From Melioribacteraceae bacterium (lineage in GTDB: Bacteria; Bacteroidota; Ignavibacteria; Ignavibacteriales; Melioribacteraceae): a stretch of 64,000 nucleotides of DNA. The stretch's first letter is position 1, and each line of letters opens with the position of its first letter. The translations under genes and the position numbers were made by a program. The stretch lies in the NCBI GenBank assembly GCA_016342755.1, contig JAEINS010000006.1, positions 124,001 to 188,000 on the forward strand. The letters are read 5' to 3'. The notes below the pieces were generated by a model. That model made no database searches. It worked only from the letters and a program-made list of their open reading frames with translations, and was not told where the DNA came from. Shown in pieces: positions 1-64,000 of this stretch.

Positions 1-3000
1 GCAGCGATAGTAGTTTTGTTGATTTTTATACTAATAGAAAAAATGTGATCATAGGTAAATTCTCTTCCTTAAATAATTCATTTGATACTGTTATCATACT
101 TGATTCACTGGACAGAGTTATAGATTCCGTTTATTATTCATCCGATTATGGATATAAACAGGGTTATTCAATTGAGAGAATAAACTCTGAATCTGAAACT
201 GACAGCAGCAATTGGAAGCTTGTTCAATATGGATTAAGAAATACTTTGGGACAGATTAATAGTGTTTCTAAAAAAGATCATGATCTGGAATTGTCAAATC
301 TGGAGTTTGAAAGTTCCTATCAAATAATTGGGAATTCTATCAGTGGAAATTTTACAGTTAAAAATATTGGGAAAACCGCCGCGCAAAATTTTACAATAGA
401 TATTTTTCTGGATAAAAATTCAAATAATATTTTAGAGACAAATGAACTTAATCAATCCGCTAATATAACCTTACTTGAAGCAAACGATAGTCTTCAAAGC
501 AGTTTTAAGCTTGATGATTTTAATGCCGGACAAAATCACGTTTATGCAATAATTAATTTTACAGATGATACTTTCCCGCTTAATGATACGTTATCAGTAT
601 ACTTCATAGGTGTTAAGCTGAATGAAATAAGAAATGACCTTGCAATAAATGAAGTTATGTATTCACCCGGGGAAGACAGGTCTGAGTGGATTGAAATTTT
701 TAATCGGAGTGAGAAAACGATTAATCTGAAAAATTATCAAATAGCCGATGAAAAGGATACTTCCAGAATTAATAGGAAAATACTGTTTGTTAAACCAAAT
801 GAATTTTATGTAATTGCCAGGGACAGTTCATTTATTAACGAGTTTCCAAATGTGCGAAATCTGATTGTCGGTAAGTTTCCATCGTTGAACAATGATGATG
901 ATAAAATTATTTTGCTTGATTCATTAAACAGAGTAATCGACTCAATCCAGTACTTTGATAAGTGGAATGATTATGAACATGCGAGCCTTGAACGCATGAA
1001 TGCTGCGCTTCCTTCGGACAGCTTAAATTGGCTTCCGTATAAATATGGAATTGGCGGATCACCGGAGAGCATAAATAGTGTAACGCAAAAAGATCATGAT
1101 TTAGAAATAACTGATATAATTTATTCGCCGGAAAAACCATTTTATGGCGATACAGTTTTTATAATGGTAAAAGTAAAGAACATTGGTAAACTCCAATCTG
1201 ATTTTGCACTTAATCTGTTCAGTGATACTGATTTAGATACGCTTGAAAATGCAGTTATAGAAGAGGGTAATGAGATTAGTTTAACGCCCGGGGACTCAAC
1301 TATTTTTACGTTCGATTTTTTTATAAATAAAATCAACAACGTAAACGCGTTTTTTGTGAAGATTTATTCCGCGAAAGATCAGGATACATTAAATAATAGC
1401 ATTTATAAAAAAATAGAACCCGGCTTCCCGCAAACTTCAGTTATAGTTAGTGAAATTATGTATTACCCGGATTCGGATGAGCCGGAATGGGTTGAGTTGT
1501 ATAATAGGAGTGACAAAATTATTAATCTCAAGGATTGGGAAATGTCAGATGTATTGAACTATCCGCAAAAATGTGTAATTACAAAAAAGGATTTATTTAT
1601 TAATCCTTCCGGGTTTTTAATTATTTCCAAAGATTCTGTCATTACGGAATTCCATGAATTTATAAATTGTTCAATCCACATTTTGAATTTTGCAAATTTA
1701 AACAATGATGCTGATGGAATAGTGATTAAAGATAATAGGAGTATTACTATTGATTCCGTAGTTTATAACAAATCGTTCAGTTTAAATAGCGGATATTCTC
1801 TTGAACGGATTGATTTTTCAAAAATTTCTACCGATATAAATAATTGGTCTTCTTCAATCGATTTTGAAAAAAGTACACCCGGGCGAATGAACAGTGTTAC
1901 TCTAAAGCAATATGATCCGGCTGTTGTTTCGTTAGAGTTTAATCCTACGTTTCCATTAAACGGTCAATCTGTAATTCCAATCTTAACTTTGTGTAACAGA
2001 GGTTTACAAAGTGTTGATGGAATAAATGTTCTATTCGAAATTTTGGAGATAAATAATTTAATTAAACTTTCAGAAGCAAATTCAATTTCGGTCAATGTTA
2101 ATAACACTATTCAGGTTATATCTCCTAATGCTTTTGAATTAACTGATTCTGCTTTAGTCCGGGCGACAATTATTTTTGAAAAGGATGATGATGTTTTTAA
2201 CAACAAAATCAGTTCTGTAATTTATTCCGGTAATGATAAAAACACTGTCCTGGTAAATGAAATAATGTTTAATCCGCGTATTGATCAGCCAGAATGGGTT
2301 GAGATAATTAATAACTCTGCGAAAAAAATTAATTTGAAAGACTGGTTTTTAACTGATTTATCTTCTGCAAATACTGAATGTATACTTTCGGTAAAAGATT
2401 TATTTATTGAACCGGATGAGTTTTTAATAATTAGTTCAGATTCACTGGAAGAAAATCCCGACCAGGTTACAGTTATTTCCAATTTCCCTTCTTTAGGAAA
2501 TGAAGACGGAATTAAGTTATACGATTTTCGTGGAGCCATGATTGATAGTATTCGCTATAATTTCAGCTCAGGTAAAAAAGGAATTTCAATTGAACGGTTT
2601 ATAAACAACGAAGAAACGAATTGGTCGTTTTCGCTTAGTAATAATGGGTCAACACTTGGACGCCAGAATTCATTAAACGATAATTTTGAGATCAATTATA
2701 ATGATTTAATTATTAACGAAATTATGTTTGAAGTTGATACTTCGTATTCAGAATTTGTTGAGTTTTATAACAACAGCGATTCTGAAATAGAACTGGGTGT
2801 ATTGAATTTTAAAAAAAGCAATGAAACAATTTCAAAATTTACCCATGGAAGTTTTAAGCTTATATCAAATGGTTATTTTGTGTTATACTCTGATTCTGCT
2901 TTGTTTAAGAGGTTCCCGGAACTATTGGCAAATGAAAACAAGAAACAGTTTTCGGTTTCTTCTTTTTCATTAAAGAATGATTTTGACATACTGATGATTA

Positions 3001-3527
3001 AGGATATTTATGGAAATGTAATTGATTCGGTTAGCTATAATGCCGATTGGCACAATAAACATGTTGCTGAAACTAAAAATAGATCTCTGGAAAGAATAAA
3101 TTCAAAATTTGATTCAAACGATTCTCAAAACTGGAGCACGTCTGTTAACTCACTTGGTGCAACTCCATTAAGATCAAACTCAATATATATACCGGATAAA
3201 AATTCAGGTTCAGAAATTTCAATTTCACCAAATCCTTTTTCACCGGATAATGACGGTTTTGAGGATTTTACGATTGTAGAAATTAATCTGGATGAACCAA
3301 TCTCGCAAATAAGAGCAAAGATATTTGACAGCAAAGGACGACTTGTAAGAAATTTTATTCCGAATTCTTCTGTCGGATCATCGGGTAAATTTATTTTTGA
3401 CGGACTCAATAATGATGGAAATCCCTTAAGGATCGGTATTTATATACTTTTTGTTGAGGCAGTCGGCTTAGATAATAACATTATTAAAACAATGAAAGAA
3501 GCAATTGTTATTGCAAGAAAATTATAA
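1..3527 (+). CDS. Lamin-tail-domain (LTD) repeat surface protein, 5'-truncated
   Basis: The reading frame is open to the left edge (first full codon at 3), so the start lies outside the window; the first in-window start-like codon (GTG 45) is inside a repeat and is not the true start. What is visible is a tandem array: the end of one lamin tail domain, then four more, each opening with a motif such as INEVMYSP or VNEIMFNP followed by EWVEI.N.S...INLK. CARDB/Ig-like spacers that begin near KDHDLE separate several of them. The last ~100 residues form a FlgD/gliding-type Ig-like domain beginning SPNPFSPDNDG. LTDs of this type occur in large exported proteins of Bacteroidota and relatives, where they are thought to act in adhesion or to accompany secreted enzymes. 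No catalytic domain is visible in the part seen. The extracellular location is inferred from the family. Confidence 0.85.
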   Translation, partial: SDSSFVDFYTNRKNVIIGKFSSLNNSFDTVIILDSLDRVIDSVYYSSDYGYKQGYSIERINSESETDSSNWKLVQYGLRNTLGQINSVSKKDHDLELSNLEFESSYQIIGNSISGNFTVKNIGKTAAQNFTIDIFLDKNSNNILETNELNQSANITLLEANDSLQSSFKLDDFNAGQNHVYAIINFTDDTFPLNDTLSVYFIGVKLNEIRNDLAINEVMYSPGEDRSEWIEIFNRSEKTINLKNYQIADEKDTSRINRKILFVKPNEFYVIARDSSFINEFPNVRNLIVGKFPSLNNDDDKIILLDSLNRVIDSIQYFDKWNDYEHASLERMNAALPSDSLNWLPYKYGIGGSPESINSVTQKDHDLEITDIIYSPEKPFYGDTVFIMVKVKNIGKLQSDFALNLFSDTDLDTLENAVIEEGNEISLTPGDSTIFTFDFFINKINNVNAFFVKIYSAKDQDTLNNSIYKKIEPGFPQTSVIVSEIMYYPDSDEPEWVELYNRSDKIINLKDWEMSDVLNYPQKCVITKKDLFINPSGFLIISKDSVITEFHEFINCSIHILNFANLNNDADGIVIKDNRSITIDSVVYNKSFSLNSGYSLERIDFSKISTDINNWSSSIDFEKSTPGRMNSVTLKQYDPAVVSLEFNPTFPLNGQSVIPILTLCNRGLQSVDGINVLFEILEINNLIKLSEANSISVNVNNTIQVISPNAFELTDSALVRATIIFEKDDDVFNNKISSVIYSGNDKNTVLVNEIMFNPRIDQPEWVEIINNSAKKINLKDWFLTDLSSANTECILSVKDLFIEPDEFLIISSDSLEENPDQVTVISNFPSLGNEDGIKLYDFRGAMIDSIRYNFSSGKKGISIERFINNEETNWSFSLSNNGSTLGRQNSLNDNFEINYNDLIINEIMFEVDTSYSEFVEFYNNSDSEIELGVLNFKKSNETISKFTHGSFKLISNGYFVLYSDSALFKRFPELLANENKKQFSVSSFSLKNDFDILMIKDIYGNVIDSVSYNADWHNKHVAETKNRSLERINSKFDSNDSQNWSTSVNSLGATPLRSNSIYIPDKNSGSEISISPNPFSPDNDGFEDFTIVEINLDEPISQIRAKIFDSKGRLVRNFIPNSSVGSSGKFIFDGLNNDGNPLRIGIYILFVEAVGLDNNIIKTMKEAIVIARKL

Positions 3528-3576
3528 ACTTACTAATTTACTCCGAGTACTTTATAACAATATAGCAGAGGAAAAA

Positions 3577-3807
3577 ATGTTGAAAAAATATGAAACGGAA
3601 ATAAAGATTATTGATCAGGTTTATGGTGAAGTTGTTGAAGCAATTACAAATGCACCCGATTCATCCGACTTTGAAGCATCAAGAATATATTTTGAAAATG
3701 CAAAAGCCCGCATGAACGATTGGGCAAGAAAATTAGTTAAGGTAAAAGATGAGTTGGAAAGTAAGGAAGACGTTCAGGATTTAACTGCCGATAACAGACC
3801 TGCGTAA
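3577..3807 (+). CDS. Small uncharacterised protein (76 aa)
   Basis: The frame is open from 3505, but the ATG at 3577 has a purine-rich ribosome binding site (AGAGGA) just upstream and avoids overlap with the preceding surface-protein gene, so I take it as the start. The product is charged, has no signal peptide or membrane segment, and looks mostly helical (E/K-rich, regular hydrophobic spacing). I do not recognise a family. It sits 49 bp after the LTD gene and 51 bp before ribokinase on the same strand, so it may be co-transcribed with either. The low-complexity acidic end (ESKEDVQDLTADN) is probably flexible. Confidence 0.6.
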   Translation: MLKKYETEIKIIDQVYGEVVEAITNAPDSSDFEASRIYFENAKARMNDWARKLVKVKDELESKEDVQDLTADNRPA

Positions 3808-3858
3808 ATATCTGATCTTAAATAAAATTATTAAAGTAAAAGAAAAATTGGAATATAG

Positions 3859-4779
3859 ATGAGCATTGTAGTAGTTGGCAGTTCTAATACAGATATGATT
3901 ATAAAAGTACCTCATCTTCCCAAACCTGGTGAAACCATTTTAGGCGGCGAATTTACAAATGCGGCTGGAGGCAAAGGAGCTAATCAGGCAGTTGCAGCGG
4001 CACGTTCTGGCGGCAAGGTAATATTTGTTGCAAAAGTAGGCAATGATATTTTTGGCGAAAGCGCTATTGATGGATTTATAAATGATAACATTTGCATAGA
4101 TCATATTTCTAAAGATTCTATCGAACCATCGGGTGTTGCGCAGATTGTAGTTGATGAAAAGGGTGAAAATTCAATCGCGGTTGCTTCCGGAGCAAATGCC
4201 AGGCTTTCCTCTGAAGATGTAATGAACGCAAAACAAAAAATTGAATTGGCCGATATTCTTTTAACACAGCTTGAAACACCTATAGAGACAATTGCTGAAG
4301 CCATGACGATTGCAAAAGCTAATAGTGTAACTATAATTTTAAATCCGGCTCCGGCACAAAAATTATCGGATGAACTTTTATCAATGGTTTCAATTATAAC
4401 TCCAAATGAATCTGAAGCGGAATTGTTAACCGGAATAAAAATAGACGATGAAAGCAGTTGTGTGAAAGCATCGCAGGAATTAATAAACAGAGGTGTAGAA
4501 ACAGTAATAATAACTCTCGGTTCCAAAGGTGCTTTTGTAAATCACAATAATAAACAATATATTTTGCCTGGTTATAAAGTTAAATCTGTTGATACAACTG
4601 CGGCCGGCGATGTTTTTAACGGAGCTTTGGCTGCGGCTTTGGCTGATAAAAAAAGTTTTGAAGAATCTGTTGGATTCGCGAATGCCGCTGCGGCATTATC
4701 TGTAACAAGACTGGGCGCGCAGCCGTCGGTTCCAACACTAAATGAAATAAATGAATTCATTAATTTATACGGGAAATAA
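3859..4779 (+). CDS. rbsK: Ribokinase (PfkB family)
   Basis: 306 residues, the usual ribokinase length. It should phosphorylate D-ribose to ribose-5-phosphate with ATP in the cytoplasm. The N-terminal substrate motif AAGGKGANQA (about residues 37-46), the middle NPAPA motif and the C-terminal PfkB signature DTTAAGDVFNGALAAAL, with the catalytic Asp in AAGD, are all present. The GGKGANQA form is specific to ribokinase rather than fructokinase or KDG kinase. No ribose transporter or LacI regulator lies next to it. The following gene starts 2 bp after its stop, so the two are almost certainly co-transcribed. Confidence 0.92.
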   Translation: MSIVVVGSSNTDMIIKVPHLPKPGETILGGEFTNAAGGKGANQAVAAARSGGKVIFVAKVGNDIFGESAIDGFINDNICIDHISKDSIEPSGVAQIVVDEKGENSIAVASGANARLSSEDVMNAKQKIELADILLTQLETPIETIAEAMTIAKANSVTIILNPAPAQKLSDELLSMVSIITPNESEAELLTGIKIDDESSCVKASQELINRGVETVIITLGSKGAFVNHNNKQYILPGYKVKSVDTTAAGDVFNGALAAALADKKSFEESVGFANAAAALSVTRLGAQPSVPTLNEINEFINLYGK

Positions 4780-4780
4780 A

Positions 4781-5455
4781 ATGTTCAGGAAATCACTTCT
4801 ATTATTTGTTATTTCAGTTTTATTAAGTTCAGTTATTTATGGTCAGTGCAGCGAAAAAAGCTGTGAGCCGCAAAACCTTTTCAAAGATGATCTATCAAAT
4901 GCCATATTTCCAGAAGGTGTCTGGACTGTTGAGGATGGTATTTTAACCGCAAGTGAAGACGAGTGTATCTGGTCTGAAAAGGAGTATGATAATTTTGTAC
5001 TCGATTTGGAATTTAAAACTGAAGATGGAACAAACAGCGGTGTAATTGTTTATTGCAATGACACTAAAAACTGGATCCCTAATTCTGTTGAAATTCAAAT
5101 TGCGGATGATTACTCAGAGAAATGGGGAAAGGCTGATCCAACTTGGCAATGCGGTGCTGTGTTTGGTCATTTAGCTGCTTCAAAAAGTGTAGTTAAAAAG
5201 CCGGGTGAATGGAACCACTATAATATAACTTGTAGAGATAGTATTATTACTATTGTTTTAAATGATGTTGAAGTTACTACGATGAATATGCAGCTTTGGA
5301 AAAGTGCAGATAAAAATCCGGATGGAACAACTATTCCTTCCTGGTTAAGTACTCCGTTCGCGGAACTTCCAACTAAAGGTTATGTGGGTTTACAGGGAAA
5401 ACATGCCGGAGCGTCTATCTTTTTTAGAAATATTAAGATTAAGGAAATTAAGTAA
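4781..5455 (+). CDS. Secreted DUF1080 (3-keto-disaccharide hydrolase-like) protein
   Basis: Starts at ATG 4781, right after the ribokinase stop; an upstream in-frame codon at 4751 would overlap ribokinase and lacks a signal sequence. The product (224 aa) has a signal peptide (FRKSLLLFVISVLLSSVIYG) followed by a Cys-containing mature start. The body is a concanavalin-like beta-sandwich of the DUF1080 family: LFKDDLSNA, then W.VEDGIL.A, then a motif with FVLDLEFK..DGTNSGV, and a C-terminal GYVGLQGKHAGASIFFRNIKIKE. Some members of this family hydrolyse 3-keto-glycosides; others have no known role. It is exported to the periplasm or surface. Pairing with ribokinase suggests handling of a glycoside, but that is inference. 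Confidence 0.8.
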   Translation: MFRKSLLLFVISVLLSSVIYGQCSEKSCEPQNLFKDDLSNAIFPEGVWTVEDGILTASEDECIWSEKEYDNFVLDLEFKTEDGTNSGVIVYCNDTKNWIPNSVEIQIADDYSEKWGKADPTWQCGAVFGHLAASKSVVKKPGEWNHYNITCRDSIITIVLNDVEVTTMNMQLWKSADKNPDGTTIPSWLSTPFAELPTKGYVGLQGKHAGASIFFRNIKIKEIK

Positions 5456-5462
5456 TTACAAA

Positions 5463-5482
5463 GTCAGGACTTAGGTCCTGAC
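5463..5482. terminator. Perfect 8-bp hairpin between convergent genes
   Basis: GTCAGGAC, a 4-nt loop TTAG, then GTCCTGAC: a perfect stem lying 8 bp after the DUF1080 stop and 50 bp before the end of the convergent gene. There is no T-run directly after it (the nearest is about 12 nt on), so it is either a weak bidirectional terminator or a small palindromic repeat. Confidence 0.5.
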
Positions 5483-5532
5483 CGGACTAATGATTTTTAT
5501 TTACCCGGCAAATTTTTAGGAGTTTATATGGC

Positions 5533-6276
5533 TTATTTTAACAGTAACATTTTTTTTGTTTTGTTGTAATTTCCACTAAAAATCCTATACAAATAAATTC
5601 CACTCGGTAATTCGTTTGTATTAAAATCAATGTTATAGTTTCCTGTCAACTTAAAATCATCAACTAGAGTAATAATTTCTCTACCTATAATATCAAAAAC
5701 CTTTATTTGAACATGATTTGCTGATTCAATTGAATATTTGATGTTGGTTGACGGATTAAAAGGATTTGGATAATTTTGAGATAATGAATAATTTATTTCG
5801 GTTTCTTCATTATTAACTTTTACCGGGATATCATTAAGAATATTTAATTTAAATATTGGCATATTTTTAGAATTGGTATGAAAAATCAATGAATCAGTTT
5901 TCATACTTTCAAATAAATTAATTTTAGTCACAGGTAAAATTAATTCCATTTTTATTTTCACACTGTCATTGACTGGGATTTTTAAAGGGAAAAATTCTGC
6001 ATTTGAACATCCTTCATAACAATAAAGATCACAACTTTTGATTAAGCTATCACTATGATAATATTCTATTAAATAGCCATTCATTGAACTGTTATTAACG
6101 ATTGAATCAATTAAGAGTGATTGATTTTCATTGCTATCACCTTTAATATAAAGGGAATCCCAATAAGGATATTGATATTCTAAATATATAAGTGTATCCT
6201 TTGAGAAAAATATATTCTGTGCTTCTGATATTGATGTGAAAAACATGATAGTAATTATTAAATAAAACAATCTCAT
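5533..6276 (-). CDS. Secreted protein with T9SS type A C-terminal sorting domain
   Basis: 247 residues from the ATG at 6276, which has an AGAGG ribosome binding site and is followed by a signal peptide (MRLFYLIITIMFFTSISEAQ). The frame stays open for 73 more codons upstream, but that stretch crosses an intergenic repeat and lacks protein character. The middle ~150 residues are beta-rich with several Cys and no family I recognise. The last ~80 residues are a classic sorting domain: LSQNYPNPFNPSTNIKYSI, then VKVFDIIGREI-type beta strands and a GIYLYRI..G strand with a basic end. That tail directs export through the type IX secretion system and anchoring at the surface in this phylum. The cargo function is unknown. 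Confidence 0.8.
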   Translation of the reverse strand: MRLFYLIITIMFFTSISEAQNIFFSKDTLIYLEYQYPYWDSLYIKGDSNENQSLLIDSIVNNSSMNGYLIEYYHSDSLIKSCDLYCYEGCSNAEFFPLKIPVNDSVKIKMELILPVTKINLFESMKTDSLIFHTNSKNMPIFKLNILNDIPVKVNNEETEINYSLSQNYPNPFNPSTNIKYSIESANHVQIKVFDIIGREIITLVDDFKLTGNYNIDFNTNELPSGIYLYRIFSGNYNKTKKMLLLK

Positions 6277-6325
6277 TTTTACCTCTGATTGATAGCAATA
6301 TAACAACCTATTAATTTTTTGCGTC

Positions 6326-6474
6326 AAGGTACGGGAGGCTGTCTCAAAAGTATGATTTGTCATTCCGAACAAAGTGAGGAATCTTGTTTTTTTAACTAAA
6401 AAGACATATTCTTTCGTCACTTCACTCCTCTGAATCACAACTTTGGGGAGTTTTGAGACAGCCTCTGCAACTAT
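6326..6474. repeat. MITE-like repeat, copy A (perfect 15-bp terminal inverted repeat)
   Basis: GAGGCTGTCTCAAAA at 6335-6349 is exactly inverted as TTTTGAGACAGCCTC at 6451-6465, giving an element of about 130-150 bp with no coding capacity. The interior carries TGTCATTCCGAAC...GTGAGGAATCTT, a string often met in intergenic repeats of this phylum. A second, decayed copy in the opposite orientation lies at 7617-7751. The two bracket the mscS gene. Confidence 0.7.
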
Positions 6475-6504
6475 GACAGTCGTTGGAATATTCAAAATTT
6501 ATTT

Positions 6505-7554
6505 TTATTTATGCTCTTCTAAATTATTTTTTTGGTCTTCAATATTCTGTTTTAACTTTTCTTTTTGGCTTTCAAGATTATTAATAGTTACGCTGATTTT
6601 TTCTCTATCGCCGCCGTCTTTTATACTTTGTTTTAATCGATCTATTTGACTTTCAATCTTTTCTAAGTAGTCGGATTTCTCTTCAATTTTATCAGCTTTT
6701 ATGGCTTTGTCAAATACAATTTCCTCCGGAGATTGTTCACTTGTTTTTCTTTCTTTTGATTCAGCAATTATTGGGATGAACCTTGTCTCATTTACTTGTC
6801 TCTGATTCATAAAGGCAGGTGAAACAATTTCTATCTCATTTTTATGAAGATTATCAATTACCTTTTCATTCAATATTGAATGAGTAGTGAAGTATTTATT
6901 AATATCTATTAGTATGCCATGAACCCTATATGTAATAGAAAAATCACCAAGTGTCTCAATAAAAACATACGGTTCAGTTAATCCGCTTTCTTCTGCCGCA
7001 TTTAGTAATAACTTTTTTATAGTAGAATGGTTTATATCGTATCCTAAGGAAACAGTAGTTGAAATTATAGTTCCGCTATCTCTAACTATTTTTATCGGTT
7101 GCGATGCAAGATAAATATTTGGCAATGTTGTTAAATTTCTGTCCTCTGTTTGAATTTCAGTCCTAAATAATCCCTTTTTTGTAACTCGTCCAAAGTTGTT
7201 TTCAATCTTTATAAAATCGCCAAGTTTAAAGTTTTTAATAGAGTTATTCATTAAACCGGCTAAAGCATTACCAATAATTGTCGTTGAACTTAACGCCAAA
7301 GCGGCACTTAAGACAATTCCAATCAAACTTATAATTTGTCCTTTTATAGAATGATCAATAGGCAGAGCTATTGTAAATACTAACGCGCCTATCAAAAAAA
7401 TTAGGACGGAAATTAATTGGCGGGTTATTGTCCCTTTTTCTTGCTTTTTTTTATTAAAAAGCCAGTTGTTGAATATATAAGCGAAAACAATAATTATTAC
7501 TACTACAACAAACCCACCCCAATACAATAATAATTCTTTAATAATCTCGTTCAT
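6505..7554 (-). CDS. MscS-family mechanosensitive ion channel
   Basis: 349 residues from ATG 7554 (AAGG site 8 nt upstream); a TTG five codons earlier is less likely. Three membrane helices are visible: about residues 5-30, 38-57 and the pore-lining third helix at about 65-95, rich in Ala/Gly/Ser (GIVLSAALALSSTTIIGNALAGLM region). A beta domain follows (LGDFIKI, FGRVTKKGLFRTEIQTEDR, LPN, S..LGYDI) as in MscS. The last ~90 residues form a charged coiled coil (SDYLEKIESQIDRLKQ, LESQKEKLKQNIEDQ) that MscS of E. coli lacks. It should open under membrane tension to release solutes. It stands alone, bracketed by inverted repeat copies. Confidence 0.88.
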   Translation of the reverse strand: MNEIIKELLLYWGGFVVVVIIIVFAYIFNNWLFNKKKQEKGTITRQLISVLIFLIGALVFTIALPIDHSIKGQIISLIGIVLSAALALSSTTIIGNALAGLMNNSIKNFKLGDFIKIENNFGRVTKKGLFRTEIQTEDRNLTTLPNIYLASQPIKIVRDSGTIISTTVSLGYDINHSTIKKLLLNAAEESGLTEPYVFIETLGDFSITYRVHGILIDINKYFTTHSILNEKVIDNLHKNEIEIVSPAFMNQRQVNETRFIPIIAESKERKTSEQSPEEIVFDKAIKADKIEEKSDYLEKIESQIDRLKQSIKDGGDREKISVTINNLESQKEKLKQNIEDQKNNLEEHK

Positions 7555-7616
7555 AATATTACCTTGCAATAATTTTATAATAACCTGTTAAAATTAAATT
7601 TCTCATTTTTTCCGTC

Positions 7617-7751
7617 ACGGTACAAGAGTCTTTCCTAAAAGATTATTTTTTGTCAGACTAAGTTTATCGAAGTCTGGAAAGCTGGCCAAATTTATATTTT
7701 TTACTGGCACAAGATGACAAATGATATTTTTGAGACATCTTCTGCGACCGT
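7617..7751. repeat. MITE-like repeat, copy B (decayed, inverted relative to copy A)
   Basis: Read on the minus strand from 7751, the outer end runs GTCTCAAAAATATCATTTGT, matching the left end of copy A (6341 onward) at 18 of 20 positions in that stretch. The opposite end (7617-7640) is more degraded but keeps the GGTAC...GTCT pattern. Inside is a short inverted repeat, CAGACT 7654-7659 with AGTCTG 7671-7676. It lies in the 269-bp gap upstream of mscS and downstream of the toxin gene. Confidence 0.6.
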
Positions 7752-7823
7752 TGAAATTTTATATCCTCTTGTTTATCCGCCAATTTTTTTAGTCGGATTT
7801 AAGATGTTATAAAGCGTTTAATT

Positions 7824-8150
7824 CTATTCCCTAATCAATATTTCATGTAATAATTTTTGTATATCTCTTCTGCCATCTAATACACAATGGACATACACAG
7901 CTTTATCTATTATTTGATAGATAATTCGATATGGTTTAATAGTTATTTCTAAAAAATCTTCTATCCCTAGTATCTTCAATTCATTTGGTATGTGCCCCCG
8001 ATCCGGGTATTCTTGCAAGAAGGAAAGTTTCTCTTTCAATTTTGAATATATATTATCAGCATTTTTTTCACAATCGTTAAAATAGATATATTTATATAGT
8101 TCTAATAAATCATCTTCAGCTGATTCTATTACATTAACTTTGAACTTCAT
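7824..8150 (-). CDS. ParE/RelE-type toxin of a type II toxin-antitoxin pair
   Basis: 108 residues from ATG 8150, chosen because the family begins with a basic beta strand (MKFKVNVIESAEDDL); the longer frame from 8189 has no such support. Family features are the opening strand followed by A.DDL.EL..YI, the central PDRG.IP loop, and IKPYRIIYQI..K.VYVH.VLDGRRD in the C-terminal sheet, where the conserved Arg residues lie. ParE members poison DNA gyrase, RelE members cleave mRNA on the ribosome; which applies here cannot be read from the sequence. The gene overlaps the end of the antitoxin gene by 17 bp, so translation is probably coupled. Confidence 0.85.
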   Translation of the reverse strand: MKFKVNVIESAEDDLLELYKYIYFNDCEKNADNIYSKLKEKLSFLQEYPDRGHIPNELKILGIEDFLEITIKPYRIIYQIIDKAVYVHCVLDGRRDIQKLLHEILIRE

Positions 8151-8436
8151 TCTGTGCCCGCTTAAATTCACTGATTTTTTTATCAACATTTTTTAATGAT
8201 TTTTGAAGCGGATTAAAATTTCCCCTTTTTATATCTTTTCCACTCAATGCAAGAATTTTTAACAAAGCGATACTTTCTTGAGTTTTTTCATATAGTTTAA
8301 CATCCTGAAGAACAACTTTTGCTTCGCCATTATGAGTTATAACTAGAGTTTTTTGATTATTTGAAACGTCTCTCACGACTTCAGAAGCATGTGTTTTTAA
8401 ATAACTAATTGGTTTTATTGATTCACTGAATCTCAT
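8134..8436 (-). CDS. PhdYefM-family antitoxin
   Basis: 100 residues from ATG 8436, which has a strong GGAGG site 4 nt upstream; the frame continues 13 codons further but with no site. The N-terminal half has the Phd/YefM pattern (IKPISYLKTHASEVVRDVS, then LVITHNGEAKVVLQ) that forms the DNA-binding dimer. The C-terminal tail is basic and likely wraps the toxin. It is the first gene of the pair, as usual for antitoxins, and such proteins normally repress their own promoter. A TATAAT-like -10 element lies at 8474-8479 on the minus strand. Confidence 0.88.
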   Translation of the reverse strand: MRFSESIKPISYLKTHASEVVRDVSNNQKTLVITHNGEAKVVLQDVKLYEKTQESIALLKILALSGKDIKRGNFNPLQKSLKNVDKKISEFKRAQNEVQS

Positions 8437-8843
8437 TTGACCTCCATTTATATACGACCTAAATATAGCCCTCATTATAGTCTAACACAATATAAAATTC
8501 TTGCACACATTTTCTTGACTTTGTAACGTTGTATTAAGCCGCAAGAACATGGAAAACTTAAGCATGATAACGTATTTCGCCTAACAACATTATGTTTATA
8601 TTAAAATAAAAATTATTTGCCGCTGCTTTTATTGCCTGTTGCCGAGACAAACTTAAAAAAAGGAGTAAGAAAAATCAAAGAGAAAATGAGATTAAGTATT
8701 AGTAAATACCGACTAGCGCGGGATGACGCAGAGGATGGTGTCACTTCGGATCTGCCTGTCGACAGACAAATCTGGAGATACATTTTACTTTCAAATAACT
8801 ACAGACATACTCTGTGTTAATACAAGAATTTGTCTTAGCATCA
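8437..8843. other. Intergenic stretch without a convincing gene
   Basis: About 400 bp between the antitoxin start and the end of the next minus-strand gene. Two overlapping plus-strand frames here have no ribosome binding site, no family likeness and shifting composition, so I leave them out. The stretch holds an imperfect palindrome at 8749-8772 (GATCTGCCTGTC against GACAGACAAATC, 10 of 12 pairs, with the perfect core CTGTCGACAG), similar to short repeats scattered in genomes of this phylum. Confidence 0.5.
8474..8479 (-). promoter_or_regulatory. Candidate -10 box of the toxin-antitoxin pair
   Basis: TATAAT on the minus strand, 38 bp upstream of the antitoxin ATG. No convincing -35 hexamer is seen at the right distance, so this is a suggestion only. 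Confidence 0.3.
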
Positions 8844-9194
8844 TTAAGCTTCAGCTAATTCCAATTTTTCTTCAACTGGCTTTTCAAAAGGCGGAATTGT
8901 ACTATTGTTTTTTTTGAATCCATAAATGAATGTTTCGAAGTTAAAAGTTTTTTCCGGGATATTACCCTGGATACTTAAGTGCTCCATCAAAGCAAGAGCA
9001 ACCTGAACAGCTTCCGGAGCTGTAGCGCATCTATCAATACAATATTCATTTCCCGATAAATTTACTTTATGCTCATTTGAAAGAGTTCTCTCAGGATTAC
9101 TGCAAACACCTATATACCATTGTCCAGGTTCATTTGTGCAGCTATTTATTTTTTTTAAGAAACCATTTAAAACGCGTAATTGTGAATGAGTCAT
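8844..9194 (-). CDS. Uncharacterised protein with a WYIG motif (116 aa)
   Basis: ATG 9194 has an AAGGGG site 8 nt upstream. The central part reads QWYIGVCSNPERTLSNEH, then an insertion with two Cys (YCIDRCATAPEA), then a helix (VQVALALMEHL). The YIG followed by PER.L..EH resembles the second half of the GIY-YIG nuclease fold (YIG, 10-11 residues, Arg), and small proteins with WYIG...ERRL.NEH occur in Bacteroidota without assigned function. The first GIY strand and a clear metal-binding Glu are not obvious, so nuclease activity should not be assumed. No signal peptide or membrane helix. It stands alone between the toxin-antitoxin pair and the acyltransferase gene. Confidence 0.6.
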   Translation of the reverse strand: MTHSQLRVLNGFLKKINSCTNEPGQWYIGVCSNPERTLSNEHKVNLSGNEYCIDRCATAPEAVQVALALMEHLSIQGNIPEKTFNFETFIYGFKKNNSTIPPFEKPVEEKLELAEA

Positions 9195-9320
9195 TTTATA
9201 ACCCCTTTTTAATCATAATACATAAATCAATTTACAAGATAACAGGTTAATAGTCACGTCATATTATTGTTAAGTGAATGTTACGCCAGTTTTAATAAGC
9301 AATAATAGATAACCTTATTT

Positions 9321-11069
9321 TTATGCGGATTGTTTGCGTTCTTTGTAGGGAGTTATGTATCTATTTCTTTTCTCTTCAGTCAGCTTCTCAGTTTGAACAA
9401 GAATTAATCCGTCAACGCAATTTTCAAAATCCGGATCAATGCTAAAGTCTAAAAATTGTACGCCGCCTTCTTCGCATAAATCAGAGTAGTGTTTATAAAG
9501 TACAGGGACAGTAAAACCCAAAGGTTTAAGAAGGTTTTTTAATATTTTGAACTCCTTTTTCCTATCGTTTTCATTAAAATTTTTATCAAAAGTTTCGGCA
9601 GTTTCTTTACTAATATTTACAGAATTGTTAGCTTTTGCTAAAACAGAATTACCTGGGAACCATTTTTGAAAATATTTAATTAATAGTTCTTTAGAAATCT
9701 GTTCATAACTATTGCTTATACTTACCGGACCAAATAGATATTTAATCTCCGGGTTGTAAGCAAGATAAGCTCCTAAACCAAGCCATAAGTAATGAAGTGC
9801 GTTTGTATTCCAATATTTCCTTTGTACAAAACTTCTTCCAAGTTCTAACGAATGCGGAAGATAATCGGCTATAAATTTGCTTGAAAACTTAAAAAGTGTG
9901 GATGAGTAGAATCCGTTGTGTCCAAGGTTATTTACAATTTCATCACCAAGACCAATACGATAGGAGCCTACTATTTCCAGTTCTTCATCATCCCAGACAA
10001 TAATATGCTTGTAATACTTATCAAATCTGTCTGTATCTTGTTTTTTACCAGTTCCTTCGCCAACATATCTAAAGGTTAATTCTCTAAGGCGCGCAATTTC
10101 CCTAAGTATAGTTGGCGCGGATTCATAGGCCGCTAAAATAATCTTTTTGCTGTCTTTTGTATGCCCTAACAGTTCAGCCTGATTAATTTCTTTGTATAAT
10201 GATTTTTTATCAACGGGATGAATTACATTTTTTTCAGTAACAAATATTTCAGATTTGTTTTTACCAATTCTATATGTATGTTTTTTTAACAAGTTAATCT
10301 GAGCTGAAGTTTTAATAATGTTTTGTGTAAATACTTTAGAAGGAATTGGATTTCCAATTTTGATGTTTATCGTTTTTCCTCTTTTATTAAAAAGTTCATT
10401 TGCCAAAAGAAATAAAGAGAACCCTTTGTTCAAAGCAGAAATGGCGTAAAAGAGAATGGAGTTTTTGGCTTTAATAAAGACAGGAAGAACCGGAGCATTA
10501 TATTTTTTTGCAAAAAACAAAGCACCGTTCGACCATTTTTTATCTGTGATTGTAATTCCTCTTAATCTTGAAACTTCTCCGGCCGGAAATATAATTACAG
10601 CTTCTTCATTTGTTAACGATTTACCAATCTCCTCAATAACCTGCCGCTGAGAACCTTTTGCCCCAAGAACATCAACCGGTACAAAAAATTCGTTTAGATT
10701 ATCAAAATTTGATAAAACTTTATTTGCAATAATTCTAACATCTTTCCGAATTTCATAGATCGTTTTAATCAATGATAATCCGTCTAAACTGCCTATAGGA
10801 TGATTTGCGACAATTATAATTCTGCCTTCCGAAGGGATTTTTGTGTAATCTTTGTTAGAAACCTGAAAGGTAAATTTTAAATGCTCAAACAGTTCATCTA
10901 TAAGTTCAATGCCTTTCAAGTCATTATTTTTTTTCAAAAAAGAATTGATCTCATTTAATCTTAAAACTTTGCTTAGTGTTTTAGTTACAAGTAACTGAAT
11001 CCATTTAGGTTTAGAGAAAAAAGCCGGAGATTCCTGTTCAATAATATTTTTAATATTCAATTCTTTCAT
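9321..11069 (-). CDS. Bifunctional acyltransferase, OlsF-like (ornithine lipid synthesis)
   Basis: 582 residues in two domains. Residues ~60-280 are a PlsC-type O-acyltransferase with the catalytic NHPIGSLD motif (NHx4D; His90, Asp96) and FPAGEVSR at about 161-168. Residues ~310-570 match the OlsB/hemolysin-like GNAT N-acyltransferase (LREIARLRELTFRYVGEG, DDEELEIVGSYRIGLG, LELGRSFVQRKYW, FGPVSIS). This order is that of OlsF, which makes ornithine lipid from ornithine in two acylations and is known from Serratia and Flavobacterium. The alternative is an unlinked pair of activities on another amino acid (glycine, lysine or glutamine lipids). The SMR gene lies just upstream (8 bp) on the same strand. 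Membrane-associated, inner leaflet. Confidence 0.82.
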   Translation of the reverse strand: MKELNIKNIIEQESPAFFSKPKWIQLLVTKTLSKVLRLNEINSFLKKNNDLKGIELIDELFEHLKFTFQVSNKDYTKIPSEGRIIIVANHPIGSLDGLSLIKTIYEIRKDVRIIANKVLSNFDNLNEFFVPVDVLGAKGSQRQVIEEIGKSLTNEEAVIIFPAGEVSRLRGITITDKKWSNGALFFAKKYNAPVLPVFIKAKNSILFYAISALNKGFSLFLLANELFNKRGKTINIKIGNPIPSKVFTQNIIKTSAQINLLKKHTYRIGKNKSEIFVTEKNVIHPVDKKSLYKEINQAELLGHTKDSKKIILAAYESAPTILREIARLRELTFRYVGEGTGKKQDTDRFDKYYKHIIVWDDEELEIVGSYRIGLGDEIVNNLGHNGFYSSTLFKFSSKFIADYLPHSLELGRSFVQRKYWNTNALHYLWLGLGAYLAYNPEIKYLFGPVSISNSYEQISKELLIKYFQKWFPGNSVLAKANNSVNISKETAETFDKNFNENDRKKEFKILKNLLKPLGFTVPVLYKHYSDLCEEGGVQFLDFSIDPDFENCVDGLILVQTEKLTEEKRNRYITPYKERKQSA

Positions 11070-11077
11070 TTAAGTCT

Positions 11078-11404
11078 CTAATTAGTTTGTGTTGTTAATT
11101 TTAATCCGATAATGCCGGAAATAATAATTAGAATAAAAAAATACGTAGCCGGGTTATAAGTTTTATTCTGAATAGAGTTTTCGGCAATTATAGTACCTAT
11201 AATTCCTATTCCCATCCAGATAGAGTATGCTACACCAAGCGGAATTGTACGGATCGATTTTGATAAAAAAAACGCGCTTGTAAATCCGAAGAAAGCATAA
11301 AATAACAGCGGGATAAACTTTGTAAATCCCTCAGTCATCTTTAAGCTAACTACCCAGCCAATTTCCATAATACCGGCAATTAATAGATATATCCAGTTTA
11401 ACAT
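11078..11404 (-). CDS. Small multidrug resistance (SMR) family exporter
   Basis: 108 residues with four membrane helices (about 3-21, 30-48, 56-78, 86-103), the SMR size. The essential Glu sits in AGIMEIGWVVSLK (Glu13 or so). The following G.W..SLK..EGF fits the Gdx/SugE subgroup, whose members export guanidinium, better than EmrE-type drug pumps, but the split between subgroups is not certain by eye. SMR proteins work as dual- or single-topology dimers in the inner membrane using the proton gradient. I looked upstream for a guanidine riboswitch and saw none. It shares a transcript with the acyltransferase gene. Confidence 0.85.
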   Translation of the reverse strand: MLNWIYLLIAGIMEIGWVVSLKMTEGFTKFIPLLFYAFFGFTSAFFLSKSIRTIPLGVAYSIWMGIGIIGTIIAENSIQNKTYNPATYFFILIIISGIIGLKLTTQTN

Positions 11405-11429
11405 ATAGCTCCCGAATTTCTTTCTCTTT

Positions 11430-11594
11430 TTAATGGTTTAAACTGATATATGTAAAGATTATAGGATATAGTGAAGAAAAGCAGTTGTAGAAAAAAAAAC
11501 AGTTCCAATACGGCTTAAAATTTGACAATTCTAAAACCGGATAAAGTGCCGCACTAAGAGCTATAGAATAAATTTGTGTTTTATTTAGATCCAT
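11430..11594 (-). CDS. Possible small hydrophobic ORF or gene remnant after neuB (54 aa)
   Basis: An ATG at 11594, 3 bp after the neuB stop on the same strand, opens a 54-codon frame rich in Phe, Tyr and Ile (AALYPVLELSNFKPYW, then FFFYNCFSSLYPIIF). It fills nearly the whole gap to the SMR gene. No ribosome binding site is seen and a run of T in the middle makes the frame fragile. It may be a small membrane protein of the sugar operon or the remains of a longer gene. Confidence 0.28.
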   Translation of the reverse strand: MDLNKTQIYSIALSAALYPVLELSNFKPYWNCFFFYNCFSSLYPIIFTYISLNH

Positions 11595-11597
11595 AAA

Positions 11598-12494
11598 CTA
11601 TGCTAAAATACTCTCTTTAGATCTTCTTAGTTTTTTTATGGAATTCATTTCACTCTGATAAACTTTTTTAATACCATCGCCAAGTGCTTTTTCAATATCC
11701 CTAATATCCCGTACAAGTTTATGGAGTCCCATAATCTCAACTGAAGAAGCCTGATCGGTTCCCCACATAGATCTATCGAGGGTTATATGACGTTCGACAA
11801 ATTTGGCTCCCAAAGCAACCGCGGCAACTGTTGGTGCTAATCCGGTTTCGTGTCCGGAATAACCAATAGTTATATTTGGAAATTCCTTTTTGAAGTTTTG
11901 AACTACTTTCAGGTTAAGTTCTTCTAATTTACAAGGATAGGTGGAAGTTGCTTGAGCCAGCATTAACCTGTGTTCATCTAGCAATGATACCGCGTTTCTG
12001 ATTTGATCCATTGTCGACATACCTGTTGACATTATAATTGGTCTGCCGGTTTTATGAACTTTATCTAACAGACCCGTATCAGTTATAGAGGCGGAAGAAA
12101 TTTTATATGCTATGGGATCAAATTTTTCTAAAAAATCAACGGCAAGTTCATCCCAGGGAGAAGCAAACCAATGAATGCCTTTTTCATTGCAATAATCTGA
12201 AATTATCTGATATTCTTTTTTTTCAAATTCAACCTTGTGTCTATATTCAATATATGTCATACGTCCCCACGGCGTATCACGTTCAATATCCCATTGATCT
12301 TTAGGTACACAAAGTTCCGGAGTTCTTTTTTGAAATTTAACCGCATCACAGCCGGCAAAGATTGCCCCGTCAATAAGTTTTTTTGCAATATCTAATGATC
12401 CGTTATGATTAATTCCAATTTCGCCAATTATATAAACTGGTTCACCATTTCCAATGTACTTATTGCCTAATCTTACTTTATGATGTACTTTCAC
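11598..12494 (-). CDS. NeuB-family nonulosonic acid synthase, short form without SAF domain
   Basis: 298 residues. NeuB enzymes condense phosphoenolpyruvate with an N-acylmannosamine-type sugar (or its 6-phosphate) to give a nine-carbon ulosonic acid. The TIM-barrel signatures are present: YIIGEIGINHNGSLDIAK near the start, DAVKFQKRTPE, FASPWDE, KISSASITD, IIMSTGMST, GYSGHETG and the metal-binding VERHITLDRSMWGTDQ. Typical members have about 345 residues with a C-terminal antifreeze-like SAF domain; here the protein ends right where that domain would begin (KKLRRSKESILA). The gene overlaps the preceding phosphatase gene by 4 bp (ATGA type), last but one in an eight-gene run. Substrate is unknown. 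Confidence 0.88.
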   Translation of the reverse strand: MKVHHKVRLGNKYIGNGEPVYIIGEIGINHNGSLDIAKKLIDGAIFAGCDAVKFQKRTPELCVPKDQWDIERDTPWGRMTYIEYRHKVEFEKKEYQIISDYCNEKGIHWFASPWDELAVDFLEKFDPIAYKISSASITDTGLLDKVHKTGRPIIMSTGMSTMDQIRNAVSLLDEHRLMLAQATSTYPCKLEELNLKVVQNFKKEFPNITIGYSGHETGLAPTVAAVALGAKFVERHITLDRSMWGTDQASSVEIMGLHKLVRDIRDIEKALGDGIKKVYQSEMNSIKKLRRSKESILA

Positions 12495-13039
12495 AATAAC
12501 TCCTTAATATTAAATATTGTTTTAGCTTCTAATATTCTTTCCGCAAATTCTCTAAATGCTCCTTGTCCGCCATTAGTTTCAAGAACTATATCAGCATACT
12601 TGCGGGCAAAGCTCATTGCATCGGCAGGGCAGGCCGATAACCCGACAGCCTGCATAATTTCGATATCGTTAGTATCATCGCCAATGTAAGCTATATCTTC
12701 AGATTTAAGACCTTTCCTTTCTAATATTTCTTCAAGCTGATTACGTTTATCTTTTACGCGCAAATGCAGTTCCGTTATATTCAGTTTTTTTGCTCTCATT
12801 ATCACATGCTCAGAAAATTCACCAGTAATAATTCCGGTTTCAATACCTGAGTTTCTCAACCTTTCTACTCCCATCCCGTCGCGGATCGAAAATCTTTTAA
12901 GTTCCTCGCCGTAAGCCGAATAATAGATTCCCGTATCGGTTAGCACTCCGTCACAGTCGGTTAATACAAGTTTAATTTTATTTGCACTGTCTATTAAATC
13001 CTTAGCCGGATTTTTATTTTCATCTACCATGCTGTCCAT
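12491..13039 (-). CDS. KdsC-type HAD phosphatase
   Basis: 182 residues. HAD motif I is LTDCDGVLTDTG, motif II the Thr in GIITGEFSE, and motif IV YIGDDTNDIEIM, which together with the short, capless form match KdsC (Kdo-8-phosphate phosphatase) and the N-acylneuraminate-9-phosphate phosphatases. It probably removes phosphate from the product of the adjacent NeuB or from an earlier intermediate, in the cytoplasm. If it acts after NeuB, the NeuB substrate is a phosphorylated sugar, as in the NANS/NeuB-9-P type. The start overlaps the SDR stop by 16 bp; a start three codons on (ATG 13030) is also possible. Confidence 0.85.
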   Translation of the reverse strand: MDSMVDENKNPAKDLIDSANKIKLVLTDCDGVLTDTGIYYSAYGEELKRFSIRDGMGVERLRNSGIETGIITGEFSEHVIMRAKKLNITELHLRVKDKRNQLEEILERKGLKSEDIAYIGDDTNDIEIMQAVGLSACPADAMSFARKYADIVLETNGGQGAFREFAERILEAKTIFNIKELL

Positions 13040-13827
13040 CCCCCGTCTACTATTAAGTTTGCACCAGTCATATAACTAGATGCGTCACTTGCTAAAAATA
13101 TTAAGGCCCCTTTATATTCGTAAGGTTTCGCCATTCTGCCAAGCGGTGTTTTTATAGAATATTTGTTTATGAAGTTTTCATCTTGCCCGTTCTCTACTCC
13201 GCCCGGCGAGAGTGAATTAACTCTTATACCGGCTTTTCCCCAGTATGACGATAAATATCTGGTTAACGAAAGAACCCCGGCTTTGGTTACAGAATATGCG
13301 GGCGGTTTATAAAAGAGCTGTTCGCCGTTACATGAAGTGTATAAGGACTGATCGGGAGCCACAAGTCCGTATGTAGAAGCAATATTTATAATTGAACCTG
13401 AAGATTTTTTGAGCATCTCTTTACCAATAATCTGAGAACAAAGAAATACTCCGGTTAAGTTTACGTTTATAGACCGCTGCCAGTCTTCGAGTGAGTAGTT
13501 TTCGAATTTGGAATTTTCAATTGATGATTTTGGATCTTCAACCATATCATTGATTGCCGCATTGTTAACAAGAATATCGATACCGCCAAAATTGTTTACT
13601 GTAAAGTCTTTTAATCCCTCAACCGAATTTTTATCAGTTATGTTAACTTTATAAGAGTATATGTTTCTGCCAAGTTCCTTAACAACATCATCACATTTTT
13701 CTTTGTTAAGATCAACGGCAATTACATTTGCTCCGGCTTCAATTAATGCTTCGCAATGATATTTACCAATTAAACCGGCAGAGCCAGTAACTATAGCAGT
13801 TTTATTATTTAGTGAAAATATTTCCAT
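13024..13827 (-). CDS. Short-chain dehydrogenase/reductase in nonulosonate-type operon
   Basis: 267 residues from ATG 13827, which shares one base with the aminotransferase stop (TAATG arrangement). Classical SDR features: TGSAGLIGKY dinucleotide motif near residues 12-21, NNAAIND, INIASTYG with the catalytic Ser, and YSVTKAG with Tyr and Lys. An insertion (about 30 residues between INIAS and YSVTK, carrying SCNGEQLFYKPP) is unusual. The C-terminal LIVDGGWTAW is typical of the family. It presumably oxidises or reduces a hydroxyl/keto group of a sugar intermediate, preparing it for or following transamination. Cytoplasmic. Exact reaction unknown. Confidence 0.82.
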   Translation of the reverse strand: MEIFSLNNKTAIVTGSAGLIGKYHCEALIEAGANVIAVDLNKEKCDDVVKELGRNIYSYKVNITDKNSVEGLKDFTVNNFGGIDILVNNAAINDMVEDPKSSIENSKFENYSLEDWQRSINVNLTGVFLCSQIIGKEMLKKSSGSIINIASTYGLVAPDQSLYTSCNGEQLFYKPPAYSVTKAGVLSLTRYLSSYWGKAGIRVNSLSPGGVENGQDENFINKYSIKTPLGRMAKPYEYKGALIFLASDASSYMTGANLIVDGGWTAW

Positions 13828-15170
13828 TATCTGCAAACCGGCTTTGTATTAAAATCGCCAGTCTTTCTAAATACCGGCTGAACGGGTCTTCCTTTAATAA
13901 GACTCTCAACAGAATTATCACGGACAGCATTTTCAAGCATTTCCAAAACCTCTCTATAAACTGAAAGCGTATAATCAACATCATCCTGAGTATGAGAAAA
14001 ACAAATATTGTGGAAACCCGACCAAAGTATTCCGTGTTTTATCATTTCCTGCTGTACAAAAGATTTTAATATTAACGGATCGCCGGCAATTGAATCGAAA
14101 GTAACCATAGATCTGAAATCGTATCCGGTACATCTGGAATACTCAAGACCCAATTCCGCGGCAATTTTATTATAACCTTCTCTTAATTGCCGTCCTATTT
14201 GTTTTAGGTATAAGGGAACATTGTATTCTATTATTTCAAGTATTGTTGCTTTTGCGGCCGCAAGTGATAATGCCTCGCCTCCAAATGTAGTATAGAAAAA
14301 CACATCACCTTCAAGCAAATTCATTATTTCCGATTTACCAGTTAAGATTGAAAGCGGCATTCCGTTTGCAACAGCCTTTGAGTAGGCAGCTAAATCCGGT
14401 ATGATTCCAAAATATTCCTGGGCACCGCCTATATCCATTCTAAAACCAGTCCACATTTCATCAAATATTAGAACAATATTTTTTTCAGTACATAATTCTC
14501 TAAGCTTTTGCAAGAATCTGTCTTTTGGTTTTTCGAATACTACAGGCTCTAATATTATTGCGGCAGTATTATCATCAATTGAGTTTATTACAGAATCTAT
14601 ATTATTATACTCAAATGTATTTACTATATCTTTTGTGGAAGCAGGAATTCCCATTCCACGCGGTGTAACTCCAATATACCAGTCGTGCCAGCCGTGATAA
14701 CCGCAGCACAATATTTTTTCTTTACCAGTATAAGCTCTTGCAAGTCTGACCGCAGCACTGGTAACATCGGCTCCGGTTTTACTAAACCTTACAGCTTCGG
14801 CATTGGGAATTATTTCACGAATCAGCTCAGCAACTTCAACTTCAAGAGGATGCATAAGAGAAAATGTAATTCCGTCATCTATCTGATTTTTAATAGCCAT
14901 GTCAACTCTTGGATAAGTATAACCCAGTGATAACGGACCAATTCCCATATTATAATCGATGTACTCATTTCCGTCAACATCCCAGACATGAGAACCTTCA
15001 CCTTTCAATAAATATTTTGGAGCAATTCCTTCAACGTATTGTGTTGTTCCTTTTGCAAGAGTTTGTGTTTGCGAAGGGATTAAATTTAACGCTCTGTTAT
15101 AAAATTCATTCGAGGTTTTTATATTGGGATAATCTTTATTAAACAGTACTCCATTCGGTGAAATATTCAT
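13827..15170 (-). CDS. Class III aminotransferase, glutamate-1-semialdehyde aminomutase-like
   Basis: 447 residues. The fold and motifs are those of HemL relatives: G.GSHVWDVDGNEYIDY, RFSKTGADVTSAAVRLAR, CCGYHGWHDWY, FDEMWTGFRMDIGGAQ and the PLP lysine in AYSKAVANGMPLS. It is not a haem gene by context: it sits in the sugar operon. Class III enzymes of this branch act in several surface-sugar clusters, sometimes near or fused to SpsF-like cytidylyltransferases. Probable role is to place or move an amino group on the carbon chain of the sugar precursor. ATG 15170 has an AAGAG site and lies inside the end of the transketolase gene (32-bp overlap), pointing to coupled translation. Confidence 0.85.
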   Translation of the reverse strand: MNISPNGVLFNKDYPNIKTSNEFYNRALNLIPSQTQTLAKGTTQYVEGIAPKYLLKGEGSHVWDVDGNEYIDYNMGIGPLSLGYTYPRVDMAIKNQIDDGITFSLMHPLEVEVAELIREIIPNAEAVRFSKTGADVTSAAVRLARAYTGKEKILCCGYHGWHDWYIGVTPRGMGIPASTKDIVNTFEYNNIDSVINSIDDNTAAIILEPVVFEKPKDRFLQKLRELCTEKNIVLIFDEMWTGFRMDIGGAQEYFGIIPDLAAYSKAVANGMPLSILTGKSEIMNLLEGDVFFYTTFGGEALSLAAAKATILEIIEYNVPLYLKQIGRQLREGYNKIAAELGLEYSRCTGYDFRSMVTFDSIAGDPLILKSFVQQEMIKHGILWSGFHNICFSHTQDDVDYTLSVYREVLEMLENAVRDNSVESLIKGRPVQPVFRKTGDFNTKPVCR

Positions 15171-16074
15171 TTTTTACTCTTAATAGATAGTTTTCAATTT
15201 TATTAACTATATCAATCGGATGCATCTTTTCATGTCTTATTACATCATTTAATAATAAGGGTTTGAACCACTTGTTCTCTAAAGCAATTGGTAAAACCGG
15301 GCATGAGTAGTTTTGTTCTATGAATATTTCCGCAATTATTGAATATAATCCGCCATATTTGTAATGATCTTCTATTGTAACTATTAAACCGCTGTCACTG
15401 CAAAGTTGGTATATTAAATTTTTGTTTATAGGATTAAGCATTCTAAGATTAATAACTCTGCATTTTATTCCTTTTGATGCTAAAATATCGCTTGCCCAGA
15501 ATGCCTGATTAAAAAGAAAGCCGTATGTAAGAATTGTTACTTCCCTGTCAGTTCCAAAAATTTCCGGTTCACCAATTTTAAATGGTTTATGTTTTATGTG
15601 TGATGCCTGATCATTATATCTAATGTAAGTTGGATTATTTGATTCAGCAATATCCTTAATCCCTTTTATCAAATCGTCTTTATCAGAAGGGCAAAATATG
15701 TGCATGTTGGGAATAGTGCGCATTAAAGCAATATCTTCAACTGCCTGATGAGTTGGACCGTTAGCTTCTGAAAGGAATCCGGGAAAGCAGCCAACTAGTT
15801 TAACCGGAAGATCCGCAACACCAATATCTGTCCTAATAAATTCATAAGCGCGCATTGTTAAGAATGTTGCAAGAGCATGTATAATAGGCTTTCTACCGCG
15901 TAATGCTAAACCGGCAGCAGTTCCTGCCAGTGTCTGCTCTGTAATTCCGGTATCAAGAAACTGATTTCCAAGTTCTTCTGTTATATTTCGAATGGCCGCC
16001 CGGTTTTCAGCAGTCATAATTATATAATCTTCATTTCCCTTTGCTAATTTCAGCAGTATATCCTGATAATTCAT
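15139..16074 (-). CDS. Transketolase, C-terminal subunit (Pyr + C-terminal domains)
   Basis: 311 residues equal to the second half of a transketolase. The catalytic Glu that activates thiamine diphosphate lies in FLDTGITEQTLAGTAAGLA (about residue 46). GPTHQAVEDIALMRTIPNM is the standard pyrimidine-domain motif, and the C-terminal domain (VTILTYGF..., VINLRMLNPIN) is complete. It must pair with the product of the next gene upstream, whose stop is 1 bp from this start. Split transketolases are common in archaea and in bacterial specialised pathways. Here the pair would move a two-carbon ketol unit to or from a sugar aldehyde. Confidence 0.88.
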   Translation of the reverse strand: MNYQDILLKLAKGNEDYIIMTAENRAAIRNITEELGNQFLDTGITEQTLAGTAAGLALRGRKPIIHALATFLTMRAYEFIRTDIGVADLPVKLVGCFPGFLSEANGPTHQAVEDIALMRTIPNMHIFCPSDKDDLIKGIKDIAESNNPTYIRYNDQASHIKHKPFKIGEPEIFGTDREVTILTYGFLFNQAFWASDILASKGIKCRVINLRMLNPINKNLIYQLCSDSGLIVTIEDHYKYGGLYSIIAEIFIEQNYSCPVLPIALENKWFKPLLLNDVIRHEKMHPIDIVNKIENYLLRVKNEYFTEWSTV

Positions 16075-16075
16075 A

Positions 16076-16933
16076 TCATCTCACAAATAATTTTTCTGAA
16101 GTAAGATTTGATTTAATACGGGTATGAAGTTCATTTAATAAAGAGTTGATTTCATCTTCACTAAAATTGCAGAACCATCTGTCAGCTCTTTTTTCAATAC
16201 TTGGCAAACCTTTTCCCCGTACAGTGTTTGCTATAAGAACCGATACTTTATCTTTACTGTATGGCAACTTATTAAGAGCGTAGTCAATATCTTCAAACAT
16301 ATGTCCGTCAATGTTTTTTACTTCGCACCCAAATGCTTCAAATTTTTTATCTAATGGATTCAGAGGAAGAAGATCTTCTGTCATCATATTTGCCTGGAAT
16401 TCATTCCTATCAACAATAACTATAAGATTATCAAGTTTATATGAATTAGCTACTAATAATGCTTCCCAATTAGAGCCTTCGTTTAATTCGCCATCACCAA
16501 CTATTACAATAATTTTATTATTTAATTGTTTTACTTTGCAGTCGTAAGCAACACCGGCGGCAACGCTTAATAAGTGACCAAGCGAACCAGAATGGAATTC
16601 AATTCCCGGTACCTTTCTATTTGGATGCCAATAAATGTTGTCGTTTTCTTTTAAATGATTTTTAAGGCGTGATCTTTCCAGTATTCCAACTTCAGCAAGT
16701 GCCGCGTAAAGTGCAGGAACATCGTGACCCTTTGATAAAAAGAAATAATCGCGCTTTGGGTCTTTTAAATTTTCCGGATTTATATTTAGAAAGTTTTTGT
16801 ACAGATAGACAATTAAATCGGTACAGGAAAGTGACGCTCCAAGAAAACATCCGCCATTTACAGACATTCTAATTACATCTTCTCTCACTCTTAATGAAGC
16901 TTCTTCCAAATGTTTAATATCCAAATCAGACAT
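16076..16933 (-). CDS. Transketolase, N-terminal (thiamine-diphosphate-binding) subunit
   Basis: 285 residues equal to the first half of a transketolase. Visible are SKGH (His70), FHSGSLGHLLSVAAGVA (about 113-129), and the thiamine diphosphate/metal motif starting GDGELNEG (146-153) and ending with VDRN. The diphosphate-binding and active-site His residues are kept, so the enzyme should be active with its partner. The start overlaps the end of the cytidylyltransferase gene by 8 bp. Together with the partner it is the most unexpected part of this nonulosonate-type operon, since none of the known Neu5Ac, legionaminic or pseudaminic routes uses a transketolase. Confidence 0.88.
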   Translation of the reverse strand: MSDLDIKHLEEASLRVREDVIRMSVNGGCFLGASLSCTDLIVYLYKNFLNINPENLKDPKRDYFFLSKGHDVPALYAALAEVGILERSRLKNHLKENDNIYWHPNRKVPGIEFHSGSLGHLLSVAAGVAYDCKVKQLNNKIIVIVGDGELNEGSNWEALLVANSYKLDNLIVIVDRNEFQANMMTEDLLPLNPLDKKFEAFGCEVKNIDGHMFEDIDYALNKLPYSKDKVSVLIANTVRGKGLPSIEKRADRWFCNFSEDEINSLLNELHTRIKSNLTSEKLFVR

Positions 16934-17756
16934 TCATTACCTTTCCAAATTTTTCTTTGTATTCATCAATATTATTAAGTTCATCCAAGTGATTTTCATA
17001 CCAGTATTTTCCAGCATGTCTTTTATTTAATAATGCTATTTCAGGTTTTTCTTCAAGCAGTTTAAGTACATCATAAAATGTAAATTTATTATTACGGTTC
17101 TGAAGTTTTTCATATACAGTTTTTATAAACTGATAATCTTCTTCATAATCTATTGTCCATCTCATTTTATCGGAAAAATCTTTTCCTGTTTCCCATTCAA
17201 TATTGCCAATGTTATGCAGATCCGGGTTTTCCCAGATATATGGGGTTGTATGTTCTCTTTCAAAAAGTTTATCCGCGTTTTTCCAGGCGTTTTCTAATGT
17301 GTTAAATGACATTATTTCAACATCATTTCCATCGGGATAAGTTGCCGGATGAAGATTGCTTACATAATCAAAATTGTTATTTAAATAGTGTTTTATAACT
17401 CTGTCTATTATTGAGGAATCAATTAAAGGGCAATCGGATGGGATTTTTACAATTGCATCGGCTTTGTAATATTTAGCAGCCTGATAGTGTCTATCCAAAA
17501 GATCGGTTGGATGACCCCGTACAACACTAATATTATTATCCAGACAGAGATTAAATATCTCATCATCTTCAATTAGATCTGTAGTAATAACAGAAACTGT
17601 TCCAACGTGTTCCGATTTTTTAACACGTTCTATCATTTGAAGAAGCATAGGTTTTCCGCAAACAGGAAGCATCACTTTTCCGGGAAGCCGTGTTGAAGAA
17701 TTTCGTGCCTGTATAAGAGTAACAACTTTTATGTTTTGTAATTTATTAGTATCCAT
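16926..17756 (-). CDS. SpsF-type cytidylyltransferase (CMP-sugar activation)
   Basis: 276 residues of the CTP_transf_3 family. The nucleotide-binding start is LIQARNSSTRLPGKVMLP, followed by VISVRGHP-like region and KIPSDCPLIDSSIID, with DGNDVEIMSF and the REHTTPYIW motif further on. SpsF-like proteins are relatives of the CMP-Kdo and CMP-NeuAc synthetases and usually sit with NeuB. Probable job: charge the finished ulosonic acid with CMP before transfer. The start overlaps the glycosyltransferase stop by 11 bp. Cytoplasmic. The exact sugar is not readable from the sequence. Confidence 0.84.
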   Translation of the reverse strand: MDTNKLQNIKVVTLIQARNSSTRLPGKVMLPVCGKPMLLQMIERVKKSEHVGTVSVITTDLIEDDEIFNLCLDNNISVVRGHPTDLLDRHYQAAKYYKADAIVKIPSDCPLIDSSIIDRVIKHYLNNNFDYVSNLHPATYPDGNDVEIMSFNTLENAWKNADKLFEREHTTPYIWENPDLHNIGNIEWETGKDFSDKMRWTIDYEEDYQFIKTVYEKLQNRNNKFTFYDVLKLLEEKPEIALLNKRHAGKYWYENHLDELNNIDEYKEKFGKVMNV

Positions 17757-18750
17757 TATTTAATGCCCATTCGTTAAAATAAAATTCAGTTTGTTCCAAT
17801 TTGGTTAAAACGGCTTCAGCAACCTTTGCAATGTTGCCGGCAGATTCCCCGTTGTTCTGAATCGGTTGTAATGATTTTAAGGTTTCCAGATCAAAGTACG
17901 AGTAGACTTCTTTGTTTAGTACAATTCCTACATAAACAACTGTTGAGTACTTTGTAATAAGTGTTGTACAATTTGCTATCATTTCATCTATGCTGCCGTT
18001 TGTATAAACTAGAGCTTCGGGAGCAAGTTCGTTAATTTCTTTAGTGGCTCTTCTAAAATTTTCGTTTGGGTGGAGTTTGAAAATCAATTGCTGCTTACCC
18101 GCAATTTTTAAGGCTTCTTTTATAAATTTTTTTCTGTTTTCATACTTTAAAGTTTCTCTTGCGTCAGAAGTCGCGACAAGTACAAAATCTTTGTGCGGAA
18201 AATTATTGTTAAGCAGTGTTTGAAGATTATCAAAGTTTGGAATTCCCGTAACAAGTAGCTTTTCGGGGCGGATTCCTTTTTTAAGAAACAGCTTGTTATA
18301 ACCTTCGGATGCGACACAAAAATATGTGTAAGCATCAGATAAACCGGTTGTAGAAGTACTTGCAAGATATCTGGGAAACTTAAAATACTTAGCCATATAA
18401 TACATAAAGTTTTCAGGATCAGTCATACCTTCCTGAACAAGTATTACTTTCTTGTTTTTTAAGTTGTTAGGAATAATTAAATCCGAACAAGTGAAAATTA
18501 AATCATAATCGTTGTTCCCGCCTCTGGGATCGATTTGAAGGTTATTTTTACGCAGGTAGTTAAATGTTGATTCTTTAAAGTTGTTTCCAAGAATAGTAAA
18601 ATTCAAATAATCATTTTCCGCGGCATATTTTATAATTCCATCACCATAAAAATTAGTGAAGTAATTGTCGTATTTAGAAAGATGCTCTGATATTTTATGC
18701 ATCATTGTTGTCTGGTTTTTAGAACCGCAAATGTAAAGTATCTTTTTCAT
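17746..18750 (-). CDS. Probable GT-B type transferase (CDP-glycerol/polysialyl transferase-like)
   Basis: 334 residues, first gene of the eight-gene sugar operon. It starts with a basic N-terminus and ILYICGSKNQTTMM, a glycine-containing first strand. A DLIFTCSDLIIPN strand, KVILVQEGMTDPE, and the second-half motifs LVTGIPNFDNL and IFKLHPNENFRRA followed by DEMIANCTTLITKYSTVVY give the layout of GT-B folds seen in UDP-GlcNAc 2-epimerase, TagF and polysialyltransferases. KLHPNE and the S/T-rich segment near IANCTTLITKYST match the nucleotide-phosphate binding region of those families. Likely it transfers the CMP-activated sugar, or is a 2-epimerase-like enzyme. No family assignment is certain. 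Confidence 0.65.
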   Translation of the reverse strand: MKKILYICGSKNQTTMMHKISEHLSKYDNYFTNFYGDGIIKYAAENDYLNFTILGNNFKESTFNYLRKNNLQIDPRGGNNDYDLIFTCSDLIIPNNLKNKKVILVQEGMTDPENFMYYMAKYFKFPRYLASTSTTGLSDAYTYFCVASEGYNKLFLKKGIRPEKLLVTGIPNFDNLQTLLNNNFPHKDFVLVATSDARETLKYENRKKFIKEALKIAGKQQLIFKLHPNENFRRATKEINELAPEALVYTNGSIDEMIANCTTLITKYSTVVYVGIVLNKEVYSYFDLETLKSLQPIQNNGESAGNIAKVAEAVLTKLEQTEFYFNEWALNNGY

Positions 18751-19069
18751 TTTAGTTTTTTGTTTTTTGTACGCTACAAAGAAAAGAAACGAATATTACG
18801 GTAAAATTAAGAGGCAGTTAACTAATTGTTAATGTTTATTAGTGAGTTTACCGATAAACATATTACCAGAGAAAATTGAGAATAATGTCAGTCCGGTTGA
18901 AGTCGGGAACTAGTCATTTCAGAGTGAAATACTAAATTTCATTGTACATGTTGTAAAAAGCTGTATTAATATTTCTTAAATATTCCTTAACACTAACTTT
19001 AAATAGCCTTAATATGGATGTAGTATGTTTTAATTCGCGATTGCAAAACTTCATTAACCAGGGAATTAT
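18751..19069. other. Divergent intergenic region upstream of the sugar operon
   Basis: 319 bp between the minus-strand sugar operon and a plus-strand metallophosphoesterase gene, so promoters for both should lie here. I see no clear hexamer pair. A small perfect hairpin, ATTTCA-GAG-TGAAAT, is at 18916-18930, just after a stretch (GGTTGAAGTCGGGAAC) resembling short repeats of this phylum. The stretch next to the operon is very AT-rich. Confidence 0.4.
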
Positions 19070-19993
19070 ATGAGAATTGCCCACATTTCGGATTTACATA
19101 TTAGTCTGTTTTATAAGAAAGAAAATGTATACAAAACTCAAAAAGCTTTTGAAAACATATTAAACCAGGACGTTGATCATATAATTATAACAGGCGATAT
19201 TTCTGATAATGCTGAATGGAAAGAGTTTTTGGTTTTTAGAAACATATTAAAGAACTTAGATCTCTTAGATTCAAAAAAAACAACTTTAATAATTGGAAAT
19301 CATGATATTTTTGGCGGAGTGCGAACAGCTGAAGATGTGATCAGTTTTCCTTCTAAATGCAGAAATATAAATTATGAAGAAGCCATTTTAAGGTTTACTA
19401 ATTATTATATTGAATTGTTTGACGATGTAAAATTTTTAAATCCTAAATCGTTTTTTCCTTTCATAAAAACTATTGATGAATATTGTATTCTCGGTATTAA
19501 CTCAATTGATAAATATTCTACTTTTAGAAATCCATTTGCTTCAAACGGGTATATTGCAGACAATCAGTTTAAATTAATAAAAGAAAAGTTAAAACTGAAT
19601 GAATATAAGGATTCTAATATAATTGCAGCGGTGCATCATCACTTTTATAAAGCAAATGAAGAAACAACCAGTTCAGCCAGCAGACTGTGGGATAATATTG
19701 AAAAGTTTACAATGAAACTTCGAAAGAAAAAACGGATTATAAAACTATTTAGTGAAAACAATATAAACCTTGTTCTTCACGGTCATAGTCATGAAATGAA
19801 AACATACAAAAGAAAGGAAATTCAGTTTGTTAATGCCGGTGCTTCAATAGATAATAAGCTGCATAATGCCTCCTATTATTTAATTGATTTAGTTGATAAT
19901 GATTTTACTATAAGAAGAAAAAGTCTAGAAATTGAAGAAAATTTTAATAACAGAGAACTATCAGCGAAGGAAATAATATATTTAGCCGGTTAA
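19070..19993 (+). CDS. Calcineurin-like metallophosphoesterase
   Basis: 307 residues with all metal-binding motifs: ISDLH at residues 6-10 (Asp8, His10), TGDISD at 41-46, GNHD at 76-79, a VHHHF block and HGHSH in the C-terminal third. The family covers cyclic-nucleotide phosphodiesterases (CpdA), lipid and protein phosphatases; the N-terminal IAHISDLHIS resembles the CpdA group. No signal peptide, so it acts in the cytoplasm. ATG 19070 has a GGGA site. It stands alone facing away from the sugar operon. The substrate is open. Confidence 0.82.
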   Translation: MRIAHISDLHISLFYKKENVYKTQKAFENILNQDVDHIIITGDISDNAEWKEFLVFRNILKNLDLLDSKKTTLIIGNHDIFGGVRTAEDVISFPSKCRNINYEEAILRFTNYYIELFDDVKFLNPKSFFPFIKTIDEYCILGINSIDKYSTFRNPFASNGYIADNQFKLIKEKLKLNEYKDSNIIAAVHHHFYKANEETTSSASRLWDNIEKFTMKLRKKKRIIKLFSENNINLVLHGHSHEMKTYKRKEIQFVNAGASIDNKLHNASYYLIDLVDNDFTIRRKSLEIEENFNNRELSAKEIIYLAG

Positions 19994-20162
19994 ATTATTT
20001 CTGGTTACTTAAAGTTCGTAGTTAATTTAAGTGTTTCATTTTTCTTTTTTGATAGTTAAATTAAAACATGAAATAGTTTATAAGAATATAATATCCCTTT
20101 TTTGTAACTGTTTCTTATTGTTAATCATTATTATCTAGTAAAAATCTTATGATAGTTGTTTA

Positions 20163-20729
20163 ATGAGTTTTTGTCATTTTAAGTTAATAAGGAATTTTTT
20201 CTTTTTATTTGTGAGTGCATCTGTTGTTTTTGGTGATGTATATACAAATAATGAAAATATAATTAATCAGTTAAAAGCTGTTTACTTAGAAAAATTTTCT
20301 CTATTTACAGATTGGCCGTCTGAATCAAAAATATATGATAAAGACAAACCCTTTATTATAGATATATTAGGCGAAGACTCTCCATTAAGCCAGGAAATCA
20401 AAAGAACATTTCAAGAAGAAAACATTAGTATTTTAAACAAAAAAGTTAAGTTTAATTTTATTGAGAAATTCAGTGAAATTACGGATTGTCATATACTTTT
20501 TATAACTGAAAATAGCATTAATACAATTGAAGAAATTGCTGACTTTGTAAAAACTAAACCAATATTAGTAATTAGTGATGTTGAAGGTGATGCCCAAAAA
20601 GGAGCTCATATAAATTTTTATCTAACTTCCGAAGGAAAGCTTCATTTTGAAATCAATGCAAATGTCGCAAGGTCTTCACGGGTTCAGATTAATTCAAGAT
20701 TATTAAGAATAGCAAAAATTATTGAATGA
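20163..20729 (+). CDS. YfiR-family (DUF4154) periplasmic protein, copy 1
   Basis: 188 residues with a hydrophobic signal sequence near the N-terminus. Family marks are LKAVYLEKFSLFTDWP near the start of the mature protein, ITDCHILFITE in the middle, and PILVISDVEG.AQKGAHINF with SSRVQINSRLLRIAKII at the end. In Pseudomonas, YfiR is a periplasmic redox-sensitive inhibitor of the diguanylate cyclase YfiN; here no cyclase is near. The P. aeruginosa disulfide cysteines are not kept (only one Cys in the mature part). It is followed 146 bp later by a paralogue, then by three TonB receptors. Confidence 0.82.
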   Translation: MSFCHFKLIRNFFFLFVSASVVFGDVYTNNENIINQLKAVYLEKFSLFTDWPSESKIYDKDKPFIIDILGEDSPLSQEIKRTFQEENISILNKKVKFNFIEKFSEITDCHILFITENSINTIEEIADFVKTKPILVISDVEGDAQKGAHINFYLTSEGKLHFEINANVARSSRVQINSRLLRIAKIIE

Positions 20730-20875
20730 CTTATTTATTAATAATTAGAAGTATTTAATTTTTTAAATAAATCCCGATAATACTTTTACATGAATAATAA
20801 ATAAAAAAATAGCAAAAAATAAGACTAATAGGCATTTGTGAGTCAGCTTAAAAAACTGATTTTATTAAACCCCTA

Positions 20876-21421
20876 ATGAAAATTGCGAAGATCATATCGA
20901 TTTTTATCTCAATTGTATTCTTATGCAATTTTACCTCTATTATAGATGATACCCCGATTTATAAATTAAAAGCAGTTTACCTTGAAAAATTTTCCCTCTT
21001 TGTTAGCTGGCCGGAAGAATCTAATATAGCTGATACTACAAAAAGCTTTGAAATTACCGTAATTGGAGAAAATCCTTTTGAGGGTGAACTTGTAGATTTG
21101 TATGTAAAGGGTAATGTTAAAATTTGCAAAAAGAAAGTAGATGTTACTTTTATTGAGAACATTGAAGAAATAAATAACTGCCAAATACTATATGTTGCAG
21201 AATCCGCAAATAACCAATTTAAAGAAATTTATAAAGCTGTAAAAGATAAGCCGATTTTAGTAATTACCGATACTCCGGGATTTGCGGAAAAAGGAGCCCA
21301 TATTAGTTTTTTTGTTTCTAATGAAGGGAAACTTAATTTCGAAATAAACAAGAATAGAGCAACTGAATCGGAAGTTAGAATAAGTTCCAGATTGCTGCGG
21401 ATTGCAAAAATAATTGACTAG
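20876..21421 (+). CDS. YfiR-family (DUF4154) periplasmic protein, copy 2
   Basis: 181 residues, clearly related to the preceding gene: LKAVYLEKFSLFVSWPEES, INNCQILYVAES, PILVITDTPGFAEKGAHISF and EVRISSRLLRIAKIID align without large gaps. A signal peptide spans about residues 1-22. Its stop is 9 bp before the ATG of the first TonB receptor, so the two are one transcript. DUF4154 genes next to TonB receptors and sensor kinases are frequent in Gram-negative bacteria, which points to envelope signalling linked to outer-membrane receptors; a precise role is not known. Confidence 0.84.
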   Translation: MKIAKIISIFISIVFLCNFTSIIDDTPIYKLKAVYLEKFSLFVSWPEESNIADTTKSFEITVIGENPFEGELVDLYVKGNVKICKKKVDVTFIENIEEINNCQILYVAESANNQFKEIYKAVKDKPILVITDTPGFAEKGAHISFFVSNEGKLNFEINKNRATESEVRISSRLLRIAKIID

Positions 21422-21430
21422 AGAGTGACT

Positions 21431-23626
21431 ATGAAGAAGAATAAAATATTGATTTTGATGATGTTCGTGACTCTGTGTTTTATTTCAGAGACTTCTTTTT
21501 CACAGGAAAAAACTCTGACAACAAAAGATCTTTTTGCTATGTCGCTTGAGGAACTTATGGATGTTAAAATAGTAACGGCGGGTAAAAAGGAAGAAAAATT
21601 ATCAAGCGTTCCGGCAAGTGTTTATGTTATTACCAGAGAAGAAATTGAAAGACTTGGTTTAACCTGTTATACCGATCTGCTTCAGCACATACCCGGTTTT
21701 TATATGATAGATGATTATTACTGGCTTGGATCTACAAGTTTTGGAGTTAGAGGATTCTTTTCAACGGGACCAATGAATAACCTTATAATTCTGATAAATG
21801 GTGTAAATCAAATGTCGGATAAATACTCAGACTATCCGGATGTTAAAATAAATGTGCCAATTGAATCGATTGAGAGAGTTGAAGTAATTAAAGGTCCAAT
21901 GTCCGTAATATATGGATCAGGTGCGTTTTTTGGAGCAATTAATATAATAACTCACAATCCTGAATCAGATTCCCAAACTAAAAAAGTTTCTGTTTCATAC
22001 GGAACCGGAAACAGAAAAAAAGCAGCCTTAAAATATTCTTATAAGGAAAAGGATCTAAGTTTTACCGTTAATACTGCCTATTGCCGTTATGAAGGAATTG
22101 ATATACCATTTAAGGATTTAACAACAAAAGAAGGTATACTTAATTATGTTGGTTTAGCACCGGACGCGACAACTGCCGGACAATTGGATACTGAGAGAAA
22201 ATATTTTAGTCTGGCACTTAATCATAAAACTTTTTTTGCTGATTTTAGTATTTCCGAAAGCCAGAAAGATGTTTTCGACGCTCAGCCAAATCTGCCAAGA
22301 GGTTCTGAACTAAATACAAAAGCCGCAAATGCTGTTATCGGATTTAATTATCAGATTTCAGAAAAACTAAAAGGTAAAGTTAAACTGGGATATTATTCAC
22401 ACAGTCATACTTTGGATTATGAAATATTCAGACCTAATTATTACGAAATAGACGGGCAGAATACAAACTCTTATGATGTTGAGATAAATGCTATTTATAA
22501 TGTTAAGAAAAACTTAAACTTTGATTTTGGACTGTATAGAAGAACTGTTCTGGATATACATCAAATATCCGATTTTGGTTATTACGGACTTGATTATGGC
22601 GCGGGAGAACATGGACTTCCATCGGGCGAAACATATTCAACACATGCGGTTTATACACAGGCAAGCTATTCGCCAACGGATAAAATTAAGCTGGTTGCCG
22701 GAATTCGTCTGGATCATCTTGATGATTACAATATTGAAGTTACACGTGGTATTGTAACCGAAGATCCTGCTGACGGACGTAATCCGGACGATCCGGATAA
22801 CCGTACAATTATTAAGAGTAAATACGAACCTAAAGACAATGGGTTTTCAACAGTAACACGTCTGGCGGCAATTTATTCTCCGGTTAAAAATCATGTAATT
22901 AAACTTATGTGGGGTCAGGCAGCAAAACAGCCTTCATTTACAGAAAACTACAGACAATTACCCGGTGGTTATCCGTTTCTTGATGCCGCAAAAATAAATA
23001 CTCTGGAATTAAATTATCTATTTAATTATGGGACTAAATTTTCGGCAAACCTAAGTGTTTTTTATAATACTATAAATAATTTAATCTCGTCTACAAATAT
23101 CTACGACCAGACAACAGGCCAATGGGATATATTCAGCTATACATCAGGTAAAATGGAAACTACCGGATTAGAGGCCGGATTAAGATGGCAGCCTTTTGAT
23201 ATAATAAGAGTTGAAGGAGATATAAGTTATCAGATATCTGAAGATAAAAAACCCGGATACGAAGATATTGAGCCGGGATATTCTCCGAAACTATTGGGGT
23301 ATTTTAGCCTGATATATACTTATAATAAAAATAGATCTATTACGCTTAGCGCAAGATATATGGATGAAATGTTTACTTTATGGAAAACAGATACAACTCC
23401 TGAAAATGGACAGAGAATTGGGGATAAAGTTGATTCCTATTTTGTTATTGGTATTAATTTTCTTAGAAAAAATATATTAGATACTGATCTTTACGCGTCA
23501 CTTAAAATAAACAATTTATTCGATCAGGAAATTAGATATCCTACAACAACATCAAACTCATGGGCCAATAAAGGTACTGTCGGTATGGGAAGATCGGTGT
23601 TGTTTACACTTGGATACGAATTTTAG
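21431..23626 (+). CDS. TonB-dependent outer-membrane receptor 1
   Basis: 731 residues from ATG 21431 (AGAGAG site upstream). After the signal peptide comes TKDLFAMSLEELMDVKIVTAGKK, an N-terminal stretch shared by all three receptors here, then a plug domain (VPASVYVITREEIERLG, LLQHIPGF, IERVEVIKGPMSVIYGSGAFFGAINI) and a 22-strand barrel ending in aromatic VLFTLGYEF. No SusC-type carboxypeptidase-regulatory domain and no SusD gene are present, so this is not a glycan utilisation pair. It probably takes up a siderophore, cobalamin-like or other small ligand, or relays a signal. I saw no cobalamin riboswitch upstream. Confidence 0.9.
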   Translation: MKKNKILILMMFVTLCFISETSFSQEKTLTTKDLFAMSLEELMDVKIVTAGKKEEKLSSVPASVYVITREEIERLGLTCYTDLLQHIPGFYMIDDYYWLGSTSFGVRGFFSTGPMNNLIILINGVNQMSDKYSDYPDVKINVPIESIERVEVIKGPMSVIYGSGAFFGAINIITHNPESDSQTKKVSVSYGTGNRKKAALKYSYKEKDLSFTVNTAYCRYEGIDIPFKDLTTKEGILNYVGLAPDATTAGQLDTERKYFSLALNHKTFFADFSISESQKDVFDAQPNLPRGSELNTKAANAVIGFNYQISEKLKGKVKLGYYSHSHTLDYEIFRPNYYEIDGQNTNSYDVEINAIYNVKKNLNFDFGLYRRTVLDIHQISDFGYYGLDYGAGEHGLPSGETYSTHAVYTQASYSPTDKIKLVAGIRLDHLDDYNIEVTRGIVTEDPADGRNPDDPDNRTIIKSKYEPKDNGFSTVTRLAAIYSPVKNHVIKLMWGQAAKQPSFTENYRQLPGGYPFLDAAKINTLELNYLFNYGTKFSANLSVFYNTINNLISSTNIYDQTTGQWDIFSYTSGKMETTGLEAGLRWQPFDIIRVEGDISYQISEDKKPGYEDIEPGYSPKLLGYFSLIYTYNKNRSITLSARYMDEMFTLWKTDTTPENGQRIGDKVDSYFVIGINFLRKNILDTDLYASLKINNLFDQEIRYPTTTSNSWANKGTVGMGRSVLFTLGYEF

Positions 23627-23654
23627 AATTAGATTAGTTTAAGGATTAAATTAA

Positions 23655-25784
23655 ATGAATTCTATAATTGAAAAATTCAGAAATTATTATGCCTTGGTTT
23701 TTATAATCAGCATTGTAATATCTAGTACAAATTATGCGCAGGAAACAAAATCATTAAGTAACGAAGAACTTCTAAACATGTCGTTAGAAGACTTAATGAA
23801 TATTCCGGTTATAACGGCTTCTGATAAACTGGAGGATTTGCTGGATGCTCCGGCAAATATTTATGTCCTATATGGAGAACAGTTAAGGAAACGCGGTTAT
23901 ACTTCTTTGCAGGATTTAATGGCCGATTTGCCGGGAGTTACCTGGCTAAACAGATATTCTGCTTTTAATGCCCAGGTAATTAGAGGTCAGTATAATTCTA
24001 AAAGATTAACACTTATGTTCGATGGAATGATTTATAATCCCAGAAACGGATTTGGTGTGCAATGGGCAGACAGGTTCCCAATTGAAGGAGTTGAAAAAAT
24101 AGAATTTATAATTGGTCCTTACGCTTCGTTATATGGCCGCAATACATTTTCCGGAGTATTAAATGTTATAACAAAAAAAGGGGAAAAGCTTAAAGGCGGA
24201 GAAGTTAATTTTCTTTACGGCAAAGATAATCAGTTGCAGTCTTCTGTTGTAGCGGGTAATAAAATCGGTGAGTGGGATTTTTACATGTCGCTATTTAAAA
24301 ATTACAGCAATAAAGGAGTTGATCTGGCAGAAGAATATCCTGAATATTATTCTAAGAAAAATAGAGAAAAGGAAATTTTTGAAGGAAATCCGGTAATTAT
24401 AGCCGAAGGTGTTTCATCTGATATGATTTTACCCTGGGATAACAATGAAGTTTATTTTAAAGTTAGTCATAAAAGCGGATTAGATTTTCAGTTGCAGTAT
24501 AACCACTCTGATATGCCAAAAATTGGTGCCGGATTTACACCTTTATATTATGTTTCTTCGGAAGATTGTAAATTGACAGATAAAATGCTGAATGGATCCC
24601 TGAGTTATAAGTATAAACTAAATGAAGATTTGATGCTTTCTTCTCATTTTACCTATCAGAATTTTGACTGGCTGGCAAAGAACATTTATGTAACCGGAAA
24701 CCACAGATGGTATACGCAAAAAGCAGAAACGTTTATGTTTAATCAAAAAGGGCGTTGGCAGGCTGCTGATTGGAACGAACTGTTTTTTAATATTTCGGTA
24801 GAAAGGGTTTATGAAAAAGACCTGATTACATCTACACCTAATAAACCTGCATGGACTAAGGATAATAAACATGAAGTAGATTATCTTAACATTTCAGTGC
24901 AGGATCAGATTCATCTAACAAAAAAACTGAATCTGGTAGTAGGACTGATGTATGAAAAATCTGATCTTTATAAAGATGTGTTTATTCCCAGGTTCTCCGG
25001 AATTTATTCTTTTGATAACCGGAATATACTTAAGCTAATTTATTCTGCGGGTTTTTTAACACCTGATCCCGAGGTAAGAGTTACGCAATATGATAGGAAT
25101 GGCGCAATAAACTTATATGGCCGTACCAATATGGATCCCGAGTATATTAATAGTTTTGATCTAAATTTTACCAGATTATGGAATAAAAACACATCAACAA
25201 TTTTAAGCATATTTTATAATCAGACAAATGATTTTATTCAGCAGGTTGAAGATTTATCAATGCCCGGTATAAGAACATGGAAAAACATTGGAACTACATC
25301 ATCGTACGGATTCGATTTTACAATTAATTCTAAAATAACAAAATCATTGCAAAGCTGTTTTTCATATTCTTTTGTTGATGGCAGTATACACGATCTTTTA
25401 ATTGATAATTTGTTATCAGAAATAGACAGACTTCCTACCCAGGCAATTCATCATTTTAAATTTTCTATTTGTTATACATTCTGGGATGATAAATTAAATT
25501 TGTACTTAAATGATCTGTTTATTGGAAACCGTTATACATGGGAAGATGAAAAAATTAACGGTTATCAGTTTGCTGTACCTGATTATAAGTTAGCCGGTTA
25601 TAACATTGTTGATATAAACTTAAACACGGCAAATAAATTTAGTGATAAATGGAGGTTTTCTGTCGGTATCAGAAATTTATTTAATGAAGACGGATTTGAT
25701 CCCACTTACTCCGATTATTCAGTTTCAAGCTATAGCCCAATTAGAAAAAGATGGTGGAATATTCAGATAGGGTATAAGTTTTGA
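23655..25784 (+). CDS. TonB-dependent outer-membrane receptor 2
   Basis: 709 residues, 28 bp after receptor 1. Signal peptide, the shared NEELLNMSLEDLMNIPVITAS segment, plug domain (APANIYVLYGEQLRKRGY, DLMADLPGV, VEKIEFIIGPYASLYGRNTF, LNVITKKG) and barrel with a C-terminal IQIGYKF. The GPxxSxYGRNTF plug end replaces the more common YGSGAF. It is as divergent from receptors 1 and 3 as separate family members usually are, so this is an old expansion and not a recent duplication. Ligand unknown. Confidence 0.9.
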   Translation: MNSIIEKFRNYYALVFIISIVISSTNYAQETKSLSNEELLNMSLEDLMNIPVITASDKLEDLLDAPANIYVLYGEQLRKRGYTSLQDLMADLPGVTWLNRYSAFNAQVIRGQYNSKRLTLMFDGMIYNPRNGFGVQWADRFPIEGVEKIEFIIGPYASLYGRNTFSGVLNVITKKGEKLKGGEVNFLYGKDNQLQSSVVAGNKIGEWDFYMSLFKNYSNKGVDLAEEYPEYYSKKNREKEIFEGNPVIIAEGVSSDMILPWDNNEVYFKVSHKSGLDFQLQYNHSDMPKIGAGFTPLYYVSSEDCKLTDKMLNGSLSYKYKLNEDLMLSSHFTYQNFDWLAKNIYVTGNHRWYTQKAETFMFNQKGRWQAADWNELFFNISVERVYEKDLITSTPNKPAWTKDNKHEVDYLNISVQDQIHLTKKLNLVVGLMYEKSDLYKDVFIPRFSGIYSFDNRNILKLIYSAGFLTPDPEVRVTQYDRNGAINLYGRTNMDPEYINSFDLNFTRLWNKNTSTILSIFYNQTNDFIQQVEDLSMPGIRTWKNIGTTSSYGFDFTINSKITKSLQSCFSYSFVDGSIHDLLIDNLLSEIDRLPTQAIHHFKFSICYTFWDDKLNLYLNDLFIGNRYTWEDEKINGYQFAVPDYKLAGYNIVDINLNTANKFSDKWRFSVGIRNLFNEDGFDPTYSDYSVSSYSPIRKRWWNIQIGYKF

Positions 25785-25806
25785 TAATTCTTGCGGGAAA
25801 TAATAT

Positions 25807-27771
25807 ATGAAACGATTTTACATTTATTTAATATTCTTTTTTAACATAACTATATTTACTAATGCCCAGGTTATTAATCTAAGTTCACAGGATCTGGTAA
25901 GTATGTCCTTAGAAGAATTGATGAATATTAAAGTGAGTGTTTCCTCGGTTTTGGGTGAAGAAATTTTTGATACTCCGTCGAGTGTTACAATAATTGATAG
26001 AAGTTCAATAGAAAAATATAATTATTCAACAGTAGCCGAAGCTTTGCAAACGGTGCCTGGTTTTGAAGTTCTGCAGACTATAATTGATAGAAACGTTTCT
26101 ACCGCGAGAGGAATACTTCAAAATTTTTATGCTAATAAGGTTTTAATCTTAATTGATAATATTGCAACCTGGCAGCCAATTTATGGTGAGGGATATTTAG
26201 AACGAATAAGTATTAACGATGTAGAAAGAATTGAAGTGTTAAAAGGTCCGGCTTCAGTTCGGTATGGCAGTAATGCGTATACCGGTGTTGTAAATATAAT
26301 TTTGCGAAAGGATAAAAAAAACAGCGTAAAAGGATTTGGTACTGTCGGTATTAGTAATATTGCTTCTGCCGGAATTTCTGCTAATTATTCATTAAAAGAT
26401 ATCAAATTATTTACCTCGTTTAATATGGAAAGTAATGAAGGTGAATTATATAGTTTGAAAAGTGCTGAGGGCAGAGAGTTTTATGATGAAAAAACGTACA
26501 TGTATTCAAATTCAACTGACCTTAAAAACTTCAATTTTATAGCGGATTATGTAAATCACTCTATTCATTTTAACTGGTTTCATTATCAACATTCTTTTAG
26601 AGGTGCCCATCCTTCTTATATTAGTGGCGGCGGACAAATGGTTGATAATCACGGATTTCTTTTTAATTATAAATACAATAAAAAAATATTAGATAATTTT
26701 GATGTAATTGGAAAGGTAACTTATGATTATTTTAAACGTGAATTTCCGCTTTCAATTGATAAAACTAATTTAGTCAGATTATCCGGAAATAGAATAAATA
26801 GCGAAGTTGATTTTAATTATATGTTAAATAATCTGAATTTTGAATTTGGCTTAGATGGCGATTTAAGAAGAAGCGGCGGACACGAAACAAGAAACGGAGT
26901 GACTGATAAACTTATAAGCAGTAATCTTAAAAATGATGAAAATATATTTGAATGGTCCGCATTTACAAGATTGAGATATAATTATAAAAACCTAAGTGTT
27001 TTAGCAGGCGAAAGATATACTAATAATAAAAATTTCGGCGATAATGTTTCAGCAATAATATCCGGAGTTTATTCAATAAATTACATGCATAGTTTAAAAC
27101 TGATTTATGCAGAATCATTTAGAGTTCCCACAATGTTCGAATTGTACTTTGAACATCCGACAGTAGTTGGAAATAAAAATTTAGAACCTGAAACAAGTAC
27201 ATCTTATGAAGCTGCCTATCTATTTGGATCTTCTAACTTTTTTATTCAGGTCTTAGGCTATTATGCTTCTTATGAAAATCTGATCCAGAGAGTTGCAATT
27301 TCCAGTAATCAGCCTAATGAATATCGTAATTTTAGTAGCTTCGACGGATATGGCGCTGAAGTTGAAATAAAATACGATGATCCCAAAGTTATAAGCGGAT
27401 ACTTAAATTATAATTATCTGGCTGGCGATGATGAAGCTGAAGAAAATAATTATAGGTTTGTGCCTGATCATACTTTGTCTTTTGGTTTAAGTAAAAATAT
27501 TAAAACACTTTTTATTTCGGTTAATGGTAAAGTTATATCAAAGGTTGAAGGTCATTTAAACAAAATTGATCCGCAAGTGGAACTGAATCTTAATTTGGGA
27601 TACAACCAATCGTTAGGTAAAATTAAGATGCGGCACATATTTAGTGTTAAAAATATAACCAATAACAAAATGTATATACCGGAATATATTAGACAAACAC
27701 CTAATATTAATCAATTAGAAACAGCGGATATTGGCACCAGTTTTATATATTCAATGTTTTTCGAATTTTAA
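25807..27771 (+). CDS. TonB-dependent outer-membrane receptor 3
   Basis: 654 residues, 22 bp after receptor 2. Signal peptide to about residue 20 (TIFTNAQ), the segment SQDLVSMSLEELMNIKVSVSS, plug domain (TPSSVTIIDRSSIEKYNY, ALQTVPGFEVL, DVERIEVLKGPASVRYGSNAYTGVVNI) and a shorter barrel ending SMFFEF. It carries the heme/ferrichrome-type plug ending RYGSNAYTGVVNI. It is the last gene of the five-gene run; a convergent secreted protein gene follows 99 bp on. Confidence 0.9.
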   Translation: MKRFYIYLIFFFNITIFTNAQVINLSSQDLVSMSLEELMNIKVSVSSVLGEEIFDTPSSVTIIDRSSIEKYNYSTVAEALQTVPGFEVLQTIIDRNVSTARGILQNFYANKVLILIDNIATWQPIYGEGYLERISINDVERIEVLKGPASVRYGSNAYTGVVNIILRKDKKNSVKGFGTVGISNIASAGISANYSLKDIKLFTSFNMESNEGELYSLKSAEGREFYDEKTYMYSNSTDLKNFNFIADYVNHSIHFNWFHYQHSFRGAHPSYISGGGQMVDNHGFLFNYKYNKKILDNFDVIGKVTYDYFKREFPLSIDKTNLVRLSGNRINSEVDFNYMLNNLNFEFGLDGDLRRSGGHETRNGVTDKLISSNLKNDENIFEWSAFTRLRYNYKNLSVLAGERYTNNKNFGDNVSAIISGVYSINYMHSLKLIYAESFRVPTMFELYFEHPTVVGNKNLEPETSTSYEAAYLFGSSNFFIQVLGYYASYENLIQRVAISSNQPNEYRNFSSFDGYGAEVEIKYDDPKVISGYLNYNYLAGDDEAEENNYRFVPDHTLSFGLSKNIKTLFISVNGKVISKVEGHLNKIDPQVELNLNLGYNQSLGKIKMRHIFSVKNITNNKMYIPEYIRQTPNINQLETADIGTSFIYSMFFEF

Positions 27772-27870
27772 TTAAGTAATAGCGGTTATAGGAAATCTAA
27801 AATCTGTTTTGGTAGATAAATATTTACTCTGATAAATAAACCGGTGTTTTTATCACTAAATACCCAGGGT

Positions 27871-28362
27871 TTATTCACACGGATTAAAATCAAGATTCCA
27901 TATTACAAAAGAAATTTTAATGTTGTCATCAGATTCAACATTCCAAATTTGAAAGTAAGAACCGTAATAGGCTTTTGGCTTTACCGAGTTTTTAGAACTA
28001 ACCGCCATTCCAAAAGTTCCTCTCTCAAAAATTTCATTTCCATTCTGCCATCTTTTTTCAACATTTCCGCTAAACGAGTGATACTTTAATTTTTGATCAA
28101 TATCTCTTTTGTAAGCCTCGCTAAGAGCATCTTTCCCTTTTATAGCCGGATTAAAACCGGGCATTATTATTACATCATCCGCGTAATATTTTACAATGCT
28201 TAGCAATTTCCCGTCTAATGTGGCTCTTTCCATTATTGTTTGTAACTTGTTCAGCTTTACCTCAGTTTTTTCCGATATATTTTGCGCGTCAGCTAAGGTA
28301 AAACTGGTAAATAAACAAATGGTAATTAATAGTTTTGAATTTAGGAAAAACCGGGTTTTCAT
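27871..28362 (-). CDS. Secreted SnoaL/DUF4440-like (NTF2 fold) protein
   Basis: 163 residues with a signal peptide (to about residue 26, FTLADAQ). The rest has the NTF2-like pattern of DUF4440: a first helix (KLNKLQTIMERATLDGKLLSIVKYYADDVIIMPGFNP), AIKGKDALSEAYKRDI, then beta strands VEKRWQNGNEIFERGTFGM and SYFQIWNV. Such proteins are small-ligand binders or enzymes without a common reaction. It faces the TonB receptor genes and is read toward them; 194 bp upstream the propeller sensor starts divergently. Confidence 0.72.
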   Translation of the reverse strand: MKTRFFLNSKLLITICLFTSFTLADAQNISEKTEVKLNKLQTIMERATLDGKLLSIVKYYADDVIIMPGFNPAIKGKDALSEAYKRDIDQKLKYHSFSGNVEKRWQNGNEIFERGTFGMAVSSKNSVKPKAYYGSYFQIWNVESDDNIKISFVIWNLDFNPCE

Positions 28363-28556
28363 ATTTTTCTCTCTAATTGTTTAACATATAACAAAAAAAT
28401 ATATTTATAATATTGAAGAAGAATAAAATATAAAGCGTATGAAAAATTTATAATACTGAATTAATTATTGATTTAATAGTTTAATATTTATAAACTCAAT
28501 AAGTTTAAATATGATGTATAATCAATACTAAATTGATAAGTAAAAAAGTTAAAGAG

Positions 28557-30446
28557 ATGACAAAAAATAGTAACGTAAAAATAATTATAGCTTTAGCTAT
28601 ACTATTGTTAAACAATTTTAATCCTTTAACTAAAGCTGGGGAAAATAATATTTCGTTTGAATATATTACTTCCAACAACGGGTTATCGCAAAATGCTGTT
28701 TATGCAATTCATCAGGACAAAAAGGGGTTTTTGTGGTTTGGAACTGAGGATGGATTAAATAGATATGACGGCTACAATTTTAGAATATTTAAATTCCAGA
28801 AAAATGATTCAACCAGTATCTCGAATAATTGGATTACAGCAATAAAAGAGGACTCATACGGTTACCTCTGGATCGGGACAAAAAAGGGACTTAATAAATT
28901 TAATCCGGTTACAGAAGAGTTTATTTCATATTTGCATTCTGATAAAGAAGGATCAATTTCGGGCGATATTATTTCTACTATTCAGATTGATAAAAACGGG
29001 ATTATCTGGATTGGCACTATAGGCACAGGGTTAAATAGTTTTGATAGAAGTAAAAATACATTTTCTCATTATAATTACAATGAATCCAACTCAAATTCAA
29101 TTAGTGATAACAGCATTTTTTCTTTGTACGAAGATCACCACGGGTATTTATGGATTGGCACTGTAAATGGCGGTCTAAACCGGTTTGACCTTAATACTAA
29201 TACAATCAAAAGATATACACATAACGCTGATAATAAAAAAGGTATTCCCAGTGGTTCGGTTAGATTTTCATTTTGTTATAAGTCAGATAAACTATTAGTC
29301 GGAGTTCAAAATTCCGGATTGTTTTTATATGATTATTCAACAGAAGAATTTACACTTTTTGAGTTTGCAGAAAAAAAGAATAAAGTGGTTCCGGTTAAAA
29401 TACGTTCATACTGGCTGGAAGATAATGATAATAAGCTGTGGATTGGGACTTTAGGAGAGGGACTATTTTTTATAGATCTTGAATCAGGAGAAATTAATCA
29501 CATAAATGATGACGCTAAATTAAAATCCAACCTTAACAATAATACAATTTTATCGATGTTAAAAGATAACACAGGTACTTTTTGGATTGGTACAAGCGGA
29601 GGCGGTGCAAATAAATTAAAGAACTCATTTTTTCATCATTTTACAAGGACAGCAAATTTTAACTTATCAAGCAAATTAGTCTGGTGTTTTTATGAGGACA
29701 ATAATAACATAGTCTGGGTGGGAACTGGCAAAGGAATTAATCTTTTTGACCCAAATAAAAGGACTGTAAAAAAACTTATTATTGGCGGAGATAAATCGTT
29801 ATTTATAAATAATGTTGCAGTATGGACAATTGCCAAAGAACCAGACAAGAATATTTATTGGCTGGGTACAAGTCAGGGATTGGTTAAGTATAACAGATCA
29901 AAAAACACTTATAAAGTTTTTAAGAATGATGAATCCGTTTCTACAAGTCTGAGTAATAATCAGGTTTGGAAAATATTTATAGACAGCAGTAAAAGAATAT
30001 GGATAGGCACAGACTACGGATTAAATCTATACAATTCTAAAGGGGATAATTTTAAACACTATGAAAGTTTAGCAGATTCAACTTCAATTTCTTCCAATCT
30101 TATTAGTGACATAATAGAAGATGATTTAGGAAATATCTGGGTTGGCACAACGGATAACGGAATTAGCGTATTAGATAAAAATGGAAATGTAATTAGCGGC
30201 TTATCAGAATATGATGGATTAACCAGTGATGAAATAATCTGCATGTATAATGATAATACTGGAAATGTATGGATAGGAACAGGGTCCGGGTTTAATGAAT
30301 TTGATACCAAAACAAAAACAATAAAACAGTTTGGTGTAAATGAAGGACTTCCAAATGAATGTGTTTACGGTTTTCTGGAAGATAATTTAGGTGACTTATG
30401 GATTACTACAAATGGCGGAGCAGCAAAATATTCAAAAAAAAAATAA
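28557..30446 (+). CDS. Two-component-regulator propeller sensor, N-terminal part (frame broken at its end)
   Basis: 629 residues from ATG 28557; a TTG at 28533 is the alternative. A signal sequence is followed by about twelve propeller blades, each with a WIGT/WVGT motif and then GLN.FD (FLWFGTEDGLNRYDGY, YLWIGTKKGLNKFN, NIWVGTTDNGISVLD and others). That is the periplasmic double beta-propeller of the hybrid two-component sensors of Bacteroidota, which bind oligosaccharides. The frame ends in an A10 run (30434-30443) with SKKK and a stop, while the missing Y_Y_Y and membrane parts continue in the +1 frame from there. One base fewer in the run would join them. Confidence 0.82.
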   Translation: MTKNSNVKIIIALAILLLNNFNPLTKAGENNISFEYITSNNGLSQNAVYAIHQDKKGFLWFGTEDGLNRYDGYNFRIFKFQKNDSTSISNNWITAIKEDSYGYLWIGTKKGLNKFNPVTEEFISYLHSDKEGSISGDIISTIQIDKNGIIWIGTIGTGLNSFDRSKNTFSHYNYNESNSNSISDNSIFSLYEDHHGYLWIGTVNGGLNRFDLNTNTIKRYTHNADNKKGIPSGSVRFSFCYKSDKLLVGVQNSGLFLYDYSTEEFTLFEFAEKKNKVVPVKIRSYWLEDNDNKLWIGTLGEGLFFIDLESGEINHINDDAKLKSNLNNNTILSMLKDNTGTFWIGTSGGGANKLKNSFFHHFTRTANFNLSSKLVWCFYEDNNNIVWVGTGKGINLFDPNKRTVKKLIIGGDKSLFINNVAVWTIAKEPDKNIYWLGTSQGLVKYNRSKNTYKVFKNDESVSTSLSNNQVWKIFIDSSKRIWIGTDYGLNLYNSKGDNFKHYESLADSTSISSNLISDIIEDDLGNIWVGTTDNGISVLDKNGNVISGLSEYDGLTSDEIICMYNDNTGNVWIGTGSGFNEFDTKTKTIKQFGVNEGLPNECVYGFLEDNLGDLWITTNGGAAKYSKKK

Positions 30447-31479
30447 TTCATTTAAAAATTTCACAAAGGCTGATGGTCTGCAGGATAACGAGTTTAATAT
30501 TGGAGCATATTTAAAACTTAAAAATGGTGATCTGTTAATAGGCGGTATTAACGGCTTTAATCTCTTTACTCCTAATGAAATTCTGTTAAATCCTTTGCTT
30601 CCGGAAGTTGTATTTTCTGAATTAAAAATATTTAATAAACCGATAAGAATTGGACAGGCAGTAAATGGAAATGTTATCCTGACAAAAGCATTAAATGAAA
30701 CTGAAAAAATTACACTTAGTAATGATGAAAATTTTTTCTCGATTGAATTTGCCGCGCTTCATTATGTAAATCCGAATAAAAATAAATACTCTTACATGTT
30801 AGAAGGATTCCATTCAGGCTGGATAAATGCCGATAAAAACAGAGAGGCAACTTTTACAAATCTTGATGCGGGTGAATATAAGTTCCGTGTTAAAGCTTCA
30901 AACAGCGATGGAATATGGAATGAATCCGGTACAACTCTTAGAATTGAGATACTTCCGCCATGGTGGCAAACACGTTTGTTTATAATAATTGCAATATTGC
31001 TGATTTTAACTTTATCCGTTTCGCTCCATTTTTTCAAAATTGAAAGGATAAAAGAAAGAAATTTAAGTCTCTATGATCATAATGTTGAATTGAATGTTCA
31101 AATTAGAGAAAGAAAATCAGCCGAAGAAAAATTAATTAATTCGAAACAAAATCTTGTCGACATTTTAAATTCTGTGTCATCGGTATATATATGTGTCGAT
31201 AAAAATAGTAAAATAATATATCTAAATGCTGAAGCTGAAAAATTTGCGGCAATAAAAGATGTAAAATTAATAGGGGAAAATATTCAGACTGTATTTCCTC
31301 AATTATCTTCCGATACAGAAATTATAAAAGAGGTAATAAACAAAGGGCGGACAAGGTTTTTATGCCGTAAAGTAGAAGATGACTTTCCTCATAAAATTGA
31401 AATTGCTATCTATCCGCTCCGTAAAAAAACAGGTAAAGGCGCGGTTTTGCGTATAGACCGCACCATGGATAATACTTAG
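30391..31479 (+). CDS. Propeller sensor, C-terminal part: Y_Y_Y domain, membrane helix, PAS; kinase domain missing
   Basis: This frame overlaps the end of the previous one; likely coding starts at the A10 run. It carries a last propeller piece (GLQDNEFNIGAYLKLKNGDLLIGGINGFNLF), the Y_Y_Y domain (about residues 95-190, with FSIEFAALHYVNPNKNKYSY), a membrane helix (about 195-215, LFIIIAILLILTLSVSLHF), a short coiled coil and a PAS domain (NSVSSVYICVDKNSKIIYLNAEAEKF). The protein stops at GKGAVLRIDRTMDNT, where related sensors continue with ...EKMMSVGGLAAGMAHEINNPL, the start of the kinase. There is no room for that: the convergent malic-enzyme gene ends inside the last codons (4-bp overlap). 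Confidence 0.75.
   Translation: MTYGLLQMAEQQNIQKKNNSFKNFTKADGLQDNEFNIGAYLKLKNGDLLIGGINGFNLFTPNEILLNPLLPEVVFSELKIFNKPIRIGQAVNGNVILTKALNETEKITLSNDENFFSIEFAALHYVNPNKNKYSYMLEGFHSGWINADKNREATFTNLDAGEYKFRVKASNSDGIWNESGTTLRIEILPPWWQTRLFIIIAILLILTLSVSLHFFKIERIKERNLSLYDHNVELNVQIRERKSAEEKLINSKQNLVDILNSVSSVYICVDKNSKIIYLNAEAEKFAAIKDVKLIGENIQTVFPQLSSDTEIIKEVINKGRTRFLCRKVEDDFPHKIEIAIYPLRKKTGKGAVLRIDRTMDNT
30434..30443 (+). other. A10 tract at the frame break of the propeller sensor
   Basis: Ten A directly before the stop TAA (30444-30446). Nine (or twelve) A would fuse the two halves into one protein reading SKK-NNSFKNF. It can be a real mutation, a contingency (phase-variable) tract, a site of transcriptional slippage, or a sequencing error. 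Confidence 0.6.
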
Positions 31480-33737
31480 TTCTTGTTTGCTTTTTTTCTG
31501 GCAACAGCTTCAACCATTGCAATGGTAGTTAAATTTACTACTTCTTCTACAGTAGCGTTATACTGCAATAAATGAGCAGGTAGTCTTGTTCCAAGCAGAA
31601 CAGGACCTATGGCAACAGCTTCGCCTAAACACTGAAGCGAATGCATAGCCAGATTAGCCGACTGAAGATCGGGGAAAATTAATACATTGGCATCCGAATC
31701 AAGTTTAGTAAACGGGAAATACTTTTTTCTGGTTGCGGCATCACGGGCAGTAACCATTTGCATCTCGCCGTCAATTATAAGTTCAGGGTTTTTAGATTTA
31801 GCAATTTCTGTAGCCCGTTTTATTTTTTTTACAGAAGGATGAATTACACTGCCGAAATTAGAAAATGAAAGCATTGCCACCTTGGGTTCAATACCAAGGG
31901 TTTTACTCATGTTTGCGGTTAACAAAGCAATCTCGGCTAACTCTTCAGCATTCGGATTAATATTAACGGCACAATCGGCTAATAATACCGCGTCTTTCGG
32001 AAGCAGCATTAAATAATGACTTGCTATTCTGCTTATTCCCGGAGCGGTTCCAATAATTTCAAGAATAGTTCTTAATGTATCGGAATAATGTGTAGAAAGT
32101 CCGGCAATCATCATGTCTGTATCACCGCAGTGCAGCATCATTGAAGCAAAATGGTCTTTGTTTAAAATTCTTTCCGCGGCGGCCTGTCTTGTTACTCCGT
32201 TTCTCTGCCGCATTTTGAAAAATTCTTCAACATAAGTTTCATAATGTATACTATGATGCGGATCCGCCACCTGTACTCCGCCAAGATCCAGGTCAATTTT
32301 TTCCGCAAGTTTGTAGATCTCTTCTTCATTTCCAAGTAAAATTGGCTGGGCTATGTTTTCGTCCATTAAAACCCGACTTGCGCGCAATATAGTTTCGTTT
32401 GTACCTTCTGTAAATACTACTTTTAAGTTTTGCTGAGGAGTGCGTAATAATAACTGCCTCATTGTATCCCTGCCGGTTCCATGTCTTATAGTAAGGTTTT
32501 TTTGATAGTTCTCCTTAACAATTTCTTTCTGCGCAATATTCTGTTTTACAGCCATATCGGCAACGGCTGCTGATTCCCACACTAAAATTCTTGGGTCAAC
32601 CGGTTTAGGAAGAAGATACTCCGGACCAAAACTAAAGTGTTCGTACCCGTAAGCCCGTTCAACTTCTTCAAGAATCTCTTCTCTGGCCAGTTCTGCTAAC
32701 GCTCTGGAAGCAGCAAGCATCATTTCTTCAGTTATAGAAGTAGCCTGCACATCTAAGGCGCCCCGCAGGATATATGGAAAACTTAAAATATCTAAAACCG
32801 CGTTTGGATTCTGTCCCAATCCGGTTGCGACAATTATATCCTGCCTGCAGCTTTTTGCTTCCTCGTAACTTATTTCAGGTTCAGGAGTGGCAAGCGGAAA
32901 AACAATGGGGAACCTGTTCATTGTGAGTATCATTTCCGTTGTTAAAATATTGCCGGATGATGCACCAATAAATACATCGGCACCTTTCATTCCGGCTTCT
33001 AAATCTTTAGAATCCGAATTATTTACAAACTCAATTTGATGTTCAAATAAATCATGTCTGTCAGGTGTTAGAAGACCTTTTATATCATATATAAACAGGT
33101 TATCAGGCTTTGCTCCAAGTTTTTTTAGTAATCTTGCACAGCCTATCCCGACAGTTCCGGCACCGCACAAAACTATTTTAACATCTTCAATGTTTTTGTT
33201 TACAAGTTCCAGAGCATTAATTAAAGCCGCAATAGCAACAATAGCGGTTCCATAAAGGTTTTCATGGAATACCGGAATGTTTAATTCATTACGCAGTTTA
33301 TCGTAAATGTATAACCCTTCGGGAGCCTTTATATCTTTAAGATTAATTGCGCCAAATGTCGGGAGTAATAGTTTAATGGTTTCTATAAATTTATCGGGAT
33401 CATTTGTATCAAGTTCAAGATCATAAACATCAATGTCGGCTAACCGCTTAAACAAAACAGCCATGCCTTCCAGCATAGGTTTAGCTGCTAATGCTCCTAT
33501 ATTACCTAACCCGGGAACGGATGAACCATTTGTAACCACTCCAACAAGATTGCCGCGGTTTGTATAATTAAAAGCGTTTGCGGAGTTTTGAGAAATTTCG
33601 AGTGAAGGATATGCAGCTCCGGGCAAATATGCCATTCGCATTTCTCTTGGTGATAAACAGGGTTTTGTTGGTTTTATTTCTATCTTTCCAGCTTTTTTAC
33701 CCGAATGATATTCTAGTGATTCTTCTTTTCTAATCAT
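31476..33737 (-). CDS. MaeB-type malic enzyme/phosphotransacetylase fusion with altered active site
   Basis: 753 residues: malic enzyme domain (about 1-420) and a phosphotransacetylase-like domain (about 430-753), the MaeB order. The phosphotransacetylase part looks ordinary (GDTDMMIAGLSTHYSDTLR, ADCAVNINPNAEELAEIA). The malic enzyme part does not: family Tyr (AY.PG) is kept at Tyr37, but the catalytic Lys of MEGKAVLF is Met92 (LEGMAVLF), the metal-binding Glu-Asp of NLED is Lys134-Asp135 (NLKD), and the Asp-Asp of HDDQHGT is Glu159-Asn160 (HENLYGT). ANPTPEI is ATPEPEI. Oxidative decarboxylation of malate is therefore unlikely. It follows the dikinase gene by 21 bp, so the two are one transcript. 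Confidence 0.82.
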   Translation of the reverse strand: MIRKEESLEYHSGKKAGKIEIKPTKPCLSPREMRMAYLPGAAYPSLEISQNSANAFNYTNRGNLVGVVTNGSSVPGLGNIGALAAKPMLEGMAVLFKRLADIDVYDLELDTNDPDKFIETIKLLLPTFGAINLKDIKAPEGLYIYDKLRNELNIPVFHENLYGTAIVAIAALINALELVNKNIEDVKIVLCGAGTVGIGCARLLKKLGAKPDNLFIYDIKGLLTPDRHDLFEHQIEFVNNSDSKDLEAGMKGADVFIGASSGNILTTEMILTMNRFPIVFPLATPEPEISYEEAKSCRQDIIVATGLGQNPNAVLDILSFPYILRGALDVQATSITEEMMLAASRALAELAREEILEEVERAYGYEHFSFGPEYLLPKPVDPRILVWESAAVADMAVKQNIAQKEIVKENYQKNLTIRHGTGRDTMRQLLLRTPQQNLKVVFTEGTNETILRASRVLMDENIAQPILLGNEEEIYKLAEKIDLDLGGVQVADPHHSIHYETYVEEFFKMRQRNGVTRQAAAERILNKDHFASMMLHCGDTDMMIAGLSTHYSDTLRTILEIIGTAPGISRIASHYLMLLPKDAVLLADCAVNINPNAEELAEIALLTANMSKTLGIEPKVAMLSFSNFGSVIHPSVKKIKRATEIAKSKNPELIIDGEMQMVTARDAATRKKYFPFTKLDSDANVLIFPDLQSANLAMHSLQCLGEAVAIGPVLLGTRLPAHLLQYNATVEEVVNLTTIAMVEAVARKKANKN

Positions 33738-33758
33738 ATCCTAACTCCAAAATTAGAA

Positions 33759-36700
33759 CTACATATTTGGTTTAATTAATAATGGAAATTTCTCTACAGT
33801 CTCTTTATAAGCCGATAAAAACGTTGCCACCGGCCTGACCTGCATTATCCATATTTTAGAACCTTCAATTGCGTATTCTATATCTAAAGGATATCCATAC
33901 TCCGATTCCAATTTAATTGCCAGTTTTACTAATTCACAGATTTCAACATATTCTAATGCCGGTCTAAACCTTTGATGATATAAGGTCGCTTCAATTCTTG
34001 TTCCTGTTCCAACGGTCTTATCAAAGACCACCTGCTCTTGTTTATCAGCTGTTATATAATTAAAGTTTAACGGACTATTCTCAAGATCACCTTCTTTAAC
34101 AACTGTAATCTGATCTGATGCCGCTGTGCCGGAAACAATTCCTTCCCCTAATCCAAGTCCGGCATTAATAATAATTTCCCTAAGATTATTTTTAGAAACG
34201 TTTATAGTCTGCATAACCCCGGAAACCCTGGCCCATATTATCTTTTGGATTATTACTCCCCCTTTATACTGATAATCACTGCCCAATATTTTTCTGTTAT
34301 GAATTGCCCGCTCAGTCCACAATCCGCTCCAGGTTTTTTTAAGAAACTTAATAATAGATTCAAAACTATCGATAAATAAAAATGTTTCAAACTCTCCCGC
34401 TCTTGCGGCAACCTCAGCATCTTCTTCTAATGAAGATGATCTTATTGCAAAGTAAGTTTGGGTATTATCTGATTCACATTTTTGCAGAAGGTTTGTGTAG
34501 GCGGATTTAACTTTGGACAAAAGTTTTTCCGGTAAGGAAACGTTTTCCCAAAGCTTAGTTATATATTCAGATTTCTGTGAATCATTTATATCTTTTCTTA
34601 CAAGAATTAATTCGATTGCATCTTTAACTGTTTTTGCCTGAGTAGGAATTTCCTTTATAAAAGATTTTGTCGATTCTAATTTATTATCAAGTACATCCTG
34701 AAAGGCTTTGTTGGAAACCGCAAACCACGGAGAAATATTTTCTTCGCCACAAATCTGATTTATCTCCGCAAGGTTAGAAGCTTTGCCGCCTACCAATGGC
34801 AGTAATTCAAGTCCGCCATGTTTTGAGTCAATTATATAATGAGATGCTAAGGATTTAATTAAACTTTTTTCCGCTTCAGAAATGCTTATCTGAATTGATT
34901 TAATAAACTGTTCCTTTTTTTCAGAGAGATAAAGCAAAGACTTAATGCGTTCCAGTTGTCTATAAATATGTCTAATCTTCAAAGGGCTTTTTGAATGCAT
35001 TAACATGTATTCTGCCGCTGTGTAACGGGTTTCAAAAATATACTCCAGCCTTTCTAAGGAAATTCTATTTAATTCTTTTATACTTCTAAGATTAAGCTCT
35101 TTGTAATTGAAGTTCGTTTTATTAAGAAAATTTTTAATCTTATCTAAAAGATTATGAAGGTGAATGATCTTTAACCGGGAAACTATAATTTCATTCAAAT
35201 AATTTGTAGTTGAAATGTTTTTAATAATTGTATCATATTCCCTTATATATTGCTGATACATTTCCATTACAATATTATTAAGAAAACTTTTAACAGCTTC
35301 ACTAGTATTTGGGTTAGCAATAATTATCTTTAATAAATTAGTACGTTCATTAAAATCAGCGTTTTTACCTGAGGTTAAATCTCCAATTAATATTTCGTGT
35401 ACAGCAAACCTTGTTATTATTGGGTCTTTTAAACGTGATAAGATTTTTTCAATTTGATGACGAGCCTTTAAAAGTTTTCCTCTTAGCGGCAGAACATTCT
35501 CGTCCAGCGAATTGGCAATTCGGAAACTCATCCTTCCATAAGTCCTAAAGCCATTATATAAAGCCAGTGTATCAAGATCCTGCCCCAGAACCTCAAGTAT
35601 ACTTTTGTTAGCATCTAAAACTATTATATCGCCGTCATTCAAATTATATTTTTTTTCATGAATATCTTTCATGATGGTGATATTCATACCATTGATTTTT
35701 TTTCTTTCCTCTTTATATTCAATCTGATTATAAACAATACTTTTATTTCCGCCAGTATTAGTAATCCACTTTCCTTCAATAATAATTGATGGTTTTTCAA
35801 ACTGAGTTGCAATAAGTCCGGCATGACTTAATATTCCGCCGCCGGTAGAAATTATTCCTGCCGAGTGATAAAGAAATGTATTATCTTCCGGCGAAATAGT
35901 TTCAGCAACCAAAATGGAATCATCAAAATCCTCTGGGACTCTGGAACTTAATCCCAGAACGGCTTTACCGGTTGTTCTTCCCGGAGAAGCCGATAAACCA
36001 TTTATTATTCTTTCACCCTGTAAATATGCATCTCTTACATACTCAATCTTTGTTGATAGATTATATTTTAACTCCGTAATTGTATTAGAAATATCTTCTG
36101 ACTTTGGTTCCTTAAAAGGAATTATATAATTATTCTGGCGTAAAACTTTTGAAAATTTATTTACATCACAGCTCCAATTATAAATCCATTTTTCAGAAAT
36201 AAAGCTTCTGTGTTTATAAATTCCGTTCCCTTCAGAAAAAAGTGCTAAGTTAATAATATCATTGTGATTTCTAAGGATATAGAGGTTAAGGCTTTTTCCC
36301 AATAAAGAAATTTTTGTCAGCTGAACTTTCATGTGTTCAATACTGCCTATCGAATGGAATGTTAGTGTTCTTTCTAACGGTAAAATAAATTTGGCTAAGA
36401 TAACTGAGTCTTCAAGTGAACCTTCTTTTCCTGAAATTATATTTACAAATAATTCTATCGGATTGGTTCTAACAAATAATTCGTTTGCCGCGTTAAAAAA
36501 TAATCCCGCGTTTTTTGTAATTTCCCCGGATTTAATGGCTTCTCTAAATGCCCATAAAAACATTTTTTCAAGATAAACCTGTCCAAATGCCCGTAAGCTG
36601 TTTTGCTCAGAAAACTGCTGAATATCAATTCCCAGTTCGTTAAAAGAGGATTTAATATTATGCAGAAAGTGATCATCTTTTCTGGCAATAAATCTGTCTC

Positions 36701-38879
36701 TATATTCGCCTTCACCATTCCATTCTTCTACTTTTTCAGATTCTAAAGATTCCGTTTTATAGCATAATATTTTTTGCTTATTATTATTCAGTAATGAAGA
36801 AAGAGGAAAAACTCCCCATTGTAAAAAGGATTCTGTCCAGGCTTCAATTATTTTATCTTTGGTTTCTTTATTATAATCTAGCGAACCAATTGTCCAATCA
36901 AGATCCATCATGTATGGAACCATTCTAAAAAGGTATTCAGCTTTTTCGCAGAGAAGTCCAAAATCTATTGTACGTTCCTTGTCATAACGCGCATGAATAC
37001 GGGTTCCTTCCATCTTAACATCAAATTCAAGCTTCTGGAATAGCTTTTTGATGGCATCAAGTTCCAAATTTGGATGCTGGTGCAGTTCGTAATTACTTAC
37101 TCCGTAATACTCAAGATCAATCATACCGCCCTGCAGCGGAGGTGAATAATCTATTCTAATAAATATTGGGTGATTTCTGAAATAAACATAATAATGGATT
37201 TCGTTTCCATAACAGAAAACATTTACATTGGGAAATCTTTCAGTTCCGTATAACATCTGACTCAAAAATCCACGGGCAACAATCTTAATAGGAAATGCTA
37301 CATTTTCCTCAAATTCATTCTCATTTTCATCTGGTTCAAAATCGGCGTAATGTATGTTTTTTATAATTGAGGAAATTTTATTATCAACTACAAAAGCCAA
37401 ATCGACTGTTCTATTCGGTGTTTTTCCTTTATCAACAAGTTTAAAGCCTAATTTTAATCCTCTTTGATGAAGGTATCTTTTTAATCCATGAATTGTTGTT
37501 ACATTATAAATACTTTTAGGTTCTTCAAACATCTGAACAAGTCGTGTCAGATCGGTAGAAAGCTGCGGCTGATCATCCACATCTTTAATTTCTCTATAGA
37601 CTTGTTCCTTTAATTTATTATAAATATTTGGCAGGTCTTTACATTCATCTGAGAATAAAGAAAAAAGAGAAACATAATCTTTTACAATTTTATCCAGAAG
37701 GTTTAAAATTCTCTCAATCTTTGTTTTTGTTAGCGGAGCAACATCTAAAATATCTTTTAAAACTAATGCGTGATTAAGATTGTAATGCCTAAATCTAGAT
37801 ACCGGGCTTTCTGTTTCATTTACAGAATTATCATCAGTTATAGTACCGCCAAAAGCTCTAACCAAATAAACATTACTGCCGGTTTTTAGTTTGGTTATAT
37901 TTTTTAAGAACTGGTTTTCGTTTTCAGAAATATAAACCGGAAGCGATTTGGGGAAAATTGTTTCATGTAATTTTGTAATCTTTATTCCGTAGTTAATCCG
38001 GTTCCAGCCAAGTTTACTAATTAATTCTTTTAACAGATCTTCATCGCATTTTCTTTCGGCAGATTTTATAGAGTCTATTAAAATTGAAGAGGTAGTTGAT
38101 TTTGGTTTTATAAAAAGAAGATCGGTATAAGACGCGCATGTGTAAGTTATATAGTTTGAAATCTGGGAATAAACCTTTGCGCCTAAAAATCTTTTAGCAA
38201 TCTCAGTTTGAATAGGCTGATTATCAGAATCCAAAAGTTTAGCCGCAAAAAATCTTATCTGAATTTTTTTATGTTTCATAAATAAATACAAAAGCGGATT
38301 ATCGCTGAAGCTTTTATCGTAAGGCGCATAATAATTTAGAATTACACGAATTTTCTCTACGTGTGTTTTTTCTGTCAGGTGCGATTTTTCCCGTAAAAAC
38401 TCATCAGCAAATATATCAACAACTTCATCGGTAATTGTAATCAGCATAGATTTGCATGATTCCAGAATAAAATTATAAGTCGCAGTAATTATTTCAGTTT
38501 TAGAACTCTGTAATAATTGTATTAATAGATTCCAATCAGGCTTTACCAGTGAAAAAAAATCAATAAAAAATTTATGTAATGCAAAAGCAGTTTTACTGTT
38601 TAAGGTTCTAAATTTATTTACCAGAGGGTATAATTGTTTTAAGTCGGAATTTGTAGTTACGTGTTTTTTGATTTGCTCTAGAAGAGCAGTAATTTTTTGC
38701 TGATTGCCTGAGACGGCGTTTATTTCTGGAAGTAACTCTTTAACAAGAAGCGATAATTCAGAATTATTTGTTGTTTCATGAGTGATTCTTTCTTTTTCCG
38801 GATTCATGATAACCATATTGTTGATTAACACAGGAACTAAAATTAATATAAAAGATACTAATATTTTTTTAATTAGCAT
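33759..38879 (-). CDS. Giant dikinase-like protein: phosphohistidine domain before ATP-grasp (PPDK_N) domain
   Basis: 1706 residues. Residues ~955-1040 form the swivelling phosphohistidine domain of the PEP-utilising family (GLSASPGRTTGKAVLG, then STGGGILSHAGLIATQFEKP with the His at about 1013). Residues ~1355-1700 are a PPDK_N/PEP-synthase ATP-grasp domain (PLVGGKASNLAEI, IRSSSLEED, AGEFETFL, AGLGLGEGIVSG, DIEYAIEG, WIMQVRPV). A coiled stretch of ~300 residues links them. The pyruvate/PEP barrel is absent. Order His-domain first, ATP domain last is that of plant glucan water dikinases and the reverse of PEP synthase and rifampin phosphotransferase. The N-terminal ~950 residues match nothing I know; a hydrophobic start (ILVSFILILVPVLINN) could be a signal anchor, or the start may be at ATG 38814-38805. 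Confidence 0.75.
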   Translation of the reverse strand: MLIKKILVSFILILVPVLINNMVIMNPEKERITHETTNNSELSLLVKELLPEINAVSGNQQKITALLEQIKKHVTTNSDLKQLYPLVNKFRTLNSKTAFALHKFFIDFFSLVKPDWNLLIQLLQSSKTEIITATYNFILESCKSMLITITDEVVDIFADEFLREKSHLTEKTHVEKIRVILNYYAPYDKSFSDNPLLYLFMKHKKIQIRFFAAKLLDSDNQPIQTEIAKRFLGAKVYSQISNYITYTCASYTDLLFIKPKSTTSSILIDSIKSAERKCDEDLLKELISKLGWNRINYGIKITKLHETIFPKSLPVYISENENQFLKNITKLKTGSNVYLVRAFGGTITDDNSVNETESPVSRFRHYNLNHALVLKDILDVAPLTKTKIERILNLLDKIVKDYVSLFSLFSDECKDLPNIYNKLKEQVYREIKDVDDQPQLSTDLTRLVQMFEEPKSIYNVTTIHGLKRYLHQRGLKLGFKLVDKGKTPNRTVDLAFVVDNKISSIIKNIHYADFEPDENENEFEENVAFPIKIVARGFLSQMLYGTERFPNVNVFCYGNEIHYYVYFRNHPIFIRIDYSPPLQGGMIDLEYYGVSNYELHQHPNLELDAIKKLFQKLEFDVKMEGTRIHARYDKERTIDFGLLCEKAEYLFRMVPYMMDLDWTIGSLDYNKETKDKIIEAWTESFLQWGVFPLSSLLNNNKQKILCYKTESLESEKVEEWNGEGEYRDRFIARKDDHFLHNIKSSFNELGIDIQQFSEQNSLRAFGQVYLEKMFLWAFREAIKSGEITKNAGLFFNAANELFVRTNPIELFVNIISGKEGSLEDSVILAKFILPLERTLTFHSIGSIEHMKVQLTKISLLGKSLNLYILRNHNDIINLALFSEGNGIYKHRSFISEKWIYNWSCDVNKFSKVLRQNNYIIPFKEPKSEDISNTITELKYNLSTKIEYVRDAYLQGERIINGLSASPGRTTGKAVLGLSSRVPEDFDDSILVAETISPEDNTFLYHSAGIISTGGGILSHAGLIATQFEKPSIIIEGKWITNTGGNKSIVYNQIEYKEERKKINGMNITIMKDIHEKKYNLNDGDIIVLDANKSILEVLGQDLDTLALYNGFRTYGRMSFRIANSLDENVLPLRGKLLKARHQIEKILSRLKDPIITRFAVHEILIGDLTSGKNADFNERTNLLKIIIANPNTSEAVKSFLNNIVMEMYQQYIREYDTIIKNISTTNYLNEIIVSRLKIIHLHNLLDKIKNFLNKTNFNYKELNLRSIKELNRISLERLEYIFETRYTAAEYMLMHSKSPLKIRHIYRQLERIKSLLYLSEKKEQFIKSIQISISEAEKSLIKSLASHYIIDSKHGGLELLPLVGGKASNLAEINQICGEENISPWFAVSNKAFQDVLDNKLESTKSFIKEIPTQAKTVKDAIELILVRKDINDSQKSEYITKLWENVSLPEKLLSKVKSAYTNLLQKCESDNTQTYFAIRSSSLEEDAEVAARAGEFETFLFIDSFESIIKFLKKTWSGLWTERAIHNRKILGSDYQYKGGVIIQKIIWARVSGVMQTINVSKNNLREIIINAGLGLGEGIVSGTAASDQITVVKEGDLENSPLNFNYITADKQEQVVFDKTVGTGTRIEATLYHQRFRPALEYVEICELVKLAIKLESEYGYPLDIEYAIEGSKIWIMQVRPVATFLSAYKETVEKFPLLIKPNM

Positions 38880-39065
38880 TACATTTTTAAATAATGTTCA
38901 ATTAAGAGAAAATAGAATGACTTATTGTTCAGAATGATAAAAACGTACTCCGGCATTACCGAATCTTTAATGCAAGATTAACACTATGTTAAATAATGGT
39001 TTGCCTGTATTTATTTACTATTATCATAATTACATTTGCCAGACAAAAATTATTTATCGAGTAAA

Positions 39066-41000
39066 ATGATATATCAGTTAAGCGAAATAAATTCAAAGGA
39101 TAATAAATTCTCATTCTCGTTGTTTGATAATGCAAGTGAAATGATATTTATAATTGACGAAAATAAAAATCCGGTTTACGCAAATAAATTATTTTTTGAA
39201 AAAATCTCAATTCAGACCTTAGGTGAAGTTTCTGTGAACTTTATACCGGACTTATTAAAGTATAGAGACGATGAAAATTTTGAAATAGAAATTATTATCG
39301 GCGAAAGCGTTAGTATGCTGGAATGTTCATCTTCATTTACAATACTGAGGTCACATTTAGAATATTCAGTTATAACGGTAAAGAGTAAGGTTGAAAATAA
39401 CATAGACAAGATTATTCCGGGAATGGATGTTTCAAATCAAAACTTTTTGAATGCGCTTCCAAATGGAATAGTTATAGTTGATCATAATCATAATATTCTT
39501 TGGCTAAACCAGAAAGCAATTGAAATTTCTGAAGATTTTCTGGGAAGCAGGTTTATTGAAAAAACAAATTATTGCGGCTATTTTACCATTGAACATAAGG
39601 AAGATATTAAAGGTAGAATTGAACGCTGTTTACAAGGTGATGAAGTTAAATTTAAGCGGCGTTTAATTAATAGTGAAAATGAAAATAAATGGTTTGAAAA
39701 TACTTACGTTCCGCTTACAAATAACGGGCAAAACTTATATTGCATAATTTCGTTTATCGATATAACCCGCTTTCAGAATTCGATTAATGATCTTAGATTA
39801 AATCAGAAAATTATGCAGGCTGTTAGTGACGCAAGCAGCGAACTATTAAATCTTGAAAAAATACAAGATACTTTATTGCAAAAACTTTCCAGAATTAATA
39901 TTCTAATGGATATATCCTGTTCGGCCATATTCAAACTTTCGGATAAAAACACATTTTTCCTCTACAATGATCTGTATGTAAATAAGCATGAAGAACTGAT
40001 TTTACCTTTCACAAATTACCTTATTGATGAAGAGTTGTTTCTTAAAACACTTATTGAAGAAGATGAAATAGTTATTACTCAGGATATGCAGAATGCGTTT
40101 TTTAAGAATAATAATCATTTAAAGAAAAAAACAATCCTGGTTTTGCCGGTTAAAGTAAACAACAGAATTTGGGGGATATTAGTACTTGAAGCTGGTTATA
40201 ATAAAATATGGTCAGAAGTTGAAAAAAGCAATATTCAGACATTTGCAAATTTTTTAGGTTTTTTCTTTAAAAGAATTGAGTATGAAAATGAGATAAAATA
40301 TATCCTTGAGGAAACCAAAAAAGCTGATAAACTTAAAGGGGATTTTCTGGCGCAGATTTCTCATGAAATTAGAACACCTATAAATTCCATTTTATCGTTT
40401 ATACAACTTCTTCAAAGTGAAATTCGTGATACACTTCCCGAAGAATTAGGGACGACATTCGATTTTATAGACAGGGGTAGTAAAAGACTTGTCAGGACAA
40501 TTGATATGATGCTGCAAATGGCGGAAATTCAGGCTGAATGTTATGATATAACTACGAAGAGAATATTTATTAATAAAGAGTATTTAAAAAAAATTGTTGC
40601 AAATCATAAGTTTGATGCTTCTGATAAACAAATTGCCGTGAATATTGTTCAGAGTTCCGGAGGTATTAATCTAGATTCAGATGAAAATGCGGTTTATAGC
40701 ATTATAAATAATATTGTTGATAATGCGGTTAAATTTACAACAAAAGGATTTGTAAATTTAATTGTAAAAGAATCTTCAATTATTATTGAAGATTCTGGTA
40801 TTGGAATGTCTGAAGAATATTTATCCAAGCTGTTTATCCCTTTTTCGCAGGAAGAAAACGGTTATACAAGAACTTATGAAGGCAATGGTCTGGGACTGGC
40901 AATTGCAAAAAATTACGCGGATTTTATAAATGCTGAGATCAATGTAAAAAGCAAAAAAAATATAGGTTCAACATTTATTATTAACTTTAATATTAACTAG
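39066..41000 (+). CDS. PAS-PAS-GAF hybrid-free sensor histidine kinase
   Basis: About 644 residues from ATG 39066; a TTG at 39036 would add ten residues. There are two PAS-like domains (about 15-110 and 120-235; the second with NGIVIVDHNHNILWLNQKAIEIS), a GAF domain (about 245-410, ending VLPVKVNNRIWGILVLE), a HisKA domain with the phospho-acceptor His in FLAQISHEIRTPINSIL (about 432) and an HATPase_c domain (NIVDNAVKFT, EDSGIGMSEE, GNGLGLAIAK). No membrane helix, so it senses in the cytoplasm. No response regulator is adjacent. Two more kinases follow; the next starts 8 bp after its stop. Confidence 0.88.
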   Translation: MIYQLSEINSKDNKFSFSLFDNASEMIFIIDENKNPVYANKLFFEKISIQTLGEVSVNFIPDLLKYRDDENFEIEIIIGESVSMLECSSSFTILRSHLEYSVITVKSKVENNIDKIIPGMDVSNQNFLNALPNGIVIVDHNHNILWLNQKAIEISEDFLGSRFIEKTNYCGYFTIEHKEDIKGRIERCLQGDEVKFKRRLINSENENKWFENTYVPLTNNGQNLYCIISFIDITRFQNSINDLRLNQKIMQAVSDASSELLNLEKIQDTLLQKLSRINILMDISCSAIFKLSDKNTFFLYNDLYVNKHEELILPFTNYLIDEELFLKTLIEEDEIVITQDMQNAFFKNNNHLKKKTILVLPVKVNNRIWGILVLEAGYNKIWSEVEKSNIQTFANFLGFFFKRIEYENEIKYILEETKKADKLKGDFLAQISHEIRTPINSILSFIQLLQSEIRDTLPEELGTTFDFIDRGSKRLVRTIDMMLQMAEIQAECYDITTKRIFINKEYLKKIVANHKFDASDKQIAVNIVQSSGGINLDSDENAVYSIINNIVDNAVKFTTKGFVNLIVKESSIIIEDSGIGMSEEYLSKLFIPFSQEENGYTRTYEGNGLGLAIAKNYADFINAEINVKSKKNIGSTFIINFNIN

Positions 41001-41008
41001 ATAAAAAA

Positions 41009-42193
41009 ATGGATCACGATATAATTAAAATATCAGATATAAATTCCTATAAGTCTACAATTGATTATAAGACTAATGTTAATGTTGTATTAAAAATGCT
41101 GGACGAAAATCTGCAATGGCCGGGTGTTATTCTTTTAAAAGACGGTTCATATTTTGGCATGATTTCTAAACTGGAACTGTTCAAAATTTTAGGTAAAAAG
41201 TTTGGAAGAGAACTTTATTCAAATCGTTCAATAGATTATTTGTTCGAAAACTGTAAAATTGAAGAAGCTGTAATTTTTGAAAGTGATAAGGATATTTCGA
41301 AAGCAGCTATTAAATTTTTAACAAAAAAGGATCCGGATAAATTTGAACCAATTGTAATAAAATATCCGAGTGGCGAAAATCGTTTAATTGACGCGCATGA
41401 ACTTTTTTTATCGTTATCTAAAATGCATCAGAGTATGTCTAAATCACTTAAAGAGGCAAGTGATTTTAAAACAGAAATAATCAGAATTGCCGCACACGAT
41501 TTGGCAAATCCATTAAATTCTATAATTGGTTTTTCAACAATGATGGAAGAAGAAATTAAAGATAAAGAAATGTTAACTATGCTTGATGTAATAAATTCAT
41601 CCGCAAATAGAATGATGGCACTGATAACAAATCTTTTACATTCCGATGCCATGGAATTTGGAAATACAAAGCTTCATCCAAAACAAATAGATCTAAATTC
41701 AATAATAGAATGCTTAGTAACAAATTATACAATTCAGGCGGGCAAAAAAAATCAAGAGTTCAGAGTTAAACTAGATAACAATAATGGTATCTCAATTTTA
41801 GCTGATGAAATAAAAATTTATGAAGTAATTGAAAATCTAATAAGCAACGCTGTAAAATACTCTCCGGTTGGCGGCAAAATTAATATAGAATTAAAATATG
41901 CAGATAAAGACGCGCTTTTTTCAATTAAAGATGAAGGTCCGGGTTTAACTGAAAAGGATAAGAAACGTGTTTTTGGCAAGTTTAACAGACTGTCAGCAAA
42001 ACCGACCGGAAATGAAAAATCGACCGGATTGGGACTTTATATTGTAAGGCAAATTGTTAATCTGCATAAAGGAGAAGTCTGGGTTGAAAGTGAAGAAAAA
42101 CATGGATCAACTTTTTATTTTTCACTGCCTTTTAAGTATGATAAAGAACATGTTTCATATCCTTTTGAAAAAAAAAGAGCTTCTGCCGGATAA
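41009..42193 (+). CDS. Cytoplasmic histidine kinase with CBS-like input
   Basis: 394 residues. The N-terminal ~130 residues resemble the CBS-like input found in some GGDEF and kinase proteins (NVVLKMLDE, PGVILLKDGSYFGMIS, then KFGRELYSNRSIDYLFE). The kinase core has the acceptor His in RIAAHDLANPLNSIIGFS (about residue 163), N box LISNAVKYSP, G1 DEGPGLTEKDK and G2 STGLGLYIVRQIVN. The HDLxNPL form of the H box, instead of HELRTPL, is a known variant. No membrane helix. It lies in the same run as the previous and next kinase genes. Confidence 0.86.
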   Translation: MDHDIIKISDINSYKSTIDYKTNVNVVLKMLDENLQWPGVILLKDGSYFGMISKLELFKILGKKFGRELYSNRSIDYLFENCKIEEAVIFESDKDISKAAIKFLTKKDPDKFEPIVIKYPSGENRLIDAHELFLSLSKMHQSMSKSLKEASDFKTEIIRIAAHDLANPLNSIIGFSTMMEEEIKDKEMLTMLDVINSSANRMMALITNLLHSDAMEFGNTKLHPKQIDLNSIIECLVTNYTIQAGKKNQEFRVKLDNNNGISILADEIKIYEVIENLISNAVKYSPVGGKINIELKYADKDALFSIKDEGPGLTEKDKKRVFGKFNRLSAKPTGNEKSTGLGLYIVRQIVNLHKGEVWVESEEKHGSTFYFSLPFKYDKEHVSYPFEKKRASAG

Positions 42194-42291
42194 ATTACTT
42201 ATTAAAATAAAAGTCAGTAAACAATTATTTTTGAAGAAACATTATTGGTATATTACCATTTATCATTTAATGTTTACGAAAATATTTGCTG

Positions 42292-44379
42292 ATGAAAACT
42301 CTAATACTCTACATACTTTTTTGTACCTCAATATTTTCCCAGACAAATATTGACAGCCTTAAAGAAGTACTCACATCATTAAATAAAAAAGCAAAAGTAA
42401 ATGCCTTAAATGTATTATCGAGGCATTATTTTAATATTGCGCGTCTGGATAGCGCGAGGTTTTATTCCAGGGCAATTTTGAAATATGCGGATGAAAGTAA
42501 TAGCGATTCAATAAAAGCTCTGGGATATCTTGGAATTGCCGCTCCTTTTATAGTAGAAGAAAAATTTGATTCTGCATCTATATATTTAAGTCTGGCATTG
42601 CCGTTTGCCGAAAAGTTAGGGAAAAAAAATCTTTTGGGTCGGATTTATGCAAATACTGGTGTTGTTTATGGCCGGCAAGGGCAATTTAAAAAGGCAATAG
42701 AATCGGTTCAAAAATCGTTAGAGATATTTCAGGAAAATAAGGATACTCTGCAAATGGCCGTTGGTAACGGTAATATTGCTTATGAGTATTTTAACATGGG
42801 ATATTATCAAACCTCTTCAGAATATATTCTTAAATCTGTTGAGTTAAGCGAAAAAATTAATGACATGATAGGTCTCGGTTTTATGCATCGGCAAATGGGT
42901 AACAATCTGGAAGGAATGGGTAGCCTGGATAAAGCCAATGAGCAGTATAATTTAGCACTTGGGATTTTTCAAAAAGAAAAGGATAATGCCGAAATCGCGA
43001 ATACATATTCAGAAATTGCCAGAATATACATAAAGAAAAATGAAGTTGAATCGGCAATTGAAGTTCTTAAAAAGGCGAGTAAGATTTTTAATAAGTATAA
43101 TTTAGAATATGGCAAAACTCTTGTTGCAAAAGCATATTCGCAGGTTTATATTAAAAAAGGGGAATATTTAACAGCCGGGGGATTTGAGATTGCAGCCCGG
43201 GATTATTATAAGAAAAATGATTTTAAATCAGAGTTGGTCTCTTCATATTTGAGACTTGCCCAGATCAATTGTAATTTGAAAAATTTTAGAGCGGCAAAAA
43301 AAATGATTACGCAAGCTGAGCAATTACTGAATTCATTAACCTCTTTAACACTTTGGGAAGAGTTCTTCAAAATAAAATCTGAATATTACAGCAAAACATA
43401 TAATTATAGATTAGCATATGAAAATCATAAAAAACTTTTAGCTATTAAGGATAGTATTTTAAGTTCAAAAATCAGTTCTCAGATTAATGATCTTCAAATT
43501 AAATATCAGTCAGAAAAAAAGCAGAGAGAAAATGATCTTTTAATTGCCCAGAATGAAATTCAGAAAAAAGAAGTACTTGAACAAAAGCTGATAAGAAATT
43601 TTATAATAGCTTTTTTAGTCGGCTTTTTAATTTTTATGACCCTCTTAATTAGAAGATATAGAGCTACTTATAAATTAACTCAGGAATTAAATCACTCTAA
43701 TGCTACTTTAAATAAATTTTTCTCAATCATTTCTCACGATCTAAAGAATCTGTTCTCCGGACAGTTAAGCTACACAGATCTATTGGTCTCAGATATAAAT
43801 AACCTAAGTCAGGATGAACTTCATCAGCATTTAAAAACCATTCAGGGGTCGCTAAAAAATAGTTTCCGGTTTACTGAAAATCTATTTAGCTGGTCAATGT
43901 CGCAGCAGGGAAAGATTGAATATATTTCGGAGGAAATTTTTATAGAAACAATAATTGATGAAGTTATAAGTCTGCTCCAAAATAATGCTGAATCAAAAAA
44001 AATTATGCTGGTAAAAAATCTATCGGTTAATTTTAGTTTTATTGCTGATTCAGAAACTATTAAGACGGTTTTGAGGAACATAGTTAATAATGCAATTAAG
44101 TTTACAAATGAAAACGGTTTTATTAAAATAAGCGCCGATAAAACTGAAAGCAGTGTTGTAATATCTGTTGAAGATAACGGTATCGGTATAGATCCGGAAA
44201 ATATTCCCTATCTGTTTAGTATAGAAAAAAACATTTCAACAAAAGGAACCGCAAACGAAAAAGGAACCGGATTAGGATTAATTCTTTGCCGGGAATTTAT
44301 TGAAAAGAATAAAGGAACTATCAGTGTAGAAAGTGAACCCGGGATAGGCAGTAAATTCATAATTTCAATTCCGGTATAA
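42292..44379 (+). CDS. TPR-containing membrane histidine kinase
   Basis: About 695 residues from ATG 42292; two codons upstream a TTG is also possible. A signal sequence (LILYILFCTSIFS) is followed by ~380 residues of tetratricopeptide repeats (GRIYANTGVVYGRQGQFKKAIE, YFNMGYYQTSSEYI and others), a membrane helix at about 440-460 (FIIAFLVGFLIFMTLLI), HisKA with the acceptor in FFSIISHDLKNLFSG (about 481), and HATPase (IVNNAIKFTN, EDNGIGIDPE, GTGLGLILCREFIE). This layout is a frequent sensor class in Bacteroidota, with the TPRs in the periplasm. No regulator gene follows; the next ~700 bp hold gene remnants. Confidence 0.88.
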   Translation: MKTLILYILFCTSIFSQTNIDSLKEVLTSLNKKAKVNALNVLSRHYFNIARLDSARFYSRAILKYADESNSDSIKALGYLGIAAPFIVEEKFDSASIYLSLALPFAEKLGKKNLLGRIYANTGVVYGRQGQFKKAIESVQKSLEIFQENKDTLQMAVGNGNIAYEYFNMGYYQTSSEYILKSVELSEKINDMIGLGFMHRQMGNNLEGMGSLDKANEQYNLALGIFQKEKDNAEIANTYSEIARIYIKKNEVESAIEVLKKASKIFNKYNLEYGKTLVAKAYSQVYIKKGEYLTAGGFEIAARDYYKKNDFKSELVSSYLRLAQINCNLKNFRAAKKMITQAEQLLNSLTSLTLWEEFFKIKSEYYSKTYNYRLAYENHKKLLAIKDSILSSKISSQINDLQIKYQSEKKQRENDLLIAQNEIQKKEVLEQKLIRNFIIAFLVGFLIFMTLLIRRYRATYKLTQELNHSNATLNKFFSIISHDLKNLFSGQLSYTDLLVSDINNLSQDELHQHLKTIQGSLKNSFRFTENLFSWSMSQQGKIEYISEEIFIETIIDEVISLLQNNAESKKIMLVKNLSVNFSFIADSETIKTVLRNIVNNAIKFTNENGFIKISADKTESSVVISVEDNGIGIDPENIPYLFSIEKNISTKGTANEKGTGLGLILCREFIEKNKGTISVESEPGIGSKFIISIPV

Positions 44380-44521
44380 TCAATTTATATTTAAGTTGAT
44401 TTTTAAGAATGCGCACTAAACTCCCGGATGATGATTTTTGATCAAATAAATTTGAATTCACAATAAAAGAGATGGAATTATTTTAAGATTTTTGTCGTCA
44501 AAAAAAACAGGCTAAATCCTT

Positions 44522-44877
44522 TCACCAACTCCGCCAAGAACGGGAATGCCATCGGGGGTAATGGCCAGAGAAGTTATTTTCAGTATTATAGACATGATGG
44601 ACGGGAAATCTGATAAACCTACAGGGAAAGCCTAAATGGCAAATATGGGAGCTGCATGTATTGCTTCCGCAGGAGCCGGTATAGTAAATGAACTGCTGTT
44701 TCAATGACTATGTACCCGATTATTCCTAATTATGAAAAGTATCCTGAGACTGGCAGAGATCTTAATTTTACAACTGGTGAAATAGGATTAGCAGGTCACT
44801 GGATTAAACATTTACTTCATTTTGCGTTTATATATAAAGCAAAAGCTAATCCGTTTTGGTGGATTGTGCCTGAATAA
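44522..44877 (+). pseudogene. Remnant of a sulfide:quinone oxidoreductase (C-terminal end)
   Basis: Three-frame reading shows a broken SQR tail. First TGMPSGVMAREVIFSIIDMM, then DGKSDKPTGKA and a stop, MANMGAACIASAGAGIVN and a second stop, and after a frame change MTMYPIIPNYEKYPETGRDL, then FTTGEIGLAGHWIKHLLH and a last stretch ending KANPFWWIVPE with a stop at 44875-44877. These are the conserved end motifs of the flavoprotein that oxidises sulfide and passes electrons to quinone. No N-terminal two-thirds is found upstream. It lies between the last kinase and the LacI promoter. Confidence 0.68.
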
Positions 44878-44887
44878 AGGAGGATAT

Positions 44888-45022
44888 ATGTCAAATAGAA
44901 AACCATACGGACAAAACTATTATGCACCAACCCCGACGGGTTTTACTAAACATATGCGGACTAACATATTCTATCAGTTCTTCAGCTTTTTCATTGATCA
45001 ATATTTTTATTTTCCCACGTAA
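44888..45022 (+). CDS. Small ORF (44 aa) with a strong ribosome binding site
   Basis: ATG 44888 is preceded at 4 nt by AGGAGG (44878-44883), the best ribosome binding site in this part of the window. The product begins SNRKPYGQNYYAPTPTGF and ends with a Phe-rich stretch (NIFYQFFSFFIDQYFYF). It starts 10 bp after the SQR remnant stop, so it was probably the next gene of that former operon. The last residues may come from a later frame change, in which case only the N-terminal part of a membrane protein is left. I do not recognise a family. Confidence 0.45.
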   Translation: MSNRKPYGQNYYAPTPTGFTKHMRTNIFYQFFSFFIDQYFYFPT

Positions 45023-45052
45023 AAATCTATACCTCCAAACCTCAATTTATTC

Positions 45053-45080
45053 TTGACATGTAACAAAATTAATTTATATT
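45053..45080 (+). promoter_or_regulatory. Sigma70-type promoter of the hexuronate operon
   Basis: TTGACA at 45053-45058, a 16-bp spacer and TATATT at 45075-45080, 30 bp before the lacI ATG. This is the housekeeping-type pair and fits the start of a long co-directional gene run. Confidence 0.65.
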
Positions 45081-45082
45081 AG

Positions 45083-45104
45083 TAACCGGAAAAGTTATCG
45101 GTTA
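45083..45104. promoter_or_regulatory. Palindromic operator, probable LacI-family binding site
   Basis: TAACCG (45083-45088), 10 bp, CGGTTA (45099-45104): a perfect 6-bp inverted repeat directly after the -10 box and covering the expected transcription start, 6 bp before the regulator gene. A LacI-family repressor bound here would block its own operon. No second copy of this site was seen in the window. Confidence 0.6.
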
Positions 45105-45110
45105 AGTAAA

Positions 45111-46136
45111 ATGTTGAAAATGAATAAAAAAACTCAAATAACCCTTCAGGATATAGCTGTAGAACTAAATGTTACAAAAGTAACAGTAAGCAAAGCTTTG
45201 CGCGATCATCCTGATATATCGAAAGAAAAAACAGAACTTGTTAAAGAAACCGCACGAAAGATGGGTTATTATCCTAATTTTGCCGCGCGAAATCTTTCCT
45301 CAAAAAAAACGAATACTATAGGTGTAATTGTTCCTGTAATTGCGAATAACTTTTTTGCCCAGGTAATTGAATCAATTTATGATTATGCATTTAAAAACGA
45401 TTACGAAATTATATTAGCCGTTTCACAAGAAGATAGTGAGAGAGAAAGAAAACATCTTGAAACCATGCTTTCCATGCGGGTTGATGGGATTATGATTTCT
45501 CTTACTGAGCATTCATCGAATATGGATATGTTTCGTAAAATAAAAAAAATGGGCGTACCGTTAGTTTTTTTCGATAGAGTTCCTAATATGAAAGCAATCA
45601 ATTCTGTAACAGTTGATAACGTACTCGGAGCCTTTATCGCGGTTGAACAGGCAATAAACAAGGGGTATAAAGAGATTGGTTTTCTGGCCGGTTATGATGA
45701 TATAAATATTGGTCGTGAAAGAATGGAAGGGTTTAATAAGGCTTTAGAAAAATATAAAATAAAGAAAAATAATAAATGGATTATCCATGCAGGATATTCA
45801 AAAGCAGACGGTTACAATGGTTTTATGGAATTGCATAAAAGAGGAAATATTCCTGAGTTTATTTTTGCGGTTACATTCCCGGTTGCATTAGGGGTCTATT
45901 GCGCTGCAGAGGAATTAGGATTAAAAATCCCGACTGATTTTGACATACTCTGTTTTGGAAATTCAAACATTAATAAATATTTAAAACCATCTTTAAGTTG
46001 TATTGATCAGGATGCGGACGAGCTGGCAAGACAATCGGTTGATTCTATCTTTAATATTATAAATTCAACTGCAAGTATCCGGGCAAAGGAAATAAAAATT
46101 ACACCAAAATTAATTATTAGAGAAACATGTATTTAA
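45111..46136 (+). CDS. LacI-family transcriptional regulator
   Basis: 341 residues; a start three codons on (ATG 45120) is equally possible. The N-terminal helix-turn-helix is ITLQDIAVELNVTKVTVSKALRDHPDIS (in two parts, about residues 9-36), followed by the hinge (ARKMGYYPNFAARNLSSKKT) and a periplasmic-binding-protein-like effector domain (IGVIVPVIANNFFAQVIESI, ILAVSQED, GIMISLTEH, FDRVP, EIGFLAGYDD). It most likely represses the following hexuronate genes until a uronate or breakdown product binds. It is the first gene of the operon, 15 bp before uxaC, with an operator-like palindrome upstream. Confidence 0.9.
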   Translation: MLKMNKKTQITLQDIAVELNVTKVTVSKALRDHPDISKEKTELVKETARKMGYYPNFAARNLSSKKTNTIGVIVPVIANNFFAQVIESIYDYAFKNDYEIILAVSQEDSERERKHLETMLSMRVDGIMISLTEHSSNMDMFRKIKKMGVPLVFFDRVPNMKAINSVTVDNVLGAFIAVEQAINKGYKEIGFLAGYDDINIGRERMEGFNKALEKYKIKKNNKWIIHAGYSKADGYNGFMELHKRGNIPEFIFAVTFPVALGVYCAAEELGLKIPTDFDILCFGNSNINKYLKPSLSCIDQDADELARQSVDSIFNIINSTASIRAKEIKITPKLIIRETCI

Positions 46137-46151
46137 ACATTGAGGCAAATT

Positions 46152-47555
46152 ATGAGTTTGAATGAATATAGATATTTTGATCCGAATCCTAAAGTTAGAG
46201 AAACAGCATTTGCATTATATAAAAGTGTAAAGGATCTGCCGATAATTTGTCCGCACGGGCATGTTGATCCCAAAATACTGGCTACCAATGAGCCTTTTCC
46301 AAATCCGTCGGAATTACTGATTATACCTGATCATTATATTTTCAGAATGTTTTATTCGCAAGGAATAGATCTTAAGAAACTTGGTATCCCGACTATTGAC
46401 GGTTCAGAAGTAGAAAAAGATCCTAGAAAAATATGGAAGATATTCGCCGATAATTATTACCTTTTTCCTGGTACACCAACTGGTGCCTGGATGAATCATG
46501 TATTAACAGAGGTTTTTGAAATTGAGGATAAATTAAATTCAAATACAGCCAATTCAATTTATGATGCTATACAGGCAAAACTTAATACTCCGGAATTTAA
46601 GCCAAGAACATTATTCGAAAAGTTTAATATAGAAGTATTAAATACTACGGATGGTGCTTCTGATTCGCTTGAATATCATAAGCAAATAAGGGAATCAGGC
46701 TGGGATGGAAGAGTTGTTCCTTGTTTTAGACCAGATGCAGCCGTTAATATTTTAGCCGCCGACTGGAAAAAAGAAATTGAAAAACTTAGTGAAGTATCAT
46801 CAATTAAGATAAATAATTTTAGTTCATTTATTAATGCAATTGAGAACCGCAGAGAGTTTTTTAAGAGTATGGGAGCGGTTTCTACAGATCAGGGCGTTTT
46901 TAGTTCTTATACACATAGGCTTTCAGAATCGGAAGCTGATGCAATATTTAAGCGTGCGTTAAACGGGGAAGCTACTAAAGAAGACAATAAGCTGTTTACC
47001 GCGAATATGCTTATGGAAATGGCACGAATGAGCATTGATGACGGACTGGTAATGCAGATTCATCCCGGTTCATTTAGAAATCATAATTCAGTTATATTTA
47101 ATCAGAACGGACTTGATAAGGGATGTGATATACCTGTACAAACAGAGTATACTAACAATTTGCATGAGTTATTAAATACTTATGGCAATAATACAAAACT
47201 TAAACTGATTGTCTTTACGCTTGATGAATCAAATTATGCACGCGAACTGGCTCCGCTTGCGGGGCATTATCCGGCAATGAAACTAGGACCCGCCTGGTGG
47301 TTTCATGATAGTATTGAAGGAATGACACGTTATAGACAAATGGTAACGGGAACAGCAGGTTTTTATAATACAGTTGGGTTTAATGACGATACAAGAGCGT
47401 TTTTATCAATACCGGCAAGACACGATGTAGCACGACGTGTCGATTCAAATTATTTAGCCGGTCTGGTTGAGAAACATCTTATAGATAAAGAAGAAGCTGT
47501 AAAATTAAGTTATGAACTCGCAAACGGGCTTGTTAAAAAAGCCTATAATCTCTAA
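46152..47555 (+). CDS. uxaC: Glucuronate/uronate isomerase
   Basis: 467 residues from ATG 46152 (GAGG 7-10 nt upstream), close to the 470 of E. coli UxaC. Reaction: D-glucuronate to D-fructuronate (and galacturonate to tagaturonate). Family marks are the metal-binding CPHGHVDP near residue 35, EPFPNPSELL, DHYIFRM.Y, and the C-terminal GPAWWFHDS, TAGFYNTVGFNDDTRAFLSIPARHDVARR. It acts in the cytoplasm as the first step on uronates brought in by the transporter encoded just downstream. Confidence 0.95.
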   Translation: MSLNEYRYFDPNPKVRETAFALYKSVKDLPIICPHGHVDPKILATNEPFPNPSELLIIPDHYIFRMFYSQGIDLKKLGIPTIDGSEVEKDPRKIWKIFADNYYLFPGTPTGAWMNHVLTEVFEIEDKLNSNTANSIYDAIQAKLNTPEFKPRTLFEKFNIEVLNTTDGASDSLEYHKQIRESGWDGRVVPCFRPDAAVNILAADWKKEIEKLSEVSSIKINNFSSFINAIENRREFFKSMGAVSTDQGVFSSYTHRLSESEADAIFKRALNGEATKEDNKLFTANMLMEMARMSIDDGLVMQIHPGSFRNHNSVIFNQNGLDKGCDIPVQTEYTNNLHELLNTYGNNTKLKLIVFTLDESNYARELAPLAGHYPAMKLGPAWWFHDSIEGMTRYRQMVTGTAGFYNTVGFNDDTRAFLSIPARHDVARRVDSNYLAGLVEKHLIDKEEAVKLSYELANGLVKKAYNL

Positions 47556-47573
47556 TACGTTTTAAGGACAAAA

Positions 47574-48572
47574 ATGAAAAAAAATGTTTTTAGAATATTC
47601 ACATTTATTTCTTTAATAGTACTTGTACTTGGATGTTCGGCAAAATCTGATAAACGGGTTCTTAAACTTGCTCATGGTCTGGATCCATCACATCCTGTTC
47701 ATAAATCTATGGAATTTATGGCGCAAAGGTTAAAAGAAAAATCGAATGGAACTTTGGAAATTCAGATTTATCCGAGCCAGCAGTTAGGTAATGAACGACA
47801 GTTGGTTGAGCTGTTGCAGATAGGCAGTTTGGCAATGACAAAAGTAGCTGCAAGTGTTATGGAGAATTTTTCGCCATTATATACGGTGTTTGGTCTTCCT
47901 TACATTTTTAATGATGATAAACACAAGTTTGCTGTATGGGATTCAGAAATTGGGGAAAGAATTTTAACAAGCAGTGAAAAATATTTGTTAAGGGGATTGT
48001 GTTATTACGATGCCGGGAATAGAAGTTTTTATACAATTAAATCGCAAGTAAATTCACCGGCAGATTTAACCGGACTTAAAATTCGTGTAATGGAAAGTCA
48101 GACGGCTATGAAACTGGTTCGTTCACTTACAGGCAGTCCGACTCCTATTTCATGGGGTGAATTGTACACAGCATTACAGCAGGGTGTTGTAGACGGTGCT
48201 GAAAACAATCCGCCAAGTTTTTATTTATCCAGACATTATGAAGTATGTAAATATTATTCATTAGATGAGCATACAGCAGTTCCTGATGTGCTGCTTATTG
48301 GAACAAAAATTTGGAAAACATTAAATAAAGATCAGCAGAAATGGCTGCAGGAAGCTGTTAAGGAATCAACTGTGTATCAAAGAAAGATATGGCAGGAGGC
48401 TTCTGATCATGCGATAGAGGAAGTTAAAAAAGCAGGTGTTCAGGTTATTAGACCAGATAAAACTCCTTTCATAAATATGGTTCAGCCGGTTTATGAAGAA
48501 TATAAAGACAAGCCAGAGATTTATAATTTACTTAAAGAAATTAAAGAGTTTAAAAATGATTCTGAAAATTAA
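47574..48572 (+). CDS. TRAP transporter substrate-binding lipoprotein (DctP family)
   Basis: 332 residues. The lipobox LVLGC near residue 20 makes it a lipoprotein held at the membrane. DctP features are KLAHGLDPSHPVH at the mature N-terminus, YPSQQLGNERQLVELLQIG, the conserved Arg171 in LKIRVMESQTAMK that pairs with the ligand carboxylate, and QQGVVDGAENNP. It should bind hexuronate and hand it to the membrane subunits encoded next. The 3' end overlaps the next gene by 17 bp. Confidence 0.92.
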   Translation: MKKNVFRIFTFISLIVLVLGCSAKSDKRVLKLAHGLDPSHPVHKSMEFMAQRLKEKSNGTLEIQIYPSQQLGNERQLVELLQIGSLAMTKVAASVMENFSPLYTVFGLPYIFNDDKHKFAVWDSEIGERILTSSEKYLLRGLCYYDAGNRSFYTIKSQVNSPADLTGLKIRVMESQTAMKLVRSLTGSPTPISWGELYTALQQGVVDGAENNPPSFYLSRHYEVCKYYSLDEHTAVPDVLLIGTKIWKTLNKDQQKWLQEAVKESTVYQRKIWQEASDHAIEEVKKAGVQVIRPDKTPFINMVQPVYEEYKDKPEIYNLLKEIKEFKNDSEN

Positions 48573-49038
48573 ATCGAAAGTTGATAAAGTAATTGAATAT
48601 ACACTTGTAGTACTTATGTCCCTTATGGTCTTTAATGTTTTGTGGCAGGTATTTACAAGGTTTGTAGCAGATGATCCAAGCTCATTTACAGATGAGCTGG
48701 CAAGGTTTCTTCTTATCTGGTTAGGATTAGTTGGAGCCGGATATGTAGCAGGTAGAAATATGCACCTTGCTATTGATTATTTTGCCGGTAAAATGTCTCA
48801 TTCAATACAAAAGGTAATTAACATATTTGTTAATTCTGTTGTGTTTTTATTTGCGTTAATTGCTTTAGTAATAGGCGGTATTAGTCTTGTTAGTTTAACA
48901 TTAGAACTTGAACAAACATCAGCCGCATTACAGGTTCCTCTTGGATATGTTTACTTAGCATTGCCAATAAGCGGAATTCTAATAATGTTTTACTCAGCAG
49001 TAAACATCGATGAAATAATTAAAAACGGAAAATTATAA
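48556..49038 (+). CDS. TRAP transporter small permease (DctQ family)
   Basis: 160 residues from ATG 48556; the frame is open for another 63 bp upstream, inside the DctP gene, but the ATG gives the normal DctQ start. Four membrane helices are visible (about 14-35, 48-67, 86-109, 126-147), and the family stretch FTRFVADDPSSFTDELARFLLIWLGLVGAGY is present in part here. It forms the transporter with the next gene. Ion-driven (sodium or proton) uptake in the inner membrane. Confidence 0.9.
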   Translation: MILKIKSKVDKVIEYTLVVLMSLMVFNVLWQVFTRFVADDPSSFTDELARFLLIWLGLVGAGYVAGRNMHLAIDYFAGKMSHSIQKVINIFVNSVVFLFALIALVIGGISLVSLTLELEQTSAALQVPLGYVYLALPISGILIMFYSAVNIDEIIKNGKL

Positions 49039-49054
49039 TAATAACGGGATATTC

Positions 49055-50359
49055 ATGGAACTAGGCGGAGTATTAATTTTAGTTTTAAGTTTTTTGATTT
49101 TACTGGCACTCGGAGTACCTATCTCATTTAGTATCGGTATTTCAACGGTACTTACTATGCTTGTCAGTATAGATCCAATAGCAACATTTACAACAGTTGC
49201 CCAGCGAATGGCAACAGGTCTCGATAGCTTTGCATTGCTTGCAATCCCATTTTTTATATTAGCCGGACAATTAATGAACAAAGGTGGAATTGCAAAACGC
49301 TTAATAGATTTTGCAAAAGTTCTTTTGGGCAGATTACCCGGAGGTCTGGCGTTTGTAAACATTTTAGCCGCAATGTTTATGGGTGCAATATCAGGATCAT
49401 CGGTTGCTGCAGCTTCTGCAATAGGCGGATTTATGGGTCCGAGAATGGAAGAAGAAGGTTATGATAAAAATTTTGGAGCGGCAGTAAATATAACTTCAAG
49501 TACAACCGGACTTATTATTCCTCCCAGTAACATTCTAATTGTTTATTCATTAGCCAGCGGCGGTGTTTCAATTGCGGCATTATTTGTTGCCGGATATATT
49601 CCGGGTATAATTGTCGGACTTTCATTAATGGCTGTTGCCGGTGTTTATTCATTCAGAAAAAAATATCCGGTTGGAGAAAAAATTTCTCTTAAAGAGGGAT
49701 TAAAAAAATTGCTTGATGCTATACCTAGTTTATTGCTTATAATAATTGTAATTGGAGGAATTGTAGCCGGGTATTTTACCGCTACAGAGGCATCGGCAAT
49801 TGCTGTTCTTTATACGTTTATTCTTTCAGTAGTTATATATAAAGAAGTTAAAATTTCAGAACTGCCAAAAATTCTAATTGAAAGTTCTTCAACGACAGCT
49901 ATTGTTATGCTATTGATAGGTGCATCTATTGCAATGTCATGGGTTATGGCTTATCAAAATATACCTCAGACAATAACAAGTAACTTAATGGGTTTAACCG
50001 ATAATAGAATAGTAATCTTACTTATTATAAATCTAATTTTACTCGCGGTAGGTACTTTTATGGACATGACACCTGCCGTATTAATTTTTACTCCAATATT
50101 TTTACCGGTTGTAACTGCATTGGGAATGGATCCGATTCATTTTGGTATTGTTTTAGTAATGAATCTTAGTATCGGACTTTGTACTCCTCCGGTTGGCAGT
50201 GTATTATTTGTAGGCTGCGGAGTAGCTAATACAACAATTGAAAAAGTTATAAAACCACTGCTGCCTCTATATTTAGCAATGTTTATAGCATTATTGTTAG
50301 TTACTTATTTACCAGATTTAAGTTTAATTTTGCCAAAATATTTTGGGTTGGCTAACTAA
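49055..50359 (+). CDS. TRAP transporter large permease (DctM family)
   Basis: 434 residues, about twelve membrane helices. DctM signatures are the GVPISFSIG start, IPFFILAGQLMN, GAISGSSVAAASAIGG, IIPPSNILIVY, and MDMTPAVLIFTPIFLPV near the end, followed by NLSIGLCTPPVGSVLFV. It carries substrate and coupling ions across the inner membrane. Starts 16 bp after dctQ; the SDR gene starts 11 bp after its stop. Uronate as substrate is inferred from the operon. Confidence 0.93.
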   Translation: MELGGVLILVLSFLILLALGVPISFSIGISTVLTMLVSIDPIATFTTVAQRMATGLDSFALLAIPFFILAGQLMNKGGIAKRLIDFAKVLLGRLPGGLAFVNILAAMFMGAISGSSVAAASAIGGFMGPRMEEEGYDKNFGAAVNITSSTTGLIIPPSNILIVYSLASGGVSIAALFVAGYIPGIIVGLSLMAVAGVYSFRKKYPVGEKISLKEGLKKLLDAIPSLLLIIIVIGGIVAGYFTATEASAIAVLYTFILSVVIYKEVKISELPKILIESSSTTAIVMLLIGASIAMSWVMAYQNIPQTITSNLMGLTDNRIVILLIINLILLAVGTFMDMTPAVLIFTPIFLPVVTALGMDPIHFGIVLVMNLSIGLCTPPVGSVLFVGCGVANTTIEKVIKPLLPLYLAMFIALLLVTYLPDLSLILPKYFGLAN

Positions 50360-50370
50360 AAGGAAAAGTT

Positions 50371-51222
50371 ATGGAATCATTATCATTTAAAGATCTAAAT
50401 AATAAAGTATGCGCTATCACCGGCGGCGGTGGTGTAATAGGAAAATCATTAGCATTAGGTTTAGCCTCAGTCGGTGTAAAAGTTGCAATACTCGATTTAA
50501 ATAAGGAGGTTGCTGATTCTGCGGCTGCCGAAATTACAAAAGAAACAGGTTCAGTTGCAATAGGTGTTGAAGCAAATGTATTGGAAAAAGAATCTCTTAT
50601 AGAAGCAAAAAAAGTTATTAATAATAAACTGGGAAAAATTGAATTATTAATTAACTGTGCAGGCGGCAATTCTCCTAAGGCTACAACTCATGATGAGTTT
50701 ATGGAGCCTTCAAATAAAGACAATACAGCGGGTAATTTCTTTGGGCTGGATATAGAAGGCTTTCGAAGAGTTTTTGATTTGAATTTTTTAGGAACACTTT
50801 TACCGACAATGATCCTTTCTACAGATATGGTTGATCAGGAAAAAGGAAGTATCTTAAATATTTCTTCAATGAATGCTTTTAAACCATTAACAAAAATCCC
50901 GGCATATTCTGCGGCAAAAGCATCCATTAATAATTTTACTGAATGGTTGGCAACACATTTTGCAAAATTAGATATTAGAGTTAATGCAGTTGCACCGGGC
51001 TTTTTTCTAACAAATCAGAATAGGTTTTTATTGGTGGATGAACAAACAGGTGAGCCGACCGCACGTGGTAAAAAAATAATGGATGGTACACCAATGGGAA
51101 AATATGGCGAACCTGATGATCTGCAAGGTGCCTCTCTTTATCTTCTTTCAGATCTTTCAAAGTTTGTTACTGGTATTGTTATTCCAGTTGATGGCGGATT
51201 TAATGCATATAGTGGTGTTTAA
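50371..51222 (+). CDS. SDR oxidoreductase, D-mannonate/fructuronate oxidoreductase type
   Basis: 283 residues of the short-chain dehydrogenase family: TGGGGVIGKSLA near residue 17, NCAGGNSPKATTHDE, SILNISSMNAF with the catalytic Ser, AYSAAKASI with Tyr and Lys, and VIPVDGGFNAYSGV at the end. The GGN motif with the following insertion and the C-terminal NAYSGV match the SDR-type fructuronate reductases of Bacillus (UxuB/YjmF) and similar. It should reduce D-fructuronate to D-mannonate with NADH. The E. coli-type UxuB belongs to a different family, so this is an analogue. Substrate is deduced from neighbours. Confidence 0.8.
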   Translation: MESLSFKDLNNKVCAITGGGGVIGKSLALGLASVGVKVAILDLNKEVADSAAAEITKETGSVAIGVEANVLEKESLIEAKKVINNKLGKIELLINCAGGNSPKATTHDEFMEPSNKDNTAGNFFGLDIEGFRRVFDLNFLGTLLPTMILSTDMVDQEKGSILNISSMNAFKPLTKIPAYSAAKASINNFTEWLATHFAKLDIRVNAVAPGFFLTNQNRFLLVDEQTGEPTARGKKIMDGTPMGKYGEPDDLQGASLYLLSDLSKFVTGIVIPVDGGFNAYSGV

Positions 51223-51250
51223 AGTTTAATAGATAGTTAAGGTGAAGTAA

Positions 51251-52330
51251 ATGGGAATTGAATTAAAAAAAGATTGTAAGTATTCGCTAGTTGTGCCAAC
51301 TAGTATGGGAGTTAGAATTACACCAACAAATGGTCAGCCTGTTCATAGCAGCGATACGTTTAAGCTTCAGGTAACAAGTGCTGAAACAAATGTGGCAAGT
51401 ATATCTTCGTATTTAGGTCTTCCGGTAAAAGTTTTAACAACCTTTGTAAAGGGGAGTCCGATAGCACAACTTATAAAAAGTAATCTTAAAAATAGAATGA
51501 TGGATTATGAAGGTGCTGATGTAGACCAAGGTGATCCTTGGGGATATAGACATCAGTTTAATATTGCTGATAGTGGCTTTGGATCCCGTGGTCCCCGTGT
51601 TCATAATGACAGAGCAGGTGAAGTAGGACGAACATTAAATGTTAAGGATTTTGATTTGGACAAAATTTTTGGCGAAGAAGGTGTACAGATTATTCATCTA
51701 TCAGGTTTAATCGCCGCGTTATCACCAGAAACAAGTACCTTCTGTTTAGAGTTAGCCAGAGCGGCTAAAAAACATGGAACTAAGATTTCTTTCGATTTAA
51801 ATTATCGTGCTTCTTTCTGGAAAGGAAGAGAAGATGAACTTCATAAAGCATTTACAGAAATTGCCACTGTATCAGATATTCTAATTGGAAATGAAGAAGA
51901 CTTTCAATTATGTTTAGGAATAGAAGGACCGGAAGCCGGCGGCGAAGGTCTTGATGAAAAGATTGAAAGTTTTAAACAAATGATAAACCGGGTAAAAGCC
52001 GCATTCCCAAATGCTTCTGCTTTTGCAACTACACTTCGCGAAGTTATAAGTACAAATAAACATCTTTGGGGAGCTATAATGCTTGAAGGTAATAACTGGT
52101 ATGTTGTTAATCCACGCGAAATTAATGTGCTTGATAGAATAGGCGGCGGCGATGGTTTTGTAGGCGGTATGCTTTATGGAGTGCTTAAAAACTGGAATTC
52201 GGAGAAATGGATACAGTTTGGATGGGCTACTGGTGCATTAGCAACAACATTTTTAACCGATTATGCACAGCCTGCAGATGAAGAAATGGTTTGGAGTATT
52301 TGGCAGGGTAACGCAAGAGTAAAAAGATAG
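51251..52330 (+). CDS. PfkB-family sugar-acid kinase (KDG kinase-like)
   Basis: 359 residues, a little longer than typical KDG kinases. PfkB marks are VPTSMGVRITP near the start, FVKGSPIAQL, NDRAGEVGR, ISFDLNYRASFWKG (the SFDLNYR segment is typical of KDG kinases) and the C-terminal catalytic IGGGDGFVGGMLYG. It probably phosphorylates 2-keto-3-deoxygluconate formed by KduI/KduD, in the cytoplasm. The operon also contains a LarA-type epimerase and 6-phosphogluconate dehydrogenase, so a gluconate kinase role is the main alternative. Confidence 0.82.
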   Translation: MGIELKKDCKYSLVVPTSMGVRITPTNGQPVHSSDTFKLQVTSAETNVASISSYLGLPVKVLTTFVKGSPIAQLIKSNLKNRMMDYEGADVDQGDPWGYRHQFNIADSGFGSRGPRVHNDRAGEVGRTLNVKDFDLDKIFGEEGVQIIHLSGLIAALSPETSTFCLELARAAKKHGTKISFDLNYRASFWKGREDELHKAFTEIATVSDILIGNEEDFQLCLGIEGPEAGGEGLDEKIESFKQMINRVKAAFPNASAFATTLREVISTNKHLWGAIMLEGNNWYVVNPREINVLDRIGGGDGFVGGMLYGVLKNWNSEKWIQFGWATGALATTFLTDYAQPADEEMVWSIWQGNARVKR

Positions 52331-52355
52331 TTCTAAAGAAAAGTCAGGAAAGAAA

Positions 52356-53630
52356 ATGCTGTATTATAAAAGAGGTTCAGAAGAGGATGTAATTACTTCA
52401 TCCGAAATTAAGGATGCTTTATCTAAAGTTTTTGATGATCTTGGAATAAAAGAAAAGGTTCTGGCAATTCCGCCCGATTTTACAAGGTTCTATTCCAGAG
52501 CCGGTGAGATTACTAATTACGCTTATCAGTATTACAAAGATAAGTTAACCGATATTTTACCTGCGCTGGGTACTCACTTTGAAATGACCGGGCATGAGAT
52601 AGAAAAAATGTTTGGAGATATTCCTAAAGATATTTTTAGAGTTCATAAATGGAAAGATGATTTAGCAACTCTTGGTGAAGTGCCGTCTGAGTATGTAAAA
52701 ATGGTATCGGAAGGCAAAGTAGATTTTAGCTGGCCGGCTCAAGTGAATAAACTTCTTGTTGAAGGAAGTTTTGATTTAATACTATCTATTGGACAAGTAG
52801 TGCCGCATGAAGTTATTGGAATGGCTAATTATAACAAAAATATTTTTGTCGGAACAGGCGGTCAGGAAGGCATAAATAAAAGTCATTTCCTTGGTGCCGC
52901 TTATGGAATGGAGAAAATAATGGGTCGTGCTGATTCTCCTGTTCGTAAAGTACTAAATTATGCTTCAAAGAACTTCGCAAAAGAATTGCCCATAATATAC
53001 ATACAGACTGTAATTGGAAAAGATGAAAATAATAAGCTTGTAATGCGAGGGCTATATATAGGTGATGATTATGAATGTTTTGAAAAAGCTGCTGAGTTAT
53101 CGCTAAAAGTTAATTTTGAAATGCTTGATGAACCATTAAAAAAAGTTGTTGTATATCTTGAACCGGAAGAGTTTAAAAGTACATGGCTTGGTAATAAGAG
53201 TGTTTACCGTACCAGGATGGCTATTGCTGATGGAGGAGAACTAATTGTACTTGCTCCCGGACTTAGAGAGTTTGGCGAGGATCCGGAAATAGACAGACTG
53301 ATTTGGAAGTATGGATATTTTACAACAGAGGAAACTTTAGATAAGGTTGCAAATAATGAAGATCTGAAAAACAATCTTAGTGCTGCCGCGCATTTAATTC
53401 ATGGCAGTTCCGAAGGCAGATTTAAAATCACATATTGTCCAGGCAAATTATCTAAAGAAGAAATTGAATCAGTTAATTATGAATATGCAAGCTTAACTGA
53501 AATGCTGGAAAGATATAATCCATCGGTACTTAAAGATGGCTTCAATAAAATGGAAGATGGTGAAGAAATATTTTACATATCAAATCCCGCGCTTGGATTG
53601 TGGGCTTATAAAGAAAAATTTAATAATTAA
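52356..53630 (+). CDS. LarA-family (DUF2088) nickel-pincer hydroxyacid racemase/epimerase
   Basis: 424 residues. Family motifs: IPPDFTRFYS with Arg44, ALGTHFEMTGHE with His74, VVPHEVIG with His151, NYNKNIF with Lys161 (the residue that carries the nickel-pincer nucleotide in LarA) and NKSHFLGA with His177. Thus the catalytic His pair, cofactor Lys and metal His of lactate racemase are all kept. Known members racemise lactate, malate and other 2-hydroxyacids, and one group epimerises D-gluconate at C2. In this operon the natural substrate would be D-mannonate, giving D-gluconate. Sits between the kinase (25 bp) and gnd (17 bp). LarB/C/E cofactor-making genes are not in the window. Confidence 0.82.
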   Translation: MLYYKRGSEEDVITSSEIKDALSKVFDDLGIKEKVLAIPPDFTRFYSRAGEITNYAYQYYKDKLTDILPALGTHFEMTGHEIEKMFGDIPKDIFRVHKWKDDLATLGEVPSEYVKMVSEGKVDFSWPAQVNKLLVEGSFDLILSIGQVVPHEVIGMANYNKNIFVGTGGQEGINKSHFLGAAYGMEKIMGRADSPVRKVLNYASKNFAKELPIIYIQTVIGKDENNKLVMRGLYIGDDYECFEKAAELSLKVNFEMLDEPLKKVVVYLEPEEFKSTWLGNKSVYRTRMAIADGGELIVLAPGLREFGEDPEIDRLIWKYGYFTTEETLDKVANNEDLKNNLSAAAHLIHGSSEGRFKITYCPGKLSKEEIESVNYEYASLTEMLERYNPSVLKDGFNKMEDGEEIFYISNPALGLWAYKEKFNN

Positions 53631-53647
53631 AAATAGAGGAATATAAA

Positions 53648-55099
53648 ATGTCGAAAGCTGATATAGGTTTAGTTGGATTAGCCGTAATGGGGGAAAATCT
53701 TGTACTAAATATGGAAAGTCACGGATTCACGGTTGCGGTTTATAATCGTACTGTAGAAAAAGTTGATAACTTTGTTAACGGAAGAGGAAAAGGCAAGAAT
53801 ATTATAGGAACACATTCCGTTGAAGAATTAGTTCAGAATTTGAAGCGGCCAAGAAAAGTAATGTTAATGGTAAAAGCCGGTAATCCGGTTGACGCGTTTA
53901 TTGAACAGGTTCTGCCATTCCTTGAAAAGGGAGATATAGTTATTGACGGAGGGAATTCGCATTTTCCGGATAGCACAAGAAGAACAAAATATTTAGCCGA
54001 AAAAGGAATCCATTTTATTGGAACCGGAGTTTCAGGCGGTGAAGAAGGTGCGTTAAAAGGCCCATCAATTATGCCTGGCGGAGCACCAGAAGCATGGGAA
54101 TCTGTAAAACCAATATTCCAGTCTATATCAGCAAAAGTTGAAGATGGAACTCCATGTTGTGACTGGGTTGGAGAAAACGGGGCAGGACACTTTGTTAAAA
54201 TGGTTCATAATGGAATTGAGTATGGAGATATGCAGCTTATAACCGAAGCTTATCAGATTATGAAAAATGGTTTAGGTTTTTCGGCTGATGAAATGCATGA
54301 AGTATTTAAAGAATGGAATAAAGGCGATCTTGACAGTTATCTGATTGAAATTACAAGGGATATTCTTGCTTATAAAGATGAAGACGGTGAGCCGTTAGTG
54401 GAAAAAATATTAGATACTGCAGGACAAAAAGGAACCGGGAAATGGACTGGTATAGCTGCACTTGATCTTGGTGAACCTTTAACTCTTATTGGTGAAGCTG
54501 TATTTGCAAGATGTCTTTCCGCAAAAAAAGATGCTCGTGTTGAAGCTTCTAAATTATTAAGCGGACCGGCAATTTCGTTTAATGGTGATAAAGTTGAATT
54601 TGTTAAAGATTTAATGAGCGCACTATATGCGTCTAAGTTGGTTTCATATGCTCAGGGTTACGAACTTATGAGAAGTGCTGCGACTGAATACGGATGGAAC
54701 CTGAATTACGGCGGTATAGCTTTGATGTGGCGTGGCGGCTGTATAATACGTTCAGCATTCCTAGGTAAAATAAAGGAAGCATTCGATAATAATCCAAACT
54801 TAACAAACTTATTATTAGATCCATATTTTAAGGAAAAAATTGAAAACGCGCAGACCGGATGGAGAACTGTAATTTCAGTTGCAGTTCAGAATGGTATTTC
54901 TATACCTGCATTTTCAACAGCATTAGCATACTTTGACGGATTTAGATGTGAAAGATTACCGGCAAATCTTCTTCAGGCTCAGCGCGATTATTTTGGTGCT
55001 CATACTTATGAAAGAATTGATAAACCAAGAGGCGAGTTTTTCCATACTAACTGGACTGGAAGAGGCGGTGATACTGCATCTTCAACTTATAATGCTTAA
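53648..55099 (+). CDS. gnd: 6-phosphogluconate dehydrogenase, decarboxylating
   Basis: 483 residues, the length of the long NADP form. Motifs: GLAVMGENLVLNMESHG (dinucleotide binding, followed by NRTVEKV, typical for NADP), GVSGGEEGALKGPSIMPGG, the active-site GAGHFVKMVHNGIEYGDMQ, and the C-terminal HTNWTGRGGDTASSTYNA. Reaction: 6-phosphogluconate to ribulose-5-phosphate and CO2 with NADP. Its place in a uronate operon is unusual because the KDG route does not need it; see the LarA-type gene just before. Confidence 0.95.
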   Translation: MSKADIGLVGLAVMGENLVLNMESHGFTVAVYNRTVEKVDNFVNGRGKGKNIIGTHSVEELVQNLKRPRKVMLMVKAGNPVDAFIEQVLPFLEKGDIVIDGGNSHFPDSTRRTKYLAEKGIHFIGTGVSGGEEGALKGPSIMPGGAPEAWESVKPIFQSISAKVEDGTPCCDWVGENGAGHFVKMVHNGIEYGDMQLITEAYQIMKNGLGFSADEMHEVFKEWNKGDLDSYLIEITRDILAYKDEDGEPLVEKILDTAGQKGTGKWTGIAALDLGEPLTLIGEAVFARCLSAKKDARVEASKLLSGPAISFNGDKVEFVKDLMSALYASKLVSYAQGYELMRSAATEYGWNLNYGGIALMWRGGCIIRSAFLGKIKEAFDNNPNLTNLLLDPYFKEKIENAQTGWRTVISVAVQNGISIPAFSTALAYFDGFRCERLPANLLQAQRDYFGAHTYERIDKPRGEFFHTNWTGRGGDTASSTYNA

Positions 55100-55123
55100 T
55101 CAATAAATTTAATTGGAATAGAA

Positions 55124-56269
55124 ATGAAAAAATTATCGTATTTGTCTATGCTGCTTGTAGTACTGGTTTTTATCGGCTGTTCAGATAATACTAACGTTCA
55201 AAAAATATCTGTCAGAAACAATTTGAATATTGAACGTATTATGGAAACTGTGGAAGTTAGTCTTTCTGATATTTTGTTTATTAATGAAAATACTGATCTT
55301 GAAAGGGTCGCTGTTTTTAATAACGACAAACAACAGGTTTCTCAGATTATTGATAGTGATAATAATGGTATAGACGATGCGGTTATTTTTCAAGACAGCT
55401 TTAAGCCAAATGAAGAAAAAAAATATTCAATAAAGTTACTGGAAGAAAAAACTGTATTCAATTCTAAGGTTTATGCTGCTTTTATAAAGGGGCGAGAAGA
55501 TATTGCCTGGGAAAATGATAAAGTTGCGTTCAGAATGTATGGACCGCCATTAGCCGCGAATGTAAATAATGGAATTGACGTTTGGAGTAAACGTGTTGAT
55601 TATCTGATAATTGATAAATGGTACAATGGTGATACAACAGGAATATCTTATCATAAAGACCATGGCGAGGGAGCCGATTTTTACAGTGTTGGTAAAAGTC
55701 TTGGCGCAGGCGGATCAGCTATAATGGCGGATAATAAACTTTATCAGTCAGGTGTTTATACAAACTATAAAATATTTCAAAACGGACCGCTTCAGTTAAA
55801 ATTTGAATTAAACTATTTGGGCTTTGATGTGAACGGAACAAAAATAAATGAGAAAAAAATAATATCTCTAAATGCCGGTTCGCAATTAAACAAAGTTATT
55901 TCTGAATATTCTGAATTGCCAGAGAGTTCATTTTTTACAGCCGGACTAGTTATTAGAGAGAATATTGAAGAGTATATGAACGTGGAAAATTCTATAATCA
56001 GTCTTTGGGGAAATAATTCTGATAATGAAGAAGATGGTCAGACTGGAATTGCGGTTATATACCCGGCTAAATCACAAGTTACAAAAACTGAAGATACTCC
56101 TGCTCATTTATTGGTAACTGACAGATTAAAATCTGACAGCTATGTTTATTATACCGGTGCCTGCTGGACAAAAGCGGAAGTTATTAAGTCAAAATTTGAA
56201 TGGGAAACTTACCTTTCAGAATTTAAGGAAAAATTAAGTTCTCCTCTTTCAGTTGAAAAGTGTTTGTAA
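55124..56269 (+). CDS. DUF4861 lipoprotein
   Basis: 381 residues. A lipobox (LVFIGCSDN, Cys about residue 20) makes it a lipoprotein. The rest is the DUF4861 family: AWENDKVAFRMYGPPL, GIDVWSKRVDYLIIDKWY, YHKDHGEGADFYSVGKSLGAGGSA, and the C-terminal YYTGACW. The family is common in uronate/pectin/alginate utilisation regions, next to KduI and KduD as here, and is thought to act on sugar substrates outside the cytoplasm, but no reaction is known. It lies in the middle of the operon, 24 bp after gnd. Confidence 0.85.
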   Translation: MKKLSYLSMLLVVLVFIGCSDNTNVQKISVRNNLNIERIMETVEVSLSDILFINENTDLERVAVFNNDKQQVSQIIDSDNNGIDDAVIFQDSFKPNEEKKYSIKLLEEKTVFNSKVYAAFIKGREDIAWENDKVAFRMYGPPLAANVNNGIDVWSKRVDYLIIDKWYNGDTTGISYHKDHGEGADFYSVGKSLGAGGSAIMADNKLYQSGVYTNYKIFQNGPLQLKFELNYLGFDVNGTKINEKKIISLNAGSQLNKVISEYSELPESSFFTAGLVIRENIEEYMNVENSIISLWGNNSDNEEDGQTGIAVIYPAKSQVTKTEDTPAHLLVTDRLKSDSYVYYTGACWTKAEVIKSKFEWETYLSEFKEKLSSPLSVEKCL

Positions 56270-56318
56270 AAGTGGTAACTAAAAAGATGCTATTTAATAA
56301 ATATAAAGGGAGAAAAAA

Positions 56319-57149
56319 ATGGAAGTAAGATATTCACCCAATGCAGACGGATTTAGAAGAATGACAACAGAAGATCTAAGGAAAACTTTTTTAATAGATC
56401 TATTTGAAAAAAATAAAATTCCGATGGTCTATTCAGATATAGACAGATCTATTACCGGTTCTGCGGTTCCATCGGGTAAAGTTCTTAAATTAACTGCATC
56501 TAAAAAAGAAATGGCGGCAAAATATTTTGGGGAAAGACGCGAGATAGGTGTTATAAACATCGGCGGAAAAGGATCAATAATTGTTGATAAAAAAAACTAC
56601 GAGATGAATTTAAAAGATGCGTTATATATTGGCAGAGGCTCAAAAAATATAGAATTTAAAAGTGCCAGTTCAAAAAATCCTGCAAAATTTTATTTTGTAA
56701 GTTATCCTGCTCATACAGAATATCCAACTACTCACGCAAAATTTTCGGATGCGGCACCAGTGAAATTAGGAAAATTGGAAACATCAAATGAAAGAACTAT
56801 CTACAAATATATTTTCCCTAACGGAATTAAATCGTGTCAGCTAGTAATGGGACTTACCGAATTGGATAAAGGAAGTGTCTGGAATACAATGCCTGCTCAC
56901 ACACATCAGCGTCGTTCGGAAGTATACATGTATTTCAATTTAAACAAAGAAGATATGGTTGTGCACTTGATTGGAAAACCTGACGAAACAAAACATTTAA
57001 TTATTAGAGACGGACAAGCTGTATTATCACCGAGCTGGTCATTACATTCTGGTGCAGGTTCCAAAAACTACTCATTTATTTGGTCTATGGGCGGAGAGAA
57101 TCAGGACTTTGATGATATGGACTGGATAAAAATGAGTGATCTTAAATAG
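56319..57149 (+). CDS. kduI: 5-dehydro-4-deoxy-D-glucuronate isomerase
   Basis: 276 residues, the normal KduI length. Cupin metal motif MPAHTHQRRSEVYMYF (His-His-Glu) and a downstream SWSLHSGAGSKNYSFIWSM with the fourth His are present. It turns 5-keto-4-deoxyuronate (from unsaturated uronates left by polysaccharide lyases) into 2,5-diketo-3-deoxygluconate, the substrate of KduD. GGGAG site upstream. Start 50 bp after the DUF4861 gene. Confidence 0.95.
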   Translation: MEVRYSPNADGFRRMTTEDLRKTFLIDLFEKNKIPMVYSDIDRSITGSAVPSGKVLKLTASKKEMAAKYFGERREIGVINIGGKGSIIVDKKNYEMNLKDALYIGRGSKNIEFKSASSKNPAKFYFVSYPAHTEYPTTHAKFSDAAPVKLGKLETSNERTIYKYIFPNGIKSCQLVMGLTELDKGSVWNTMPAHTHQRRSEVYMYFNLNKEDMVVHLIGKPDETKHLIIRDGQAVLSPSWSLHSGAGSKNYSFIWSMGGENQDFDDMDWIKMSDLK

Positions 57150-57163
57150 AATTCGGAGATATA

Positions 57164-57925
57164 ATGATACTTGATAAATTTAAATTAGACGGCAAAACGG
57201 CTTTGGTAACTGGATCAAATCAAGGTATCGGTCAATATTACGCTCTGGCATTAGCTGAAGCCGGTGCAGATATAATTGGCGTTTCGTATGTTGATGATTT
57301 TGATGAAACAAAAAAAATGATTGAAGCTGCAGGAAAAAAGTTTACCTCATACCAAAGTGATTTTTCTGATAGAAAATCTTTGCATGATTTTATTGGAAAA
57401 GTTACAGCTGATTTTCCCCAAATTGATATTCTGGTAAACAATGCCGGAACTATAATGCGTAATCCTATTGCCGGGCACTCCGATGAATATTGGGATAAAG
57501 TAATTGAAGTAAACTTATCAGCTCAGTTTATTTTAACCCGTGAAATTGGGAAAAGAATGGTTGATAACGGATACGGAAAAATAGTTTTTATTGCTTCGCT
57601 ATTATCGTTCCAGGGCGGAATTACAGTGCCAGGTTATGCCGCGTCTAAAGGTGGTGTAAAGCAGCTTATAATGGCGTTTTCAAACGAGTGGGCTAGTAAA
57701 GGGGTTACAGTAAACGGAATAGCACCCGGATATATTGCTACCGCAAATACAAAAGCCTTAAGAGAAAATCCCGAAAGAAATAAAGCTATACTAGAGCGTA
57801 TACCGAATGGCAGATGGGGTAAACCTGAAGATCTTATGGGAACAGTTGTATTTTTAAGTTCTGATGCTTCATCTTATCTTAATGGTTCTATTGTTACAGT
57901 TGATGGCGGATGGATGGGCCGTTAG
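57164..57925 (+). CDS. kduD: 2-dehydro-3-deoxy-D-gluconate 5-dehydrogenase
   Basis: 253 residues, classical SDR: TGSNQGIGQYYALAL near residue 17, NNAGTIMRNP, VFIASLLSFQGG, GYAASKGGVKQL with Tyr and Lys, and VDGGWMGR at the end. It reduces 2,5-diketo-3-deoxygluconate to KDG with NADH. Its closeness to KduI (14 bp) makes KduD the best name over other SDR sugars. Last gene of the LacI-controlled operon; a stem-loop follows. Confidence 0.93.
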   Translation: MILDKFKLDGKTALVTGSNQGIGQYYALALAEAGADIIGVSYVDDFDETKKMIEAAGKKFTSYQSDFSDRKSLHDFIGKVTADFPQIDILVNNAGTIMRNPIAGHSDEYWDKVIEVNLSAQFILTREIGKRMVDNGYGKIVFIASLLSFQGGITVPGYAASKGGVKQLIMAFSNEWASKGVTVNGIAPGYIATANTKALRENPERNKAILERIPNGRWGKPEDLMGTVVFLSSDASSYLNGSIVTVDGGWMGR

Positions 57926-57944
57926 TTCTTTTGATAGTCAATTT

Positions 57945-57998
57945 GAGCGAAGTCGAAGATGCTAATTATTTAATCTTTAACGGACTTCGACCACGCTC
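57945..57998. terminator. Stem-loop between convergent genes, probable bidirectional terminator
   Basis: GAGCGaagTCGAAG at 57945-57958 pairs with CTTCGAccaCGCTC at 57985-57998 (11 of 14 pairs, 26-nt loop). It lies between the end of kduD and the end of the convergent esterase gene and is followed by T-rich DNA. The GAGCGAAGTCGAAG string is a common intergenic palindrome in this phylum. Confidence 0.5.
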
Positions 57999-58010
57999 AG
58001 TTTGGCAATT

Positions 58011-58850
58011 TTATTTTTTCTTTTCTATGATTTCATTTACGTGATTTATAAGTATTGTAAAAGCCGGATCAGCCATTCCTCCATGATCAAATCCCTGTAA
58101 CTCATATATAGATGTATTTTCATGACCAGCCTCTCTCATCATGCGCATCATATATGCGTTTTCTTCATATCTGCCAAGCATTTCAAGATTCCTGTCACCA
58201 GTTATTAAAACTAAAGGAGGAGCATCTTTCTTTACAAAATATAAAGGAGCAAACTCATCAATAACAGGCTGGGTGCCTGCAATTCCGCGCTCCTCTCTTA
58301 CCGTAAAGTGTGTAATAGTGTGACCACTAAACGGTATTAAGCCTGCAATATTATTTGAGTTTATATTTTCAGCTTCCAGCCATTTTGCATCAAGACCAAC
58401 CATGCTGGTTAAATAACCTCCGGCTGAATGACCTGATACAAATATCTTTCCTTTATCACCGCCATACTTTTTAATATTTTTGAATGCCCATGCAACTGCT
58501 GATGCTGCATCTTCAATATAGACGGGACACTTTATCTTAGGATACAAACGGTAGTTTACAGCCACAACAGCAAATCCTTTTTCTTTTAGCTGATGAGGGA
58601 TATATTTGCTCCCAGCTGTTAATCCTCCGCCATGAAACCAGACAATTGTAGCGTAATCATTTTTATTCGACGGATAATAGAGATCAAGGACACATCTCTC
58701 GTTTATGTAGTTATCATCGGCAGATGTTTTATACTGAATGTTCTCAATAGTTTTATATTCTATCTTAATTGCATTTTCCTGTGCAGTTACAAATGATAAA
58801 AAGAAGAATGTTAGTAAAATTGAAAAAGCAACTGATTGTTTTGTTTTCAT
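58011..58850 (-). CDS. Secreted alpha/beta hydrolase (carboxylesterase)
   Basis: 279 residues from ATG 58850, chosen because a signal peptide starts there (TKQSVAFSILLTFFFLSFVTAQ); the longer frame adds 16 residues without one. Catalytic parts: VWFHGGGLTAGS (oxyanion hole), VSGHSAGGYLTSM (nucleophile Ser), an Asp in LVLITGDRN and His in FDHGGM. BD-FAE/HSL-type fold. Probable role is removing acetyl or other esters from sugars outside the cell membrane. It is downstream of the large propeller gene (63 bp). Confidence 0.82.
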   Translation of the reverse strand: MKTKQSVAFSILLTFFFLSFVTAQENAIKIEYKTIENIQYKTSADDNYINERCVLDLYYPSNKNDYATIVWFHGGGLTAGSKYIPHQLKEKGFAVVAVNYRLYPKIKCPVYIEDAASAVAWAFKNIKKYGGDKGKIFVSGHSAGGYLTSMVGLDAKWLEAENINSNNIAGLIPFSGHTITHFTVREERGIAGTQPVIDEFAPLYFVKKDAPPLVLITGDRNLEMLGRYEENAYMMRMMREAGHENTSIYELQGFDHGGMADPAFTILINHVNEIIEKKK

Positions 58851-58913
58851 AGAAGTCTCAAGTTTAAAATATATAAAGAAAATCCCCTTCGTTGCCAAAG
58901 AGGACTAATATAA

Positions 58914-61900
58914 TTATTTATTATCCAGATTAGGAAAACGTCCGGGTGTATATGGAGCTGAGTATTCTTTCATTTTCGTTTCAATGACTTCTGTCTCTTT
59001 TCCTAAATTTTCCAATGATATAAATATTTCACCAAACTGGTTTTTGGCCGTTTCATAAGATTTAAGATATGTTGTAGTCGGAGCCGAAGTTGTTGTCCAT
59101 AAGCCATAAGTAAGCAGACTAACTCTTTCTTTTATTGATGTGGGAACCGCCCCTTCATAGCTTGCTTTTAATCCATCCCCATTGAATTTTTCATTTACTG
59201 TTTTCAATTTCGATTCAACAGCCAAAACTTCGTTATAGATATCCATTGGAACATTTGCCGATTCGAACACAGCTTTTTTCAAATACTTAATCTTGTTATC
59301 CAATTCTTTTTTATGCGCATCGGCACCCATTACAGTTCTTGTCAGCTCAGCTACCTTTGTATTAAAATCATGCAGTGCTGCTCTATTACTAACGGGAATA
59401 GATTTATTTCCTAAAGTTTTACAAACAAATTCCAGCGGAGCCACAAGTTCAGTAAATACACCATTCTCAAACTTTGATAATGATATTTTGTATCTGCCAG
59501 GCACAACCATATAACCCTTGTCAGGTTCATTCCAAGGTACAGAATCATCAAATGAATCAAAAGATATTGGAGAAAATATATTGTATCTGAAATCCCAGAC
59601 CAATTGCTGAACACCTTTACTGATTTCTTTTTTTATTTTTCTTACAACTTCACCAGATTCATTAGTAATAGTGAAGAGTAAAAAAGCATCTAATTCATTA
59701 ATTTCTTTTTTTCTTGATTCATAAGAAGGGAACTCAATATCTTCACCTTTTTTCTGTTTTTCTATTTCAAGATCTCGTCTGTTTTTCTTCAGCGATTTAT
59801 ACTCATCTTTAATGTAGTATGTAAACACCGCACCGGGCTTTGGATTTGGTGCCGAATAAAAGTTTGCTCCTAAAAATCCAATTCCGGGAAATCCAAACGG
59901 AGTTGATTCCACATACATCAATGCATCTTTAATTGGAAATATATAAGCATCTTTTGCAAAATTTTCCTCAGTCATATTTCTTAAAGGCGAATAATCATCA
60001 AGTATATAAACTCCTCTTCCATAAGTTGAGACAACAAGATCGTTTTCCCTTTCCTGAATTTTAAGATTCATTACACAAATAGTTGGAATACCATTTTTAA
60101 GTTTAATCCAGTTTTCGCCGCCGTTATTAGAAATAAAAACTCCAAACTGGGTACCGGCAAATAATAAATCTTTGTTAACATGATCCTGGGCAATTGTGTA
60201 ACTGCTTCCTAACTCTGGCAGATCGCCATTTATCAGTTTCCAGGTTTTACCGCCATCGGTAGTTTTATATAAATAAGGAAGATAGTCACCGTCATGAAAA
60301 TTATGACATGCGGCAAAGGCAATAGATTTATTAAAGTGTGAAGCGATAATTTGGTGAACTCTTGCCATAGGAGGAATATTTTCAATTTCCTTAGCTGCCT
60401 CCCATGTTTTACCGCCGTCTTTTGTAGAATGAATTAATCCGTCGCCAGAACCAACGTAGAGAATATTTTCATCCAAAGGAGATTCAGCAATAGAAACAAT
60501 ATTTGCCATACTTCCTTTTCTAACAAGCTCATCAATACTCCAGCTTTTTCCCATAAGTTTTTGAAAATGTTTTGGAATACCTCTTGTTAAATCCGGACTG
60601 ATCTCTTTCCAGGTACTTCCCTGATCATCTGTTCTGAAAAGTTTATTTCCGGCAAAGTATAATCTTTTGTTATCGTGTTTTGAGATTAACAAAGGAGAAT
60701 CCCAATCAAAACGATAAGCCGTATCACCAAACTCATATGGTTTAATGAATAACTTTTCGCCGCTCTTTTTATCGTATCTGGAAAGACCGCCATTCTGCGA
60801 TTGAGCATAAACAATATTTGGATCTTTCCAGTCAACCTGAGATTGAAATCCATCCCCTGATATAGTGAAAGTCCAGTCATTATTTGTGATACCGCCTGAA
60901 CTAATGGTGCGTGAAGGCCCTGTTAAACTATTGTTATCCTGAGTCCCGATGTAAACGTTGTAAAACGGTTCAGCATTATCAGTAGCAATTTTATAAATTT
61001 CGGCGATTGGAATATTGCTTTTAAATTCCCAGCTTTTTGCCTGATCGTAAGTTACATAAACACCGCCGTCACAACCAGAAATCATATGTTTATTGTTTCC
61101 CGGATTTATCCAAAGTGCGTGGTTATCAACATGTTTATTATCTTCACCAAGATTCTCCCATGTTTTTCCTGCATCGTTACTCACTTTATTAAAAATATCT
61201 AAACTGTAAACACGGTCTATATCGGCAACATCACAGTAAATCTCCTGAAAATAAAACGCATATGCCGATACATAAGAACTTTGTTTATTCCAGCTTGCTC
61301 CTCGGTCAGCACTTCTGTAAACACCCTGATTCTCCTTAGCTTCAACAATGGCAAAAAGCACATTGGGGTTTATAGGTGAAACAGACATACTTATTCTGCC
61401 CACATCACCGGAAGGCAGTCTGCCACTTAGCTTTTCCCAGCTAACACCGGAATCAGTACTTTTATAAATTCCGCTTTCCGGCCCGCCGCTTACACCTGTG
61501 TAAAGTTTCCTCATTCTTTGATGAGCAACCGCATATAATATATTTGAATGTCGCGGATCCATATGTACTTCATAAAACCCGGTATATTGACTAACATCTA
61601 AAACCTTATTCCAGTTTTTTCCACCGTCAGTAGTTTTGAAAATCCCTCTTTCCCCGCCTTTTTTTCTAAGCGGCCCCATAGCCGCAACATAAACTATATC
61701 AGGGTTATTTGGATCAATAATAATTTTGCCAATATGTTCTGATGTTTTAAGACCCATATTTTTCCATGTATTTCCGCCATCTTCACTTTTATAAATACCA
61801 TCGCCATAACCGGAATTATTCTGGTTGTTGTTTTCACCGGTACCAACCCATAAAACGTTAGTATTAATAGGATCAATTTCAACATCACCAATTGCGTATG

Positions 61901-62180
61901 TATTCTGATTCTCGAACGAAGGTGTGAAAGTTATCCCGTTATTAGTGGTCTTCCACAAGGATCCACTTCCCGAAGCAATGTAATACTCATGATAATTTAA
62001 CGGATTAACTGCAATGTCTATAACTCGTCCGCCAGTAATTGCCGGACCAATACTTCTAAATTTTAATCCGGAGAGTGAAACATCTTTAATTGATTTAGGG
62101 TTTTTATCTTCCTGAGCAGTTAAAGAAGAAACGAAAAAAACTAAAAGAAGTAAAAAAAATGATTGTTTTAATGTTTTCAT
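58914..62180 (-). CDS. Large secreted BNR/sortilin-like beta-propeller protein
   Basis: 1088 residues with signal peptide (KTLKQSFFLLLLVFFVSSLTAQ). It has two series of Asp-box/BNR repeats (KTTDGGKNWNKVL, KSTDSGVSWEKLS, RSADRGASWNKQS, STKDGGKTWEAAK, KTTDGGKTWKLIN), each a sialidase/VPS10-type propeller blade, and a C-terminal helical stretch of ~250 residues. Annotated relatives are often called glycosyl hydrolases, but no catalytic residues of a known GH family are recognisable. It likely binds or acts on extracellular polymers. The upstream ~280 bp to the phosphorylase gene are AT-rich and show no gene or clear signal. Confidence 0.8.
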   Translation of the reverse strand: MKTLKQSFFLLLLVFFVSSLTAQEDKNPKSIKDVSLSGLKFRSIGPAITGGRVIDIAVNPLNYHEYYIASGSGSLWKTTNNGITFTPSFENQNTYAIGDVEIDPINTNVLWVGTGENNNQNNSGYGDGIYKSEDGGNTWKNMGLKTSEHIGKIIIDPNNPDIVYVAAMGPLRKKGGERGIFKTTDGGKNWNKVLDVSQYTGFYEVHMDPRHSNILYAVAHQRMRKLYTGVSGGPESGIYKSTDSGVSWEKLSGRLPSGDVGRISMSVSPINPNVLFAIVEAKENQGVYRSADRGASWNKQSSYVSAYAFYFQEIYCDVADIDRVYSLDIFNKVSNDAGKTWENLGEDNKHVDNHALWINPGNNKHMISGCDGGVYVTYDQAKSWEFKSNIPIAEIYKIATDNAEPFYNVYIGTQDNNSLTGPSRTISSGGITNNDWTFTISGDGFQSQVDWKDPNIVYAQSQNGGLSRYDKKSGEKLFIKPYEFGDTAYRFDWDSPLLISKHDNKRLYFAGNKLFRTDDQGSTWKEISPDLTRGIPKHFQKLMGKSWSIDELVRKGSMANIVSIAESPLDENILYVGSGDGLIHSTKDGGKTWEAAKEIENIPPMARVHQIIASHFNKSIAFAACHNFHDGDYLPYLYKTTDGGKTWKLINGDLPELGSSYTIAQDHVNKDLLFAGTQFGVFISNNGGENWIKLKNGIPTICVMNLKIQERENDLVVSTYGRGVYILDDYSPLRNMTEENFAKDAYIFPIKDALMYVESTPFGFPGIGFLGANFYSAPNPKPGAVFTYYIKDEYKSLKKNRRDLEIEKQKKGEDIEFPSYESRKKEINELDAFLLFTITNESGEVVRKIKKEISKGVQQLVWDFRYNIFSPISFDSFDDSVPWNEPDKGYMVVPGRYKISLSKFENGVFTELVAPLEFVCKTLGNKSIPVSNRAALHDFNTKVAELTRTVMGADAHKKELDNKIKYLKKAVFESANVPMDIYNEVLAVESKLKTVNEKFNGDGLKASYEGAVPTSIKERVSLLTYGLWTTTSAPTTTYLKSYETAKNQFGEIFISLENLGKETEVIETKMKEYSAPYTPGRFPNLDNK

Positions 62181-62460
62181 AAGCCAGTCTTTTATTTGAT
62201 TAGAAATGATTAATTATAATAAATCCCGATGTCTATTGAGTTCTAAAATTAAGGAAATTATAGTAATTAATTAAGGATTAGTTTTTTTAATATTGCAGAT
62301 TATTTATGACAAGTATAAATGATAGCTTTTTAAAAAAAGAATCAAGCTCGAAAAGAAAACTCCATTTTAATTTTAAGTAAATAGAAAAACTCAAAAAATA
62401 AAGTCACATCATTTTTTTCTTTAATACAGTGAGTGCGGCTAATTATTAAAAATCAACATT

Positions 62461-64000
62461 TTATTCTAAAGTAACCTCAACAGTATGTGTATTATCATCA
62501 TTACTAATAGGAATAACGTTTCCGCTAATTATTTGGTTATCAACTTTAATCTGTTTTACACCTTTAGAAATACCATTCGGATTTTTTACAGTGATTTTAT
62601 AAGTTGTGTTTCTAAAGACTCTTGTTGCAGAAAATCCTTCCCAGTTTTTTGGAATACATGGATTTATTTGAAGCCCATTATGTGCAGCCTGAATTCCAAG
62701 AATGTATTTAGTTGCGGCCTGGTAAGTCCATGATGATGTTCCCGAAAGCCAGCTATTACGGGCTAATCCGAATTGCGGATGTTCATCGCCAAGTATATTT
62801 TGCGGATAACAATATGGTTCACATTCAAATGTATCAATCACTTCATTTTTTGAAGCCGGATTAATTTGGTTATAATATTCATAAGCTCTGTCGCCATTAC
62901 CAATCATTGTTTCGGCAATCATAACCCATGGATTTGAGTGCAAAAATATTCCGCCGTTTTCTTTAGCACCCGGAGGATAAGTTGTAACACCGCCTTTTTT
63001 AGGATCGTATCCATTATAACCGGGATAACTTAGCTTTATGCCATTTGCTGTGTTTAATTTTTTATTAACGGAATCAATCGCTATTTTTGCGCGTTCGCCG
63101 GTTGCGAAGCCGGAAAGTACAGACCACGACTGCGCATTTGTAAATATCTTACCTTCGCTGTTTTTATGCGAGCCAATTGGTTCGCCATTTTCTTCAAAAT
63201 ATCTGAGATACCATTCTCCATCCCAGCAATGTTCATTTACAATTTTTTTCATTCTGGCAAAATCATTTTTGTACTCCGCGGCCTTTTCATGTTCACCTAA
63301 ATATTCCATCAGTTCAATCATTTCATTTAGAGCAACGCCATATTGGTTAGCTATAAATACACTTTCTGCATCGCCAAGAAGATTAACCGTGTCATTCCAA
63401 TCGGCGAACCCTAAAAGGGGCAGACCATGTTTCCCAATATTATTTTTAGTGAAGTTTAAGGAACGCTGAAGATGATTTAACACAGTTCCGGATTCACGTT
63501 TTTCAATGTTAATATTTTTATCATAAAAAGTAATTTTTTCATTAAGAAAATTATAATCACCTGTTTCTTTTAAATAAGCTGAGACCGCAAAAACTATCCA
63601 GAGATGATCATCGCCATAGAAGTGTTTTTCACCATCCTCACGCGAATCACCTTCGGTAGCCTCCATTGTTAAAGGGAAAAACTGATGCATTGCCGAACCA
63701 TCCGCTTTTTGAACACTAAGAAGTTTTTTCATTAAACTTTTTCCCTCGTTAGGCATATTCGTTATAATTCCCATTACATCTTGCGAACTGTCGCGAAATC
63801 CAATTCCCCTTGCGCCCAATCCAAGCTGATAAAGTGAAAGGTAACGTGACCAGTTAAACGTTGTGTGGCATTGCCGCGGATTATGTATGTTTATCATCGA
63901 GTTAAATGCTGAATCCGGAGTTTCAAAAGATGCCTTTGATAAATAATTTTCCCAGAACTCTGATAATTCATTAAACGCCGATTCAACATTTTCAGTATTT
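62461..64000 (-). CDS. GH94-family phosphorylase, C-terminal part (runs off the right edge)
   Basis: 513 codons are in the window and the frame stays open to position 64000, so the N-terminal part lies outside. GH94 marks are FNSMINIHNPRQCHTTFNW, then LGARGIGFRDSSQD with the catalytic Asp, GDDHLWIVFA, GLPLLGFADWNDT, GEWYLRYFEENGEP and a C-terminal beta-sandwich (INPCIPKNWEGFSATRVFRNTTY). GH94 enzymes cleave beta-glucosides (cellobiose, chitobiose, cellobionate) with phosphate, giving a 1-phospho sugar. The specificity cannot be read from this part. It is transcribed in the same direction as the propeller and esterase genes. Confidence 0.9.
   Translation of the reverse strand, partial: NTENVESAFNELSEFWENYLSKASFETPDSAFNSMINIHNPRQCHTTFNWSRYLSLYQLGLGARGIGFRDSSQDVMGIITNMPNEGKSLMKKLLSVQKADGSAMHQFFPLTMEATEGDSREDGEKHFYGDDHLWIVFAVSAYLKETGDYNFLNEKITFYDKNINIEKRESGTVLNHLQRSLNFTKNNIGKHGLPLLGFADWNDTVNLLGDAESVFIANQYGVALNEMIELMEYLGEHEKAAEYKNDFARMKKIVNEHCWDGEWYLRYFEENGEPIGSHKNSEGKIFTNAQSWSVLSGFATGERAKIAIDSVNKKLNTANGIKLSYPGYNGYDPKKGGVTTYPPGAKENGGIFLHSNPWVMIAETMIGNGDRAYEYYNQINPASKNEVIDTFECEPYCYPQNILGDEHPQFGLARNSWLSGTSSWTYQAATKYILGIQAAHNGLQINPCIPKNWEGFSATRVFRNTTYKITVKNPNGISKGVKQIKVDNQIISGNVIPISNDDNTHTVEVTLE

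Follow-up and report, generated by a model that had tools for sequence, protein, structure and literature searches.

Among the closest described relatives of the gene run analysed here are the YfiBNR (TpbB) and HmsCDE systems. In Pseudomonas, a hydrophobic patch near the C terminus of YfiR (Phe162 and Leu183 in P. aeruginosa) serves both YfiN and YfiB. TonB-dependent receptors that signal are represented by the transducers FecA, FpvA and FoxA, which act with FecR and an ECF sigma factor; in general, TonB receptors release their Ton box into the periplasm. According to the available extracts of Malone 2012 (PMC3375315), YfiR acts on YfiN at the motif AAVVF, systems without YfiB exist with kinase and MCP outputs, and YfiB is missing from nearly every Yfi operon at a greater distance, leaving a gap at the outer-membrane input of these operons. 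Alcanivorax OmpS, a TOL_0244-like TonB receptor and in that respect comparable to the receptors described below, is cited in an extract of PMC6304351 as detecting alkanes and triggering a chemotaxis response. YfiR does not occur in the text of PMC6304351. Among the matches listed by our literature search, for which most subscription journals were outside the scope, there was no paper joining TonB receptors with YfiR or CHASE8, and we found no account linking the TOL_0243 family with the TOL_0244 family.

The window (the whole stretch of 64,000 nucleotides that was analysed, from a Melioribacteraceae genome) contains a run on one strand in which two YfiR-family genes are followed by three diverged TonB-dependent receptors, with gaps of 146, 9, 28 and 22 bp. 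The five open reading frames are intact and tightly spaced in the ORF list, and their features are as follows.

20163–20729, + strand: YfiR1, periplasmic DUF4154 protein, 188 aa (PF13689, 104.6 bits; cut-off 24.9)
20876–21421, + strand: YfiR2, periplasmic DUF4154 protein, 181 aa (PF13689, 121.3 bits; cut-off 24.9)
21431–23626, + strand: R1, TonB-dependent receptor (Plug 78 bits, barrel 95.7 bits)
21530–21559, + strand: R1 segment LFAMSLEELM, predicted helix (alignment; helices in models)
21560–21580, + strand: R1 Ton-box position DVKIVTA (phmmer alignment to Cir ETMVVTA and BtuB DTLVVTA; structure agrees within 1–2 residues)
23655–25784, + strand: R2, TonB-dependent receptor (Plug 56 bits, barrel 90.7 bits)
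23769–23798, + strand: R2 segment LLNMSLEDLM (alignment)
23799–23819, + strand: R2 Ton-box position NIPVITA (by alignment to R1)
25807–27771, + strand: R3, TonB-dependent receptor (Plug 77.5 bits, barrel 94.6 bits)
25894–25923, + strand: R3 segment LVSMSLEELM (alignment)
25924–25944, + strand: R3 Ton-box position NIKVSVS (by alignment to R1)

We consider it probable (about 0.62) that this run supplies the outer half of a trans-envelope relay of the Yfi type, in which a TonB-dependent receptor would be the outer-membrane part, where YfiBNR and HmsCDE have the YfiB lipoprotein. The layout given in the preliminary description, two YfiR paralogues ahead of three receptors, is confirmed by DUF4154, Plug (PF07715) and barrel (PF00593) matches that all exceed the Pfam cut-offs, and its 9-bp distance between the second YfiR gene and the first receptor is correct with R1 starting at ATG 21431, which we prefer to the GTG at 21425 in the ORF list. 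The reported absence of SusD, siderophore and metal genes also holds for the nine window genes that were scanned with Pfam (19070–31479). Uptake of the SusCD type was rejected, as the SusC signature TIGR04057 was approached by R3 alone (21 bits against a cut-off of 46.2) and SusD is absent from the nine genes; siderophore or metal uptake was rejected in the same way, with no such gene among the nine. Promoter-like sites number 51 compared with 46.8 in shuffled sequences, and terminator-like sites 3 compared with 4.1; neither count enters the argument. A Reg_prop/Y_Y_Y/PAS gene downstream of the run is interrupted by a frame change in a stretch of ten A and has no kinase-domain match.

YfiR1 and YfiR2 are 54% identical and are sisters on the tree (support 98). 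The predicted fold of YfiR2 matches the YfiR structure 4zhu (Z = 18.2, r.m.s.d. 2.5, 144 aligned), and the patch residues are kept: the Phe of FEIN and the Leu of SRLL align to those of the solved YfiR, in columns that are at least 90% conserved (39 rows), and both are also carried by YfiR1 in alignment to YfiR2. The run thus shares the fold and binding patch of YfiR with YfiBNR and HmsCDE. The Cys145–Cys152 disulfide of P. aeruginosa YfiR, a trait of the P. aeruginosa type and not of the Pfam family PF13689, has no Cys at either aligned place in YfiR2 or YfiR1. Among NCBIfam models, the best match of YfiR1 and YfiR2 is TOL_0243 (NF053591), with 105.5 and 113.6 bits, below the cut-off of 125, and TOL_0244 (NF053590) ranks in the top three for every receptor, with 113.7, 99.9 and 92.7 bits, below the cut-off of 645. 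The names of the two models are consecutive locus tags. A search of viral contigs with YfiR2 gave 8 pattern matches and no relatives.

In the relatives, the gene that follows a stand-alone DUF4154 gene (n = 21) encodes CHASE8 in 17 cases, HAMP in 16, HATPase_c in 15, HisKA in 14 and MCPsignal in 1. Each of the 8 long DUF4154 proteins found is a DUF4154–HisKA–HATPase_c fusion, and 7 of them lie beside a receptor. Of 21 aligned proteins, 20 retain the Phe of the YfiN-type motif (the AAxxF-type site), as does a kinase on contig C14 of the genome studied here. As in YfiBNR and HmsCDE, most partners in the relatives are CHASE8-HAMP proteins that carry an AAxxF-type site; the output differs, being GGDEF in those systems and mostly a histidine kinase in the relatives, and the run in the window has no YfiN-like gene. 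The CHASE8 and HisKA counts and the kinase fusions support the earlier view of the run as a signalling unit rather than simple uptake. Plain nutrient uptake, with YfiR as a small periplasmic binding protein that takes substrate from the receptor, is an unlikely explanation. It draws on the resemblance of the YfiR2 fold to ABC substrate-binding domains (3lkv, Z = 14.1; 3lft, Z = 12.9) and on TOL_0244 of Thalassolituus, a relative, which an extract of PMC6304351 gives as induced on long-chain alkane and reads as an uptake receptor; however, most genes adjoining receptor–YfiR pairs encode sensor kinases, eight YfiR proteins carry a kinase in the same chain, and the kinases keep the YfiN-type motif.

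The scan of nine window genes found neither a kinase or YfiN-like CHASE8 gene beside the YfiR genes nor a YfiB OmpA-like lipoprotein. Two CHASE8 kinases are encoded elsewhere in the genome. The one on contig C31 adjoins a third YfiR gene; the other, the C14 kinase (798 aa), has no adjoining YfiR gene and is, we infer, the best candidate partner for the window run. A different account of the missing cis kinase is that the array is a remnant, with its YfiR-coupled kinase lost and its genes decaying. The split downstream gene would fit this, as would the long branches of R2 and R3 on the receptor tree (1.93 and 1.81 changes per column, in a FastTree reconstruction with long branches that meet). 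Decay nevertheless seems improbable, given five intact and tightly spaced frames, segments and YfiR patch residues kept in all copies, and the retention of two CHASE8 kinases in the genome, one of them without an adjoining YfiR gene.

The best local matches among R1, R2 and R3 have 24–29% identity. The common N-terminal segment attributed to all three is nevertheless present, as LFAMSLEELMDVKIV, LLNMSLEDLMNIPVI and LVSMSLEELMNIKVS, respectively (pattern L..MSLE[ED]LM[ND]); ‘MSLEELMNI’ is only a consensus, because R1 has D for N and R2 has D for E. In comparisons of sequence and fold, the end of the R1 segment coincides with the Ton boxes of BtuB and Cir, which makes LSLEELM a predicted short helix directly before the Ton box. 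Ahead of the Ton box, R1–R3 have only about 40–50 residues, signal peptide counted. The first positions of the NF053590 receptor model also align at the segment. Of the two partners suggested for the segment, the YfiR protein or TonB, TonB is favoured for the last part, which falls on the Ton box by alignment and structure. The proposal made here resembles FecA-type transducers in that ligand binding would be reported through the part N-terminal to the Ton box; it differs in having a short predicted helix and YfiR in place of an STN domain and an anti-sigma protein. A FecA-type transducer was rejected, as R1–R3 have no STN match at E 0.01.

We read the stretch before the plug by eye in the 41 Plug receptors of the genome. 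The segment is present in four (R1–R3 and one on contig C24), and most of the other 37 were judged to have a CarboxypepD_reg-like domain there. DUF4154 lies near 3 of the 4 and none of the 37 (Fisher P = 0.0004), a value that is not independent, as the 3 linked receptors are the original finding. In 58 genomes of relatives, 27 of 31 DUF4154 genes share their run with a TonB receptor. The segment profile has 26 rows: R1–R3, the C24 receptor and 22 receptors chosen for an adjoining DUF4154 gene; L086, L087 and L088, which are YfiR-linked receptors without the full segment, were omitted. With this profile, 26 of 36 segment matches in the relatives adjoin DUF4154 (25 of the 26 being profile rows) and 19 of 20 genomes with the segment have DUF4154 (Fisher P = 4 × 10−13), results that are largely built in because the rows were mostly picked beside DUF4154. 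Outside the profile rows, 1 of 10 matches adjoins DUF4154 and 9 do not; the five genomes with such a match (G009, G021, G024, G042 and G043) have DUF4154 in four cases, compared with 16 of 53 others (P = 0.044).

Given the circularity of the profile, the case rests on a sample of 70 genomes of another class and on a count of 79 motif receptors across many phyla. The class sample contributed no row to the profile; 8 of its 11 segment matches lie at most 2.1 kb from DUF4154 and 9 at most 3.9 kb, and 9 of 10 segment-bearing genomes contain DUF4154, compared with 26 of the 60 that lack the segment (Fisher P = 0.007). The phylum sample, after removal of five profile-row genomes, gives 3 of 5 compared with 7 of 89 (P = 0.008). 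Across phyla, DUF4154 lies within 2 kb of 38 of the 79 motif receptors and is absent from this distance in 41, in a count that uses all open reading frames and whose 38 include L207, the same sequence as a row behind the motif; where both flanks are present, 30 of 63 have no DUF4154 within 2 kb. Genomes whose motif receptors have no cis partner have DUF4154 elsewhere in 36 of 39 cases, compared with 35 of 70 in the class sample, although the two samples are unmatched for phylum. The segment also occurs in four genomes that gave no DUF4154 match: G024, which is 98% complete, G167, G175 and G225. The outcome that would have spoken against the preliminary description, a segment just as frequent in receptors that have no DUF4154 neighbour, is not what the genome itself and the class sample show; the 41 receptors of the cross-phylum count and the non-row matches in the relatives limit the link. 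A single frame in a metagenome-assembled genome (L163) that carries segment, plug and DUF4154 was rejected as a fusion, most of the barrel being missing; it is probably a deletion or an assembly error.

On the receptor tree, which leaves out 8 of the 79 motif loci (short, or L163), 3 of 25 YfiR-linked relatives (L086, L092 and L099) and L139, the DUF4154 label switches state at least 25 times, so that the segment is often kept without a cis partner; the closest relatives of R1 have no cis YfiR gene. A first AF2 model, whose alignment put YfiR rows over the receptor half so that the receptor half alone was used, gave the segment as helices beside the plug (pLDDT 82–85) and a poorly folded YfiR half. 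A second model, with its input limited to YfiR rows and to the segment after removal of the plug, gave a good YfiR fold, with the segment next to YfiR at a low pLDDT of 64–74. Covariation between segment and YfiR in 60 receptor–YfiR pairs (L163 and L207 excluded) gave no signal, with a mutual information of 2.82 compared with 2.94 (s.d. 0.80) elsewhere. The label changes, the helices of the first model, the lack of covariation, the 41 motif receptors without DUF4154 within 2 kb and the position of the segment leading straight into the Ton box could mean that the LSLEELM helix serves the receptor or TonB itself by guarding or presenting the Ton box, that YfiR contacts the receptor elsewhere or not at all, and that the segment marks a receptor lineage in which YfiR is often used and is not a docking site. 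We regard this as possible but somewhat doubtful, as the held-out samples tie segment and DUF4154 together in gene order and genome content, and Cir and BtuB, whose Ton boxes begin near residue 6 in the solved structures, have no such helix.

In the relay that we propose, the barrel would bind an external ligand and the Ton box would be released, presumably with movement of the LSLEELM helix that the alignment places next to it. The helix might then capture or release YfiR through the C-terminal hydrophobic patch, whose residues are present, and the freed or delivered YfiR would alter a CHASE8-HAMP histidine kinase at the AAxxF-type site, a step modelled on the linkage and motif seen in the relatives and extended to this genome. 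The window's three receptors, which differ in lineage, would share two YfiR copies, and the kinase would have to lie elsewhere in the genome. Together with the kinase of the relatives, the three receptors and two YfiR proteins suggest a signal path from outside across both membranes. The parts are already known; the arrangement is new. A more specific proposal, which we offer tentatively, is that the helix is a YfiR-docking element exposed by TonB or ligand, from which it would follow that these receptors control histidine kinases. Receptors with the helix would then provide the outer-membrane input not yet accounted for in Yfi systems without YfiB, as a large class in about a dozen phyla that drives histidine kinases (with one chemoreceptor-type output) across two membranes, and the shared YfiR copies of the window would address kinases in trans.

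The receptor–YfiR gene pairs name a candidate outer-membrane input, a TonB receptor, for Yfi operons without YfiB, and a candidate contact, the roughly ten-residue helix adjoining the Ton box. If this is true, TonB receptors would have a second route by which to report ligand binding, besides that of STN domain, anti-sigma protein and ECF sigma factor, with kinases as the output. The segment also offers a simple motif by which possible sensors could be picked out among receptors of unassigned function.

Five genes on the forward strand of the contig (C37 in our numbering of the Melioribacteraceae genome) form a run in the window, separated by gaps of 146, 9, 28 and 22 bp:

20163–20729, + strand: YfiR1, DUF4154 (PF13689) by Pfam
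20876–21421, + strand: YfiR2, DUF4154 by Pfam
21431–23626, + strand: R1, TonB-dependent receptor, plug and barrel by Pfam
23655–25784, + strand: R2, TonB-dependent receptor, plug and barrel by Pfam
25807–27771, + strand: R3, TonB-dependent receptor, plug and barrel by Pfam

YfiR1 and YfiR2 share 54% identity and are sisters (support of 98) among the 68 YfiR domains of a tree; the model of YfiR2 adopts the YfiR fold (Z = 18.2). The receptors share 24–29% identity in their best pairwise local matches and are scattered across a tree of 106 receptors, in which R2 and R3 are long branches of unsure placement. R3 is followed on the opposite strand by a gene (27871–28362) for an exported-looking protein of 163 amino acids that matched no Pfam family at E = 0.01. 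A run of ten A residues (30434–30443) divides a Reg_prop/Y_Y_Y/PAS sensor gene at 28533–31479 into two frames, either through an assembly slip or because the gene is broken or phase-variable; no kinase domain was matched in this gene. Elsewhere, a Reg_prop/Y_Y_Y/PAS gene with an intact kinase (L135:3005–6820) adjoins the segment-bearing receptor nearest to R1.

The preliminary description proposed that an N-terminal segment common to the three receptors may bind YfiR or TonB. This segment, L..MSLE[ED]LM[ND][IV], lies downstream of the signal peptide in R1, R2 and R3, and by eye is present in 4 of the 41 plug receptors of the genome, the fourth being on contig C24; a search with a 26-row segment profile (A4) returned the same four, all of which are themselves rows of the profile. 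In a PDB sequence search, DVKIVTA of R1 aligned to the Ton boxes of Cir (ETMVVTA) and BtuB (DTLVVTA), and in a structure comparison residues 204–208 of the first predicted model (the D of DVKIVTA is residue 206) superposed on BtuB residues 4–7. The segment is therefore a short predicted helix, LSLEELM, followed directly by the Ton box, an arrangement that R2 and R3 would share by alignment.

Across this genome and 57 relatives, DUF4154 occurs in 20 of 58 genomes (31 matches), and inspection of all 31 surroundings placed a TonB receptor in the same run in 27 cases. The others are L061 (contig C31 of the same genome) and L073, L077 and L093, in which DUF4154 lies at or close to contig ends. Outside the window, 22 of the 25 DUF4154-linked receptors have a segment good enough for the profile; that of L086 is a variant with an insert, and those of L087 and L088 are degenerate. 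Searching the 58 genomes with A4 gave 36 full matches (at least 43 bits, with 35.8 for the highest score below them) in 20 genomes, of which 25 lie beside a DUF4154 gene from the genome search and one (L139) beside a DUF4154 gene cut by a contig end, an adjacency (26/36) that is largely built in because 25 of these 26 receptors are profile rows. Among the ten full matches outside the rows, one is DUF4154-adjacent and nine are not (five in G009, two in G043 and one each in G021 and G024); the C24 receptor, a row, has no adjacent DUF4154 either.

Association was also measured in held-out samples, in all cases with genome kinship left uncorrected. A motif based on R1–R3 and L075, [NAS][ML]SLE[ED]LM[ND], was scanned against one genome per species and found at 79 loci in Bacteroidota, Ignavibacteriota, Pseudomonadota, Myxococcota, Acidobacteriota, Nitrospirota, Planctomycetota, Verrucomicrobiota, Cloacimonadota and other phyla. 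DUF4154 lies within 2 kb of 38 of these, one of which (L207, Ignavibacteriales bacterium SURF_24) has the same sequence as L075; the L207 receptor and YfiR domain are identical to those of a genome from the same order. Among loci with at least 1 kb of upstream and 1.5 kb of downstream sequence, the count is 33/63. The class of G078 (the Carboxylicivirga genome that holds L191) was sampled with 70 genomes that had contributed no profile rows. In these, 11 full segment matches occur in 10 genomes, with DUF4154 within 2.1 kb of eight and within 3.9 kb of nine; in three of the eight pairs (G199, G228 and G243) the YfiR gene precedes the receptor, the order also seen in the window. DUF4154 is present in 9/10 genomes with the segment versus 26/60 without (Fisher P = 0.007, or 0.012 minus G078, which had been chosen for its segment; genome kinship ignored in both). 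Among 99 genomes of the window's own phylum, minus five that gave profile rows, the corresponding values are 3/5 and 7/89 (P = 0.008, kinship ignored).

CHASE8 is the periplasmic domain of YfiN. In the genes that follow 21 stand-alone DUF4154 genes (20 in relatives and one in the Melioribacteraceae genome; some of the proteins are cut by contig ends), we found CHASE8 in 17, HAMP in 16, HATPase_c in 15, HisKA in 14 and MCPsignal in 1, and the Phe of the YfiN-type motif is retained in 20 of the 21. A kinase N-terminus profile, which includes HAMP, such that other sensors may match, hit within the locus at 34/38 DUF4154-linked loci of the motif scan versus 0/41 unlinked; a loose YfiN-type motif occurs in 25 of 36 such hits of at least 300 amino acids, not all of these hits being CHASE8 proteins. 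In eight genes (L093–L100), seven of which adjoin a TonB receptor, DUF4154 is fused to HisKA–HATPase_c, which places YfiR on the kinase itself. A single open frame in a Desulfuromonadales metagenome-assembled genome (L163:8769–10142), with a CHASE8-type kinase downstream of it, joins segment, plug and DUF4154 with most of the barrel absent, and is probably a deletion or an assembly chimera.

On the evidence of mutants, Malone 2012 (PMC3375315) argues that AAVVF is the site at which YfiR acts on YfiN, and that YfiR does so by way of a hydrophobic patch (Val160, Phe162 and Leu183); the patch Phe and Leu are conserved at 90% or more in our 39 YfiR rows. Pfam detected no CHASE8 gene in the window run, and the genome has two elsewhere. 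One (L061, C31) is beside a third YfiR and is cut by the contig end. The other, on C14, encodes a CHASE8–HAMP–PAS–kinase of 798 amino acids with the motif form SVGLEF and none of the three DUF4154 genes of the genome nearby, and would be a natural candidate partner in trans for YfiR1 or YfiR2. Genes resembling a type III CRISPR module by eye lie upstream of it (L142:1726–7195).

Gene order, domain content, the YfiR2 fold, the segment before the Ton box and the retained contact residues of YfiR and kinase are directly supported. We favour, with a probability of about 0.6, a relay from TonB receptor to YfiR to CHASE8 kinase, in which ligand binding would move the LSLEELM helix, the helix would bind YfiR and YfiR would act in trans on the kinase. 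Direct contact between helix and YfiR is the more doubtful part, held at somewhat below even odds; in the leading alternative YfiR docks at another site, and the helix has a role only for the Ton box. The 41 of 79 motif receptors with no DUF4154 within 2 kb come from 39 genomes, 36 of which have DUF4154 elsewhere (kinship ignored), a result weaker than it appears, given how many genomes in the G078 class have DUF4154 (35/70). No DUF4154 match was found genome-wide in G024, G167, G175 or G225, though the segment is present. On the receptor tree, R1 clusters with four receptors without cis DUF4154, and the DUF4154 label changes at least 25 times (17 forced by well-supported branches) versus 34.3 in shuffles, indicating that cis linkage was often gained or lost while the segment was retained. 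Tandem segment receptors occur with no DUF4154 gene within the examined locus (L180:4761–9140, L197:7724–12058 and L156:9896–13581). At L215:9902–13977 and L216:162–4405, a segment receptor of 943–971 amino acids precedes a lipoprotein that resembles SusD on visual inspection, so SusCD-type pairs may carry the segment too.

The window proteins resemble the NCBI families TOL_0243 and TOL_0244 (consecutive locus tags), below both cut-offs; according to PMC6304351, TOL_0244 is a receptor induced on long alkanes, with similarity to the alkane-detecting OmpS. For the known system, Malone 2012 (PMC3375315) argues from mutants that YfiB keeps YfiR sequestered at the outer membrane, and the YfiR surface for YfiB overlaps residues predicted for YfiN (Li 2015, PMC4655355). 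Malone 2012 also describes almost all distant Yfi systems as being without YfiB and lists other outputs, including histidine kinases and MCP. The parts of the relay are known, and its YfiR–YfiN core with kinase outputs has been published (Malone 2012). A TonB receptor named as the outer partner of YfiR was not found in the literature searched; the new element would be this receptor, which we propose as the outer partner of YfiR in place of YfiB.

Follow-up and report, generated by a model that had tools for sequence, protein, structure and literature searches.

The window analyzed here, a 64,000-nucleotide stretch of a Melioribacteraceae genome, encodes a dikinase-like protein in which a phosphohistidine (swivel) domain stands ahead of the ATP-grasp domain and behind a large front half. 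As judged from its sequence, this protein is a variant of the phosphohistidine dikinases that joins a putative acceptor module without known matches to an obligate pseudo-malic enzyme partner, whose gene lies directly downstream (Table 1). We regard it as an even call that the two proteins constitute a single phosphotransfer system in which a dead metabolic enzyme acts as the sensor subunit. The proposal builds on the order of the domains, the conserved residues, the lost metal site of the partner, gene adjacency, exclusive co-occurrence, and congruent trees.

The phosphohistidine dikinase family has been described as largely unexplored (PMC4844700). Its members swap acceptor parts, among them those for pyruvate, rifampin, phenols, and glucan. 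The dikinase reported here would add an acceptor module unlike anything known, together with a pseudoenzyme from which it is genetically inseparable; if this partner gates the kinase via acetyl-CoA, the pair would plainly show a core metabolic enzyme that has become a sensor subunit. With only two proteins to purify, the acceptor question is also open to direct assay.

Table 1. Features of the dikinase and partner genes in the window (invariant shares are those across six orthologues)
Feature	Position	Strand	Remark
Reversed-order dikinase-like protein, 1706 aa	33759..38879	-	Residues 1-24 probably outside the conserved protein; M25 likely alternative start
Fast-evolving, mainly helical front, residues 26-435	37575..38804	-	Helices in AlphaFold model
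Conserved core, residues 436-670, candidate acceptor-side module	36870..37574	-	37.4% invariant
Second front part, residues 671-948, alpha/beta, moderately conserved	36036..36869	-	12.6% invariant
Phosphohistidine (swivel) domain, residues 949-1050, PF00391	35730..36035	-	Catalytic His1019 at 35823-35825
Variable linker between swivel and ATP-grasp, residues 1051-1345	34845..35729	-	6.8% invariant
ATP-grasp domain, residues 1346-1690, PF01326	33810..34844	-	Catalytic residues kept
Partner gene, pseudo-malic enzyme, hybrid MaeB-type, 753 aa	31476..33737	-	Begins 21 bp after the dikinase gene
Lost metal/acid site of partner: E134K in INLKD; D159E, D160N in HENLY	33258..33338	-	Canonical INLED, HDDQH
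PTA-like domain of partner	31518..32462	-	BbMaeB R531, R577, Q679 counterparts kept

The dikinase gene and its catalytic domains

Open reading frame analysis confirmed the 1706-codon frame exactly where the initial annotation had placed it, on the minus strand; read on the plus strand, this interval is riddled with stops. The gene is real, since its orthologues (1623-1696 aa; complete copies 39-44% identical to the window's protein) keep the whole architecture. In the alignment, the longest reading of every orthologue begins at or after the window's M25, which may be the true start, and none includes the hydrophobic residues 1-24. Because the orthologues lack this hydrophobic start, membrane attachment is no conserved feature, and the idea that the start places the protein at the membrane finds no support.

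Pfam places PF00391 (PEP-utilizers; residues 987-1037, E = 1.3e-8) before PF01326 (PPDK_N; residues 1361-1687, E = 6e-53) and detects no PEP/pyruvate barrel at E<=1, which bears out both the reversed order and the missing barrel that had been read from the letters alone. The catalytic histidine does reside in the swivel domain, as had been claimed, but it is H1019 and not the residue near 1013 first given, six positions away. It closes the stretch S1011-T-G-G-G-I-L-S-H and fits the T/SxxGGxxxH motif (described as S/TxxGGxxxH in PMC12167813). Two residues before it, the position of the regulatory Thr is occupied by Leu; HpeH likewise lacks this Thr, as the RPH-type and phenolic kinases of the HpeHI study are reported to do (PMC12167813). 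H1019 and the ATP-grasp residues K1366, R1480, D1666, E1668, Q1680, and R1682 are invariant across the full-length orthologues. The key residues of both domains are thus kept, as first stated, and the loss of catalytic residues that the initial annotation had named as contrary evidence is not seen. With His and ATP-grasp residues intact, the earlier reading that ATP would phosphorylate the histidine stands, and the protein is assignable by its ATP-grasp and swivel features to the ATP-dependent phosphohistidine dikinase superfamily.

More specific assignments failed. Searches of PDB sequences returned credible matches to the swivel and ATP-grasp domains only, and among NCBIfam models the ATP-grasp part is nearest to PEP synthase (PRK06464, 196 bits), well short of every family cut-off. 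Identity with PEP synthase or PPDK was rejected, given the absence of the barrel and scores far below the equivalog cut-offs. Rifampin phosphotransferase was rejected as well: RIF_Ptrans_rph reaches 140 bits where its cut-off demands 999, matches the ATP-grasp domain only, and has a different domain order. A search for defense systems with PADLOC gave no match to the dikinase.

With the front half as query, a search of 164 genomes in the order (Ignavibacteria) found the dikinase in seven, distributed over two families and six genera; besides the window's copy there are five complete ones and one cut by a contig end. Beyond the order, samples of 391 genomes from the class and 396 from the phylum yielded no copy, and neither did viral contigs and plasmids. 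A genome-contig scan with only two peptide patterns recovered one locus, the orthologue of genome G007. The rarity of the dikinase is therefore scoped to the order, the sampled class and phylum genomes, and this limited contig scan.

A conserved core in the front half

Residues 1-950 have zero Pfam matches at E<=1, and the front half has no credible match in Pfam searches run per orthologue, in profile searches of PDB sequences, or among plasmids. Profile comparison found no internal duplication of the front. In particular, no PEP synthase or rifampin phosphotransferase arrangement, which the initial annotation had listed as evidence against its own reading, was detected there. The initial description of a front of some 950 residues without known relatives holds in this respect, but the front is not uniform: a fast-evolving segment (residues 1-435) precedes a strongly conserved one (436-670) and a moderately conserved one (671-948).

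Across six orthologues, the invariant share amounts to 1.7% in residues 26-200 and 14.9% in residues 201-435, peaks in the core, and drops again in the second front part and in the linker (Table 1). The 235-residue core is the most conserved block of the dikinase, above both the swivel (28.4%) and the ATP-grasp domain (30.1%). It contains 32 invariant polar residues with charged or amide/imidazole side chains. Examples lie in H464-G-L-K-R-Y-L-H-Q472, R568-N-H-P571, and R575-I-D577, and further on G584-G-M-I-D-L589, A630-R-x-D-K-E-R636, and M658-D-L-D-W662. This makes the core an obvious candidate to house the acceptor site or to make some essential contact with a protein. The earlier expectation that the front must supply the acceptor side is well served by this finding, since the dikinase's strongest conservation falls there; the role of the core as acceptor site is suggested by conservation, and its fold is modeled at moderate confidence.

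Structure prediction, one of the checks recommended initially for the front, produced two AlphaFold models (mean pLDDT, 58.7 and 64.5) in which the core reaches a pLDDT of about 60-75. Foldseek found no PDB fold match at E<=0.001. For the core, the models show a faint likeness to type III secretion chaperone and YbjN-like folds (3kxy, prob 0.84; 2plg, prob 0.87), a lead at most; the E values of 0.04-0.05 are not significant.

The pseudo-malic enzyme partner

The best clue to function is the invariant downstream gene, which the initial annotation overlooked. In 6/6 testable genomes, the dikinase gene is immediately followed, on its own strand and at a distance of -14 to +21 bp, by a gene for a malic enzyme/PTA-like fusion of 749-760 aa; the flanking genes beyond the pair otherwise vary. 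This count leaves out the seventh genome (G445), where dikinase and partner lie on different short contigs. The window's partner comprises malic (residues 17-149), Malic_M (163-357), and PTA_PTB (426-740) domains, all in one chain. Among 160 genomes of the order, the partner clade, delimited at >=55% identity, is present in all seven that carry the dikinase and in 0/153 others; the next best full-length match to the partner shows 48% identity. A canonical malic enzyme is encoded elsewhere in the dikinase genomes checked (G000, G443, G445, G463, and G479); in G000 this canonical MaeB is on contig 11.

In a maximum-likelihood tree the partner clade is monophyletic (100/100 support) and stands on a long branch from the canonical MaeB proteins of the same genomes. 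The dikinase and partner trees agree in their supported branches and their pairwise distances correlate (r=0.90); the two genes are inherited as a unit. Such co-inheritance could mean a shared pathway instead of a complex. That the pair is a decaying relic, i.e., an ordinary small-molecule dikinase beside an inactive paralogue kept by chance, is the least probable of the readings we weighed. The partner of G007, which sits on a long branch, would fit such decay, but adjacency is conserved, co-occurrence exclusive, and the trees congruent across two families, and the partner domains remain about 70-78% identical among the other six genomes.

The catalytic motifs of malic enzymes have been rewritten in this clade. 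INLED and HDDQHGTA are invariant in the 8/8 canonical sequences aligned, whereas the partners carry INLKD and HENLY(G/S)TA in 6/7 and LTLQN and NLDLYSEA in the seventh. The first metal ligand is thereby changed from E to K or Q in 7/7 partners, and the DD pair to EN in six and to LD in the remaining one. The metal/acid site residues of the human malic enzyme are E255, D256, D278, and D279. Since, by established malic enzyme chemistry, two of three metal ligands are lost, the general acid is changed, and the charge is reversed at the first ligand, the partner clade should be unable to decarboxylate malate; the INLED and HDD metal ligands and general acid by which an active hybrid malic enzyme is recognized are absent. 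In G007 (L026:5420-7669, minus strand), the pseudo-malic enzyme has lost the GAG nucleotide-binding motif too, as if decay of the malic part were still going on, with the PTA part preserved better.

The acetyl-CoA site has fared differently. At site 1 of Bdellovibrio MaeB, acetyl-CoA is bound by R531, K534, R577, and Q679 (PMC12704298). The counterparts of R531, R577, and Q679 are kept in 7/7 partners, and that of K534 is K or R in six and Asn in the window. These residues may have been retained for oligomerization, not ligand binding, because they are ancestral to MaeB.

Sodium-pump oxaloacetate decarboxylase-like genes lie convergent to the pair in two genomes (L022:15445-18435, minus strand; L023:370-1500, plus strand), with a beta subunit in both and an alpha subunit in L022 as well. 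These adjoining genes, the descent of the partner from a pyruvate-forming enzyme, and the proximity of the ATP-grasp domain to PEP synthase models could be accommodated by a nonorthologous PEP synthase, with the front standing in for the pyruvate barrel and a malic-like partner that supplies or senses pyruvate. We consider this quite improbable, as the protein has no PEP/pyruvate barrel, its full-length score falls far under the PEP synthase cut-off of 598 bits, and the genome encodes a separate 963-aa PPDK-like protein.

Elsewhere in the window, on the plus strand, what appears to be a single propeller-type sensor is split over two overlapping frames (28533-30446 and 30391-31479), which suggests a frameshift or an assembly error; no obvious kinase part is visible in these frames.

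Proposed phosphotransfer and relation to known systems

The chemistry of established dikinases (PEP synthase, PPDK, RPH, and HpeHI) suggests how the pair might operate. As in these characterized relatives, the ATP-grasp domain would phosphorylate His1019 of the swivel from ATP, forming AMP. From the swivel, the phosphate would then pass to an acceptor that the front half binds, most probably through its core. This acceptor may be a protein, or else a small molecule belonging to the pyruvate/malate node. Since the malic site is dead but the fold and most acetyl-CoA residues are kept, the pseudo-malic enzyme would most likely gate the dikinase by acetyl-CoA, and perhaps also by C3/C4-acid status, as its regulatory subunit. 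Dikinase activity, AMP formation, acetyl-CoA sensing, and contact between the partners are thus predicted features of the system; a regulatory-subunit role for the partner, with reporting of acetyl-CoA and perhaps of malate or pyruvate, is put forward more cautiously.

A different division of labor would make the dikinase a regulatory protein kinase that passes the His phosphate to a protein docked by the front. The substrate might be the pseudo-malic enzyme or some other enzyme acting at the pyruvate/malate node. We deem this reading unlikely. It has a precedent in VadK (preprint, PMC12636432), an autophosphorylating kinase that derives from PPDK and is proposed to regulate carbon metabolism, and it would agree with the weak chaperone/YbjN-like resemblance of the core (3kxy, 2plg) and with an obligate partner that is itself a protein and lacks catalytic acids. 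However, the fold matches fall short of significance, and the many invariant charged residues packed into the core would suit a small-molecule site too.

Under the two-protein reading that we prefer, HpeHI, a two-protein dikinase (PMC12167813), is one precedent, and VadK is another. Our literature search found no paper linking a malic-enzyme pseudoenzyme with a PEP-synthase-like protein. In its fullest form, the reading would have a dead malic enzyme sense acetyl-CoA as the obligate subunit of a phosphohistidine dikinase that represents a new class, with an acceptor fold unseen before, in a phosphotransfer system, regulatory or metabolic, dedicated to the pyruvate/malate node; this combination we advance only tentatively, as less likely than not.

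Each known system shares some of these traits. Rifampin phosphotransferase and other small-molecule dikinases (PMC4844700) resemble the dikinase in the ATP-grasp domain, the swivel His, a divergent acceptor part, and the absence of Thr at His-2. The RPH order, however, is ATP-grasp, acceptor, and His, whereas here the acceptor side and His precede the ATP-grasp domain, and the acceptor part is about twice the length of that of RPH and without detectable similarity to it. HpeHI, CreHI, and the phenylphosphate synthase PpsAB (PMC12167813) are two-protein systems in which, following the HpeH order, an acceptor part precedes the swivel His; in contrast, our dikinase carries an ATP-grasp domain within its single chain, and its companion is no ATP-grasp subunit but a pseudo-malic enzyme. 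VadK (Rv1127c; preprint, PMC12636432) is likewise dikinase derived, truncated relative to PPDK, and a proposed regulator of carbon metabolism, but it retains the normal PPDK order, unlike the present combination of a large new front with a dedicated partner. As for the partner, it is homologous from end to end (E about 1e-187) to the hybrid MaeB of E. coli and Bdellovibrio (PMC12704298), and most site-1 residues are kept, whereas the metal ligands and general acid are lost and the separate clade is confined to dikinase genomes.

The likeness to the plant glucan dikinases GWD and PWD concerns a swivel His before a C-terminal ATP-grasp domain, a large N-terminal half, and the lack of a PEP barrel. 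The shared order and large front would fit the polysaccharide (glycogen) kinase that the initial annotation had suggested, which we now find highly improbable, and kinship with plant GWD is not upheld. Neither of the plant models PF22973 (GWD1_pHisD) and PF23166 (Ig_N_CWD1) finds a match in the genome, a negative for this genome only, since the control genomes were silent too. Pfam finds no glycan-binding domain in the dikinase, no glycogen genes were seen beside it in the neighborhoods read, and the linked pseudo-malic enzyme is a further difference from GWD/PWD. Moreover, order alone does not point to glucan, because the same genome encodes a second reversed-order protein with another front. 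The two proteins share only their swivel and ATP-grasp parts, and even the surroundings of the His differ (SHAGLIATQF in the 1706-aa dikinase). A reversed swivel/ATP-grasp order alone does not define a family.

This second protein (985 aa; G000 contig 30, L049:2616-5573, plus strand) has a signal-like start and an unrelated front, with its His motif SHIQLLARN near residue 547 and its ATP-grasp domain at 640-962. G000 also encodes PPDK_N proteins without a Pfam swivel match (contig 56, L044:1081-5555; contig 14, L045; contig 28, L046). Its PPDK_N proteins include a tandem pair (578 and 913 aa) that follows a glutamate dehydrogenase-like gene, a 1064-aa fusion to a nucleotidyltransferase domain, and one of 996 aa that weakly matches a response regulator.
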